Source of the DNA: a virus
DNA: 47,383 nucleotides
Virus record (IMG/VR): IMGVR_UViG_3300044611_002232
Span: 1 to 47,383 of that record
Reading direction: 5' to 3' (one strand)
Under the pieces are notes generated by a model. The model saw only the letters and a program-made list of their open reading frames with translations. It did not search any database and was not told where the DNA came from. The position numbers and the translations under genes are program-made. Below, piece after piece: positions 1-47,383 of this stretch. Within the stretch, counting starts at the first letter, position 1, and the number at the start of each line of letters is the position of its first letter.

Positions 1-152
1 TTAGGTGGTACAAACTGATTTGACCCATCGGCCAAATTGACGCAGTTTACCACTCGACAGCAACTTACTCTAACGTCCTCAATTCTCCTATATTCTGTAC
101 CATTGACAGAAAATTTGACACCAACAGCAACCTCAGACAATAGCTTGGGCAT
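1..152 (-). CDS. Small conserved-type phage protein, N-terminal part only
   Basis: An open frame starts at an ATG at 152 and runs off the left edge of the window, giving 50 visible residues (begins MPKLLSEVAVGVKF, then VNGTEYRRIEDVRVSCCRVV). The start is fixed by a good ribosome binding site, GGAGGT, embedded in the last codons of the polymerase gene, 5 bases before the ATG. An in-frame ATG at 164 would overlap the polymerase and has no such site. I recognise the VNG-EY-RIEDVRVSCC style from small phage proteins of unknown function; no function can be assigned. It is translated just downstream of the polymerase, so it is probably co-transcribed with replication genes. Confidence 0.6.
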   Translation of the reverse strand, partial: MPKLLSEVAVGVKFSVNGTEYRRIEDVRVSCCRVVNCVNLADGSNQFVPP

Positions 153-153
153 A

Positions 154-2022
154 TCAACCTCCATTTTTAAGAATTTGAGAGACTTCCATCATTTTATCTA
201 ACATCGCAACACCCAAAATATCAAATTTAATTATTCCCAAATATTCCAAGTCTTGCATCTCCATGCCAGCTATAGTCTGATCTGCTTTAGAATCATAAAC
301 CATAGGACACACAGAGTCAAGTGGTTCGCTGCTTATTACTACACCGGCAGCATGTTTAGACTGATTAGATTTAGTACCCTCCAGTCTTATAGCCTGCTCA
401 AAACGCTTTGCTAAAGGACCCTCAAGCTCTCCGTGTTCGTTTAAGTAACACCATTCTTTCAGTTTGTCTCCATTGTTCTCTAAAGCCCATCTTATGATAG
501 AAGATTCCCCCGTATCGTCTTTCATTTCTTGCAATTCATCCGCTATCTTAGCTTCGTCTGGGATATTCTTTGTGATTCTATTCATTTCTTCAAAAGATAT
601 ATTACCATAGACACGTAAAACTTCTTTTAAGGCTCCTCTGCCTTTCATAGTATTAAAAGTAATCATTTGAGAGACTTTGTTATAACCGTATTTGTTTTTT
701 ATATAATCTACAACTTCTTCTCTCTTATTGATTGGAACGTCAACGTCTATATCTGGCATGGACACACGATCCGCGGTATTTCTGCCTGCGTTGTAAAAAC
801 GCTCGAAAATTAAATTATACCTGATAGGGTCTATAGATGTTATGCCAATTAAATAAGACACCAAGCAGCCAGCGGCAGAGCCTCTACCTGGGCCTGGGAG
901 CCATCCATTCTCAGACACATACTGCACAATATCTTGAACTATCAAAAAGTAACTAGATAAACCGGCCTTTTGTAGAATATCTAATTCATATTTAATGCGG
1001 TCAACATAAACTGGATGATCTGATTCTGGTATATGATTTTTTATTTTTTTTGCCCAGCCATCACGGCATAGTTGTCTGAGATATTCATCGGGGTTTTGAT
1101 TATTTGGACATTTAAAAGGAGGTAGTATCGGAGGGCTTGATATGTTATAATCTTCACATAAGGAATCTACATATATTGTATTTTCTATCTCTTCTTCTGT
1201 GTGGATCTCGATCATTTCTTTAGGAGATAAAATATGAAAGTTATCGGATCTAAAAAAACAGGCCATAGAAGTGTCTTCATTATTTAAGAGCTTTTTATTG
1301 ATTTCTGCTATAGTTGTTTTAAGATTGTTGCACAATAAGATCCTTTGATCCACAGCATCTTCTTTGGAACAATAATGAGCGTCTGGCGTACATAATACCT
1401 TAGTATTAGTGGTTTTTCCTAACTCTCTAACATATTCTGTCATAGATATTTGTTCTGGACTATATTGCTGGTCCATGAGTTGGCTTTCCAAGAAAAAGTT
1501 ATCAACCCCAAACATTTCTTTCATTTGTGCCACAAAATTAATACCAATATTTTTAGCGTCCTCTGGTTTTGCTTGTTGGGTAATATCGTGTAAATAAGAT
1601 CCTAGATGACCACAGTAACCTATAATATTTCCGTCTAGATATTCAGATAATTCCGCTAGGCTAATTCTAGGTTTGTGATAAAATCTACTTGGGTGATTAC
1701 AAGCGGATACTATTTTAATCAAGGTTTGCCATCCCTTATAGTTTTTTGCCAACAATAAAAAATGCGTTAAGTCTCTATTTTCTTTTGTTTTTATAGTAGA
1801 ATTTTGATGGCACAAATATATTTCGCAGCCAAGGATAGGCTTGATCTTATTTGTTTTCATCGTATTATGAAACTGAACAGCGCCGGCTATGGTACCATGA
1901 TCCGTTATTGCGCAGCTCTTAACTCCTATATCCAAACACCTAGCGGCTATTTGACTGGGTTTGCTCAAGCCATCAAGTAGAGAGTAGTGGGAGTGTACGT
2001 GTAAAGGAACATAATTTTTCAT
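154..2022 (-). CDS. dnaE: DNA polymerase III alpha subunit, PHP and palm part only
   Basis: This is the N-terminal half of a family C DNA polymerase, the enzyme that copies the phage genome. Residues 1-220 are a PHP domain (HVHSHYSLLDG at 8-18, TDHG at 40-43). The palm contains GPGRGSAAG at about 377-385 and the catalytic aspartates in PDIDVD (D424, D426) plus the third one in IKFDILG (D601). The protein stops at residue 622, just after the third aspartate, whereas bacterial alpha subunits are about 1,150 residues. The fingers, beta-clamp-binding and OB domains are absent, and the next downstream gene is a different small protein. The gene is therefore split, or its other half lies beyond the left edge. 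It follows the nuclease gene with a 4-base ATGA overlap. Confidence 0.93.
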   Translation of the reverse strand: MKNYVPLHVHSHYSLLDGLSKPSQIAARCLDIGVKSCAITDHGTIAGAVQFHNTMKTNKIKPILGCEIYLCHQNSTIKTKENRDLTHFLLLAKNYKGWQTLIKIVSACNHPSRFYHKPRISLAELSEYLDGNIIGYCGHLGSYLHDITQQAKPEDAKNIGINFVAQMKEMFGVDNFFLESQLMDQQYSPEQISMTEYVRELGKTTNTKVLCTPDAHYCSKEDAVDQRILLCNNLKTTIAEINKKLLNNEDTSMACFFRSDNFHILSPKEMIEIHTEEEIENTIYVDSLCEDYNISSPPILPPFKCPNNQNPDEYLRQLCRDGWAKKIKNHIPESDHPVYVDRIKYELDILQKAGLSSYFLIVQDIVQYVSENGWLPGPGRGSAAGCLVSYLIGITSIDPIRYNLIFERFYNAGRNTADRVSMPDIDVDVPINKREEVVDYIKNKYGYNKVSQMITFNTMKGRGALKEVLRVYGNISFEEMNRITKNIPDEAKIADELQEMKDDTGESSIIRWALENNGDKLKEWCYLNEHGELEGPLAKRFEQAIRLEGTKSNQSKHAAGVVISSEPLDSVCPMVYDSKADQTIAGMEMQDLEYLGIIKFDILGVAMLDKMMEVSQILKNGG

Positions 2023-3101
2023 GTAGATCCTGGCGCCTTATATGATCCAAAGGTATGATTGGGACTCTTATACAGATTAACAACCGTATCGATATTATAT
2101 AATTCTATATCGTGTTTAACTTGTTCACATTTAGTCATGAATGACCCGTTTTGACAAGTCTGACCGTCTCTGTATTCAATTATAGGGTCGATGCCGGTAT
2201 TTTCAAATGTTGTTTTTCCGAAATGACACAACTTACTACACATCCAGCTCTTGTTTAATCTAGGCTTTTTTGTTTTCTTTATATACTCAAATTTTTGCCT
2301 AAGCATATCTTCTGTTTCTTTTAAGTGAGATTTTTCAAAACAAACAGAAAAAGGACCCCCGTCATTGATAAAATAAATAGAAAACATGATATGCTCTATT
2401 TCAGGATATAAATGACTGATAGCATAATGATATATTCTTAATTGTGGGTCTTTTTCTAGTTTTTCTTGAGTCTTTTCTTGTCCTGTTGCCCAGTCCAGCC
2501 TTCGTCCAGTTTTCCAGTCTACGATCTCTATGGTTTTATCGTTGACTTTTGTTATTAAGTCGATGGTGCCTTTTAGGGCCAGATTGCCTTCTAACTTTGA
2601 TCCGTCCGGCAAATCGTATGAGTATTTAGCCCACGATTTTTTAATTTCAAAATCAAAATGTTGCTCTGGACACAATATTTGTCTATTGCGTGGATCAAAC
2701 ATACCGTCATTAAATTCGATAGCTTTATATACCCAAGCATGACAGTCTTTATAGTCTTTTATAGACCACTTATGATGAGTACTTATTTCGGAATAGTGCT
2801 TATATACCTTTTCTATTATGGTGTTAAGGCTATAGTCATCAACATTAACTTTCCCTACGATATCATCCGTAAAAAATGCAATATTGTCCTGTTGAGACTG
2901 TTTAATAAACGCCAAGATTTCTAGAACCTTATGTACAATAGTTCCTTTATCTGCCTTTTGTCCGGATGGTCCTCTCCAACCCAATACATATTCCATAAAG
3001 AACTGCTGCTCGCACATACTATGGGTATTATATGAACTGCTTCTAAAATACGTTATTATAATGATAGCACCTCTTTTAAAGCGTTTTGTATCTCCATGCA
3101 T
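2019..3101 (-). CDS. PD-(D/E)XK nuclease, RecB/Cas4-like
   Basis: The protein has the RecB-family nuclease layout: IVHKVLE near residue 57 (metal-binding His), GTIDLI (D181), VDWKTG (D195, K197) and DPQLRIYHYA (Q220, Y224). An early cysteine (C30) and three late ones (C288, C292, C316) resemble the iron-sulfur cage of Cas4/AddB nucleases. It probably processes DNA ends during replication or recombination. The frame opens with an ATG at 3101 inside the dNMP kinase gene, but the natural start looks like an ATA or ATT codon near 3059-3062: the sequence IITYFRSSS begins there, an AGAGGT ribosome binding site sits 6-9 bases before it, and no ATG, GTG or TTG is available. It overlaps the polymerase start by 4 bases. 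Confidence 0.85.
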   Translation of the reverse strand: MHGDTKRFKRGAIIIITYFRSSSYNTHSMCEQQFFMEYVLGWRGPSGQKADKGTIVHKVLEILAFIKQSQQDNIAFFTDDIVGKVNVDDYSLNTIIEKVYKHYSEISTHHKWSIKDYKDCHAWVYKAIEFNDGMFDPRNRQILCPEQHFDFEIKKSWAKYSYDLPDGSKLEGNLALKGTIDLITKVNDKTIEIVDWKTGRRLDWATGQEKTQEKLEKDPQLRIYHYAISHLYPEIEHIMFSIYFINDGGPFSVCFEKSHLKETEDMLRQKFEYIKKTKKPRLNKSWMCSKLCHFGKTTFENTGIDPIIEYRDGQTCQNGSFMTKCEQVKHDIELYNIDTVVNLYKSPNHTFGSYKAPGST

Positions 3102-3790
3102 TGTTCATATATAGACATTTGATCATTATCTATAACAAAACTAAAATTATTCCAGTCGTACTGATCTTTGTCTAAAATATTTTCACTAATATGATCAGAT
3201 TCGTATGGACTACGCGTTAATCTAATAACGTGTCCACCACTATTTTTAATAATATCTACCTCGTTAGGAAATCTACAATCTGTAATAATTGCTATTTTTG
3301 GCGCTTCTCTCTGTATCTTTCTGATAGTAGCATCTGCCCAAATATTAGGGCTTAATTTACGAAATATATCTGTGCCAATATACTGCATAACTTCTCTCGC
3401 TGTCATTGCAGCCCCGTCTAATTCTAAGCTGGTAAGACTATTTTTGGCATCTTCATTTCCATAACACTGATCACGACTCAGACCAAGAATATTGATACAA
3501 ATATCTTTTTTTAAGGTATCAGCAAAATTATATATTTTGATATAAGGATTGAGCCTTTCTCTAATCTCCATTAGTATATAATCATCAGTATCGTTAACCA
3601 GCTGCTCAGCATCATAAATGCCTTTGTAGCTTCTATTACCCAGTAAGTCCGATACGATAATTTTACCATTATTATCTATTTTAATGTCCCCAGCCAACCC
3701 GAGCTTAGACATACATAATGATACAATAAAATTACCGGATGTTGTTTTTCCAGACTGTTTTTTACCAGAAAATCCTAGAATCAGTGTCAC
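3056..3790 (-). CDS. Deoxynucleoside monophosphate kinase
   Basis: A P-loop kinase of the phage dNMP kinase family (T4 gene 1 type) that phosphorylates dNMPs to dNDPs for phage DNA synthesis. The N-terminus carries the Walker A motif GKKQSGKTT at residues 9-17. The segment TAREVMQYIGTDIFRK and the later IITDCRFPNEVD are typical of this family, with the DCRFPNE motif following a central strand. Length (244 aa) is normal. The start is a GTG at 3790 with AGGAG 7 bases upstream, overlapping the primase stop as GTGA, so translation is probably coupled. Confidence 0.88.
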   Translation of the reverse strand: MTLILGFSGKKQSGKTTSGNFIVSLCMSKLGLAGDIKIDNNGKIIVSDLLGNRSYKGIYDAEQLVNDTDDYILMEIRERLNPYIKIYNFADTLKKDICINILGLSRDQCYGNEDAKNSLTSLELDGAAMTAREVMQYIGTDIFRKLSPNIWADATIRKIQREAPKIAIITDCRFPNEVDIIKNSGGHVIRLTRSPYESDHISENILDKDQYDWNNFSFVIDNDQMSIYEQCMEIQNALKEVLSL

Positions 3791-4977
3791 AATATTTCTC
3801 CTATCTTTGGCCTAATATATTTATTAATTTCTTCCACCGTCATATCCCCAACATCTGCATAATTAACAGAATGCTCTTGGCATATATTTTCTAGTCTTAT
3901 ATGATCTATTAAATAGGTTCTTGAACACTTATTCGTTATGCTCTCTGCGGCTTTAAGGCCAGCTTCGTCATTGTCCATAATCGTAATAATCTTCATAGCA
4001 CCAGATATGTCTAATAACATTTTTTGCTTATCGCTGAGTGAAGAACCGAAAACAGCTACTGCATTATATATGCCCGCTTCTTCTAGCCTCCAGACATTGC
4101 CGGGGCTTTCTACTATGATTACTGTTTTAGTATCAGTTATATGATTTTTAGCATTCCATATATTGTACAAATTTTCTTCACTTCTAAAACCAGAACTATG
4201 TCTCCATTTAGATATTGTTTTACTGGGACATGTAGTTTCTGGACTATGAAAAGATGAACACTTAGAACACTTATCAAATATGCTTCTGCCAGTACAGGCC
4301 ACCACCCACTTACCAGTTAGATCATAGATAGGCACTACTGCTCTCAAATACATCTCTTTATTAGGTTTGAGACATTCTCCGACATCAAATTTTTTCAGAA
4401 TTTCGCTAGAAAAGCCCCTAGACAAAAAGTATGGCGAAGGAATATCTAGTGATTTTTTAACCAAATTTTTATCTATTTTAATAATATCTCTATTGATATG
4501 TTCTTTTGATAGATACTTTATGGTATTGGAGAACTTTTGTTTTTCTATTTCTTTAGAATCTACATTTAGTTGATCAATATTCTTTTCGCCGAGAATATCG
4601 TTGATCACTGCTATTGTTTCTTGAAAAGAAACTGTTGGGTCTCCATCTTTAACCCAATTAAATTTTTTATGGGACAATACCCCACGTATAAAACCTATCA
4701 CAGATGCCTTAAAAACCTTTTCACACTGATGCGTTCTACATTTCCAATTGCCTCTATATGTATCTCCTTCGTGATATAGGTTTAAAGCAGACTCGTTGTC
4801 TCCTCCGTGTATAGGGCAGCTCATAGTCAGCATTCTAGACATAAGCCGATATTCAGAAATATCTAGTCTAGATAAAACTTCTTCTATATTATCACAAATA
4901 TTATCCGATAATACTTTTAACTGATTTTGATTATACGAAGTCGATTTGATCTTTATTTTCATCGATTGTAAAGCCAT
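3787..4977 (-). CDS. DNA primase, DnaG-type with zinc finger and Toprim
   Basis: This primase would synthesise RNA primers for lagging-strand replication. A CHC2-like zinc finger lies near the N-terminus (C54, H57, C80, C85). A Toprim domain follows with the glutamate in IIVESPG (E290) and the aspartates in IMDNDEAG (D335, D337). Between them is a second cysteine/histidine cluster (C237, C240, H244, C250) that may bind another zinc. At 396 aa it is shorter than bacterial DnaG (about 600 aa) and lacks the C-terminal helicase-binding domain. The first 47 bases overlap the helicase gene; a later ATG at 4962 (MKIKIKS) is an alternative start and neither has a strong ribosome binding site. Confidence 0.88.
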   Translation of the reverse strand: MALQSMKIKIKSTSYNQNQLKVLSDNICDNIEEVLSRLDISEYRLMSRMLTMSCPIHGGDNESALNLYHEGDTYRGNWKCRTHQCEKVFKASVIGFIRGVLSHKKFNWVKDGDPTVSFQETIAVINDILGEKNIDQLNVDSKEIEKQKFSNTIKYLSKEHINRDIIKIDKNLVKKSLDIPSPYFLSRGFSSEILKKFDVGECLKPNKEMYLRAVVPIYDLTGKWVVACTGRSIFDKCSKCSSFHSPETTCPSKTISKWRHSSGFRSEENLYNIWNAKNHITDTKTVIIVESPGNVWRLEEAGIYNAVAVFGSSLSDKQKMLLDISGAMKIITIMDNDEAGLKAAESITNKCSRTYLIDHIRLENICQEHSVNYADVGDMTVEEINKYIRPKIGEIL

Positions 4978-6409
4978 TAGTTTTTATACCCAAATTATTT
5001 TTAAGTTCTATTCTTGTTTGACCTTCGGAAATTTTGGCGCACCAACCCTTCATGTGACAATTAATATAATCATTGTCGTCGAGCCCTCCGCCATGACGAC
5101 TTATTACAGGTATAAGCTTTCTGTTCCCCGCTTCTGGTCCGTCTTCTGCTATTTCTTCATCTGACTTACGCTTAAATATAGTAAAATTACTGCAAAGCCA
5201 TATGATTCGATCCGATCCAGATGCGGTGTCTGTGCTTTCTTTGGATATGCCGTCTCTATTTAATTGTACAAACGCCACGATTGGTAGCTTATATTTGCAA
5301 GCAAAATTATGAAGAGCGGTCATCATAAACCCTAGAACCTGATATTCCTTCATGTCTTGAGATATACCAGCAGAGTCCATGAGCTTTAGATAGTCATAAA
5401 ATATAACGCAATCTTTAGCGGTTCCATCGTCATTCAGTCCAACTTCTTTAATGAGCCATCTTTTCATCATAGATATTTGTTCATCAAAGGGCTTACCGGC
5501 AATGCTTTTATGAAAAATGGGCGTTTGTTTTAAATCCTCTACTGCTTTGAGTACCTTTTCTTTCATAGCTGGCGTCTCTGCGAATTTGCCGGTTTCTATT
5601 TTTGACATTTCGACCTCGGCGCTCATAGCTATGAGTCTGTGTATATGGTCTTCTTTGGTCATTTCTGTGTCCATATTTAAGACCGGAATTTTTAGCTTAT
5701 TGGCGATATGAAAACCTATATTATCAGACAATAATGTTTTACCGACTTTCGGTCTAGCTGCTATCACATTGATAGTGCTTTTTCTAAGTCCACCGCCTAT
5801 AGCCATGTCGTATACAGGAAACCCAGTGGGTATACCCATCTGACTAATCGGATTATCTATTAGATTATTGATATAATCATCTAGGTTTTTACTAATCGAC
5901 TCCGGTTCAGTAGCATTATCCACCAGCCCTGTAGAAAAATCAAGTATCGTGTCTTCCGCGATAGAAAGAATAGACGATATGCTTTCGGTGCCGGTAATAT
6001 CTAATAGCTTCTCTTGAGTATCTCCGAGCGATTTATATAGGTCTCTTGCTATTTCTAGCTTTTTTATCTTTGCGGCAAATTTTTTAACATTAGATTTTTC
6101 AACAGGGAAATCTCTAATGGCCTGTAAATGCTGAACCTCTTCCTTTTTTTGTAATAGGTGAGATATCCCTAGTTCTTGGGCAGCTGAGTATATGGATGCT
6201 ATATCTAGTTTTTTCGTACTAATAGTATCTGTATGTTCTGTTTTTCCAACAGATAATACATGAGCTAAGCATTTATATATATATTGATTACTGTCTATAG
6301 TAAATGTTGATTCTTTAAGAAGATCACATACTTCAAGATAAGAGTCATCGCCATATTGGAATATACCGCTTAGAACTGCTCTTTCTGCGGCAGGGTCGCA
6401 TAGTATCAT
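4931..6409 (-). CDS. dnaB: Replicative DNA helicase, DnaB family
   Basis: A DnaB-type hexameric helicase that unwinds DNA at the phage fork. The N-terminal helical domain begins AAERAVLSGIF (residues 7-17). The RecA-like motor has Walker A ARPKVGKT at 218-225 and the following LNMDTEMTKED typical of DnaB (motif H1a region). The C-terminal motif carrying RHGGG is seen near residue 440, in the place of the usual DNA-binding/arginine-finger segment. The length of 492 aa is slightly above the usual 450-470. It starts 7 bases after the zinc-ribbon gene and overlaps the primase, giving a compact helicase-primase cassette. Confidence 0.92.
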   Translation of the reverse strand: MILCDPAAERAVLSGIFQYGDDSYLEVCDLLKESTFTIDSNQYIYKCLAHVLSVGKTEHTDTISTKKLDIASIYSAAQELGISHLLQKKEEVQHLQAIRDFPVEKSNVKKFAAKIKKLEIARDLYKSLGDTQEKLLDITGTESISSILSIAEDTILDFSTGLVDNATEPESISKNLDDYINNLIDNPISQMGIPTGFPVYDMAIGGGLRKSTINVIAARPKVGKTLLSDNIGFHIANKLKIPVLNMDTEMTKEDHIHRLIAMSAEVEMSKIETGKFAETPAMKEKVLKAVEDLKQTPIFHKSIAGKPFDEQISMMKRWLIKEVGLNDDGTAKDCVIFYDYLKLMDSAGISQDMKEYQVLGFMMTALHNFACKYKLPIVAFVQLNRDGISKESTDTASGSDRIIWLCSNFTIFKRKSDEEIAEDGPEAGNRKLIPVISRHGGGLDDNDYINCHMKGWCAKISEGQTRIELKNNLGIKTNGFTIDENKDQIDFV

Positions 6410-6416
6410 ATATTTA

Positions 6417-6809
6417 TTAGCCTTGTGTGGTTGAGCACTTGTTACACTTATATCTCGCAGCGCCTTCTGTTATTAGCTGCGGATGTACACTTTCCGACCT
6501 GCCGCATAATCTACAAGTAACCTTGACAGGAGTATAGTTTCTATTACGAGATACGGGAGGCTGCTTACTCAATATTCTGTCTATGTCGATATCTTCTTTA
6601 TGCATATGCAGCTCTGGCATACTCAAAAATTTATTGGAACTATTGCGCCCTGTAGTAGACTTAATAGGCTTATGCTGAGATGTCTTCTTCTTTGTTGTCT
6701 TTGTCTTTTTATTGGCTTTGGGTTCTTCTAGAACTTCCGGAGCATCATCCATCAGCCCTTTTTGTAAAATAGCTATAAGTTGCTGAATATCGTTTTTATC
6801 AAGAGCCAT
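6417..6809 (-). CDS. Basic protein with C-terminal zinc ribbon
   Basis: A 130-aa protein with a lysine-rich, low-complexity middle (KKTKTTKKKTSQHK, about residues 33-48) and a C-terminal zinc ribbon formed by CRLCG and CNKCS. The composition suggests a nucleic-acid-binding accessory factor, but the function is unknown. It is encoded immediately upstream of the helicase, which hints at a replication role. The ATG at 6809 has AAGGTG 4-5 bases upstream and overlaps the end of the preceding gene. Confidence 0.65.
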   Translation of the reverse strand: MALDKNDIQQLIAILQKGLMDDAPEVLEEPKANKKTKTTKKKTSQHKPIKSTTGRNSSNKFLSMPELHMHKEDIDIDRILSKQPPVSRNRNYTPVKVTCRLCGRSESVHPQLITEGAARYKCNKCSTTQG

Positions 6810-7281
6810 GTTTCACCTTTGTCTTTTGAATAGATAACATAATATCGGATAAATGTTTAATACTGTTGGCTAAATATTGCAATCTATCGCTTCTTTGTTT
6901 TGCATATTTTTTAATTTTATTTAGAGACAAAGCCTTTTCATTATGTTTAATAGCCTGCAAAGACTTTTCAACATATCCATAGCCTTTATAATTATTAAGT
7001 TCATCCGCTATAATTTCTTTGATGGTCTCATCCGCCCAGTTTAGTCTGGATAGTTCTCTGTTTATACTGCGTTGAATGTGAAATGCAAACTGGCCTAATC
7101 TATAAGCTATCTCGCCGCATACTTCTGGTGTGGTCTTTTCGAGTTCGTCTCTACTCATTTGAAAATACGTATTGAGTTCTTCTTCGGAAAAACAATCCGG
7201 CTTATATAGCCCTATGCCAATACTTTTTTCATATTCATCAAGAACCCTATCCCACTCATTAACTTGTTCTTTAGTGTTCAT
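6799..7281 (-). CDS. Helical protein of unknown function in replication operon
   Basis: I do not recognise this 160-aa protein. It is predicted to be mostly helical and rich in charged residues, with no visible catalytic motif. I chose the ATG at 7281 (MNTKEQVNEW) because AAGGA lies 7 bases upstream; the frame extends to 7317 but that part overlaps the preceding gene and has no ribosome binding site. Position between a PD-(D/E)XK nuclease and the zinc-ribbon/helicase genes suggests a recombination or replication accessory role; this is inference from context only. Confidence 0.6.
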   Translation of the reverse strand: MNTKEQVNEWDRVLDEYEKSIGIGLYKPDCFSEEELNTYFQMSRDELEKTTPEVCGEIAYRLGQFAFHIQRSINRELSRLNWADETIKEIIADELNNYKGYGYVEKSLQAIKHNEKALSLNKIKKYAKQRSDRLQYLANSIKHLSDIMLSIQKTKVKHGS

Positions 7282-7678
7282 TTTTAATCCTTGATATCCA
7301 GTCATTTGTTTGGTCAAAAGGAAGCTCTACATATTCTATGCCGTTTAATTCACACCACTCTTTTTTATCCTGATCTCTTTTCTTGTGCCTAATAAATCCA
7401 AGAGTAGTGTTGTGAAAAAAACGACTAAATTTGTAATGTTGCTCACCATGAACTTCGATACATTTTTTTATTAACGGTAGGTAGAAGTCTAAGTACAGGG
7501 TCTCTGATCTCCTAGGATTAATAGGTACTTCCTCTAGTATCTGCAAGGTCGGAAAACATTCGCGGATTAGGTCTCTAGCCTGCAAGTGTAAACTAGACTT
7601 ATTGGCTATAGACCCATGTGCTATATTTCCAATTAATTGCCAATTATGACTATTGCCATCGAGATCTTTTACTTGCAT
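7271..7678 (-). CDS. Vsr/DUF559-like PD-(D/E)XK endonuclease
   Basis: The C-terminal two thirds have the very-short-patch-repair/DUF559 type nuclease pattern: LYLDFYLP (D64), IEVHGEQHY (E75, then Q80-H81), and RDQDKKEWCELNGI further on, where an incoming aspartate and lysine precede the helix. Such proteins nick or cut DNA; in phages they occur as replication/recombination nucleases or homing-type enzymes. The gene is 10 bases overlapped with the RecA-like gene upstream and 11 bases with the gene downstream, so it belongs to the operon rather than being a free-standing insertion. The exact substrate is unknown. Confidence 0.7.
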   Translation of the reverse strand: MQVKDLDGNSHNWQLIGNIAHGSIANKSSLHLQARDLIRECFPTLQILEEVPINPRRSETLYLDFYLPLIKKCIEVHGEQHYKFSRFFHNTTLGFIRHKKRDQDKKEWCELNGIEYVELPFDQTNDWISRIKNEH

Positions 7679-8691
7679 TTGATTCCCATAGTATCTTTAA
7701 CTTTATTCCATAAGTCGTCATATACTTCTGGATGATCTAATAGATACTGTCTTGTTTTTTCAAGTCCTTGAAACTTTGGTTTATCTTCTACGGAACTGAT
7801 AGTATACCACGCTCCGCCCTTAGATATTAAGCCAAGATCTACGGCCAGTGTTAATAGTTCCATTTGCTTATCAATACCTTGTCCGTATCTTAGGTAACTT
7901 GTGATTTTACCACCGGGAGCACCAAGAGCAGAACACACAACTTGCCAATGAACCTCTTGTCCTATTTGTGGACTATCGGCGGTTAGATTCCATGGGCTAA
8001 AATAATTAGCCTTAATTTTAATATCTGTTTGATATGCTATGGCCTGACCGCTCTTTTCTTTCCATTCGCTGTGTCCCATACCAGGATTGCCCATTTGATG
8101 AGTAATACCAATCACAATATTTCTATTAACCGGAATAACATTTGCGACTTTTCTACAGAATTTAGCAAGTAGCTTCGCTCCGTCTGCTCTTTGCATCTTA
8201 TTCATATCGCTTGTAATTTCTGTCTCGGTGCATAGTGCTGAATATGAGTCTATAACAACTACCGACCCGGGTATTTCATTAATGATTCTTTCTGCTATCT
8301 GTAGATATTCTTCTGCATGTAATATCTTACCTTCTTGAGATCCTATGATATTAAACTTATCAAGATTGAGTCCTGGGATTCCTTCTAGATCTCTTTTTTT
8401 CAATCTACCTTCTATGTTAAGGTAGTACACTTCTCTACCCTCTTTGAATGATCCGTGAGCATATTCTTTTTTCTGTGCAGTAGCGCAAAAGTCGAGGGAT
8501 GTTGTTGTCTTACCGCATTTGGGTTGACCAGTAAAAATAACGAAAGAGCCTTCTGGTATTCCTCCGTTCAAAACAACATCTAGTGCCGGACCGACCGGAA
8601 TAGTTACTAGATTTTTATCAATAACAGAGTTAGCTGTTAATATTACATTATCTCCAAAATTCTTTTTTACGTCTTCTTTAAGTCCCATCAT
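7669..8691 (-). CDS. RecA-like recombinase/ATPase
   Basis: A RecA-superfamily ATPase: Walker A GQPKCGKT at residues 55-62, a conserved YYLNIEGRL segment, Walker B-like VVVIDSYSAL, and the VIGITHQMGNPG motif corresponding to the RecA NQ-containing motif. It would form filaments for strand exchange or act in replication-linked recombination like UvsX or RecA. At 340 aa it has the usual length. Two tandem ATGs occur at 8691 and 8688; AAGGA lies 5 and 8 bases upstream respectively, so either can serve. The gene overlaps its neighbours on both sides by 10-14 bases. Confidence 0.9.
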   Translation of the reverse strand: MMGLKEDVKKNFGDNVILTANSVIDKNLVTIPVGPALDVVLNGGIPEGSFVIFTGQPKCGKTTTSLDFCATAQKKEYAHGSFKEGREVYYLNIEGRLKKRDLEGIPGLNLDKFNIIGSQEGKILHAEEYLQIAERIINEIPGSVVVIDSYSALCTETEITSDMNKMQRADGAKLLAKFCRKVANVIPVNRNIVIGITHQMGNPGMGHSEWKEKSGQAIAYQTDIKIKANYFSPWNLTADSPQIGQEVHWQVVCSALGAPGGKITSYLRYGQGIDKQMELLTLAVDLGLISKGGAWYTISSVEDKPKFQGLEKTRQYLLDHPEVYDDLWNKVKDTMGIKCK

Positions 8692-9097
8692 CTAGTTCCT
8701 TTAGCTTGGATAATATATTGTTTGTTTTAGAAACTCTGTTCTTATATGATGTAGAGTCGTTTCTTGTTATTTCTTTTGTCGTTTCTTTCTTTGACTCTAT
8801 CTCTATGGATTTGGCGCATGAATCTATAATAGCTATGAGGTGCGGGGCTCGCAAAGAATATATTTTTGCGGCTTTGGGACTGTTGAGAGCTTTGATTATG
8901 GCGTTAGGAGAATATTGTTTAAGCAATTTATTAGCAGTGGCTATTTGATCGCGAAAAAACTTTTCCCACTCTTTATTTAACCAAAATCTAAAATGCAGAT
9001 CTCTTTTCTCTAAGACTGCTTTGTGTTCACATATTATCTCTGTGATATATTGAGCAGCAGAGACTGTCTTGCCGTTAGAGTATTTAGAAATATACAT
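8678..9097 (-). CDS. Unrecognised basic protein upstream of recombinase
   Basis: A 139-aa basic, helical protein with no motif I can name. The segment RFWLNKEWEKFFRDQIATANKLL is followed by a likely helical C-terminus rich in K, E, T and S. A longer version could start at a TTG at 9127, but the ATG at 9097 (MYISKYSNGK) begins 6 bases after the previous stop and is preferred. It overlaps the recombinase gene by 14 bases. A recombination mediator or helicase-loading role would suit the position but is only a guess. Confidence 0.55.
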   Translation of the reverse strand: MYISKYSNGKTVSAAQYITEIICEHKAVLEKRDLHFRFWLNKEWEKFFRDQIATANKLLKQYSPNAIIKALNSPKAAKIYSLRAPHLIAIIDSCAKSIEIESKKETTKEITRNDSTSYKNRVSKTNNILSKLKELDDGT

Positions 9098-9102
9098 TCT
9101 TT

Positions 9103-9411
9103 TCAGTCGTTTGGTCTGAAAATACAATTGTTATTACGAGGAGATGTTTGACTTTGAGCTTTTCGTAATTCGTCCGAGGCTTGTGATGCTGCCATGGTCA
9201 TTATACTAACGCTTTTATTCTTTTTTCCAGCCGTTTCATTAATAGTTAGGCGCTGCTTAGTCTTTTGCTTGCTCTTGGTCCACGCAGCAATAGTGTCTAT
9301 ATCTATGCCTAATTTATCACTGATTTCGGCGTCATTCATTCCTGTGTGACGCAGCCATAGTGAGGCGTATTCTTGTAATTCCAGTTTACTGCTTTTTTTT
9401 GCTCTAGCCAT
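9103..9411 (-). CDS. Small helix-turn-helix-like DNA-binding protein
   Basis: A 102-aa basic protein. Residues 24-46 (MNDAEISDKLGIDIDTIAAWTKS) read as a helix-turn-helix of the kind found in phage terminase small subunits and transposase-type DNA-binding domains, where a DAEI-A-LG pattern is followed by a recognition helix. The C-terminal half is low complexity (K, Q, S, N). It could be a local regulator or DNA-binding accessory factor. There is no catalytic domain. Confidence 0.5.
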   Translation of the reverse strand: MARAKKSSKLELQEYASLWLRHTGMNDAEISDKLGIDIDTIAAWTKSKQKTKQRLTINETAGKKNKSVSIMTMAASQASDELRKAQSQTSPRNNNCIFRPND

Positions 9412-9414
9412 AAA

Positions 9415-9792
9415 TCAAACCTCTCTTTCCGCTTTGTATAACCATGCTATGTTTTTTGTGGATAAAAAACGCAAATAAAAATCAAATGCTCGACAGTTTA
9501 CTTCTCTATATTCTATATTTGACCTAGTAATATTTGATAATAATTGTCCACTTTTTTCTCTGCCATAAATAGATAAAGGGTTATATAGTTTGTGCTCAGT
9601 ATTTATCCTGATTAAGAATTTATAGTCTCCATTAGTCTTCAAGATCTTTTTAGCCAAAATAAATTTAGTATTCGTTGGATTTACAATAGGCAGATTGTGC
9701 TCATCTATATTATCGTGAGTACCAAGAATACCATAGCACACTGTTTCATCGGGTAGCTGATCGGGCGTTTGTTCAAATAAAAAATTTTGCAT
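9415..9792 (-). CDS. Paralogous phage protein, copy B
   Basis: A 125-aa protein of unknown function that is clearly related to the protein at 10465-10890. Shared landmarks in the same order are an LAKKI/FAKAI segment, YNP, an EK-basic segment, a central YREV/FIEV, then AFD-YL-FL-TKN--WL--ERE at the C-terminus. The two copies are separated by two unrelated small genes, so the pair arose by duplication. No enzymatic motif is visible. The gene starts 3 bases after the preceding stop. Confidence 0.6.
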   Translation of the reverse strand: MQNFLFEQTPDQLPDETVCYGILGTHDNIDEHNLPIVNPTNTKFILAKKILKTNGDYKFLIRINTEHKLYNPLSIYGREKSGQLLSNITRSNIEYREVNCRAFDFYLRFLSTKNIAWLYKAEREV

Positions 9793-9795
9793 TGA

Positions 9796-10137
9796 TTAAA
9801 GTCCTTTGGCTCCCTGTGTTATACATTCATATATTCTCTGAGAAAAAGTTTCTACTATTAAATCGCTATCTTCTGTAGATTTCACAGGAATGAAGAAGTT
9901 TTTTTCTACTACTTTAGAGGGTGCTGTTGTTTCCCCTTTTTCGTTCTGTTCATATATATATGTCTTAAGATTAACAACTATTTCTTTTGGAGCATCCGTA
10001 CTCTTCTTATCGGCAAACATTTCTTGCTTAGACGACTGGTTATGACGTATGTGTTCTGTCAAATCGTCATTAAAGAAATCGTTTAGTTTTTGTACCAGCT
10101 CTTGGCTTATATCTGGTAGGTTTTCTTTATTGTCCAT
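9796..10137 (-). CDS. Acidic small protein of unknown function
   Basis: I do not recognise this 113-aa protein. It has an acidic N-terminal helix (residues 5-30), a likely strand segment EIVVNLKTYIYE near 52-63, and a C-terminal helix. It overlaps the zinc-ribbon gene upstream by 11 bases and lies between the two paralogous copies, so it is part of the same early operon. No motif supports a function. Confidence 0.5.
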   Translation of the reverse strand: MDNKENLPDISQELVQKLNDFFNDDLTEHIRHNQSSKQEMFADKKSTDAPKEIVVNLKTYIYEQNEKGETTAPSKVVEKNFFIPVKSTEDSDLIVETFSQRIYECITQGAKGL

Positions 10138-10465
10138 ATTTTTTAGGCTTTTCGATTCGTGTCATTCCCGATGGTAGTTTTAAATGAAAGTCTTCTTTAT
10201 AGTTATTGTGCTTATGATATAAGTGATTTTTTTGATCTGCGCTTAATCTATCTCTATTTCTATTAGCTAGATCTCCTATAGTTTTGAGTTCCGAATCGGC
10301 CTTAATAACAGAACCACACATTCCAGCTAAATCGTCTTGATAAGACCTACAGGTTTGTTGTGATCCACAAGATTCACATTTTGGAGACTCTATATAGTTT
10401 TTGATAGTAAAAAAAAGCTCGAATTTATTTTTACATTCTTCACAGACAAAAGTATAGGTGGGCAT
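10127..10465 (-). CDS. FmdB-type zinc ribbon protein
   Basis: The N-terminus MPTYTFVCEECKNKFE followed by CESCGS is the FmdB/zf-regulator zinc ribbon (two CxxC pairs, residues 8-11 and 29-32). The remaining 70 residues are charged, with a segment SVIKADSELKTIGDLANRN that recurs after this ribbon in many phage proteins. A DNA or RNA contact role, perhaps transcriptional, is likely; the exact role is not known. It overlaps the paralog gene upstream by one base. Confidence 0.72.
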   Translation of the reverse strand: MPTYTFVCEECKNKFELFFTIKNYIESPKCESCGSQQTCRSYQDDLAGMCGSVIKADSELKTIGDLANRNRDRLSADQKNHLYHKHNNYKEDFHLKLPSGMTRIEKPKKYGQ

Positions 10466-10890
10466 TATTTAAGTTCTCTTTGCGTCTCTTTAAGCCATTT
10501 TAGATTTTTTGTTTTCAAAAACATCAGATACTTATCAAAAGCTGTTTTCGAAACCTCTATAAACGACCATCCCTCTTTACAAACATTATTGACGAAAGAT
10601 AGCTTATCTTTTTTCTCTACAGAATGAAGCTTTTTGGGGTTGTATGGTATTTTTTCTGGATTGGCTAAAATATAGTATCTGTAAGATATCCTATTAACGC
10701 CATTATTAATTTTAAGCTCTCTTGGCTTGCGACCATATATAGCTTTAGCAAAAACTCTGTCTAACTTAGACCCGGCGACCGTGGGATAACCCTGATCGTC
10801 TAAAGCGTCATGCTCTCCTTCGAGAGTATAAAAAAGATCTTCTACACTAGTTTTCTGTTGGAGAATAAAATCCTGTGGATTGATTTTCAT
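10465..10890 (-). CDS. Paralogous phage protein, copy A
   Basis: A 141-aa protein of unknown function, the longer member of a duplicated pair with the protein at 9415-9792. It has the same C-terminal signature, AFDKYLMFLKTKNLKWL, preceded by YNPKKLHSVEKKDKL. The first 43 bases overlap the end of the HNH gene. The basic, aromatic-rich C-terminus could contact nucleic acid but nothing proves it. Confidence 0.6.
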   Translation of the reverse strand: MKINPQDFILQQKTSVEDLFYTLEGEHDALDDQGYPTVAGSKLDRVFAKAIYGRKPRELKINNGVNRISYRYYILANPEKIPYNPKKLHSVEKKDKLSFVNNVCKEGWSFIEVSKTAFDKYLMFLKTKNLKWLKETQRELK

Positions 10891-11467
10891 TAGGTATTAC
10901 CTTTCCAAGATACGGGAGCCAGTCCATTTCTATAATAGATAGATGCCTGTAGAGAGGCAAGTATTTTTCTGAAAACGTAGGTCTTGTGGGCTTAGTTAAA
11001 ATTTTCATATTGGCCTCTTGCGGAGTTCTATCTCTTTTTTTAGCGTTGCAAATCACACAAGAGGTTACTATATTAGACCAGTCTGTTAATATAATATCTG
11101 TTTTATTCTTTATCCTAGAACGCGGAACAACATGATCTCTAGTTAATTGAGAAGCCGGTAATTTTAAACCACAATACTGACAAGTATAATTGTCTCTTAT
11201 AAATATATTGTCTTTAGAAAAAGTGATTCTTTTATTATACAAATTTAAAAAGGATATACATTTAGCCACTGACGGCAATTTATATTCCTTACCACATGCG
11301 CCCAGTATTTTTTTATTTTTGTGATATTGTATAATTTCTATACCATAATCTGAGTCTTGGTCATATTTGATAGACCACACTATCGCCTTTTGCCAAGGAA
11401 TTATCCTTAAAGGACGCAAATCAGCATTAAGTAAAAGACAGTTTCTCGCTTCAGATCTGTTTCTCAT
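10847..11467 (-). CDS. HNH endonuclease
   Basis: The N-terminus (LLLNADLRPLRIIPWQKAI) is the lead-in typical of a widespread HNH family. The nuclease core lies at residues 91-145: YTCQYCG (C96, C99), TRDHVVPRS (D111, H112), then N132 in the DWSNIV segment and CVICNAKK (C137, C140). The cysteines should hold a structural zinc and H112 is the catalytic histidine. In phages such genes are either free-standing homing enzymes or packaging/recombination nucleases. This one is embedded by overlaps (16 bases with PhoH, 44 with the next gene), which argues for a resident function. Confidence 0.85.
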   Translation of the reverse strand: MRNRSEARNCLLLNADLRPLRIIPWQKAIVWSIKYDQDSDYGIEIIQYHKNKKILGACGKEYKLPSVAKCISFLNLYNKRITFSKDNIFIRDNYTCQYCGLKLPASQLTRDHVVPRSRIKNKTDIILTDWSNIVTSCVICNAKKRDRTPQEANMKILTKPTRPTFSEKYLPLYRHLSIIEMDWLPYLGKVIPNENQSTGFYSPTEN

Positions 11468-12179
11468 ACGAATCTAATCTTCCAAGAATCTGTGAGATAA
11501 TTGGATTTCTCACTATGTCCACGGCTTCTAGTTTGGAATAGCCTATACCATCTAATCCAGATAGGGCATTTATCATATTTATAAACCCTCCCTGTAAGTG
11601 TCTGTTTAGATCGGATTGCGCTACGTCCCCAGTTAAAACCATCCTACTATGCTGTCCTGTTCTAGTTATAAGCATCTTGAGCTGCTCATAAGAAGCATTT
11701 TGACACTCATCAGCAACGATAAAAGAATTATGGAAATTACGTCCTCTCATTAGACCTAAAGGTACTACCTCTATTTTATTGTTAAGTCTTAAAGAGGCAT
11801 ATTGAGCTGGTGAAATGAAATGGTCTATTTCGTCGAGTATGGGTAATAAATATGGATGTAATTTCTCTTCTGCTGATCCTGGTAGATAACCTATCTTTTC
11901 ACCAGCCTCTAGAATGGGTCTAGTGATAATAATTTTTTTAACTTTCTCGTCAAGCAAATACTCCAACGCCATACCTATGGCGATATGCGTCTTTCCGCTA
12001 CCTGCAAGTCCTTGACAAAAGGTTATCGTGTTTTCTGCTACGGTTCTAATATACTCTTTTTGATTTTCTGTTCTGGGTTTTAATCTATTTCTGTATGCGT
12101 AACCATTAGGATTGATTTCGTTGGTTAAATCAATGACCTTGCTCTTTTTTTTATTAGAGCTGCGATTATTTTTTTTCAA
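11451..12179 (-). CDS. phoH: PhoH family ATPase
   Basis: A PhoH-type P-loop ATPase: Walker A GLAGSGKT at residues 57-64, TRPILEAGEKIGYLPG at 86-101, Walker B VADECQN (D157, E158) and MVLTGDVAQSDL. PhoH proteins are frequent in large phages; the family is linked to RNA/ATP-dependent functions, but its phage role is unsettled. The start is a TTG at 12179, supported by AAGGA 7 bases upstream. A GGTGTAT promoter-like element lies about 40-55 bases upstream, so this gene probably heads the leftward replication transcript. Confidence 0.9.
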   Translation of the reverse strand: MKKNNRSSNKKKSKVIDLTNEINPNGYAYRNRLKPRTENQKEYIRTVAENTITFCQGLAGSGKTHIAIGMALEYLLDEKVKKIIITRPILEAGEKIGYLPGSAEEKLHPYLLPILDEIDHFISPAQYASLRLNNKIEVVPLGLMRGRNFHNSFIVADECQNASYEQLKMLITRTGQHSRMVLTGDVAQSDLNRHLQGGFINMINALSGLDGIGYSKLEAVDIVRNPIISQILGRLDSYEKQI

Positions 12180-12239
12180 GTTGAGTTCCTTGTCAGGAGT
12201 ATTTCAAACCACTTACGCAACTATATAATACACCATAGT
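12180..12239 (-). promoter_or_regulatory. Leader with ribosome site and GGTGTAT element before phoH
   Basis: The 60-base gap between the MazG-like gene and phoH contains, reading leftward, GGTGTATTATATAG (12234-12221) and then AAGGA just before the TTG start. The element recurs before several other leftward units (see findings). No clear -35 box is visible at the standard distance. Confidence 0.4.
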
Positions 12240-12605
12240 TTATATTACAAAACTATCTAATTTCGGAGGAAGCCAATTTTCTGGCTTTAGTACTTTACCG
12301 TCGGATCTCTTTTTTACCTTACCAGTTGAGGTATCTATTTTAGCAAAATTGGTCCGCATAACCTCATCCCAAGCTCCTTCTCCATGAGCCCCCATGCTAT
12401 TAATAGCTCCAACTGTAACAACTATTATATCAATAAGAGCATCCAGTATTTCTACCTTGTCACTATTGTCAAATGCTTCTTGTAGTTCCTTGGTCTCTTC
12501 TTTTATAAGAGCATGATACATATCTAGTTGGGACTTATTCCATTCGCATACTGTTTGATCACACGCCACCATAAAATCTGTTTGGTCCTTAAAAACATTT
12601 CCCAT
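12240..12605 (-). CDS. MazG-like all-alpha NTP pyrophosphatase
   Basis: An all-alpha NTP pyrophosphohydrolase that would hydrolyse non-canonical or excess nucleoside triphosphates to monophosphates. The metal-binding pattern is visible: KEETKELQEAF near residue 35 and EILDALIDIIVV near 54-65, giving EExxE and later E/D ligands. The frame can start at a GTG at 12617, but AAGGAG sits directly against that codon; the ATG at 12605 (MGNVFKDQTDF) is the better start. It is the last gene of the nucleotide-metabolism run, 18-30 bases after NrdA. Confidence 0.8.
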   Translation of the reverse strand: MGNVFKDQTDFMVACDQTVCEWNKSQLDMYHALIKEETKELQEAFDNSDKVEILDALIDIIVVTVGAINSMGAHGEGAWDEVMRTNFAKIDTSTGKVKKRSDGKVLKPENWLPPKLDSFVI

Positions 12606-12634
12606 ATCCTTTTTCACTCCTTCATTTAAATAGA

Positions 12635-14287
12635 CTATGCTTCACAACTACTACACGTTAGAATGCTACGAGCTAACTCTTGTGCAGGATTTGACGACCT
12701 TTGATAATAAAAAGTCTTAATGCCGTTTTCCCATCCATATATCAGTAGTTCGCTAACTTCTTTAGCTGGGCAGTTTGGCGGTATCATTAGATTAAGAGAA
12801 ATTGCTTGATCTATATATTTTTGTCGTTGAATATTTTGAATCACTATTTCTTTTTGACTAATTTCTCCAAATGTTTTAAATACATCTTTTTCTTCTTTGG
12901 TCAAGAAAGTAAGATGTTGTACAGACCCGCCTCTGACTAGTATATCTTTCCATATTTCTTCTTTATCCATATCTCTATCCTTTAATAATTTCTTAAGATA
13001 CGGATTTTTATATGTAAAGCTACCCTTTGCTAGTTTTTTAACAAAATAATTCGAATTAAGAGGCTCTACAGATGGACTAACCTGACCCAATATAAAAGAA
13101 CTCGAAGTGGTTGGTGCAACAGCGAGGGTTGTCACATTTCTTCTGTTGTATCCTTTTAGAAGTTCCGGTTCTCCAAAAATTCCCGCTAGTTCAGTAGAGG
13201 CCTTGTCTGCTCTTTGCCTTATAGTTTTCCATATCTCTGTATTTAGAGACTTGGCCTGCATAGATTCAAAGCCTATCATTTTAGACTGTAACAAAGAATG
13301 CCATCCAAGAACACCCATACCCAAAGCCCTTTGAGATTTAGCAAAGTTATGTGCGGCTTGTAAAAATCGTGTGTTACCAGTTTTTCTTATAAACTCTTCG
13401 TTAACGGCATCCAAAAAATATACCATTGTTTCGATAGCGTCTGTATTCTTTATTTCTTCCCAATGCAGAAGATTTAATGATGATAGCACACAAACAAAAG
13501 AATTTGCCTCATCAGAGTACAGGGCTATTTCTGAGCAAAGATTTGAACTCTTTATTTTAAGCCTTTTGTCTTTATATGCTTGTGGGGCGTTATTATTTAT
13601 ATTATCTGAAAATAGAATATATGGATATCCAGTTTCGAATCTTTTTTGAATTATTTTTGCCCAGATTTTTCTCTTGTCTTTATCCCCATCAACCATATCC
13701 TTCATCCAGTCGTCTGTAATGGTTACAGCTATACTCATATTCTGAATATTATGTCCCTCGGATCTTATCTGCAAATACTCCTCTATATCCGGATGTTCAA
13801 CAGGTAGATACGCGGCAAACGACCCTCTTCTAGCCGAGCCTTGCGAAACTACTTCCGCTACCTTGTCAAATAGCTCCATAAAGTGAACAGGGCCGCTAGA
13901 TTCTCCGCCTACGCTAATCTTGACGCCTCTGGCTCTTAGATCTCCAAAATATCCGGATGTACCACCTCCTAATTTACTCATCATTCCAACCTCTGCTACC
14001 TTATACAATATACCGTCCATTGTATCCGGAATATAGGAGTTGAAGCACGACACGGGCAGTCCTCTGTCATTACCAAAATTAGTCCAAACCGGCGTGGCCA
14101 ACGAGTAGAACCCCCTAGACATATAGTCCTCAAACTTATCCGCAAAACCATTGATATTCAGTATAGTTTCTGCGGTTTCGGCTATTTGTCTAATCCTCAC
14201 TTCTGGTGTAACACCTTCTTTTAGATAACCACGTTCTAAGAAAATTCTACTATGCGAATTAAGCCAATAATACTTCTTATTGTTCAT
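12635..14287 (-). CDS. nrdA: Class I ribonucleotide reductase, large subunit
   Basis: This subunit reduces ribonucleotides to deoxyribonucleotides. The thiol pair is C81 (in GLPVSCFNSY) and C266 (SFVCVLSSLNL), the active-site cysteine is C251 in SSNLCSEI with N249 and E253, and the C-terminus ends in the CxxC redox shuttle (C545, C548). A paired tyrosine (FYYQRSS) near residue 533 matches the radical-transfer tyrosines. At 550 aa it is compact compared with E. coli NrdA (761 aa): the N-terminal ATP-cone that senses dATP is missing, so overall allosteric shut-off is probably lost. AAGGA lies 9 bases before the ATG. Confidence 0.93.
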   Translation of the reverse strand: MNNKKYYWLNSHSRIFLERGYLKEGVTPEVRIRQIAETAETILNINGFADKFEDYMSRGFYSLATPVWTNFGNDRGLPVSCFNSYIPDTMDGILYKVAEVGMMSKLGGGTSGYFGDLRARGVKISVGGESSGPVHFMELFDKVAEVVSQGSARRGSFAAYLPVEHPDIEEYLQIRSEGHNIQNMSIAVTITDDWMKDMVDGDKDKRKIWAKIIQKRFETGYPYILFSDNINNNAPQAYKDKRLKIKSSNLCSEIALYSDEANSFVCVLSSLNLLHWEEIKNTDAIETMVYFLDAVNEEFIRKTGNTRFLQAAHNFAKSQRALGMGVLGWHSLLQSKMIGFESMQAKSLNTEIWKTIRQRADKASTELAGIFGEPELLKGYNRRNVTTLAVAPTTSSSFILGQVSPSVEPLNSNYFVKKLAKGSFTYKNPYLKKLLKDRDMDKEEIWKDILVRGGSVQHLTFLTKEEKDVFKTFGEISQKEIVIQNIQRQKYIDQAISLNLMIPPNCPAKEVSELLIYGWENGIKTFYYQRSSNPAQELARSILTCSSCEA

Positions 14288-14325
14288 CTTGATTTTTCCT
14301 TAGCTAAATCTTTAAAAGTTTATAT

Positions 14326-15297
14326 CTAAAATAAGTCTTCTACATCAAAACTCTGAGAGTTTTTCGCGTATTCCACCGGCCTGCTATGGAAAAAATCTGT
14401 CATATTATTTCCTAGAACTTGTTCATCGAACCATGTGGTCTTAGCTATTTCTGTGTTATCTATTTCAAAAATATGGTCATAACCTATTTGTTTTAAAGAC
14501 TCATTCATTCTATTCTTGATGAACTCCTTCAGCAAGTTGGAGTTTAGTTTTTCGTGATCATATCCATTAACTATCCATTCTATAATTTGACATTCATACT
14601 TAATAGCGTCCTTAGCTTCATGTTCTATTTTTGCTTTTAGCTCATCATCGAATAGTTCTGGATATTCTTCTTTAATAGTATTAATGATTTTAATACCTAT
14701 CATAGCATGAAGATTTTCTTCTCTTGACGTGTATTCTACTTGCTTGTTGGTGTCCTTCAATGCGTTTTTATATCTTCCAAAAAAGCTGATGGTGTAGAAT
14801 TGTGAGAATAAAGCAATATTTTCAACAAACAAGGTAAAAAGTATTAAAGAATATACGAACTGTTTTTTGTTATTATCATGAAATTTGTGAAGGTGCTTGC
14901 GTAGATAATTTACGCGACCCTTAATAATATCTAATTGTAGAATATCATCAAAAGCATGATCTATACCTAGCACTTCCAATAGTCTCTCGTAAGCATCTCC
15001 ATGAATAACCTCAACGTTGGCCATAACATATCCCATATCATTAATACTAGGGTGAGGCAAATTATCTCCTAGTTTGGCCCAAAACTTTTTAACACTAATT
15101 TCTAATTGACCTATAGTTGATAAGGCTCGGGTTACTATCTGACGTTCTTGTTCGGTTAGGTTAACTTTAAAATCTTGAACATCACTACTAAAATTAAATT
15201 CCTTATGAGTCCAAAAACCATTATGCATCGCTGCCATAAAGTCCTGGGTCCAAGGGTAATGATCAGGTTTTCTAGAAATTTGTTCATCAAAAATCAT
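14326..15297 (-). CDS. nrdB: Class I ribonucleotide reductase, small (radical) subunit
   Basis: The di-iron/tyrosyl radical subunit. Metal ligands are visible in helix order: E66, E96 and H99 (VEVIHGDAY), E159, E194 and H197 (SREENLHA). The radical tyrosine is Y103, placed exactly seven residues after E96 as in E. coli NrdB. The length of 323 aa is normal. It lies 38 bases upstream of nrdA and overlaps a tiny membrane ORF at its start. Keeping both subunits plus dCMP deaminase lets the phage supply all dNTPs. Confidence 0.93.
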   Translation of the reverse strand: MIFDEQISRKPDHYPWTQDFMAAMHNGFWTHKEFNFSSDVQDFKVNLTEQERQIVTRALSTIGQLEISVKKFWAKLGDNLPHPSINDMGYVMANVEVIHGDAYERLLEVLGIDHAFDDILQLDIIKGRVNYLRKHLHKFHDNNKKQFVYSLILFTLFVENIALFSQFYTISFFGRYKNALKDTNKQVEYTSREENLHAMIGIKIINTIKEEYPELFDDELKAKIEHEAKDAIKYECQIIEWIVNGYDHEKLNSNLLKEFIKNRMNESLKQIGYDHIFEIDNTEIAKTTWFDEQVLGNNMTDFFHSRPVEYAKNSQSFDVEDLF

Positions 15298-15445
15298 AAA
15301 TTGATCTTTCTGTTTTGATATATATATTAGCTAATAACCCTAGTATTACCACTGACTTAAAAGATTGCTCAATCATAATAGAGTCACCAGAATAGGCGTT
15401 ATAAAAAAATACTAGGAGAGAAATATAAAAACAAGGTAAGATCAT
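15287..15445 (-). CDS. Small hydrophobic ORF between dCMP deaminase and nrdB
   Basis: A 52-codon frame begins MILPCFYISLLVFF at an ATG that overlaps the deaminase stop (ATGA) and ends overlapping the first 11 bases of nrdB. It fills the only sizeable gap of this operon exactly. Residues 2-19 and about 31-43 are hydrophobic, so it may be a small membrane protein. There is no separate ribosome binding site; translation would rely on coupling. Without homologs it remains tentative. Confidence 0.4.
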   Translation of the reverse strand: MILPCFYISLLVFFYNAYSGDSIMIEQSFKSVVILGLLANIYIKTERSIYDF

Positions 15446-15918
15446 AATACACCGGGTATTTGTCTCAGCCAGTTCAAATCTGGATCAATATAAAAAATTT
15501 TCATACCACTCATTGCTATAAAAGTGTCAAATCTTTTTCGCGCATCTTCATCAAATAAATGGGTTCCGTGACTATTTATCATATATACAGTTTCAATGCC
15601 TTCTTGCCACAATGAGATGATACAGTTGTTGCAGCATTGCCCCGTCACGTAGGCTATTCCCTTATCTGGCCTAACAACACAATTGGCCAAAGCATTGATT
15701 TCCGAATGGACCATCCATGAATATTTCTCTGGTCTAGTTGTTGGTAGCTTTTCGTCGTCCAAACCTCTAGGAAACCCATTATAACCCACACCTAAAATCC
15801 TATGATTGTTGTCCGTAATTACGCATCCGTGTTGGGTGTGTGGGTCGTGACTACGTTGCGAAACAACCTTAGCCATTCCTAAAAAATAGTCCGTCCATGT
15901 GGGTCGTTGATGCTTCAT
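15442..15918 (-). CDS. dCMP/cytidine-type deaminase
   Basis: A zinc-dependent deaminase of the dCMP deaminase (ComEB) family, converting dCMP to dUMP for dTTP synthesis. The zinc and proton-shuttle residues are H71 and E73 in VHSEINA and C96, C99 in GQCCNNC. The N-terminal HTQHGCVI and GYNGFPRG segments are family hallmarks. Length (158 aa) is normal. It is the first gene of the nucleotide cluster; a sigma-70-like promoter lies immediately upstream, with virtually no leader, and there is no clear ribosome binding site. Confidence 0.88.
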   Translation of the reverse strand: MKHQRPTWTDYFLGMAKVVSQRSHDPHTQHGCVITDNNHRILGVGYNGFPRGLDDEKLPTTRPEKYSWMVHSEINALANCVVRPDKGIAYVTGQCCNNCIISLWQEGIETVYMINSHGTHLFDEDARKRFDTFIAMSGMKIFYIDPDLNWLRQIPGVL

Positions 15919-15954
15919 GATCCACTATTATACCATGAGCATCTCAAGAGGCAA
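15919..15954 (-). promoter_or_regulatory. Putative sigma-70-like promoter before dCMP deaminase
   Basis: Reading leftward there is TTGCCT (15954-15949), a 16-base spacer ending in TGG, and a perfect TATAAT (15932-15927). The TG just before the -10 makes it an extended -10 promoter. Transcription would begin near 15920, only a few bases before the ATG at 15918, giving an almost leaderless message. Confidence 0.45.
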
Positions 15955-15961
15955 GCCGGTT

Positions 15962-16219
15962 TTATTTGCTTTGAATCAGCTTATTGTATACGACCAAACT
16001 AACCACAGATCCAGCCACGCCCATAAAAATTCCAGCAGGGCTTAAAGTATCATACTTGCCTAGTAAATACAGTATAGCTCCACCAGTATATGATCCTGCT
16101 ACTCCGAGAGCGACAGTTTTGGTAAAGTTAAAATTTTCGTCTCCAGGGACTAGGCTTTTGGCTATTGATCCTACAAACAATCCATAAACACACCATACTA
16201 ATATATTAAACATTTGCAT
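15962..16219 (-). CDS. GlsB/YeaQ-like small membrane protein
   Basis: An 85-aa very hydrophobic protein with three likely membrane helices (about 5-22, 34-54, 61-79) and the GLFVGSIAKSLVPGDEN motif followed by glycine-rich helices that characterise the GlsB/YeaQ/YmgE (transglycosylase-associated) family. The family's biochemical role is unclear; it is stress-associated in bacteria. Its occurrence in a phage membrane cluster is unusual. It overlaps the preceding gene by 14 bases, and MFN at residue 3 is an alternative start. Confidence 0.7.
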   Translation of the reverse strand: MQMFNILVWCVYGLFVGSIAKSLVPGDENFNFTKTVALGVAGSYTGGAILYLLGKYDTLSPAGIFMGVAGSVVSLVVYNKLIQSK

Positions 16220-16604
16220 TCTCCACTAAGGTTTTAATATCTTCATCCGTGAGAACAGCTCCTGTATCTAATAAAGAATTAACGATAGATAAAGAATACT
16301 TTGCGTAATCATCTGGCTTCATTTCTTTTCGCAAAACCTTCTTAATTCTCATTTTGGTAAACCAGCCCCTGCGTAAACTATATTCTTTAATTTGTTCGCC
16401 GTACAGCTGATATTTGTCTGCTGCTGAACATTCTTTGCTTAGTTTGTTTTTATTGCATTCTTGTAATATTCTAATAACGGTTAGTGTTATACTAATTATC
16501 ATTAAAATAGTTAATGGATCAAAACTATGATTATCTGTTTTGGGCAAATTGGTGTTATTTAATATTTTTATAGCAATATTTTTAAGTTTAACTTTACTAT
16601 CCAT
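16206..16604 (-). CDS. Single-pass membrane protein of unknown function
   Basis: A 132-aa protein with one clear membrane helix (TILMIISITLTVIRIL, about residues 32-47) between a basic N-terminus and a larger charged C-terminal domain. I do not recognise the family. It sits in a run of small membrane or exported proteins and overlaps the GlsB-like gene. A lysis or membrane-remodelling role is possible but unproven. Confidence 0.55.
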   Translation of the reverse strand: MDSKVKLKNIAIKILNNTNLPKTDNHSFDPLTILMIISITLTVIRILQECNKNKLSKECSAADKYQLYGEQIKEYSLRRGWFTKMRIKKVLRKEMKPDDYAKYSLSIVNSLLDTGAVLTDEDIKTLVENANV

Positions 16605-16606
16605 AA

Positions 16607-16921
16607 TTATTTACTCTTTGGTTTATTGATAGGACATATACCATTTGGGCAATTAGAGGCAGTTGGAGCTTGGGCCATCTGGCCTTTTTCTGATTCACAA
16701 TAGCCACAATCTACTCTTTTAATACCGTCACCACTTATATACCATCCTTTACCCTTGCAAACCGGACAATCTTTTCTTTTATATTTTTTTTGAGACTCAT
16801 CCGCATGTTTACTTTTAATAATGCCCCCTGCGAGTACAACAGGGGCGGTTGTAGACCCGTAATAGCTTGTAGAAGAAAAGAATATGCCAGCCAATAAAAT
16901 TGAACAAATTAGTTTATTCAT
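16607..16921 (-). CDS. Exported protein with DnaJ-like cysteine motif
   Basis: A 104-aa protein with an N-terminal signal-type segment (MNKLICSILLAGIFFSSTS). The middle has CPVCKGKG (C52, C55) and DCGYC (C72, C75), spaced like half of the DnaJ zinc-binding CxxCxGxG domain, and a C-terminal pair C91/C96. If exported, the cysteines could form a zinc site or disulfides at the cell envelope. The function is unknown. The gene overlaps its upstream neighbour by 8 bases. Confidence 0.55.
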   Translation of the reverse strand: MNKLICSILLAGIFFSSTSYYGSTTAPVVLAGGIIKSKHADESQKKYKRKDCPVCKGKGWYISGDGIKRVDCGYCESEKGQMAQAPTASNCPNGICPINKPKSK

Positions 16922-17126
16922 CTTTTTTTCTCCAAGGTAACGGAACTATATTATCTATAGTGTCAACTACTTTTTTAAGAGGTTTAGGACGATGAGGCTT
17001 ATTTACAGGAAGATTATCAATTTTAGGTTTTGGAGATAGCTTGATTATTAAATTAACCAAACGCTCAAGAACACTAATGATTAGATTAACTAAACCGCGT
17101 ATTTGTAAACGCTCTCTAAGATTCAT
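16914..17126 (-). CDS. Small basic amphipathic protein
   Basis: A 70-aa protein with an N-terminal amphipathic/hydrophobic helix (residues 7-30, LQIRGLVNLIISVLERLVNL) and a proline- and lysine-rich tail. It may associate with membranes. The ATG at 17126 has AGGAG upstream and a GGTGTATATAAT element 36 bases upstream. Function unknown. Confidence 0.5.
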   Translation of the reverse strand: MNLRERLQIRGLVNLIISVLERLVNLIIKLSPKPKIDNLPVNKPHRPKPLKKVVDTIDNIVPLPWRKKDE

Positions 17127-17180
17127 AAAAATACTCCTAATGGGTATAATATTATATACACCATTAACATAATTTAAGAA
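17127..17180 (-). promoter_or_regulatory. GGTGTAT-type leader before the 70-aa gene
   Basis: The gap downstream of the cysteine peptidase contains, leftward, GGTGTATATAATATTATACC (from 17162) and TAGGAG before the ATG. The TATAAT-like core makes it a candidate promoter for the following membrane-protein genes. Confidence 0.4.
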
Positions 17181-18107
17181 TTATAGATAAGAGTCAAATC
17201 CGTAATCTGGTAGTTTTTGCACAGGAAAGCCGTCGAAGTTGCTAAAAGCGTAAGCCCCGTTTTGAGATAACATACCCTTGGCAACATCTGCTTTGATTAA
17301 AAAAGACCCTTCTGGAATAGGACCCCAATCAGGATGTCCTCCATCGTTCCATTTACCCCAGCTGTTTTGAATTAAAAACACCGGCTCACTACCAGTATCA
17401 TCACAAGCTATCCATGCCATAGCATGAGCCCAGCTACCGCTTACTTTCGCGAATCCCTTCTTGTCTCTGGTGCCACTAAAGCCATAACTGGAGCATACGC
17501 TAATACCATAACCATTGGTTAATGCGTCTCTAGCTTCTTCTACGGTTCTAACGAGAGATACTGTTTTAATTTGATGGTCATTAGCAAGATCTAGTACAGG
17601 ATCGGGTAGGCCTCTACCTCCCCAATTGGCTCCTAACATACCTTGGTACTTAGATAGGTCTACAACCCCTTTATAGTTTTGACGGACTAATATGCCTCCG
17701 TATTTACTCACAAATTCTGCAGCTCTAGCGCAGCTCATTCCTTGGCCACCGTGTCCTCTGGCTCCATAAATACCTTCTGTAGCACCTCTAGCTATCCAGC
17801 TCTCTCTGTCTGAATGAACGTCTATTTCTACCGCTCTGCTAACATCACAAGCGTTTCGTGTTGCATGTGATACGCAATCTCCTGTAACTTGTCTTTCGTT
17901 ATAAGGGTTTTTATCAAACTTTAACACGCTTTTATAAGGTGTTGACAATTGTCCTTTACCAGAGTTTTTAATTTTTTTACTAGCATCTCCAAACAATGGA
18001 TATTTGGAGTTTTCCATCAGGTGATCAAAAATATGAGGCTCCCAAAGGCAACCGCTGTAGCCTTGTCTATAATTATCATATAGTTCTTTAGGAGTAAAGC
18101 GTGGCAT
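17181..18107 (-). CDS. Papain-like (C1 family) cysteine peptidase
   Basis: A complete papain-fold catalytic set is visible: the nucleophile C78 in TGDCVSHA, H228 in GSWAHAMAW, and N248 in LIQNSWGKW. The chain of 308 aa has no signal peptide and no obvious propeptide, so it is probably cytoplasmic or virion-associated. Roles in phages could be virion-protein maturation, entry, or cleavage of host proteins. It overlaps the preceding gene by one base (TAATG) and lies within a cluster of membrane-anchored proteins, which may be its partners. Confidence 0.85.
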   Translation of the reverse strand: MPRFTPKELYDNYRQGYSGCLWEPHIFDHLMENSKYPLFGDASKKIKNSGKGQLSTPYKSVLKFDKNPYNERQVTGDCVSHATRNACDVSRAVEIDVHSDRESWIARGATEGIYGARGHGGQGMSCARAAEFVSKYGGILVRQNYKGVVDLSKYQGMLGANWGGRGLPDPVLDLANDHQIKTVSLVRTVEEARDALTNGYGISVCSSYGFSGTRDKKGFAKVSGSWAHAMAWIACDDTGSEPVFLIQNSWGKWNDGGHPDWGPIPEGSFLIKADVAKGMLSQNGAYAFSNFDGFPVQKLPDYGFDSYL

Positions 18108-18598
18108 TATTTACTTCCCTCATTATATGCCCAAGCCAAAGCATTAAAACCTTCGACAGCCTTGGGTCTTAATTCTTTAGACAAAGCTATATTATCATCG
18201 CCAATAGCTGCTATAACAACATCTTGACTTTCTTTGCTGAGACCCTTATACTTATTTTTCATATCTAGTCTTAGCATAGGACCAGCAATACTATTAGCTT
18301 GACGAATTTCATCGGTATTTTTGACCACTTCATTTTCGCCATCTAATTCTACTAAACGCCCCAAATCAAGCATTAAGTCTCGTAATCTCTTAAAATCGTT
18401 TTTAGATCCAGAATAAGACTTTACTAATGCTACAACTTCTTCTGCTTCTTTTTTAACATTAGGATCAACAGGCTCTGACAACTCCATTACGTCTACTGTT
18501 TGAGGAACACTTGGAAGTATATTTGTCAGATTGGCTCTGGTTAGACCTACCAAAATCAATAAGGCTCCCACAACTAATACTAATGTTTTATTATTCAT
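18107..18598 (-). CDS. Membrane-anchored helical protein
   Basis: A 163-aa protein with one N-terminal membrane anchor (TLVLVVGALLILVGLTRA) and a mostly helical soluble domain of about 130 residues. The start at 18598 (MNNKTLV) overlaps the preceding stop as ATGA; the frame extends to 18625 but the earlier part is inside the neighbour. The family is not recognised. The anchor-plus-helix form is shared with the next upstream gene. Confidence 0.55.
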   Translation of the reverse strand: MNNKTLVLVVGALLILVGLTRANLTNILPSVPQTVDVMELSEPVDPNVKKEAEEVVALVKSYSGSKNDFKRLRDLMLDLGRLVELDGENEVVKNTDEIRQANSIAGPMLRLDMKNKYKGLSKESQDVVIAAIGDDNIALSKELRPKAVEGFNALAWAYNEGSK

Positions 18599-18999
18599 AG
18601 TACAATATCCTTTTTGTCGGCGCATACTGTTGGACTAAGATAAGGAAACATTTGATCAGCAACTTTAACAGCTTCCGCACACCCGCTTTGTACAGCCAGA
18701 TCTCTTGTTTGTTTCCAGCTTACCACAAGTCTAAAGAATAAATCTTCAGTATCTTGTGTAGTTGTTGAGTTTACTGCTGGTTTTGATACGACCGGCAATA
18801 CTGGAACATCAACCACGTTTTTCTTACTGCTACCAAGAAGAGTTTTAACTTTTTCCATCAGACTCAAAACTAGAGTTTGTACTGGACTAAGCTTATCTTT
18901 GAATAAAACCCATAATACTAATCCAACTCCAGCATATAGGGCCAAGTCTGTAGTAGTTAATTTACTAGCAAATTGATCAAAGCTTTCTGTAAAATTCAT
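18595..18999 (-). CDS. Membrane-anchored protein of unknown function
   Basis: A 134-aa protein with a membrane helix near residues 18-33 (LALYAGVGLVLWVLF), an amphipathic stretch after it, and a C-terminal helix containing two cysteines (C108, C127). AGAGG precedes the ATG at 18999. It is translationally coupled to the following anchored protein. Function unknown. Confidence 0.5.
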   Translation of the reverse strand: MNFTESFDQFASKLTTTDLALYAGVGLVLWVLFKDKLSPVQTLVLSLMEKVKTLLGSSKKNVVDVPVLPVVSKPAVNSTTTQDTEDLFFRLVVSWKQTRDLAVQSGCAEAVKVADQMFPYLSPTVCADKKDIVL

Positions 19000-19018
19000 T
19001 TTATTTTCCTCTTATTTA

Positions 19019-19456
19019 TTATCTATCTGAAACTTTGGGCTTAGCGTCCATAAAAGTATTGACTTTTACACTGGGGTCAACAAATACGCCGGTATTTCTA
19101 AAAGTAGTTACCATAGCATCAATTGTTGAACTAACAAGTATCATCAAGAAACTTTTCACGTACTTATGTATAATAGGCTCAACTAGATTAGGAACAAAGG
19201 GAATATCTACAATTATGAAAACACTATCATAAAACTTACTTAACAATTCCATAGCAATAACTTTTTTATCTTTTCCAGCTAAATCTGTTGCTGTATTTTC
19301 TATTACCTGAATAGTACTGGCTACTGCTAATTGTAGTATTTTCCAGGCCTGAGCTATTGCTACTGTTTTAACTTCGTTAAGAGATAATTTAGCCTGAATT
19401 ATTAATTTATCAATTTCTGGAGCTATTAGATTTTTGATACTAGATGTTTCTGACAT
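19019..19456 (-). CDS. Hydrophobic helical protein, possible membrane association
   Basis: A 145-aa alanine-, valine- and isoleucine-rich protein, largely helical, with weakly hydrophobic stretches (VAIAQAWKILQLAVASTI and FLMILVSSTIDAMV) but few strongly hydrophobic runs. It has AAAGGAG before the ATG and a GGTGTATTC element 29 bases upstream. I do not recognise it. It begins the run of anchored proteins leading to the peptidase. Confidence 0.5.
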   Translation of the reverse strand: MSETSSIKNLIAPEIDKLIIQAKLSLNEVKTVAIAQAWKILQLAVASTIQVIENTATDLAGKDKKVIAMELLSKFYDSVFIIVDIPFVPNLVEPIIHKYVKSFLMILVSSTIDAMVTTFRNTGVFVDPSVKVNTFMDAKPKVSDR

Positions 19457-19493
19457 AGTTTTTCTCCTTTATATAAGAATACACCAAAATGGC
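19457..19493 (-). promoter_or_regulatory. GGTGTAT-type leader, TAGGCCAT variant
   Basis: Leftward, TAGGCCATTTTGGTGTATTC is followed by AAAGGAG and the ATG at 19456. The same TAGGCCAT--GGTGTATT pattern occurs before the gene starting at 23253, so this is a candidate phage promoter of a shared class. Confidence 0.4.
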
Positions 19494-19814
19494 CTATTGT
19501 GCTTTGGGGGTTCTTCTTTTTGTTGATCTGGTTTTCTTTTTACGGGCGTTAGCCTTATTGGCTTCTTTTCTTTCGTTCTCGGTGGCTGTGCTCCACCAAG
19601 TTTGTTTAAGATTTGTTCTACCATTGATATATTTAAATAATACTGTTAGCTGTCCGATAATTAGTATCGTAGCTTCTAAACCACGACTGGTTTCTGCTAT
19701 TAAGTCTTCTTTTTGACTATGGTCGTCTAATATTCCTATTAGATATAATCCACTAAATAAAAAACTCACTAGAGTAAACCAAAATTCACTAGTTCTATAT
19801 CCAGGTTTTATCAT
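19494..19814 (-). CDS. Two-helix membrane protein with basic tail
   Basis: A 106-aa protein with two likely membrane helices (residues 11-27, FWFTLVSFLFSGLYLIGIL, and 48-63, ATILIIGQLTVLFKYI) and a strongly basic C-terminus (KKKTRSTKRR). The form is holin-like, but basic tails are common in other small phage membrane proteins as well. AAAGGG precedes the ATG. There is no lysozyme gene in this window to confirm a lysis role. Confidence 0.55.
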   Translation of the reverse strand: MIKPGYRTSEFWFTLVSFLFSGLYLIGILDDHSQKEDLIAETSRGLEATILIIGQLTVLFKYINGRTNLKQTWWSTATENERKEANKANARKKKTRSTKRRTPKAQ

Positions 19815-19869
19815 AAGAGAAACCCTTTAATAAATGTTATATTGTGTTTGAGATAGATTGGCATAGCAT

Positions 19870-20838
19870 TTATACTATTCCAAGGATAGACGAGCCGTTG
19901 ATGCCTTTGTCGTAGGCGGTAATCACATTGCCGGTGATCCCGCGTCGGTTGTAAGACGCGCCGCGAAACGTCGCATCGCCATCGACGGTGCCGCCGTCGT
20001 TGACGTACGAACTGTCGTTGAATGTCGCATTGCCATGAACGCGACCGTAGATACTGTCTGACGGCGTGTAGGCGCCGTTGTACGCAGAATCATTAAACGT
20101 CGCATCGCCGTAGACATCGCCGCCGTTGCGCGAACTGTCGTTGAATGTCGCACCGCCGCTGACGAGGTTAAAATTCTGTGAGCTGTCGTTAAACGTCGCG
20201 TTGCCGTTGACGGTGCCTGCGTTGATCGAACTGACATTAAACGTCGCGTCTCCGGTGACGCCGCCAAAATTGAGCGAACCGCCATTGAACGTCGCATCGC
20301 CGGTGACTGTGCCGCCGTAGGTGTTCCACGAACTCTCGCTAAACGTCGCATCGCCGCTGACGTGGCCGTAATTGAACGAAACGTCGTTAAACGTCGCATA
20401 GCCGGTGACGGTGGCGTAATTATACGAAGCGTTGAACGTCGCGTTGCCGTTGACGGTGCCGGAGAATTCGTTGAGCGAACCGCCATTAAACGTCGCATCG
20501 CCGTTGACGGTGCCGTGATTGGACGAAACGTCGTTAAACATCGCATCGCCGGTGATGGTGCCGGTGCTGCCGTTTTCCGTACCCATACTGATCACCGCTT
20601 GGCCGGTGACGGTGATTGCGACCAAGAGAGACACAACCACACCGCCGGGCCGGACGAGCGTCAGGTTCACCACAGTTGGCGCACTGCCGCTGTTGCTCCC
20701 CACGCTGGCACTCAAAACGACACTATCGCTGCTCGTCGGCAGAGCAGACGCCTGCGTGGTGAACGTATCGTCAGTCCACCAGTTGCCGAGCGTAGCCCAG
20801 TTGCCATTGACAGCCGCGTTGAAATAGAGCGTTGCCAT
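19870..20838 (-). CDS. GC-rich repeat protein, probable beta-helix surface protein
   Basis: A 322-aa protein. Residues 1-95 form a non-repeated head (GNWATLGNWWTDDTFTT). Residues 96-305 consist of about 12 tandem units of roughly 16 residues beginning G[D/N]ATFN, with S, N, G and V at fixed positions, as expected for a right-handed parallel beta-helix. The base composition is much richer in G and C than the rest of the window, and third positions are mostly G or C, so it looks acquired from a GC-rich organism; yet it has a phage-style TAGGAG ribosome site and sits between tail-like genes. It may be a tail fibre tip or host-surface-binding protein. The reverse strand is open because of the high GC and is not a gene. 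Confidence 0.75.
   Translation of the reverse strand: MATLYFNAAVNGNWATLGNWWTDDTFTTQASALPTSSDSVVLSASVGSNSGSAPTVVNLTLVRPGGVVVSLLVAITVTGQAVISMGTENGSTGTITGDAMFNDVSSNHGTVNGDATFNGGSLNEFSGTVNGNATFNASYNYATVTGYATFNDVSFNYGHVSGDATFSESSWNTYGGTVTGDATFNGGSLNFGGVTGDATFNVSSINAGTVNGNATFNDSSQNFNLVSGGATFNDSSRNGGDVYGDATFNDSAYNGAYTPSDSIYGRVHGNATFNDSSYVNDGGTVDGDATFRGASYNRRGITGNVITAYDKGINGSSILGIV
19923..20790 (-). repeat. Imperfect tandem repeats encoding ATFN units
   Basis: About twelve degenerate repeats of roughly 48 bases carry a recurring core (in + strand order) of cgttaaacgtcgcatcgcc or close variants. They are diverged at synonymous and non-synonymous sites, which indicates an old protein-level repeat rather than a CRISPR or recent microsatellite. 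Confidence 0.8.
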
Positions 20839-20867
20839 TTATTTTCTCCTAAATTTTGTAGTAAGAA

Positions 20868-21179
20868 TTACTTTGTTGGTGGAACCGGTGGTAAAAATAA
20901 GCCTTCAAGACTAGCCTTAACATCAGAGCCAAGTAACTCAAGAACTCTTGCTTCAACTTGGGCCTGAGTATAATCGCCAGCGGCCGTATAAGCATCACCT
21001 TGCCAAAGAACTAGTGGCCTTGGACAAGGACGAATTTGAGCCACAACACTCTTTCTAGTAGCATTATCAATAATCGTAACATCTAATGATGAGAGAGTAA
21101 TGGGTTTTTGAACTCTTACTTCACCATTAGCTCTGGTAATAGTAGGTGGTTGAATAGTAACGGGATTGGGTAAATTCAT
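20868..21179 (-). CDS. Small tail-associated-like protein, unknown function
   Basis: A 103-aa protein starting at the ATG at 21179 (MNLPNPVTIQPPTI); AAGGAG lies 7 bases upstream, whereas the longer frame to 21233 overlaps the neighbouring gene. The predicted chain is beta-rich and proline-rich, with PITLSSLDVTIID and an LVLWQGDAYTAAGDYTQAQ segment. I do not recognise the family. Its location between fibre-like genes suggests a virion accessory protein. Confidence 0.5.
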   Translation of the reverse strand: MNLPNPVTIQPPTITRANGEVRVQKPITLSSLDVTIIDNATRKSVVAQIRPCPRPLVLWQGDAYTAAGDYTQAQVEARVLELLGSDVKASLEGLFLPPVPPTK

Positions 21180-21210
21180 AATTTTCTCCTTTTTAAAATT
21201 GATCGTAATG

Positions 21211-22020
21211 TTAGTAACCGGGAACAAAAGCAATTACATCCCACTTGTCTCGCCCAGCATGATATGTGGCAGCTAAAATGTCCATCTTATTGGGGCTTGT
21301 ACTCCAAGGTAGTGGTGATGATGCTGAACTAGGAATGTTAAATTTGTTGCCCAGAGTGATGGTTCTGCCGCCAGTAGAGTCTTGGGAGATTCTCCAGCGG
21401 AGTGTTTTGCCGTTAACGGGATTGGTGGGATTAGCTAGAGTTGCATTACCAGTTAGGGTTATGTCGAACATGTCTCCATATTTAGCGTCTACATTTATAG
21501 TAGAGTTATAAGCCATCTCCACAGTAACGGGACTTACGCTCATTGGCGAATCAACATAAATCGGGGATGCTGTAACACCATTATCATACGTACTCTTTAG
21601 TCTACCGCCCTGCCAATTTAATTCATAACCAACAGCACAATTAAGACTAATACCGTTTTGTCCACCAGTATTATTATCAAAAGTACCCTTGGCTAAACTA
21701 GTACCATTGTTTAGTAAAATATTACCGGGAATTTGTAGATTGCTATCAGTATTAAAACCCCATTGATTACCGCTTGCGCTAATTGTAACACTGCCATTTT
21801 CATTCGATGAACTAATAGTAGACCCATTAAATACAATATCCCCAGTATTGACTGCGACACCACTACCGCCCCCGTTTCCAAGAAAAGACGATAATGTAGC
21901 TAGTGAAACTTTCTTAGTCGCCGCAGAGCCGCTAGGATCATCCATCATTAGAAAAATATCGTCGGGAGTTAGGTTAACGCCGCTAGCAACAGGAAATTCA
22001 TTTATTCTTTTAATACTCAT
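21211..22020 (-). CDS. Tail fibre or virion surface protein
   Basis: A 269-aa glycine-, serine- and asparagine-rich protein. The N-terminus INEFPVASGVNLTPDDIFLMMDDPSG-ATKKVSLATL is a common adaptor opening of phage fibre and surface proteins. The C-terminal part (residues about 170-269) contains TGNATLANPTNPVNG-TLRWRISQDSTGGRTITLG and ends with LAATYHAGRDKWDVIAF, a fibre-like domain I recall from phage receptor-binding proteins. It is directly downstream of a 75-aa gene (gap 0) and upstream of the other surface genes. Confidence 0.75.
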   Translation of the reverse strand: MSIKRINEFPVASGVNLTPDDIFLMMDDPSGSAATKKVSLATLSSFLGNGGGSGVAVNTGDIVFNGSTISSSNENGSVTISASGNQWGFNTDSNLQIPGNILLNNGTSLAKGTFDNNTGGQNGISLNCAVGYELNWQGGRLKSTYDNGVTASPIYVDSPMSVSPVTVEMAYNSTINVDAKYGDMFDITLTGNATLANPTNPVNGKTLRWRISQDSTGGRTITLGNKFNIPSSASSPLPWSTSPNKMDILAATYHAGRDKWDVIAFVPGY

Positions 22021-22248
22021 TTAACCACCTATTATTGTTTGGCCACCAGCTAATTGTACAAATATGCCGTTGTAGAATCTATTACCAAATTTTTGTTGAA
22101 CGTTTTCGATAGTTAAATCACCAGGAAAATTAGGTCTAATAACCCTAGTGGATGATTTGCCTGTTGGCAAAGTGGAACATACTGCAGTCTTATTATTTAT
22201 GCCTTTAGTATTATCTATTCTTACTATGTCTGTGTATGGTCTTGACAT
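22021..22248 (-). CDS. Small protein upstream of fibre gene
   Basis: A 75-aa protein that ends next to the fibre gene. It starts MSRPYTDIVRIDN and carries a mid segment RVIRPNFPGDLTIENVQQKFGNRF, with a glycine-rich C-terminus. No family is recognised. The tight junction suggests a virion partner of the fibre. Confidence 0.5.
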   Translation of the reverse strand: MSRPYTDIVRIDNTKGINNKTAVCSTLPTGKSSTRVIRPNFPGDLTIENVQQKFGNRFYNGIFVQLAGGQTIIGG

Positions 22249-22277
22249 GTTTAGCCTTTCTATATATAGTATATGTT

Positions 22278-22598
22278 TTAATTTCTTTCTATTCTATCTT
22301 CTAGAGCTTCTAGAGTCTTGCCCAGTGTTGCTATTTGTATTTTAAGCTCATTCATAACTTCTGTGTTGCGCTGTAAGGCCATAGCAAAAGCTGCTTGGCT
22401 TTCTTTATTATTGGCTAATCTTTCCATAATAAATTGTCTATCATGAGCATACGGACTTTGAGTTTCTATCATATGCGCCACATCCGCTTTGGTCGCCATA
22501 TTTCTGCCTATCGTCACCCAAAATCCCAACATAGTTACTATTATGCCTATTGCTGTTGTGGCTAGATTTTCCCAGAAATGAATAATAGTTTCGCTCAT
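22278..22598 (-). CDS. Membrane protein with C-terminal coiled coil, holin- or spanin-like
   Basis: A 106-aa protein with one membrane helix (TTAIGIIVTMLGFWVTIG, residues 14-31) followed by a long helix from about residue 55 to 104, heptad-like and charged at the end (ELKIQIATLGKTLEALEDR). This topology occurs in holin-like and inner-membrane spanin-like proteins, but no endolysin is adjacent, so the role is unproven. Confidence 0.5.
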   Translation of the reverse strand: MSETIIHFWENLATTAIGIIVTMLGFWVTIGRNMATKADVAHMIETQSPYAHDRQFIMERLANNKESQAAFAMALQRNTEVMNELKIQIATLGKTLEALEDRIERN

Positions 22599-22655
22599 AA
22601 TGCGTCCTATTTAATAAAAGAAATAAAATATAAAAGAAATCAAAAGTATATACAC

Positions 22656-22695
22656 TAAAAACAAAGAGCTAACAGCATTTACGCTATTAGCTCTT
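22656..22695 (-). terminator. Rho-independent terminator after 22723-23253
   Basis: On the - strand AAGAGCTAA and TTAGCTCTT form a 9-bp stem (extended by AG/CT past one mismatch) around an 8-base loop, at 22695-22664. It is followed by TGTTTTTAG, a T-rich tract. It lies 30 bases beyond the stop of the 176-aa gene and is the clearest terminator in the window. Confidence 0.8.
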
Positions 22696-22722
22696 CGTAT
22701 TATGAAATTATTAATATTTTAC

Positions 22723-23253
22723 TTAGCCGTTTTTCTGCTTGTAGTCGGCCATGACCGGAACCTTGGCGCCAGTTCTGTATACTAGCTCACCAGGAACCTG
22801 TCTGGTTGGATTAGCTGCTTGGTCCTTGTAGACACCGCCAGCCACAACCATAGCATCATCAACTGAAACTTGTGGATAACCAGCTTCGAACTTACCGGTA
22901 TAAACATTATACTTACCGGCTCTATAAGCTGTGGAAGTAAGAGTTGTTCTTACGGCTTCCATTCTAGCTATGCTTCTTCTACGAGCAGGATCAGCAGCAC
23001 CACTAATAAGCGAGGTGTTTGAAACAGCAGCTAATGTAGAAGTTACTCTTTTCGCTACTGGTCTTTTATTGTTATACGCAAAAACACCACCAACTAAAGC
23101 AGCATCTGTTTCTGTTCCGTCTACAACCGTTGAGCCATATACGGTCAAAGAAGAGCCGAGACCAACAGAAGATAGTACTCCATTAGACACATTGATAGAC
23201 GATCCGCCGTTATTTTTGACAGGTAAAGAGTTTTTGGACTTTGTTGTTGACAT
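22723..23253 (-). CDS. Possible abundant virion protein in its own transcription unit
   Basis: A 176-aa protein rich in G, S, T, V and A, with no membrane helix and no known domain (starts MSTTKSKNSLPVKNNGGSS; a basic patch RRRSIARM near residue 92). It has a good ribosome binding site (CGGAG 8 bases before the ATG), a promoter-like GGGTGTATTTA element 48 bases upstream, and a strong terminator downstream. Such isolation suggests high expression, as for a structural or DNA-binding virion protein. The identity is inference. Confidence 0.55.
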   Translation of the reverse strand: MSTTKSKNSLPVKNNGGSSINVSNGVLSSVGLGSSLTVYGSTVVDGTETDAALVGGVFAYNNKRPVAKRVTSTLAAVSNTSLISGAADPARRRSIARMEAVRTTLTSTAYRAGKYNVYTGKFEAGYPQVSVDDAMVVAGGVYKDQAANPTRQVPGELVYRTGAKVPVMADYKQKNG

Positions 23254-23344
23254 CTTATTTCTCCGTTTATTTTTATTGATAGCGCTACCTATAAGGGTAA
23301 ATACACCCTATGGCCTAAATTACTAGTATTTTTTTTGATAACTA
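23254..23344 (-). promoter_or_regulatory. Leader with TAGGCCAT--GGTGTATT element
   Basis: The 91-base gap before 22723-23253 includes, leftward, TAGGCCATAGGGTGTATTTA (23319-23300), followed by ACCCTTAT (a weak stem with ATAGGGT) and CGGAGAAATAAG before the ATG. The first part matches the leader at 19456. Confidence 0.4.
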
Positions 23345-24007
23345 TTATTCTGTATATTTATTTTCATTCAATATACCAATACTATTAAGATAGTGCAGCC
23401 TAAGGCCATATAAGCCGGAGTTTCTAACTAAATTAGCGTGTTTACTACTATATATATTCCCGTTGCATATAGTACGTATACCTGTCTTTGTATGTAAATA
23501 GTTACAAGCTATTAAATTATCATTTATGTCATCTATCATAAAACCGGACGCAGGAATAATAGTATTTATGCCTAAATCTACAAAAATAGCGCATACTTTA
23601 GCTAAAATCTCATGACTAAACACCCTATATTCTAAAATATACCTAAGATTGATATTATTCTCTTTGCAAATTTCTAAATTAGACCTAATATCTTCTCTAA
23701 GTTTATCATATTTTCTATTACTTAAAATTTTTGTTGGAATAAAAAGATCAATTGTATTTATTTTAGATTTACAAGCTTGCGATACCATAAAATTTCTGGT
23801 TTTTGTATCAGATAGACCGTATGGTAGGTCTAATGGAACAGAAATATTTATTAGTTCTGGATTAGATACAGCGCTTTTAGCAGTATTAACACTGTATGGT
23901 AAAACGCCGATATTGGTGACGCCCATTTTGTAGGCGACTGCTATATTTTTTTGAGTCTCTATTTCGTTTAACGAATAATCATAGCAGACATATTCTATGT
24001 GTGTCAT
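23345..24007 (-). CDS. DeoC-like TIM-barrel protein without catalytic lysine
   Basis: The chain resembles deoxyribose-phosphate aldolase (DeoC): SVPLDLPYGLSDTKT (residues 56-70), NTIDLFIPTKIL with D87, LREDIRSN-LEIC, LRYILEYRVF, and NTIIPASGFM. In DeoC the last block carries the Schiff-base lysine; here I151 occupies the place, and the second lysine is replaced by R178. A retained D87 suggests the fold is kept but not the classical retro-aldol chemistry. The start overlaps the ClpP stop as ATGA, so the two are probably made together. It may be a ligand-binding or altered-activity protein. Confidence 0.6.
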   Translation of the reverse strand: MTHIEYVCYDYSLNEIETQKNIAVAYKMGVTNIGVLPYSVNTAKSAVSNPELINISVPLDLPYGLSDTKTRNFMVSQACKSKINTIDLFIPTKILSNRKYDKLREDIRSNLEICKENNINLRYILEYRVFSHEILAKVCAIFVDLGINTIIPASGFMIDDINDNLIACNYLHTKTGIRTICNGNIYSSKHANLVRNSGLYGLRLHYLNSIGILNENKYTE

Positions 24008-24687
24008 TTCTTGGTAGATGATTTAAGATGATTGATACTAGGATATTTTTTACTACCGAGTATTCCATCAGCGAAACCATAATAAACGGCTTCTTCTGCT
24101 GTTAGAATCCAATCACATTTGTTAGCAATTTGAGAAGTGATGTGTTTTCTAGCCATCATTCTTTTCCAATTCTTTTCTTTTGCAATCATACCATTCATAC
24201 ACCGGTCGGTAAATATATCTATCATCTTATCGCATTCTTCTTCGTTCCACTTAATGGAACTAGCGGCCGCTTTGCTGTGTTCTCCGTCAATACTTAAAAA
24301 TCCATAATGAATCATTAGATTAGTATTCGGCATCAAAATTCTAAGATGCGCCGATTGCAGCAACACACTACTTGAGGATTCGGCTTTAGCATAGGCCAGT
24401 ATAGTAACTTTAGCTGTAGAACTCTTAATAGCATCAAACATTCCTAGACAGTCTTGCCATTCTCCGCCAGGCATATGCATATGTACTAAAATTGGGTCAT
24501 TAGAAATCAAATTTAGATATCTCAGATTTTTTTCAAACACAACAGCTGACTTAAAATCTATACCCGGTTCTTCATCCGAATCTGATAAATAAGAGTGTAA
24601 ATATATTTCTCTATTTGGTACATCTATACCAAAATTATGGATGCTAGTTAAATCATCTGTCTCTAATGAGTTGTCTTTTTTAATCAT
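24004..24687 (-). CDS. ClpP-like serine protease (S14)
   Basis: A ClpP-fold protease with all three catalytic residues placed as in the family: S104 in AYAKAESSSS, H127 in MIHYG, and D192 in KCDWILTAEEA. The MPGGE and AEEAVYYGFADG motifs are also typical. At 227 aa it is slightly longer than bacterial ClpP (about 200). No ClpX/A unfoldase is nearby; in phages such proteins often act as prohead or head-maturation proteases. It is translationally coupled to the DeoC-like protein. Confidence 0.85.
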   Translation of the reverse strand: MIKKDNSLETDDLTSIHNFGIDVPNREIYLHSYLSDSDEEPGIDFKSAVVFEKNLRYLNLISNDPILVHMHMPGGEWQDCLGMFDAIKSSTAKVTILAYAKAESSSSVLLQSAHLRILMPNTNLMIHYGFLSIDGEHSKAAASSIKWNEEECDKMIDIFTDRCMNGMIAKEKNWKRMMARKHITSQIANKCDWILTAEEAVYYGFADGILGSKKYPSINHLKSSTKK

Positions 24688-25132
24688 ATATGTCTAAATG
24701 CTCATAAACCCTATCATTAATATCTCTCATAATCTGAGAATCATCAAAAGCTTTTCCTACCGAAATACGAAATCTGTATCTGGTAAAAATATCTAAAGAT
24801 TCTACTCCGCTAGTTTCTTCTATTGTATCTACAATATCTTTAGTGATATCAAAATTGGTATGGCCCATCCAAAAGTTAAAAATTTTATTACTAGCGGTAT
24901 TTTCATTAATAGGTATAACGCCCATCGGAGTCGCTATAACTTTAACATATTTAGGATTATAAATTCCAGAGTAGGATTCTAAGTTCTTTCCATTGTTATT
25001 TTGTTCTTCATTCTCATAATCTTCATAGTAGTCTTGATCTGGCCCGGCCTCTTCTGCCTCATCGATATCATCATATCCAAATGGATCAACCCATTTTTGC
25101 CATATGATTTTAAATTTATTCTTGGATGACAT
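24680..25132 (-). CDS. Acidic phage protein of unknown function
   Basis: A 150-aa protein with a strongly acidic tract (residues 20-45, DIDEAEEAGPDQDYYEDYENEE region) and a likely folded C-terminal half (residues 55-150). I recall similar proteins only as uncharacterised phage genes. It overlaps the ClpP gene by 8 bases, so it may be its substrate or partner. Confidence 0.55.
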   Translation of the reverse strand: MSSKNKFKIIWQKWVDPFGYDDIDEAEEAGPDQDYYEDYENEEQNNNGKNLESYSGIYNPKYVKVIATPMGVIPINENTASNKIFNFWMGHTNFDITKDIVDTIEETSGVESLDIFTRYRFRISVGKAFDDSQIMRDINDRVYEHLDIYD

Positions 25133-25222
25133 TTAAGAATATAGCCTATTTATTAGGGAAAACTAAGCACTAAGACGCTATTATAGTAAGTATAAACACC
25201 AGAAAGTCACGAAAATAGCATT
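25133..25222 (-). promoter_or_regulatory. Intergenic region with TATAAT box
   Basis: Leftward there is CTGGTGTTTATACTTAC followed by TATAAT (25185-25180), a variant of the GGTGTAT element plus a consensus -10. No good -35 is seen at 16-18 bases. This may drive the 24680-25132/ClpP/DeoC-like operon. Confidence 0.35.
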
Positions 25223-25687
25223 TTAATGTTTTATTTGATTAAAAACCGCTGTTGGTCTAATTACAGGATGATTTTTGCTACTATTCTTTTTCTTATCTGT
25301 TCTATTTATGTGGGACATGGCCCAAAAAAATAATATGTTGTCAATAAATAATTGATCATTTGGATCGGAACTTTTTTTCTTGTTTTTCTCTAACAGAGAT
25401 ACTATCGAGTCAACTACTAGTCCGTCGGTTATAGAACTAATAAACTTACCAAAATCTTCCGATTCCCTAGTTATTTCATCAGAAGACATTTTGTCAGTTT
25501 CTGGTAAAAAACATAAAATATCTATATCGTTATTTTCGTATAGGCTAAACGTGATAGCTCCTTTTATTTTATCCTTTAAACCAAATTTACTGCTTGTGCT
25601 ATATTTTTGGTCTTCTTCTTTTTTTTCGATTTTGCTACTACTAAATAATGTTTTTAATTTTAAGTAAAGTTTTTGTATTATATTCAT
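25223..25687 (-). CDS. Uncharacterised phage protein
   Basis: A 154-aa protein. Charged regions at both ends flank a central helix-rich part (ITRESEDFGKFISSITDGLVVDSIVSLLEKN) and the motif DNILFFWAMSHINR. I cannot assign it to a named family. It overlaps the next upstream frame by 47 bases. Confidence 0.5.
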   Translation of the reverse strand: MNIIQKLYLKLKTLFSSSKIEKKEEDQKYSTSSKFGLKDKIKGAITFSLYENNDIDILCFLPETDKMSSDEITRESEDFGKFISSITDGLVVDSIVSLLEKNKKKSSDPNDQLFIDNILFFWAMSHINRTDKKKNSSKNHPVIRPTAVFNQIKH

Positions 25688-25982
25688 TAGTTATACTCTC
25701 CAATAAATAAAATCCACCATGTTTAGGAACCAAGGTATTATATATTAGAACCATATAAGGTATATATAGTATTTTATTGACTATAAATATATCTAGAGGT
25801 CTAAAATTTAAATACCCATCATCAATAGAAAGATATTGCTTAGACAATACTCCAAGCTGATAAGCGATGTCGGAATTTTCATTTAAGTTTAGATTAGGCA
25901 ATTCTTTGTTATCGTCCAACAAAACTTCTAGCTTGTTGTCTTGCATTCGCAATACATAAAGATCAAGTTGTGCATTTATCAT
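25641..25982 (-). CDS. Beta-rich small protein of unknown function
   Basis: A 113-aa mixed alpha/beta protein. The strand/helix alternation (LDLYVLRMQDNKLEVLLDD, then FIVNKILYIPYMVLIYNTLV) recalls a Nudix-like or small regulatory fold, but the Nudix box is absent, so this is not a Nudix hydrolase by sequence. It overlaps the sigma-factor gene by 20 bases and the next gene by 47. The ATG at 25982 (MINAQLD) is the only start. Confidence 0.45.
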   Translation of the reverse strand: MINAQLDLYVLRMQDNKLEVLLDDNKELPNLNLNENSDIAYQLGVLSKQYLSIDDGYLNFRPLDIFIVNKILYIPYMVLIYNTLVPKHGGFYLLESITNEYNTKTLLKIKNII

Positions 25983-26559
25983 ATTGTCTTATAGTCTCTA
26001 AGCTTCTTTTGATATTTTGCCTAATAGCTTCTCTCGACACTCCATAAACTTTACCAATCTCTGTTAGAGTTTTATCTTCGAGATAATATAGTTTGAGTTG
26101 GTGTTTTTGTTTTTCAGAAAGGGCTGAGTGATTCCACAAAGCGGACATAGCATCTGAGAGTATGGTTTCGTTTTCTTCTTCTATCAGAACATCAATAGGC
26201 TGCTTAGTTTTTTTGTCTGGGATGGTGTTGTGTAGTTCTGACTCTGAGTCTTCGCTAAACACATGATTGATACTTATGTTTTTAGGCTTCTTGTATTTAT
26301 TTGTTATATACGTCTTGATAGCCCAAATAGCGCATTGGTTCCGATAAGAATATAGGGTTTTCTTTAGTCCCGTCTTCCCAGGTCTATCTGGATCAAATCT
26401 CCAGTCAGCATACATAATGGCTGTGGCAACATCCGAAACGGCTTCCTCATTGCTAAGCATTTCCTTGGATAGTCCGTTATAAAACTTCGGGGCAAATTTA
26501 GAGATAGTTTTTTTTGCTAAAGCAATATACGTAGATAGAGAATCAAATGTCTTTTCCAT
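25963..26559 (-). CDS. Sigma-70 family RNA polymerase sigma factor
   Basis: A 198-aa phage sigma factor with a region-2-like core (residues 35-90, DVATAIMYADWRF and RNQCAIWAIKTYIT) and a C-terminal region 4 (residues 147-193: LSEKQKHQLKLYYLEDKTLTEIG, then VSREAIRQNIKRSLETIR), which contains the -35-binding helix-turn-helix. It lacks region 1.1 and is close in size to ECF-type and other phage sigmas. It probably redirects host RNA polymerase to middle or late phage promoters; the GGTGTAT elements in this window are plausible targets. Confidence 0.85.
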   Translation of the reverse strand: MEKTFDSLSTYIALAKKTISKFAPKFYNGLSKEMLSNEEAVSDVATAIMYADWRFDPDRPGKTGLKKTLYSYRNQCAIWAIKTYITNKYKKPKNISINHVFSEDSESELHNTIPDKKTKQPIDVLIEEENETILSDAMSALWNHSALSEKQKHQLKLYYLEDKTLTEIGKVYGVSREAIRQNIKRSLETIRQYDKCTT

Positions 26560-26603
26560 ATTCGGTCCTTATAATTATTGACCCCAAACCGCCCAAATAA
26601 ACA

Positions 26604-27077
26604 CTATTCAGACTTTTTGTTGTCCTTAGTTAGCTTTTTCCACATGTCAGGATCTGGCCTGTCTTTATCTCCTGGCTTAGCTGGTCTATAGTCATCACCC
26701 ATTCGCTGTCTTTTTTTACGAATGTTTTCCCATAGCCCAGTCTTAGCTCCTGCTCCAGTATTATCGGCAGCCTCCGAGACATACATGACAAAATCATGGA
26801 TACCTCGCATTTGATCCTCAACTACAGCGATCATACCCTGTAGATGGGCCGCTGTCAAATTCTCGCTTACGTTTGGGTTTTCGAGACTGTTTAATATACT
26901 ATTAGCGTGTTCCATGATAGCTCTTAAAGAGCCAACGCTCATATTATAGAAATCTTTTTTATATTCCATGAGTTCAATTTCTGGTGATTCTGTTTCTTGT
27001 TTTTCTACATTTAGAAAATTACTATCTTCTGATAGTGCTTTATTAACAGAATTTAAAATATCATTTATGCGATCCAT
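26604..27077 (-). CDS. Phage structural-type protein with basic proline-rich C-terminus
   Basis: A 157-aa protein with a helical N-terminal domain (residues 1-110) and a C-terminus GLWENIRKKRQRMG-DYRPAKPGDKDRP. The LWENI-KKR-R pattern ending in a PGDKDRP segment is found at the end of many phage proteins thought to be head- or virion-associated. I cannot name the gene. Confidence 0.6.
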   Translation of the reverse strand: MDRINDILNSVNKALSEDSNFLNVEKQETESPEIELMEYKKDFYNMSVGSLRAIMEHANSILNSLENPNVSENLTAAHLQGMIAVVEDQMRGIHDFVMYVSEAADNTGAGAKTGLWENIRKKRQRMGDDYRPAKPGDKDRPDPDMWKKLTKDNKKSE

Positions 27078-27155
27078 AATGAAGCCTCATGTATTATAAC
27101 GACTAGTCTGAACCTATTTATAAAATTATACTTGTATGCTTAAGAAATTGTCTAA
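27078..27155 (-). promoter_or_regulatory. Spacer with T4-late-like TATAAATA and TATAAT
   Basis: The 78-base gap between 27156-27668 and 26604-27077 has, leftward, TATAAATA (27122-27115) and TATAAT at about 27098-27093. The first equals the T4 late consensus. A single copy is not enough to claim a late promoter class. Confidence 0.3.
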
Positions 27156-27668
27156 TCACCAACTCTTACACGCCCAATATCGACTTTTCCACTTAGGCCC
27201 AGGATTATCACAATTGTGTCTAGCTCTAAAGCTTTTTCTGCGCTCTGGAATATTTTTCTTAATCTTCATGTTGGGGTCGCCAAAATTTACTTTGACAATA
27301 TTTCCTTTGTCGTTTTTTACGTAAACGCTAAACTTTTTGGGGCCGTCAGGAGTTCTAAAGGGCTTATTTAAAGTTACTTTACGCCCCTGATATTCAGCAG
27401 CAACTGTTTTACCGTCTTCTTCGTAGATTGTATTAGCTTCTACTTCCCACGTAAATTCATCCCATTCATCGTCCCATGAACAATTACTAGCCAAAAGATT
27501 ATCGCAAACTTCTTCGATCAATAAAGATCCTGCTTTTTTTGTTTGACCCAGACACACCGCTACTCTTTGTTTGGAGTCTTGGTAATCTTTTTTCATTACC
27601 TCGCTGCTCATGCAGCGGGATATAAACTTTTGTTTATCTTCATTATTTTCTGGCTGAGGTATGGGCAT
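27156..27668 (-). CDS. Phage protein with cysteine- and basic-rich C-terminal motif
   Basis: A 170-aa protein with four late residues in the pattern RARHNCDNPGPKWKSRYWAC and the preceding KKFSVYVKNDKGNIVKVNFGD. I recall this C-terminal block from uncharacterised phage proteins associated with virion or head gene clusters. The C and H residues might bind zinc. A GGGTGTAT element lies 25 bases before the ATG, inside the end of the glycosyltransferase gene, and AGGAG is 7 bases before. Confidence 0.6.
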   Translation of the reverse strand: MPIPQPENNEDKQKFISRCMSSEVMKKDYQDSKQRVAVCLGQTKKAGSLLIEEVCDNLLASNCSWDDEWDEFTWEVEANTIYEEDGKTVAAEYQGRKVTLNKPFRTPDGPKKFSVYVKNDKGNIVKVNFGDPNMKIKKNIPERRKSFRARHNCDNPGPKWKSRYWACKSW

Positions 27669-27682
27669 ATAGTATCTCCTGT

Positions 27683-28744
27683 CTATTTAGACATACACCC
27701 TTCTATTATATTGGCTGTATTATTCCATGATAGCTTTTGGGCCGTTTTTAGGCCACCAGAATTATTAGTGATTCTATTTTTATAAACAAATCTCATATAG
27801 TCTACGCACTCATCTATTTGAGATTGGCCTATTTTGGCCCAATTCCCCTGTCCAACAAATGCCTTGCCATCATATGCTCGTTCTGTTTCTGTAATATTTA
27901 CCAGATAAGAATTATCTTTATCACAAAATTCGGTGTGGGCAGAGTAGTCGGTTGCTATTACTGGTTTATTCATAGCCATGCATTCTAAAAGTTCGAGATT
28001 CCATCCTTCTGCTCTTGACATAAACACACCACAAGAAGCCTGAGATATAATCTGAGCTATATCCTGCTGGGAATCGACACCGGGAGAAAGTTTTACCCTA
28101 CTGTCAATCAAATATTTATTTTTCCATTCTTTAAGTTGTTCTTCACTAGAATAGTTATTTGTGTGTTCTGACGCTACTATCCATAGTTCAACATCTTCTT
28201 CCGATGGAAAAGCTTTTCTAAATATATCTATAAGTACATCGTGACCTTTTCTAATTTCCCATTTACCAATATTTAAAAAGACATATTTGTTTTGATCTAT
28301 CATAGAATACTGCTCATGATTAAAAGTAGCAACGTCTACTCCTAAAGGAGCCACATTCACTATCGAACAGATACCATTGTTTAGTATTATGTCTTTAGCC
28401 CAATTACTAGATACAAAGAGTTCGTCTGGTACGGATAGGTGTTTTTTTTCTCTTTGATTAAAAGAGTCTAGCTCAAAAAATGGATACGCAAAATATCTTC
28501 CTTTACCAACTCTTTCTGCTAGATCAAACTGATGCCAAATTTTAATAAACGGAGCATGGATGTCGAAATCGTCTTGGTTATTAAGCAGATCTACTACGAA
28601 ATCATAATCTTGCTGTGTATTAACGCTTGGTTGTCCTTTTGGAAAATAATATATTTTATTTTTTCCGGATAGTGCTTTTAGGATATTGAAGGAAGCAAGT
28701 CCATATCCGGTATTATTAATGGGGCCACAAAAATTAATATTCAT
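27683..28744 (-). CDS. Glycosyltransferase, GT4 (GT-B) family
   Basis: A retaining GT4-type glycosyltransferase of 353 aa. The N-terminal half has a MNINFCGPINNTGYGLASFNIL opening, as in this family; the C-terminal half contains NIGKWEIRKGHDVLIDIF and the EX7E motif in AEGWNLELLECMA, followed by KPVIATDYSAHTEF, which binds the nucleotide-sugar. Substrate unknown. It overlaps GMP reductase by one base (TAATG), so both are in one transcription unit with the downstream structural genes. Confidence 0.85.
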   Translation of the reverse strand: MNINFCGPINNTGYGLASFNILKALSGKNKIYYFPKGQPSVNTQQDYDFVVDLLNNQDDFDIHAPFIKIWHQFDLAERVGKGRYFAYPFFELDSFNQREKKHLSVPDELFVSSNWAKDIILNNGICSIVNVAPLGVDVATFNHEQYSMIDQNKYVFLNIGKWEIRKGHDVLIDIFRKAFPSEEDVELWIVASEHTNNYSSEEQLKEWKNKYLIDSRVKLSPGVDSQQDIAQIISQASCGVFMSRAEGWNLELLECMAMNKPVIATDYSAHTEFCDKDNSYLVNITETERAYDGKAFVGQGNWAKIGQSQIDECVDYMRFVYKNRITNNSGGLKTAQKLSWNNTANIIEGCMSK

Positions 28745-29874
28745 TAAACACCTAGACGCGGGTTGTTGTTATTATGTATTTGGCTCACTTTACAAAACTG
28801 ACTACATTTAGCCATATGTTTAACGTGAGCCGCTCCTATATAACAGCAACAGGAACGGATGCCCCCCAATAATTCTTGGATAATTTTATCCATAGGCCCC
28901 TTGTAAGGTACGGTGATTTTAGTTCCTTCACTAGCTCTATATTCTTTGATATTATCTTCATATTTTTCTTGAGCATGGTGGGTGCTCATTCCGTAGTATG
29001 TGAATTCGGTTTTTCTTTTTGTGGTCGAATATCCAGGATCATATGGCTGCCACCACTCCGAATTATGAGATTGGCACAAATACTCAGTTTTCCACTCCCC
29101 ATCACAAGGCTCGGATCCTGCGAAATATCCGCCGAGCATTACAAAATCACTTCCTGCACACAGGGCTTTGCAAACGTCTCCAACCGTTTTGTGTCCACCA
29201 TCAGAGCAGATTAGGCCTAGTTTTTTATGTCCATTTTGAAGGCCGTGTGCTACATAGGCATTGTCTAAACAACAGCTCAACTGAGGCACCCCACAACCTG
29301 TAAGAAAGCGAGTAGTACACGCGCTTCCTCCACCAATACCACACTTTACAATATCGACGCCTCCATAAATTAATAGTTCTTGAGTAGACGAGGTATTAGT
29401 AACATTCCCAGCAATAATAATGGATTCTGGGAAATGATCTCTAACTCTCCTACAGTATTTAACAAAAACATCCATATGTCCATTTGGAACGTCTATACAA
29501 ATATTTGGCTGCTTTCCTAGTTTTTCTTTAAGCTCTAGCAAATGATTTAAGTCGCTTTTTTTATAGCCTATTGATACGAATGTATAGTCTATATTTTCTG
29601 GGTGTTTTTGAAAATAATCCGAAAGCTGTTCAACAGTATGGTATTTGTGTAAACATGCTATCATTTTATGCTTAGCTAGTGCTGTCGCCATCTCAAAACT
29701 ACAAAAGCTCATATTGGCGCACATAATTGGGATACCGGTCCAACTTCTTGGAGAATGATAAAAACTAAACGTGCGTTCTAGCTCTATATCTGATCTACTA
29801 GTAAGAGTGGAGCGTTGAGGAACTATTAATACGTCATTAAAGTCTAATTTTGATTCATTGATAATTTTTTGCAT
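28744..29874 (-). CDS. guaC: GMP reductase
   Basis: A TIM-barrel enzyme of the IMPDH/GMPR family, identified as GMP reductase rather than IMPDH by the lack of CBS domains, the catalytic loop GIGGGSACTTR with C186 at the standard GMPR position, LSDG-like SDGGHKTVGDVCKALCAG, and DFVMLGGYFAG. It converts GMP to IMP using NADPH. Length 376 aa is slightly longer than E. coli GuaC (347), with a cysteine-rich C-terminal extension. In an AT-rich phage it could shift purines from G toward A. It is coupled to the upstream 81-aa-frame gene and the downstream GT. Confidence 0.88.
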   Translation of the reverse strand: MQKIINESKLDFNDVLIVPQRSTLTSRSDIELERTFSFYHSPRSWTGIPIMCANMSFCSFEMATALAKHKMIACLHKYHTVEQLSDYFQKHPENIDYTFVSIGYKKSDLNHLLELKEKLGKQPNICIDVPNGHMDVFVKYCRRVRDHFPESIIIAGNVTNTSSTQELLIYGGVDIVKCGIGGGSACTTRFLTGCGVPQLSCCLDNAYVAHGLQNGHKKLGLICSDGGHKTVGDVCKALCAGSDFVMLGGYFAGSEPCDGEWKTEYLCQSHNSEWWQPYDPGYSTTKRKTEFTYYGMSTHHAQEKYEDNIKEYRASEGTKITVPYKGPMDKIIQELLGGIRSCCCYIGAAHVKHMAKCSQFCKVSQIHNNNNPRLGV

Positions 29875-29877
29875 AAG

Positions 29878-30081
29878 CTACGCTTTCCTCATATATTCAT
29901 CTGTATCATAACATGTCCATTTTTTAAAATCTTCGAATCCCTGTTCGCTTACGCAGATTTTTGCGCCTGTCATTATACCCCTGCCCTTGTAGTGCTTTAA
30001 AGCCGCCAGAATAGCGGCTGTATGATCAGGAGAATCTATAATAAATTTTATTTGTCCAGACTTAACATAGTATTTAGGCAT
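29878..30081 (-). CDS. Small conserved phage protein
   Basis: A 67-aa protein (start MPKYYVKSGQIKFIID at an ATG at 30081). The frame can be extended to an ATG at 30108 or a TTG at 30123, and no start has a strong ribosome binding site. The segment MTGAKICVSEQGF and the end YDTDEYMR resemble a phage family I recall only as uncharacterised. It ends 3 bases before guaC. Confidence 0.55.
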   Translation of the reverse strand: MPKYYVKSGQIKFIIDSPDHTAAILAALKHYKGRGIMTGAKICVSEQGFEDFKKWTCYDTDEYMRKA

Positions 30082-30123
30082 TTTGGTTTTACAGAAAAAT
30101 GTTTTCATTATACAAATCTTCAA

Positions 30124-30163
30124 CCCCTATGGGCAAAAGATAACATTAAAAAATCAAATAATA
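30124..30163. other. AT-rich spacer
   Basis: A 40-base AT-rich gap between the small conserved protein and the 2-deoxyribosyltransferase gene. I see no hairpin with a T tract and no promoter I would call. Confidence 0.3.
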
Positions 30164-30697
30164 TTATATATTAAAAAATTGCCATCTTCTATAAGATTCA
30201 ATGTTTTCATCAGTATCAATATGCTTAAGATAGTTTTTAAGATCGTCCCATGAAGAAAAAATCATTTGATGAGGAATAGTTCCGAATATCCAGTCAGGGG
30301 CATTTATTTTTCCTTGTTCTACATGAATAATAATGGGCTTCTTACATCTGTTAGCACTAAAAATTTCCTCATACGTTCCGCATGGATGTATATCTAAATT
30401 CAGGTTGACTATCAAAAAATCGCTAATATCTACGAGACGTAGGTCAACTCTCCTGATAACTTTCATCATTTCTGATAATTCATCATATCGTTCTTTTTGT
30501 TTTAGCTTAGTTTTTACAATATGAGAATCATGATCTTCCATACCTGTTGTGGTTGGCTTAGTGATAGGATTAAAAACCACAACGCCCATGTCTTCTAAGA
30601 AAGGCGTAATATTATCTCTCCATGTAGTACCTCTGTCTGGCACTCTGTCCATAGCTCCGGCTAAATATACTCTTTGATTTTCTAGTCTATTATGCAT
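30164..30697 (-). CDS. Nucleoside 2-deoxyribosyltransferase-like (DUF4406) enzyme
   Basis: A 177-aa Rossmann-like protein with VYLAGAM near residue 10, VDISDFLIVNLNL at 89-101, and PCGTYEEIFSANRCKKPIII at 105-124. The GTYEE glutamate (E110 or E111) matches the catalytic residue of nucleoside 2-deoxyribosyltransferases. It may move deoxyribose between bases or act on a nucleotide signal. AAGGA lies 7 bases before the ATG. It sits beside GMP reductase, suggesting nucleotide rewiring. Confidence 0.75.
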   Translation of the reverse strand: MHNRLENQRVYLAGAMDRVPDRGTTWRDNITPFLEDMGVVVFNPITKPTTTGMEDHDSHIVKTKLKQKERYDELSEMMKVIRRVDLRLVDISDFLIVNLNLDIHPCGTYEEIFSANRCKKPIIIHVEQGKINAPDWIFGTIPHQMIFSSWDDLKNYLKHIDTDENIESYRRWQFFNI

Positions 30698-30710
30698 TTC
30701 GTGTCCTTTG

Positions 30711-31334
30711 TCAAACTGATAGATGTTTGAATTTTTTCAGTATGCTTATCCCGTGTCTAAATGGTAAACTATTATTATGGTTTGATGGCTGAGTATGAAA
30801 ATTAATACAATTATACCCAAAGTCATCAACTAAAGTATTTACCATGTTTCTTTCTACTGGCTGATGAATCCATCCATCATTTGTTTGATATGACCATGAA
30901 CAAACCTGTAACGGATGAGTATTGGTATCGTGTAACGCTATAATAGTATTATCGTCTATTAAATTACTAGATATAAGATTATTTAATAATTGCATTTGCT
31001 CATCATATGCATGAGCATCAAAAAAAACCAAACCTATATAAGAACTATCTATGTCCTGTGTATTTACATCTTGTGCATTTTTTGTTATGACAATATGATT
31101 ATCTTTAATTTTATTAACTGACGAAATATCTACGGTATAGACCTTTCCTTGGTCTGTTACTGCATGTAGAAAATTATTGGCTGAATAACCATTTAGTCCA
31201 CCAACTTCAAGTATTGTTTTAATGTTACATGTTCTAATTATAGAGTACAATAATAAAGCTTCGTCATCTTGTATTGGTCCGAATACAAACTGATCGCTAT
31301 TTTGTGTTAGATGATCTAAAAAATACTTTACCAT
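30711..31334 (-). CDS. SAM-dependent methyltransferase (Methyltransf_24 type)
   Basis: A 207-aa class I methyltransferase with the SAM-binding glycine loop ILEVGGLNGYSA (residues 41-52), VYTVDISS after strand 2, and a later LVFFDAHAYDEQ aspartate segment. Similar small enzymes methylate sugars or small molecules in glycan clusters, which fits this neighbourhood. Substrate unknown. Confidence 0.75.
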   Translation of the reverse strand: MVKYFLDHLTQNSDQFVFGPIQDDEALLLYSIIRTCNIKTILEVGGLNGYSANNFLHAVTDQGKVYTVDISSVNKIKDNHIVITKNAQDVNTQDIDSSYIGLVFFDAHAYDEQMQLLNNLISSNLIDDNTIIALHDTNTHPLQVCSWSYQTNDGWIHQPVERNMVNTLVDDFGYNCINFHTQPSNHNNSLPFRHGISILKKFKHLSV

Positions 31335-31351
31335 AATAATTATTATATTTA

Positions 31352-31501
31352 TTAGTACTTGTCAAAAAATAAGAACGTAAAAATATTATTGGATGGCTTA
31401 ACGCCAATACCTAGTGTTCGTGCTCTATCCATAGCTTTTATACCATTCAAAAAACCTATAAAACACGCAACGATAAACGAGAACAATATGACAATATTCA
31501 T
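31352..31501 (-). CDS. Small membrane protein in otherwise empty gap
   Basis: A 49-aa frame on the leftward strand: MNIVILFSFIVACFIGFLNG forms a single membrane helix, followed by IKAMDRARTLGIGVKPS and an aromatic end (FTFLFFDKY). The gap 31335-31610 has no other gene, and a + strand frame over the same bases is a TTG-started shadow. The ribosome site is weak, so the call is tentative. Confidence 0.45.
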   Translation of the reverse strand: MNIVILFSFIVACFIGFLNGIKAMDRARTLGIGVKPSNNIFTFLFFDKY

Positions 31502-31610
31502 TGATAGGATATTTATTGTGTTAAAAGGAAAACCGCTCTCTTCGTTATGATAACATACAGACGTATCCTTTTCAAGGACTCTCCTGATAGCAAATGCTCT
31601 TTAATGACTA

Positions 31611-32249
31611 TTAATTAGAGTATTTTTCAACCAGTTTTAAAATTTTTGGAGATAACTTGTAGTTCGTATCAAATATATATGGCCACAACCTTTCAAGAAT
31701 ATAAGCTTCTATAGGAATATTTTCTGTGCTAAGTAGATCTAATACTAGTTTATAAAAACCAATTGGCCTATGAACGATATTCTTTTTCGTAGTAATAAAC
31801 TGAGCCCCGTAAACTGTTCTATAAACATCTTTAGGTTGCATATTAATACCAAATAACAAATTTAAAAAATAAAACATAGGTAGGCCCATCTCGTGTCTAG
31901 GGTCAAAGTTTGCGTATGGCCCCTCCGAAACTTGTGGGCCTAAACCAAAAAAGCCAGATGAATCATAAATAGATTCTAATAAAGTTTGATCAGATAACTT
32001 TTGTAAAATAGAAGGATAATGATCAAAAGGGTTACCCTGACAAAAAACCATTATATCTGATAAATTATGATAATTATTTACTATATGGTAAAGATATGTG
32101 TGGGCTTCCCTACCGATATTGGGTAAAAAATTCATTGATAAATGATTATGTTTATCATAGATGACCATATGATAAAAGGATGGCAGATTTTCTGTCCACC
32201 GAGTATCTTCTTGGTATTTAGCTATAATTATATGAGCTGATTGATCCAT
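31611..32249 (-). CDS. DUF3431-type protein, glycan cluster
   Basis: A 212-aa protein with the pattern IIIAKYQEDTRWTENL at the start, LPNIGREAHTYLYHIVNNY at 42-60, and MVFCQGNPFDHYPSI at 67-81. This is the DUF3431 signature, usually found next to glycosyltransferases and suggested to be glycosyltransferase-related. No DxD is seen. It overlaps the next upstream gene by 22 bases. Confidence 0.7.
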   Translation of the reverse strand: MDQSAHIIIAKYQEDTRWTENLPSFYHMVIYDKHNHLSMNFLPNIGREAHTYLYHIVNNYHNLSDIMVFCQGNPFDHYPSILQKLSDQTLLESIYDSSGFFGLGPQVSEGPYANFDPRHEMGLPMFYFLNLLFGINMQPKDVYRTVYGAQFITTKKNIVHRPIGFYKLVLDLLSTENIPIEAYILERLWPYIFDTNYKLSPKILKLVEKYSN

Positions 32250-32980
32250 AAATTTTTATTAACTAGAGACAATTTGTGATTAAATAAATCTTTTTTTAGT
32301 ATAATATTGCTTAGCACATGACATTTTTCGATAATGTTAGTCGCAGAAGTAGCATGAAACACCTTAACGGTTGATATCAGACTATTAAGCATATATAACG
32401 GATTGTTGTTAGTGCAAAACTCTGTTTTGTTTAATAGTGCGTGTGTCGTGTTAAACTTATTTTCTCTCTGAAAATACGACTGAATAACTGGTTGGTCATT
32501 AGGTTTTTTTTGTTTTTTTGCTAAACACTGAATATGATCAAAAAACCGTAGAATATGTTCTGAGCATTTAAATGCAAAAAAGCCCCCATTGATCATATGG
32601 TGCGGACAATGCAGGTTCTCTGCCATGTATGCTATATCTATAGCATTAGTTGTTGGTATAGGATCTTTTGGCTCCATACTTTTTTGAATAGTTGTATATA
32701 TATCGTCAAAAAATACTATGTCTATATCGCTAAATATAGCTATTTTTTCAGACCATAGATTTTTCGATACATACTCTTTTAAGATATCGAATCTATTGAT
32801 CAATATTTCTGACCAGTGTTCAGATTCAAAGGAACCGTCGGCGGAAGAACTATTATTGTCGACATGACTTATAAGATTAAAATTTTGTGATAGGTGTTGC
32901 TGAAAAGACGGGCAGAAATAAATATCGAATAATGGTTGATGTAAACGATCATGATAAGTAAGTATGTCTATTTTGTTCAT
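32228..32980 (-). CDS. GT-A type glycosyltransferase-like protein
   Basis: A 250-aa protein with a nucleotide-sugar transferase fold: EKIAIFSDIDIVFFDDI contains the metal-binding DxD (SDIDIVFF), and HHMINGGFFAFKCSEHI is the later glycine-rich segment seen in these enzymes. Donor and acceptor are unknown. It overlaps DUF3431 and follows UDP-galactopyranose mutase by 11 bases. Confidence 0.72.
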   Translation of the reverse strand: MNKIDILTYHDRLHQPLFDIYFCPSFQQHLSQNFNLISHVDNNSSSADGSFESEHWSEILINRFDILKEYVSKNLWSEKIAIFSDIDIVFFDDIYTTIQKSMEPKDPIPTTNAIDIAYMAENLHCPHHMINGGFFAFKCSEHILRFFDHIQCLAKKQKKPNDQPVIQSYFQRENKFNTTHALLNKTEFCTNNNPLYMLNSLISTVKVFHATSATNIIEKCHVLSNIILKKDLFNHKLSLVNKNLWINQLI

Positions 32981-32991
32981 AAAGTTAATCT

Positions 32992-34074
32992 CTATATATC
33001 TATATTAAGAGCTGCTCCTATTACCTGATGCATGTCATAATACCTGTACTCTGCCAGTCTGCCTCCAAAAATATATTTCATTTGTGTCTTGGAAAGATTT
33101 TTGTACTTATTACAAGTAATATTATTGATCTCGTCATTGATTGGATAATACGGTTCATTGGAGTGATCATATTGTTGAGAATATTCTTTTGTAACAACTG
33201 TATTGCCCGATCCATTATTTGGTATAAAGTGTTTATGTTCTATGATTCTAGTATACGGTGTTGCGCTATCTGTAAAATTAACTTGTGCCAACCCTTGAAA
33301 ATTTGAACAGTCTAATAATGATTCTTCGAAACGAAGACTGCGATAGTCTAATTTACCAAATTCATAATCGTAAAATCTGTCAATTGGGCCAGTATAAATA
33401 ATTCTAGAGGCTATAGACTCCCAATAATCTCGTTTATCAAAAAAATCCGTTTCTAGCTCTACCACAGAACCATCAATCATTCTAGATATCATTTTAGTAT
33501 AGCCATCAATAGGTATACCTTGATAGATATCGTTAAAATAATTGTCATCATATGTAAATCGAACAGGCAGTCTTTTAATAATAGAGGCTGGCAGCTCTTT
33601 TGGGTCTTTTTGCCATTGCTTAATAGTATAGTTCTTAATCAATTTATGATATATATCATATCCTACTAAAGACAGAGCTTGTTCTTCAAGATTGCTTGGT
33701 TTATCTCGAAACTTTTGTTTATTAATAATACTTAAGGCTTCTTCTGGTGTTCTAACGCCCCAAAATTGATAAAAAGTCCACATATTAAAAGGTAAGGAAT
33801 ATAAATTATTATTATAATTAGCAATAACTTTGTGTCTATAATTATTAAATTCTGTAAATTGATTAACAAATTTCCATATTTTTTCGCTTGAGGTATGAAA
33901 GATGTGAGGCCCATATTTATGGATATCTATACCATCTTTTTTTTCCGTATAAACATTTCCACCGATATGTTTTCTTTTATCTATTATTAGAACGCTTTTT
34001 CCATGATCAAGACATTTTCTGGCTATAGTAGCCCCATATAATCCGCATCCAACTATTAAATAATCGTATTTCAT
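32992..34074 (-). CDS. glf: UDP-galactopyranose mutase
   Basis: A flavoenzyme converting UDP-galactopyranose to UDP-galactofuranose. Visible features are the FAD-binding GCGLYGATIA near residue 9, IIDKRKHIGGNVY at 30-42, the HKYGPHIFHT loop at 52-61, and QWQKDPKELPASIIKRLPVRFTYDDNYF in the substrate region. At 360 aa it is the usual length. It implies that this phage makes Galf-containing glycans or diverts host sugars. Neighbouring glycosyltransferases may use the product. Confidence 0.92.
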   Translation of the reverse strand: MKYDYLIVGCGLYGATIARKCLDHGKSVLIIDKRKHIGGNVYTEKKDGIDIHKYGPHIFHTSSEKIWKFVNQFTEFNNYRHKVIANYNNNLYSLPFNMWTFYQFWGVRTPEEALSIINKQKFRDKPSNLEEQALSLVGYDIYHKLIKNYTIKQWQKDPKELPASIIKRLPVRFTYDDNYFNDIYQGIPIDGYTKMISRMIDGSVVELETDFFDKRDYWESIASRIIYTGPIDRFYDYEFGKLDYRSLRFEESLLDCSNFQGLAQVNFTDSATPYTRIIEHKHFIPNNGSGNTVVTKEYSQQYDHSNEPYYPINDEINNITCNKYKNLSKTQMKYIFGGRLAEYRYYDMHQVIGAALNIDI

Positions 34075-34083
34075 TGCTTATGT

Positions 34084-34725
34084 TTAGTATCCTAGTTGAC
34101 TAGCTATCTTTTTCATAGCCGCTAGTCTATCTGTAAACATTGTAAAATGCAAGAATCTTAAGTCTTGTGGTAGTCCTCTACGGTCATGAACATGAGGATT
34201 CCATAAATAGTCTAGTTCTTTAAATGGTATATTAAAGTGCTTAGGTAAAGAAACCACAGTTTCGTCTGGATCAAAACCTAATTCATGCATGACTGCCGCT
34301 TGTTCCCACCATCCGCTACTACGACTAAATCTATTGTGTTGCCATAGATTATCTAACCAATTTAAACTTTGTTGTGTTAACACCCATACGCCACAGTTCG
34401 GTATTTTACCTATTGGCACATCGTGTATTACTAATCCCATATGGTCCTGCGGCATCAGAGAATCCGAAATATCTAGTGAATCATCACATATAAGCACATC
34501 GGAATCTATCCACAAAACTAAGTCGTAATCATGTAGTAGTTTTGATAGTAATTCTACCTTCCACCAAGAATAAGGATACGTTTTAGTTTTATCCGAAAAA
34601 AAACCTTGCGATGGAAAAAAACAGTCGTAAGAATGTTTTGATGAGTATCTATAAAATGATGGGGCTGCAATTTCTAGTAGCTTATCGTGTCCATCAAATC
34701 CGAAAGAAGTTAGTATCTTTTTCAT
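34084..34725 (-). CDS. GT34-like glycosyltransferase
   Basis: A 213-aa GT-A enzyme with LVLWIDSDVLICD (DSD motif, metal/nucleotide-sugar binding) near residue 69 and NCGVWVLTQQSLNWLDNLW, then RSSGWWEQAAV, matching galactosyl/mannosyl transferase family 34-like layout. Starts at ATG 34725. The gene is next to UDP-galactopyranose mutase, so the donor may be a galactose derivative, but this is inference. Confidence 0.8.
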   Translation of the reverse strand: MKKILTSFGFDGHDKLLEIAAPSFYRYSSKHSYDCFFPSQGFFSDKTKTYPYSWWKVELLSKLLHDYDLVLWIDSDVLICDDSLDISDSLMPQDHMGLVIHDVPIGKIPNCGVWVLTQQSLNWLDNLWQHNRFSRSSGWWEQAAVMHELGFDPDETVVSLPKHFNIPFKELDYLWNPHVHDRRGLPQDLRFLHFTMFTDRLAAMKKIASQLGY

Positions 34726-34726
34726 C

Positions 34727-35014
34727 TTATTCTGCGTCTATATGCTTTTGAATAACGCTAACTATCATTCTTCTCATATGCTGTCTTTCATTTTCGGAAT
34801 ATCCAAATGTGAATTCTGGAGATCTGTCTAGATCGAAATCAGGATAAAATAACTTACACTGTTTATCGATTGTGTCTAGAGATAGTTCTTTTGGCAACAT
34901 AACATTATTACTTAGAAGATTAGATAATTGTTTAATAACTTCTGGATCTTCTTTGTGTTTATTTTTCAATCTTTTTATAAACCAAAGCAAAAAACTTTTA
35001 TCTTTTTTTGTCAT
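34727..35014 (-). CDS. Small helical protein
   Basis: A 95-aa charged, helical protein (starts MTKKDKSFLLWF at an ATG at 35014; the frame up to 35032 has only a TTG). It contains KLFYPDFDLDRSPEF followed by a basic C-terminus. Function unknown. It overlaps the macro-domain gene by 17 bases. Confidence 0.5.
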   Translation of the reverse strand: MTKKDKSFLLWFIKRLKNKHKEDPEVIKQLSNLLSNNVMLPKELSLDTIDKQCKLFYPDFDLDRSPEFTFGYSENERQHMRRMIVSVIQKHIDAE

Positions 35015-35573
35015 TTTTATTCGCGTAAACAAAAACCTTTTGTTTCCCCCAAATATCTTCGATTAGGTCACTAATAAAATCCCAATTGCCTCCGGCTAGT
35101 CCGCTACCGAATTTGGGACAATGAATCTCTACATTTTCTGTTTTATTAAAAAAACCAGTATTGTTAGCTATATATTGAGCTACAGAACTCATGGCCTTCA
35201 CTAAACCAAAATAATTAAGAGGTCTAGCGTTGTTGGGTCCTATTACTCCATTCTGAGCTATCATGTTAACTATATATAATTTATGTTTATATTTGGCTTC
35301 TTCGAAGACCTTAATCACTTGAGCATATCCCATATTCTTTTGCAGGAAGCCCTTGCCTAGCAAGTGATAGTCTGTCTTAACAGACGGATACCTATCCGCT
35401 ATTTGGGCAGCAAACCCAGCGCCAAATAGGTCTATATTGTTACAAACATGAGGTACGAATACCGTGGCACCAGAGTGGTCCCCTCTTACTCTTTTTTCTA
35501 TTACGTCAAAAATAGAGGAATTAGAAATTGAATAAGACTTATAGTTTTTTTTATTAGTAGTAATATTATTCAT
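34998..35573 (-). CDS. Macro-domain protein, ADP-ribose binding or hydrolase
   Basis: A 191-aa macro domain, starting at ATG 35573 where AAGG lies in the leader. Signature parts are VFVPHVCNNIDLFGAGFAAQIADRYP (phosphate loop), YIVNMIAQNGV, and IHCPKFGSGLAGGNWDFISDLI. It resembles Poa1p-type ADP-ribose phosphatases. It could reverse host ADP-ribosylation or handle ADP-ribose signals produced by antiviral defences; that role is inferred. Confidence 0.85.
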   Translation of the reverse strand: MNNITTNKKNYKSYSISNSSIFDVIEKRVRGDHSGATVFVPHVCNNIDLFGAGFAAQIADRYPSVKTDYHLLGKGFLQKNMGYAQVIKVFEEAKYKHKLYIVNMIAQNGVIGPNNARPLNYFGLVKAMSSVAQYIANNTGFFNKTENVEIHCPKFGSGLAGGNWDFISDLIEDIWGKQKVFVYANKNDKKR

Positions 35574-35578
35574 AATTG

Positions 35579-35830
35579 TTACCTTATAATTTTGCTCCAT
35601 TTACCGGCGGGACATTCCTGATCTGCCCATGCTAGCTTATTTAAGAATTTACTTTTCTTGCTAATCGCACAGCCGCACAAATTACACTCCTGTTTGGTCT
35701 TATTAAAGTCAGAACATTCGGCGCATATGGAATACCTCTGGTCTATTTCTGCTTGTGTGGACTTTGGTGATCCGGCCCAAATATGAAAGACCAGGGACTT
35801 TATAAAAGTTTTAAGTTTAAGAAGGAACAT
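35579..35830 (-). CDS. Cysteine-rich small protein
   Basis: An 83-aa protein with CAECSDFNKTKQECNLCGC and a final WADQECPAGKW. The paired CxxC knuckles suggest a small zinc-binding fold seen in uncharacterised phage proteins. A lysine-rich start is followed by a hydrophobic N-terminal stretch that may be a weak membrane segment. It overlaps both flanking genes by a few bases. Confidence 0.6.
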   Translation of the reverse strand: MFLLKLKTFIKSLVFHIWAGSPKSTQAEIDQRYSICAECSDFNKTKQECNLCGCAISKKSKFLNKLAWADQECPAGKWSKIIR

Positions 35831-36050
35831 CTTTCTTTCTTTCCTTGATAGCTATAATGGCATTCTCTTTATCTATAGTAAAAATATCTATTGAGTCAAC
35901 GACTTCTTCTGGCTTTATCCATCTAGAAGATCCTGTTTTTAGTGATACGCACAACCTGTAGCCATTTGACTTAAAGTCGGAGGTTAAGATAAAGTAATCA
36001 CCAGACAAGCCAAAGCAGTCTCCGTGAAGAAGTTCTTCTATGTATTTCAT
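35817..36050 (-). CDS. Small protein with SH3-like beta pattern
   Basis: A 77-aa protein, mostly beta by pattern (ELLHGDCFGLSGDYFILTSDF, then SLKTGSSRWIKPEEVV). Similar short frames occur in other phages as uncharacterised genes. Function unknown. Confidence 0.5.
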   Translation of the reverse strand: MKYIEELLHGDCFGLSGDYFILTSDFKSNGYRLCVSLKTGSSRWIKPEEVVDSIDIFTIDKENAIIAIKERKKDVPS

Positions 36051-36070
36051 TTGTGGTTATAGATTGTTTT

Positions 36071-36262
36071 TTAATGATTATAGTATCTGTCCCAATCTCT
36101 CCACTCTTCTTCTTCGAATTCTTCCTGAATCTTTTTCTTTTCTCTTTTTATTTCACTATTTCTAGGGAAATCGTCTTCCGGAAAACCTCTTTTTGTTTTC
36201 TTCTTTTGTAAATTAGCCCGACGTTCTTCCTTTTTGTTGGGCTGTTCGTCTCTTTGCTTCAT
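36071..36262 (-). CDS. Highly charged small protein
   Basis: A 63-aa protein made almost only of K, R, E, D and Q (a KKEERRANLQKKKTKRG segment, then EEFEEEEWRDWDRYY). It is the first gene of the leftward operon. A GGGTGTATTATG element lies about 50-60 bases upstream. It may be a nucleic-acid-associated peptide, but no evidence beyond composition. Confidence 0.4.
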   Translation of the reverse strand: MKQRDEQPNKKEERRANLQKKKTKRGFPEDDFPRNSEIKREKKKIQEEFEEEEWRDWDRYYNH

Positions 36263-36438
36263 CTTTTTCTAAATTATACGAGTCAAGTAACAAACTTAAA
36301 CACACAAAGTCATAATACACCCCTAGACCAAAAAGTCAACCCTCAAATAAAAATTTCGTCCCTTGCTCTACCCACGATAAAAGATTATATATTATGCAGC
36401 TCCGGTGGATATTATTATTACTTACAGAGTTATAACCT
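36263..36438. promoter_or_regulatory. Divergent promoter region
   Basis: The 176-base gap between the leftward and rightward transcription units. Leftward: TTGACT, 16 bases, then TATTAT preceded by GGGGTG (36343-36316), a good sigma-70-like promoter that contains the GGTGTAT element. Rightward: TTGCTC (36363-36368) and TATATA (36386-36391) with a 17-base spacer. No hairpin or other gene is seen. Confidence 0.55.
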
Positions 36439-38112
36439 ATGAGTTCAGATAAGACAACTATTGTTACTGGTATATGGGATCTTGGTAGAGGAGATATAAG
36501 CGATGGTGGATTAGGGGACGGGGTTTGGAGAAGAGGTTTTGATCACTATATAACACAATTTAAGAACCTACTTTCTGCTACAAAAAACACAAATCTAATT
36601 ATTTTCATAGACCCATCAATAGAACATATAGTATGGGAAATAAGAGAAAAGTCTAATACTGCCGTATATTATCATACAAAGGATGACTTTAAGGGGAATT
36701 TTTTCCCTTTTTTCGATCAAGTGCAAGATATTAGAACAAATGAGAGATGGTTATCTCAAAACGGATGGATAAGAGATAGTACTCAAGCTCAAATGCCTTA
36801 TTATAATCCTATGGTTATGAGCAAGATGTTCTTATTGAATAATGCTAGAATATACAATCCTTTTAATTCAGAATATATGTTTTGGTTAGATGGGGGCATT
36901 ACCAATACAGTACATCCTGGTTATTTTAGTCATGACAATGTTATAGAAAAAATAGAAAAAATAGTCTCTAAATTCCTTTTTGTCTGTTTTCCATATGATA
37001 GTACTACAGATATTCATGGTTTTTATTTAGACGATATGAAAAAATTCGCTCATAGCGAAGAAGTTAATCGGGTTGCTCGCGGAGGTTTTTTTGGAGGAAA
37101 AGTAGATTACATAGGCAAAGCTAACGAAGTTTATTATGGCCTATTAGATTCATCTTTAAGATCAGGATGTATGGGTACAGAAGAAAGCATTTTTACCTTA
37201 ATGACATATCTTGACAATGATTTCGAGTTTGAATCAATCAATAATGATGGGCTTGTGTCTACTTTTTTTGAGAATGTTAAAAACGGAAATACAAAGCTTC
37301 AACCATTAACCAAAATAAAACAGTATACCAAAGACAATATACAGTTATATATTAATGCTTTTAATTCTCCTGATCAATTACAAATGGTGCTAGACTCTTT
37401 TGAAAAATATGACAAAAACTTTTTAGACAAAACAGAAAAAATATTAATTAATAATAGTACTAAAGATAGCTTATTTGAAAAATATGATGAGATTAGAGCG
37501 AGATATGGCTTTTCTGAAATTAGAGAAGGCAATCTAGGAGTTTGCGGAGCGAGACAAAGAGCCGCTGGCCTGTTTAAAGAATCCGGATCAAAATATATGT
37601 TCTTTTTTGAGGACGATATGTTGTTGGATTTAGCTGCCGGGGCCAGGTGTCCTTTTGGATTTAATAAACAAATACCAGATTTTTTTAATTGGATTGTTAA
37701 GCTTATGGACAAAGAATCTTATGATTTTATTAAGTTTAGCTTTAGTGAATTTTATGGACACAACGGAGACCAATGGAGCTGGCATAACGTTCCTGAACCA
37801 AGAAAAACAGAATTTTTTGGCAAAGTACACAATAGACCACCTACAAAATTTAAAAATATAAAATCTTTAGACGGTAATCCATATGCTGACGGTGAGGTTT
37901 ACTACTCTAATTGGCCTCATATTATAGGTCAAGAAGGCAATCAAAAACTATTTTTAGATACAACATGGAATCATCCGTTTGAGCAAACATGGATGAGTCA
38001 TATATATAGTCTTACAAGAGAAGATAAAGTTAATCCAGCTATTCTATTAGCTAGTCCAATCACACATAACAGAGTACATTTTTATGAAGGCCAAGAAAGA
38101 AAAGAAAATTAA
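36439..38112 (+). CDS. Two-domain glycosyltransferase, WlaTC/HtrL-like N-terminus
   Basis: A 557-aa protein. Residues 1-280 resemble the WlaTC/HtrL (YibB) family: TGIWDLGRGDISDGG at 10-24, YYHTKDDFKG near 76, YNPMVMSKMFLL and FWLDGGI. From about residue 295 a second GT-A-like domain carries KILINNSTKDSLFEKYDEIRARYG-- and FFFEDDML with a DD acidic motif. Fused transferases are common in phage glycan operons. No ribosome site is strong. It is the first gene of the rightward operon. Confidence 0.78.
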   Translation: MSSDKTTIVTGIWDLGRGDISDGGLGDGVWRRGFDHYITQFKNLLSATKNTNLIIFIDPSIEHIVWEIREKSNTAVYYHTKDDFKGNFFPFFDQVQDIRTNERWLSQNGWIRDSTQAQMPYYNPMVMSKMFLLNNARIYNPFNSEYMFWLDGGITNTVHPGYFSHDNVIEKIEKIVSKFLFVCFPYDSTTDIHGFYLDDMKKFAHSEEVNRVARGGFFGGKVDYIGKANEVYYGLLDSSLRSGCMGTEESIFTLMTYLDNDFEFESINNDGLVSTFFENVKNGNTKLQPLTKIKQYTKDNIQLYINAFNSPDQLQMVLDSFEKYDKNFLDKTEKILINNSTKDSLFEKYDEIRARYGFSEIREGNLGVCGARQRAAGLFKESGSKYMFFFEDDMLLDLAAGARCPFGFNKQIPDFFNWIVKLMDKESYDFIKFSFSEFYGHNGDQWSWHNVPEPRKTEFFGKVHNRPPTKFKNIKSLDGNPYADGEVYYSNWPHIIGQEGNQKLFLDTTWNHPFEQTWMSHIYSLTREDKVNPAILLASPITHNRVHFYEGQERKEN

Positions 38113-39382
38113 AACCTCCTCAACTAAGCCGGAAACCATATTTGTTCAAATAGCTGCCTATAGAGATCCACAGCTAGTGCCAACTCTGAAAGACATGTTG
38201 TCTAAAGCTAAGTATCCAGACAATATCAGGATAGGAATAGCTTGGCAGCATTCTTCTGATGATGCTTGGGACTCTTTGGATGAGTTTAAGGACGATCCAA
38301 GATTTAGGATAAAGGATATTAATTATCTTGAATCTAAGGGAGTTTGCTGGGCAAGAAACTTAGTACAGTCTCTATACGATGGAGAAACTTACACCCTGCA
38401 ACTAGACTCTCATCATAGATTTGTGGAAAACTGGGATGCTATCCTAATAGATATGCTAAAAGGACTACAGCAGTCCGGGCATCCAAAACCCCTAATAACC
38501 AGTTATATACCAAGTTTTGATCCCGACAACGATCCAGCCGGAAGGGTTAACGAGCCATGGAAAATGAATTTTGATAGATTTATTCCAGAGGGCGCCGTCT
38601 TCTTTCTTCCTGCATCATTCGATTCCTGGGATGATAAAAGCAGGCCGTTACCAGCTAGATTTTATAGCGCTCACTTTGCTTTTAGCTTAGGTTCTTTTGC
38701 CACAGAAGTAAAACACGATCCTAACTATTATTTTCATGGAGAAGAAATAAGCATAGCTGTTAGAGCATATACTCATGGTTATGACCTATTCCATCCTAAT
38801 GTGATGGTTTGTTGGCATGAATATACTCGTAAGGGAAGAACAAAGCAATGGGATGACGATAAAATTTGGGTACAGAGAAATAACAATTCGCATTTAAGAA
38901 ACCGTAAACTTTTTGGGATGGATGGAGAGGTTCAGGATATAGATTTTGGAGAATATGGTTTTGGCAATCAAAGAACATTAAGAGATTATGAAAAGTATTC
39001 TGGTTTGTGTTTCTCAAAAAGAGCCGTTACTCAATATGTGTTAGATCATAAGGCCCCTCCAGATCCTAGTCAAAATAGTGATGATGCAACCTTTGAAGCT
39101 TCATTACTCAGTATTTTTAAGCATTGTATAGATATAGGATTTGCTCAAGTTCCCGAAAATGATTATGACTTTTGGGCTGTTGCTTTTAAAGATAAAGAAG
39201 GTAACGACGTATACAGGAAAGATGCTGATGCCAACGAGATACTTTCTATGAAAAATGATCCTGACGGATATTGTAAAGTATGGAGAGAGTTTCAAACTAT
39301 GATAAAGCCCTATAGCTGGATAGTATGGCCCCATAGTATTAGTAAGGGATGGGCTGATCCTATAACAGGTATTCTGCCCTAA
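38084..39382 (+). CDS. GT60-like GlcNAc transferase
   Basis: A 432-aa glycosyltransferase with IFVQIAAYRDPQLVPTLKDML near residue 20, GIAWQHSSDDAW, GVCWARNLVQSLYDGE and YTLQLDSHHRFVENWD at about residue 99-114, whose DSH replaces the usual DxD. This is the GT60 polypeptide alpha-GlcNAc-transferase pattern, also found in viruses. It overlaps the preceding gene by 29 bases in a different frame. Confidence 0.82.
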   Translation: MKAKKEKKIKTSSTKPETIFVQIAAYRDPQLVPTLKDMLSKAKYPDNIRIGIAWQHSSDDAWDSLDEFKDDPRFRIKDINYLESKGVCWARNLVQSLYDGETYTLQLDSHHRFVENWDAILIDMLKGLQQSGHPKPLITSYIPSFDPDNDPAGRVNEPWKMNFDRFIPEGAVFFLPASFDSWDDKSRPLPARFYSAHFAFSLGSFATEVKHDPNYYFHGEEISIAVRAYTHGYDLFHPNVMVCWHEYTRKGRTKQWDDDKIWVQRNNNSHLRNRKLFGMDGEVQDIDFGEYGFGNQRTLRDYEKYSGLCFSKRAVTQYVLDHKAPPDPSQNSDDATFEASLLSIFKHCIDIGFAQVPENDYDFWAVAFKDKEGNDVYRKDADANEILSMKNDPDGYCKVWREFQTMIKPYSWIVWPHSISKGWADPITGILP

Positions 39383-39388
39383 AACATC

Positions 39389-39775
39389 ATGATAATCGAT
39401 ATAGTACCAAATCATCCCAAATATTTTTCTTTTATTAGGCAATTGCGTTTGGATTCAGAAAATATAGATGGTTTTATACAACAACAAGATTTTAGCGAGG
39501 CCGATCACCTTAAATACATGGATGAATTTGGTAATAATTACTATATAGCCCTAATTGATAATGTTCCTGTTGGCTGGGTTGGTAGCGTGAACAATGATAT
39601 AAGAATAGCCGTTCACCCCAAATATAAAAATATTGGAGTAGGCAAGGCATTAATAAGCTTCATAAATAAAGAATACCCAAGAGCTTATGCAAAAATAAAA
39701 ACTAATAATATAGCTAGTATCAAGTTATTTGAGAGTTGTGGTTTTAAACAAACTTTTATAGTGATGGAAAAATAA
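39389..39775 (+). CDS. GNAT family acetyltransferase
   Basis: A 128-aa GNAT fold with YYIALIDNVPVGWVGSVNND strands and the acetyl-CoA loop VHPKYKNIGVGKALISFI (R/Q-x-x-G-x-G/A type). It ends IASIKLFESCGFKQTFIVMEK. It probably acetylates an amino-sugar made together with the following aminotransferase. The stop overlaps the next ATG (TAATG). Confidence 0.82.
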   Translation: MIIDIVPNHPKYFSFIRQLRLDSENIDGFIQQQDFSEADHLKYMDEFGNNYYIALIDNVPVGWVGSVNNDIRIAVHPKYKNIGVGKALISFINKEYPRAYAKIKTNNIASIKLFESCGFKQTFIVMEK

Positions 39776-40413
39776 TGTACCATAAAATTAAATATAATCC
39801 ATTTAACATAGTAAGGGCATTCGAAGAAGAGGTGTCTTTATATACCGGCTCTAGGTACGCAGTCGCCGTAGATAGCTGTACCAATGCTATTTTTTTAACG
39901 TGTAAATATCTAGGAGTTAAAGAGGTAACTATCCCAGCGAAAACCTACCTATCTGTACCTCAATCTATTATACACGCTGGTGGAGAGGTAGTATTTGACA
40001 AAACAGAACAGGCTAATAGCTGGAGAGGCATTTATCAATTAAAACCATATCCTATATATGATGCGGCTAAAAGATTTAGACATAATATGTATATTCCAGG
40101 ATCGTATATGTGTTTATCTTTTCATATAAAAAAGCACTTAAAGATCAGCAAAGGAGGCATGGTTTTAACGGATGATGATAAGGCGTATGAATGGCTTAAG
40201 CAGGCTAGATATGAAGGCAGGCATGAGGTATATTATAAAGATGATGATATTGATATGCTTGGATGGAATATGTATATGACGCCACAACAAGCCGCGCACG
40301 GATTAGCTTTGATGCAGAATATGCCATTGGACAATCCTGATTTAGATGAAAATAATGGATATAGGGATTTGACAGAATTTTCTGTTTTTAAGCAAAATAA
40401 GGTCGTGGGATAA
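39775..40413 (+). CDS. Half-length DegT/DnrJ/EryC1 aminotransferase
   Basis: A 212-aa PLP-fold fragment. YAVAVDSCTNAIFL and TIPAKTYLSVPQSIIHAGG match the sugar-aminotransferase N-terminus; YDAAKRFRHN holds the pyridine-nitrogen D96, and SFHIKKHLKISKGGMV holds the likely PLP lysine K120. Usual family length is 360-400 aa, so the C-terminal domain is missing and the normal dimer interface would change. It follows GNAT with a one-base overlap and precedes a GT with TAATG, so the frame is maintained and not a decayed remnant. Confidence 0.72.
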   Translation: MYHKIKYNPFNIVRAFEEEVSLYTGSRYAVAVDSCTNAIFLTCKYLGVKEVTIPAKTYLSVPQSIIHAGGEVVFDKTEQANSWRGIYQLKPYPIYDAAKRFRHNMYIPGSYMCLSFHIKKHLKISKGGMVLTDDDKAYEWLKQARYEGRHEVYYKDDDIDMLGWNMYMTPQQAAHGLALMQNMPLDNPDLDENNGYRDLTEFSVFKQNKVVG

Positions 40414-41180
40414 TGAAAATTTGCTTTGCTCTCGACTGTCATTATCCAAACTATGTCAATATGCTAAAAAAGGGCATTCTAAAACAATTTATTGACTTTG
40501 ATTTACAGTCTGATAATATAGCTTTTTTTATCTCAACTAACGCGCCAGAGCTGCTTAAAGACTATGCAAATATACGAAATATTCATGTCTATGATATTGA
40601 ACGGCTAAGAGTAAATAACGAATGTTCGAAAGAGCACGAGATATTACCTATCGATCCAACGGGCATCTACCCAGGTAGATTTCCTTGGAATCTAGAAAGA
40701 TTTATTATTAAAGAAGCAGCTCTTAATAATTATGATCATATTATTAGTCTGGACTCGGATGTTAGAATAACTGCTCCAGATAGAAACTCGTTTTTAAGTG
40801 ATATGATGTCGTCTTTTGAAAATAATAATTCTATCATTACTAATCAAGCTATATTTCAATATAAAGATAAATCACCAGGAGAGGTCTTCGAACTACATCA
40901 TAAATATATTGAGCACTTTAAGTTAAATTATTCTGATGATAAATATAATTCTATGGATGGTCCAGTAATCGTGTATAATAGCGTAGATGCTAAAGCTATA
41001 CTAGAATATATTGATATTTGGAATGATTTCACAGATTTTGGATACAAGAGAGATTATGGTTTTGGTTATGGAGGAGTAGTCTGCGGTAATTGGTCTTTAT
41101 CACTAGCTGTCTCTGGTTTTGAACTAAAACATAAATCTTTACCTCTTGTTCCTTTTCATGATTATGCTGCGAGATATTGA
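40413..41180 (+). CDS. GT-A type glycosyltransferase-like protein
   Basis: A 255-aa protein with HIISLDSDVRITAP (DSD, metal binding) and FGYGGVVCGNWSLSLAVSGFEL, in the arrangement of small GT-A enzymes. The N-terminus MKICFALDCHYPNYVNMLKKG and the later GRFPWNLERFIIKEAAL are consistent. The donor sugar is unknown. It is coupled with the preceding gene. Confidence 0.72.
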   Translation: MKICFALDCHYPNYVNMLKKGILKQFIDFDLQSDNIAFFISTNAPELLKDYANIRNIHVYDIERLRVNNECSKEHEILPIDPTGIYPGRFPWNLERFIIKEAALNNYDHIISLDSDVRITAPDRNSFLSDMMSSFENNNSIITNQAIFQYKDKSPGEVFELHHKYIEHFKLNYSDDKYNSMDGPVIVYNSVDAKAILEYIDIWNDFTDFGYKRDYGFGYGGVVCGNWSLSLAVSGFELKHKSLPLVPFHDYAARY

Positions 41181-41182
41181 AA

Positions 41183-42742
41183 ATGTTTACTATAAAACAA
41201 ATACCATTAGCAGATCATGGGTATTATATCAATTTGGATTCCTCTGTTGAGAGAAAAGACTCTATGGAATCCTTGATTTCGCAGTTTGATATTACCGGCG
41301 TAACCAGATTTTCTGCCTTAACGGATCCTCTCAGACAAGCCTCATGCACCAAAAGTCATCAAGAAGTATTTAGAGATGCGATATCTAAAAATTATGAAAC
41401 CATATGTGTCTTAGAGGATGATATAAATATTTATGATAGGTGTAGATATGTAGGTTCTATATCAACAGATTTATTTTTATATTTATCAGAACTTAAAAAA
41501 ACATTAGATCAAACGGAATGGGATCTGGTGGCTCTTGGTATTAACCCTAACAAAAAACTTATTCCTGTTAATTCTTACTTAGCTATTAACAGTGGAAGCA
41601 CAGGTTCTTGGGCCTATCTTATAAAAAAAAGAGCTTATGAATATATATTAAATAGTTTTAATTATAATAGGGACTATTTAGCTATAGACAATATTATTCC
41701 TCTTATTAACACAAAAGGGTTTAAGTCTTATGCTACTATGCCGATGGTTATTCATCATAAGGATGGTTTCTTATCCGACATGGCCCCTCATGTCGGAAGA
41801 ACATTCTATTCTGGCTGGATAGATGGTTCTTGGTATGGCAATTTATATGAGCCTTATAATCTAGTGAATAGCGATAATATAGAAGACCTATCTAATAAGC
41901 TATTACTAAATTCTTCTATAGAAAGAAAACTAACCATAGTTATAGCCGGACACTTTTGTGAAAATTTTCTATTTTATCTAAAATATTTATTTAAAAGTTT
42001 AAATTCTAAATTATTAAATTGTAGATTTATCGTTGTTTACGATCAAGCCAATGCTACATATGAAGACAAACTGCAGTTGCAATATTATTTTAAAGATTTT
42101 AGAGATGTAAATGTAGAAATATGTTATTCAAACTATGGTTTAATTAGTTCTATATCGACAGCTTTACCTCTAATAAAAACTGAGTATTTCTTATTTCTTG
42201 AGCATGATTGGATTTTCTTAGACCCCAATAGCATAGACTTTAATAATTTAATAAATGCTTTTGATTCTTATAATTTTATTCATTCTGTATGGTTTAACAA
42301 GGACGATAATCAACTCAAAGGTTTTGAAATAGGCGCGGATGTGACCGGGAGGGAAACTCCTTATGGTCCGGAAGATAGAGTGAATGGAATAAATCTAACA
42401 ACCACAATCAGATGGTCAAATAATCCAGCTGTCCATAGAACCGCTAAATATAAAGAACTATTTTATAAATATGTTGCAAATCAACACATGGATTCAGTCC
42501 ATCAAGGATCTAATAATGTTGAAGAAGCCCTGATAGACAATTACCGTAAAGAGGTATTGTCCCATCATTGGGAAGAGATTAGGGATTCATGGGGCACTTT
42601 TCTGTATGGAAAAATAGGGGAAGGTCCTTTTGTGGGACATTTAGACGCTTCCAAGAGATATCAGGTAGGAATTAACAGAACAATGGCAGAAGATAATGCT
42701 GATTTATATATTAAAAATAATCCTCTATTAAATAATGAGTAA
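41183..42742 (+). CDS. Two-domain glycosyltransferase with GT25 N-terminus
   Basis: A 519-aa protein (start chosen at ATG 41183; TTG at 41177 lies in the previous stop). Residues about 10-200 match the LPS GT25 family: YYINLDSSVERKDSMESL and ICVLEDDINIYD with an EDD motif. Residues from about 250 form a second transferase-like domain (FLFLEHDWIFLDP with HDW as the acidic motif). It is followed after 3 bases by another GT25, so the two may build successive linkages. Confidence 0.78.
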   Translation: MFTIKQIPLADHGYYINLDSSVERKDSMESLISQFDITGVTRFSALTDPLRQASCTKSHQEVFRDAISKNYETICVLEDDINIYDRCRYVGSISTDLFLYLSELKKTLDQTEWDLVALGINPNKKLIPVNSYLAINSGSTGSWAYLIKKRAYEYILNSFNYNRDYLAIDNIIPLINTKGFKSYATMPMVIHHKDGFLSDMAPHVGRTFYSGWIDGSWYGNLYEPYNLVNSDNIEDLSNKLLLNSSIERKLTIVIAGHFCENFLFYLKYLFKSLNSKLLNCRFIVVYDQANATYEDKLQLQYYFKDFRDVNVEICYSNYGLISSISTALPLIKTEYFLFLEHDWIFLDPNSIDFNNLINAFDSYNFIHSVWFNKDDNQLKGFEIGADVTGRETPYGPEDRVNGINLTTTIRWSNNPAVHRTAKYKELFYKYVANQHMDSVHQGSNNVEEALIDNYRKEVLSHHWEEIRDSWGTFLYGKIGEGPFVGHLDASKRYQVGINRTMAEDNADLYIKNNPLLNNE

Positions 42743-42745
42743 ATC

Positions 42746-43393
42746 ATGGCTCATAATTTGCTTAAACATATCTATTATATTAATTTAGACCATAGGACAG
42801 ACAGAAAAGAACAAATAGAAGCAGAGCTTATTAGAATGGGATTGAAGGGGACAAGATTCCCCGGCACTATATACTGCGCAACAGAACCAGACAGGTTTAA
42901 TAATAAAAATATCTATAATCCTAATGCCATAGGTTGTCATATATCTCATTTAAACCTAATAAAATTAGCCAGAGATAAAAAGCTATCGAACATACTCATA
43001 TTAGAAGATGATTTTCAGTTTATTGTTAATAAAGAAGAGCTAGAATTTCAAATTACAGCTTTTAATAATCTAAATATTGAATACAATGTGGTGTTTTTAG
43101 GATATAACGTAAAAGAATCAGAACCATTTAATGATCTGATAAGTTATGGTAGATCGGTGCAGACTGCAAGTGGTTATGTTGTCAATCAAAACTTTTATGA
43201 TATATTAATAGAAAACCTAGAAACAAATCTAGAGCAACATATAAGAACACAGCAGTCTTGGGCCTATTGTAGTGATCAATGTTGGAAATCTTTACAAAAA
43301 GAACACAATTTCTTTTATTTCAATACTAGAATTGGACAACAAAGAATGAGCTATAGCGATATTGAAAACGCGGTAGTATGCTACGGCGTTTAG
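42746..43393 (+). CDS. GT25 family glycosyltransferase
   Basis: A 215-aa single-domain GT25 (LPS glycosyltransferase) protein: HIYYINLDHRTDRKEQIEAEL at the start, AIGCHISHLNLIKLARDK, and ILILEDDFQFI with the EDD motif. Length is normal. Its N-terminal half resembles that of the adjacent two-domain protein, suggesting duplication. Confidence 0.85.
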   Translation: MAHNLLKHIYYINLDHRTDRKEQIEAELIRMGLKGTRFPGTIYCATEPDRFNNKNIYNPNAIGCHISHLNLIKLARDKKLSNILILEDDFQFIVNKEELEFQITAFNNLNIEYNVVFLGYNVKESEPFNDLISYGRSVQTASGYVVNQNFYDILIENLETNLEQHIRTQQSWAYCSDQCWKSLQKEHNFFYFNTRIGQQRMSYSDIENAVVCYGV

Positions 43394-43405
43394 TTATATA
43401 CAAAT

Positions 43406-44071
43406 ATGGAAATATATAACCCTAATCAACAATTGTTTTGTGAACTAGAAAATTTTCTGAGATATTTCTATAGAGAAATAGAAACGCCCATAGCCATTAT
43501 GCATCATCGTGCGGATATCGATAGACCTCAAATACTTTATAATACCGAGCAGTTAACGCGACCAGATCTATATAGCACTATCAATAATTATCAACATAAA
43601 AATATTTTAGAAATTTGGGATTATAGCTTAGTAAATATTAAAATTTTAAACTCGGCCGGTATCTATAATACTAAATATGTTCCATTAAAAATTTGGCCTG
43701 AATATCAGACAAAACTACAACAATATTGTGAAAATTCATCTTTTGAGTTCGATATTGGTTTTTGTGGATGGGTTTATGGTGACCATAGAGTTAAAATACT
43801 AAATTCTATTAAACAATTAACTAATATTAGCATAGATATAATAGACGGTCTTTATGGAGACGATAGGGATCAAAGACTAGCTAGATGTCGGATGATACTT
43901 AATATTCATTTTAACGAAAACTATAAAATATTTGAACAATATCGTTGTTTTGCTTGGCTAGACATAGGAAAAGTAGTATTATCAGAAAACAGTCTGGATA
44001 ATGACCCCAGATGTATCAATGTATCATATGATGAAATTGTACCAACACTAATGAAAGTTTTAAATAAATGA
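43406..44071 (+). CDS. Glycosyltransferase-like protein, GT-B C-terminal type
   Basis: A 221-aa protein with ILYNTEQLTRP and NILEIWDYSLVNIKIL in the N-terminal half and DIGFCGWVYGDHRVKIL, then GLYGDDRDQRLARCRMILNIHF and FEQYRCFAWLDIGKVVLSE in the C-terminal half. These are the sugar-nucleotide blocks of CgeB-like GT-B transferases. The chain is short for a two-domain enzyme. It follows GT25 by 12 bases. Confidence 0.7.
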   Translation: MEIYNPNQQLFCELENFLRYFYREIETPIAIMHHRADIDRPQILYNTEQLTRPDLYSTINNYQHKNILEIWDYSLVNIKILNSAGIYNTKYVPLKIWPEYQTKLQQYCENSSFEFDIGFCGWVYGDHRVKILNSIKQLTNISIDIIDGLYGDDRDQRLARCRMILNIHFNENYKIFEQYRCFAWLDIGKVVLSENSLDNDPRCINVSYDEIVPTLMKVLNK

Positions 44072-44700
44072 TTTCTTTTGCCACGGCTGATTTACTCTTA
44101 AAAAGACCAAATACTACGGTTGATGCTAGTATTATTTCTAGAGATCAGATAAGATATCTACTAGCTTTATTAGAGTCTACTATAGACTCAAAGATAGAGG
44201 GAGATGTCGTAGAATTTGGCTGTTTTGTCGGGGAATCATCTAAGTATTTTAGAATGATGCTGGATACAAAACTTTCTTCTAAGCAACTATACGTATATGA
44301 TTCATTTGAGGGGCTTCCTGAACTTGGAGAATATGAGAAGAATACTGGTTGGAGAGCAGGAACCCTAAAGACCACAGAAGATATATTAAAACAAAATTTT
44401 AATCAAAATGGACTACTTCCGCCGAATATAACAAAAGGATGGTTTTGCGATGTACCAGAAAACAAGATTCCGGATAAGATAAGCTTTGCTTTCCTAGATG
44501 GTGATTTTTACCAAAGTATTTATGATAGTTTCTCTAAAATTTATTCTAGACTTTCTATCGGCTCTGTGGTAGTATTTCATGATTATGAGAGACCAGATTT
44601 ACCAGGAGTCAAAGCTGCTGTGGAAGATATTTTGCAAGACAGGCCTAACAAGATCCTATTTAAAATTTTTGATCAATTAGGAGTTTATATTCATGTCTAA
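44068..44700 (+). CDS. TylF-like O-methyltransferase
   Basis: A 210-aa class I methyltransferase of the TylF/MycF macrocin O-methyltransferase type: DVVEFGCFVGESSKYF (46-61), LYVYDSFEGLPELGE (74-88), and FAFLDGDFYQSIYDSF for metal binding, followed by VVVFHDYERPDLPGVKAAV. It probably methylates a sugar hydroxyl in the glycan built by this operon. It overlaps its neighbours by 4-8 bases. Confidence 0.82.
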   Translation: MISFATADLLLKRPNTTVDASIISRDQIRYLLALLESTIDSKIEGDVVEFGCFVGESSKYFRMMLDTKLSSKQLYVYDSFEGLPELGEYEKNTGWRAGTLKTTEDILKQNFNQNGLLPPNITKGWFCDVPENKIPDKISFAFLDGDFYQSIYDSFSKIYSRLSIGSVVVFHDYERPDLPGVKAAVEDILQDRPNKILFKIFDQLGVYIHV

Positions 44701-45106
44701 GATATTTATTGCTTTTATATTGATTCTTTTTTGTTGTTTGGGTAGTACTACCAATGCTCAGGGTATCCAGCTCAGTCCACAAAATACGGGATTTAATTTA
44801 GACTATCTCATAGGAACTTATGGAGTGGGGACAGCGGCATCTACTGGTAACTTCGGACAGGCTGCCTTGATAGATAGTCAAGGTAATTTTTTATTAAAAC
44901 AATCTCAGGCTAATATGAATAATCAAATAGCTTATGAACACTCTTTACGGAACGATTCATTAAAAACAGAAACCTATTTTGGTAAAAGACAAACTAATGG
45001 GTTTTATAGACATTTAGAAGAATGGCAGTCTAAAACCAAAGTTAAACTTAAGAGAGAGCACGGAGAATTAACAAGAGAGGATATTAGGTATTTATACGGA
45101 AGATAA
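44693..45106 (+). CDS. Secreted small protein
   Basis: A 137-aa protein with a classical signal peptide (MSKIFIAFILILFCCLGSTTNAQG, probable cleavage after NAQ or AQG), then a glycine/asparagine-rich region and a helical tail NQIAYEHSLRNDSLKTETYFGKRQ. The tail style recalls planctomycete exported proteins, an observation made from memory. It is the last gene of the rightward operon. Function unknown. Confidence 0.6.
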   Translation: MSKIFIAFILILFCCLGSTTNAQGIQLSPQNTGFNLDYLIGTYGVGTAASTGNFGQAALIDSQGNFLLKQSQANMNNQIAYEHSLRNDSLKTETYFGKRQTNGFYRHLEEWQSKTKVKLKREHGELTREDIRYLYGR

Positions 45107-45111
45107 TACCT
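45086..45111. terminator. Possible bidirectional stem-loop between convergent genes
   Basis: AGGTATT (45086-45092) pairs with AATACCT (45105-45111) around a 12-base loop, spanning the stops of the convergent secreted protein and subtilase genes. There is no T-run on either side, so it is only a weak terminator candidate. Confidence 0.25.
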
Positions 45112-46049
45112 TATAGGACCGGATACATAATTCCGAAACCCTCGTACCGCCTCTGACCTCTGTATAATGGATTGGACAGTTGCCTAGCCTTTGTTTTAAA
45201 TATTTTGATATAGTCATCCACCGTTTTTAACATATTCTCCCTAGCAGAATATTTTATTTGTCTAACATGGCTTAGCAGCAGAGATGCGCACCCAACAGCA
45301 AATGGATTGCTCATACTAGTGCCGCTCATAAGAGCATAACTATTACCTGGGACACAGCTAAGAATATTGTGGCCCGGGGCTAGAAAATCCAGGGTTTCTC
45401 CGCTGCATGTAAAATCTGTTCTTTCTAAATTTTCATCAATCGCCCCTATACTAATAGTATGATCATATTTTGCAGGATACATGATGTCTACTGCTGGGCC
45501 GGAATTACCGGCGGCACAGAAAATCACACAACCCTTTGAGGCCGCATAATTAACAGCTGCTTCTAATTGTTTTGATCTAGCGGGTGATCCTAATGACATC
45601 GTTATTAAATCTGCTTTAGCGTCTGCTGCCCATACAATAGCTTTAACGACATTATCTAGATCACCAGATCCGTCATCCCCCAGAGCTTTTATGGGCATTA
45701 TTTTGGTTTTTGGTGCCACCCCAACCATACCTAGAGTATTATCTTCTGCTGCTATTGTACCGCAAACATGGGTTCCATGACCGTTTCTATCCATAGGGTC
45801 TTGATTTAGTTCTACAAAATTTTTACCTTGAATAATATTATTCTTTAAGTCAGGATGGTTAAAGTCGCACCCAGTATCTATTACTGCTACAACGACCCCT
45901 TCTCCCTTAGAATGCTTCCATTGTTTTTCTATATCGAATTTTTTGATCTCCCAACCAGAAAACTGAGCGATTGTTGGAGATAGACCATGAACATCTTCTC
46001 TGATATATGGTAATAAACCTATATTATTTTTAGATCTTCTGTTTTTCAT
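45111..46049 (-). CDS. Subtilisin-like serine peptidase (S8)
   Basis: A 312-aa subtilase with the complete catalytic triad: D58 in VAVIDTGCDF, H91 in RNGHGTHVCG, and S245 in MSGTSMSNP, plus the oxyanion N182 in CAAGNSG. There is only a short lead (about 45 residues) and no signal peptide, so the enzyme is probably intracellular or virion-borne. Several cysteines occur in place of usual residues (C61, C96, C174, C178). It overlaps the trypsin-like lipoprotein stop as ATGA, so both are co-translated. Confidence 0.9.
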   Translation of the reverse strand: MKNRRSKNNIGLLPYIREDVHGLSPTIAQFSGWEIKKFDIEKQWKHSKGEGVVVAVIDTGCDFNHPDLKNNIIQGKNFVELNQDPMDRNGHGTHVCGTIAAEDNTLGMVGVAPKTKIMPIKALGDDGSGDLDNVVKAIVWAADAKADLITMSLGSPARSKQLEAAVNYAASKGCVIFCAAGNSGPAVDIMYPAKYDHTISIGAIDENLERTDFTCSGETLDFLAPGHNILSCVPGNSYALMSGTSMSNPFAVGCASLLLSHVRQIKYSARENMLKTVDDYIKIFKTKARQLSNPLYRGQRRYEGFGIMYPVL

Positions 46050-46801
46050 TTGTTATTATTCTCTAATTTAGAAATAGTATCGTTTAGCCAATCAATATGA
46101 TCGCTAATTCTTGTATGACCACTTAAACTTCCGTATTCTGAATTTGAGCTTTTACCAAATCCTATAACACAAGAATGAATACCCGCAAGCCTATTATCAA
46201 TAAATAAACCCCCACCACTATCTCCACTAGCTATTAAAAATTCTAGTGTGGTTTTTCTTTCTCCTCCGGGACTACATATTAATAGACCCCTATCAACAGC
46301 ATCTATTATATTCGATCCAGCTCTTTGCTTAGAATCATCCTTCACGGCACCTGTTGAAAAATCGCCGGTCATCCCATATCCAGAAAGAGAGCATATTTTT
46401 TTAATTTCGTTTTTTTCTGCATATAAATTAGGATACCATTTCAAACCCATAGAGTCGCTGGTTCGAGCAACTGCTATATCATAATATCCAAAATTTCTAG
46501 TTTCATATTTTTCGTGCTTAATAATTTTGTTAAGCTTTAATACTTTATTATTAATTTTTATATAGCATTCTTTGCTTTTATCTACAACATGTGCTGCGGT
46601 GATAATAATATTATCTTTATGAGCTACGGCAGAAGCGGAGAATGGTTTATCTTCTGTGTCGGTTCCTGTTATTTTAGCTACAAAAGGAAATCCTTGAGCA
46701 TATTCAATATAGGCATCACTATGGTTGTTTGGGTCAATAGTCCCGCCCAAACAAGCGTTTAACAAAAAGCAAGCAAAAATTAAGCCAAGAATTGCTTTCA
46801 T
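46046..46801 (-). CDS. Trypsin-like serine protease lipoprotein (S1)
   Basis: A 251-aa chymotrypsin-fold peptidase with H71 in ITAAHVV, D108 in YYDIAVAR, and S195 in ASGDSGGGL. The N-terminus MKAILGLIFACFLLNAC is a lipoprotein signal with lipobox LNAC, so C17 would be lipidated and the enzyme anchored on an envelope membrane, facing outside. It is coupled to the subtilase and begins inside the end of the HNH gene (68-base overlap). A GGTGTATTTAG element is 53 bases upstream. A lipid-anchored protease is rare in phages. Confidence 0.88.
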   Translation of the reverse strand: MKAILGLIFACFLLNACLGGTIDPNNHSDAYIEYAQGFPFVAKITGTDTEDKPFSASAVAHKDNIIITAAHVVDKSKECYIKINNKVLKLNKIIKHEKYETRNFGYYDIAVARTSDSMGLKWYPNLYAEKNEIKKICSLSGYGMTGDFSTGAVKDDSKQRAGSNIIDAVDRGLLICSPGGERKTTLEFLIASGDSGGGLFIDNRLAGIHSCVIGFGKSSNSEYGSLSGHTRISDHIDWLNDTISKLENNNK

Positions 46802-47111
46802 TGGATTGAACCTTTATTTTATAAGGTCGATTTTGTACCTTATCTAAATACACCTTTGTGTCTTCTAATACGTTCATATTCCAGCTGCTATAATCCATTA
46901 AATGACCAAAAATCAAATGGCATGACGAACATAATGTGGCCAGATTTGAAGGGTCTAGCTCTCTTGACGGATTAACATGAAAAGGCTCTATATGATGGAC
47001 TTGAAGATTTTTTGTGGACCCACATGCAATACATTTTGGATTTAATTTAATATGTTGCGATCTTACAGTACTCCATTTAGGAGATCTAAGAGAAAAAATA
47101 TTAAAAAACAT
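46734..47111 (-). CDS. HNH endonuclease
   Basis: A 125-aa HNH nuclease from ATG 47111 (a longer frame to 47156 begins inside foreign GC-rich sequence). Motifs: KCIACGSTKNLQVHHIEPFHVNP (C27, C30, H39, H40), LDPSNLATLC (N56, C61), SSCHLIFGH (C64). The double cysteine pairs carry zinc and the HH/N motif is catalytic. The C-terminal basic tail may bind DNA. Being single and next to the sequence junction, it may be a mobile homing-type gene. Confidence 0.83.
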   Translation of the reverse strand: MFFNIFSLRSPKWSTVRSQHIKLNPKCIACGSTKNLQVHHIEPFHVNPSRELDPSNLATLCSSCHLIFGHLMDYSSWNMNVLEDTKVYLDKVQNRPYKIKVQSNESNSWLNFCLLFVKRLFGRDY

Positions 47112-47124
47112 ATATATTTTTATC

Positions 47125-47241
47125 CTAATTAAATGTGATCTGGTCGCCGTCTTCACTGACGATGCACGGCCGCACTTCGTCCAGCGTGTAGCCGCGCTGG
47201 CGGCAGCGGGCGGCTAAGTGTTCTTTGGGGCAAGTAATCAT
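47125..47241 (-). pseudogene. Truncated planctomycete-type protein at the junction
   Basis: From ATG 47241 the frame begins MITCPKEHLAARCRQRGYTL and runs DEVRPCIVSEDGDQIT before reading into the AT-rich phage sequence and stopping (FN, then stop). I recall MITCPKEHLAARCRQRGYTL-DEV-PC-V-- from planctomycete phage-related proteins that continue well past this point. The break at about 47135-47141 therefore cuts the gene. It is translationally coupled to the upstream fragment (ATGA). Confidence 0.6.
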
Positions 47242-47383
47242 GGCAAAAGATTTGGAACGCACTGCCCATCCACGCACTCGCACCCTTCGGGGCACGGGTT
47301 CGACTGTTTCTCTGGCGGGCACTCAAGCCCGAGTGCTTGCGAAGTGGAAACAACCATACCGCAGCCAAACTGCCATAAGGGAT
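47238..47383 (-). CDS. C-terminal fragment of a cysteine-rich protein, GC-rich DNA
   Basis: An open frame enters from the right edge and ends at 47238, giving about 48 residues. The end reads QALGLECPPEKQSNPCPEGC, then ECVDGQCVPNLLP. The CPEGCxCVDGxCVP pattern occurs at the end of planctomycete phage-like proteins. The stop overlaps the next ATG (ATGA). This DNA is much richer in G and C than the phage. Confidence 0.5.
   Translation of the reverse strand, partial: PLWQFGCGMVVSTSQALGLECPPEKQSNPCPEGCECVDGQCVPNLLP

Follow-up and report, generated by a model that had tools for sequence, protein, structure and literature searches.

An overlapping S1 and S8 serine protease gene pair in an uncultivated large phage, and its linkage in relatives to genes for membrane and actin-like proteins

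The window, which is the whole stretch of DNA analyzed here, is a 47,383-bp IMG/VR virus record from an uncultivated large phage. Much of the window outside the region described below carries replication, RNR, RecA, and PhoH-like genes. Near its end lie two protease ORFs, an S8 subtilase and an S1 protease. The ORF coordinates and the shared ATGA given for them in a preliminary description of this DNA were borne out by the sequence, and both ORFs are on the minus strand. The features of the region are listed in Table 1. The small protein convergent with S8 adjoins it in a subset of relatives. A glycosyltransferase-like gene block occupies positions 36439-45106 on the opposite (plus) strand, between S8 and genes at 35.6-36.0 kb. 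This block looks like an insertion of varying content, because S8 and the 35.6-36.0 kb genes directly adjoin in three related loci (L006, L009, and L010).

Table 1. Features of the S1-S8 region of the window.
Feature	Position	Strand	Support
S8 subtilase, ISP type, 312 aa	45111..46049	-	Pfam Peptidase_S8 E 3.3e-52; family profile; AF2 pLDDT 95.1
S1 chymotrypsin-fold serine protease, predicted exported, 251 aa	46046..46801	-	Pfam Trypsin E 2.8e-14; AF2 pLDDT 92.5; Foldseek
ATGA overlap, S1 stop and S8 start	46046..46049	-	Sequence; -119..+7 nt overlaps/gaps in 46 related clusters
S1 signal peptide, about residues 1-19, before conserved GTIDP	46745..46801	-	Hydrophobic N-terminus in all but few of 108
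S1 catalytic His71	46589..46591	-	108/108
S1 catalytic Asp108	46478..46480	-	108/108
S1 catalytic Ser195	46217..46219	-	108/108
LLPY, residues 12-15 of S8 N-terminal propeptide; equivalent of inhibitory LIPY/F	46005..46016	-	L[LF]P[YHF] 79/79
S8 catalytic Asp58	45876..45878	-	79/79 unique relatives
S8 catalytic His91	45777..45779	-	79/79 unique relatives
S8 catalytic Ser245	45315..45317	-	78/79 unique relatives, remaining one a gap
Small HNH protein; start set by homologues; upstream of S1 in most relatives	46734..47111	-	Pfam HNH E 2.8e-9
Small exported protein (predicted), convergent with S8, no known family	44693..45106	+	37-44% identical proteins at same place; 27 family matches
Foreign GC-rich record end; actin-like gene expected there	47135..47383	.	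97% identity to contig L162

Alignment scans gave 190 S8 matches and 329 S1 matches, the latter being IMG/VR stretches, and the top 80 of each set were taken for study. When the S1 protein alone served as the query, no relative was found. The relatives were clustered at 90% identity, with 58 S8 clusters having enough flanking sequence. Because the relatives were ranked by similarity, the frequencies given below describe the near family; the best-80 lists favor close relatives, and common ancestry explains part of the synteny. At the search sensitivity applied, 50,697 phage records contained no match to the S1 family. Going by its sequence matches, the family is common in uncultivated phages.

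In 46 of the 58 S8 clusters the S1 gene immediately precedes S8; it lies elsewhere in eight and is absent from four (best 80 of 190 matches). The preliminary description had proposed that the two enzymes are made together and that the pair be sought in other phages. The frequency of the pair, with frames that mostly overlap or abut, supports joint production well. S8 is absent from 18 of 74 S1 clusters. Since S8 is missing from many S1 loci and S1 from some S8 loci, neither protease needs the other.

The claim that both triads are intact holds across the two families. The S1 triad (H71/D108/S195) is invariant in 108 unique sequences. The S8 triad (D58/H91/S245, with oxyanion N182) is also intact, the Asp, His, and oxyanion Asn being conserved in all 79 unique sequences and the Ser in 78.

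The S1 model has a double-barrel chymotrypsin fold, with Foldseek matches to chymase, elastase, and trypsin. The likeness to these S1A proteases lies in the fold and triad, while identity to them is 14-20%. The residue at the base of the S1 pocket reads as hydrophobic and not Asp, so the enzyme is probably not Arg/Lys-specific. C137 and C176 are conserved, and a putative disulfide between them was considered. The N-terminal pattern of the family is that of an ordinary short signal peptide ending in A, S, or G before GTIDP. S1 had been described as an envelope lipoprotein. The lipoprotein assignment was rejected, as the LNAC of the window is not a strict lipobox and a strict one ([LVI][ASTVI][GAS]C) occurs in 5 of 108 relatives. 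A position on or beyond the membrane is still suggested by the signal peptide and by the natural S1-TM fusions described below. Of the combination regarded beforehand as fatal to the description, a failed signal or lipobox prediction together with inactive triads, only the failed lipobox was found; the signal peptide is present and the triads are intact.

The S8 enzyme is, on its sequence and predicted structure, a relative of the intracellular subtilisins (ISPs). A profile of 53 S8 relatives gave its best PDB scores with 7xr8 and 7y6m, both intracellular serine proteases, and Foldseek on the S8 model returned subtilisins, the B. clausii ISP precursor among them. The protein starts with MKNRRSKNNIGLLPYIREDV, and this N-terminus (MKNRRSKNNIGLLPY..) has a short propeptide and no hydrophobic leader. 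S8 had been correctly described as lacking a signal peptide, an absence explained by its being a zymogen of ISP type whose inhibitory propeptide is LIPY-like. The label of an exported-type pair was wrong for S8, which is of an intracellular type.

In solved ISPs, the LIPY/F propeptide blocks the active site, and mutating the motif relieves inhibition (PMC6220982). The LLPY of the phage family profile aligns with the LIPF/LIPY of 7xr8 and 7y6m. In the single-chain AF2 model, the block of residues 11-20 has a mean pLDDT of 96, and the secondary structure has a strand at 9-12 together with strands at 128-130 and 153-155, both of which are substrate-binding edges. The propeptide strand would thus lie across the active site, with a predicted pairing as in the blocked cleft of ISPs. 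Given its ISP features, S8 is probably a latent cytosolic protease, that is, a self-blocked zymogen. The loop after GNxG, in the calcium region, has a four-residue gap relative to both 7xr8 and 7y6m. Because this loop is shortened, ISP-style calcium activation may not apply, and a calcium-gated S8, which was considered, is weakened accordingly.

Activation of S8 by a trypsin-type cleavage by S1 was rejected as unsupported, given the hydrophobic pocket base and the different compartments of the two enzymes. S8 scored 200.5 bits with the T7SS mycosin model (TIGR03921), below the cut-off of 278.75, and 28 bits with the IetAS protease model (IteS), below the cut-off of 900.

The phage S8 shares with the ISPs of Bacillus clausii (2X8J/2WV7) and Planococcus (6F9M) the subtilase core, the DTGC motif, the lack of a signal peptide, and a short N-terminal propeptide with a LIPY-type motif predicted to sit in the cleft. 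It differs in having LLPY, LLPH, or LFPY in place of LIPY/F, in its shorter calcium-region loop, in being phage-encoded, and in its coupling to S1. Subtilases are likewise phage-encoded in cultured Bacillus and Moorella phages (BSP12, the Goe series, FADO, and MTATph1), with at most 48% identity to the S8 of the window. The BSP12 subtilase has VIPH at the position equivalent to LLPY, an ISP-like start in a cultured phage; those of FADO and MTATph1 have no LIPY-type motif by eye. No S1 partner is annotated beside the subtilase in the three cultured phages inspected.

Among the 58 S8 clusters, an actin-like gene is present in 44, a gene for a one-TM protein (TM) in 42, and an HNH gene in 37. Most often the genes run TM-actin-HNH-S1-S8 and follow rIIB and RuvB, which are upstream in most relatives. 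Other orders are S1-TM-actin-S8, actin-S8-S1, and S1-S8-TM-actin-S1, and in some loci the S1-S8 pair is kilobases away from TM-actin. Across many gene orders the four genes S1, S8, TM, and actin keep together, and TM (or an S1-TM fusion) immediately precedes actin in 63 of 66 loci. In three loci (L007:10283-10930, L038:10994-11662, and L055:11021-11686), a second S1 paralogue that keeps the triad and has no signal peptide directly follows the actin-like gene. Downstream of S8, one locus (L008:10316-14155) encodes a 1279-aa RCC1-repeat protein.

The TM protein has a length of about 105 aa, a single TM, and a conserved tail (SIDxxKxVxxIxTDxLEKKYxxLG...KLKNMK). A K/R excess follows the TM in 54 of 61 of these proteins, as in the positive-inside rule. 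Seven contigs (L066, L070, L073, L082, L083, L084, and L089) carry an S1 ORF of 382 aa fused to the TM protein. The three distinct fusions tested contain the whole TM protein at their end (TM profile E 2e-34 to 4e-33). Their layout is a signal peptide, S1, TM, and the conserved inner tail. Given the S1 signal peptide and the positive residues after the TM, S1 outside and the tail inside is the natural topology.

The actin-like protein of the relatives belongs to the Volactin family (PF25216, E 7e-59); that of L005 scores 200 bits against a cut-off of 35. Whereas a member of this family adjoins the protease pair in relatives, the chromosomal Volactins of Planctomycetota have other neighbors, among which neither S1 nor a TM partner was found. 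Neither the TM tail nor the proteases turned up at the host-chromosome actin loci that were searched for them. A coiled-coil-like neighbor is common to 10 of 20 chromosomal Volactin loci of Planctomycetota (L280-L291). The actin is also carried by two large uncultured phages, of 485 and 595 kb, where no S1, S8, or TM gene lies within 9 kb of it.

Evidence for the TM and actin genes comes solely from relatives; the window is cut off at the place where they are expected. They are missing because the sequence from 47135 is a GC-rich stretch. All related loci part from the window at this same base, and the 249 bp beyond it match another phage contig (L162) that is itself 57-70% G+C. The join is either an assembly chimera or an inserted gene. 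Another contig that also has S1-S8 (L163) contains a related GC-rich gene within AT-rich DNA, so insertion at 47135 is possible.

The presence of the pair in a conserved gene group with membrane and actin-like proteins makes one proteolytic system probable, not two stray enzymes. Tentatively, we read the pair as part of a phage proteolytic module acting on both sides of the host inner membrane, a reading favored by the order-independent association and the S1-TM fusion. Its more specific form, a transmembrane protease-cytoskeleton machine with an outer S1, a one-TM adaptor to an actin-like filament, and an autoinhibited S8 as the cytosolic arm, is possible but doubtful. S1 would be exported through its signal peptide and retained on the outer side of the inner membrane, either by itself or via the one-TM partner. 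The conserved cytosolic tail of this partner would meet the Volactin-family filament inside, a contact suggested by the tail and the adjacent gene, though actin binding is a guess from gene order. S8, translated from the overlapping frame, would stay in the cytosol as a latent zymogen with the propeptide across its own active site, and would act after propeptide removal, probably late or at envelope breach. Between them, the two enzymes would digest envelope and cytosolic proteins of the host, or of a rival phage, in the course of infection. Surface receptors, host defense proteins, and competing phage proteins are the candidate targets named in the preliminary description. A physical complex, the actin binding, the timing, the substrates, and the benefit of the module are what we infer, and its job may be takeover, superinfection exclusion, or lysis. 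The signal-less S1 paralogue in three lineages misfits a purely outside role and speaks against the module, as do the loci with only one of the two proteases and those in which TM-actin is kilobases from the pair. The parts are of known kinds and the combination appears new; no paper describing an S1-S8-TM-actin module was found in the literature. If the reading is true, the coupling of an actin-like protein to proteases on either side of a membrane would be without precedent in phages, and the S1-TM fusions found in nature allow an immediate test of the idea.

The alternative that survives best, although somewhat unlikely, is that HNH-S1-S8 is a mobile "moron" cassette, with S1 at the envelope and S8 in the cytosol acting separately and TM-actin nearby by common descent only. 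HNH is a typical mobile-element gene, the presence of S8 varies among loci, and several kb separate HNH-S1-S8 from TM-actin in seven locus groups, while in nine the stretch examined has HNH-S1-S8 without TM-actin. Such a cassette is hard to reconcile with the S1-TM fusions and with the S1-TM-actin-S8 and actin-S8-S1 orders, which have no HNH.

Superinfection exclusion or surface shaving, in which S1 cuts receptors or incoming phage parts at the envelope and S8 degrades injected proteins as a fallback, agrees with the S1 signal peptide and the rIIB neighborhood. An adjoining rIIB is no proof of exclusion, and this explanation is improbable. Less credible still is a phage-borne anti-phage or suicide module like the ATPase and S8 systems (IetAS), with the actin-like ATPase-fold protein controlling a latent subtilase. 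The S8 zymogen does adjoin an ATPase-fold protein in relatives, but the weak match to IteS, the S8 subunit model, is far under its cut-off, and no IetA-like AAA partner turned up. That one or both enzymes cut structural proteins in capsid or tail maturation is very improbable: phages do use proteases in capsid maturation and the window holds a ClpP-like relative of head-maturation enzymes, but S1 has a signal peptide, the neighbors are rIIB, RuvB, and actin and not structural genes, and the prohead protease role seems already filled.

The preliminary description counted four protease families in the window. S1, S8, and the ClpP-like enzyme stand, and kinship of the last with phage head-maturation proteases is supported. 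The papain-like ORF (17181-18107) has no match in Pfam, PHROG, or NCBIfam and was a motif reading only. The ClpP-like enzyme is probably an ordinary prohead protease, so the count of four adds little. Elsewhere, the window carries IMP dehydrogenase/GMP reductase-like and UDP-galactopyranose mutase genes (28744-29874 and 32992-34074), here found in a phage, and a GDATFN-type repeat protein (19870-20838) in a stretch with raised G+C.

Only a hint of the host was obtained, and it points to Planctomycetota. The S1 relatives on genome contigs are mostly in Planctomycetota MAGs. Volactin genes over the cut-off were found in 75 of 199 Planctomycetota genomes; for two other phyla the counts were 16 of 200 and 1 of 198, with one match in each being the phage contig itself. 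Two S1-S8 phage contigs (L242 and L243) are binned in an alphaproteobacterial and a Flavobacteriales MAG and are probably misbinned phage.
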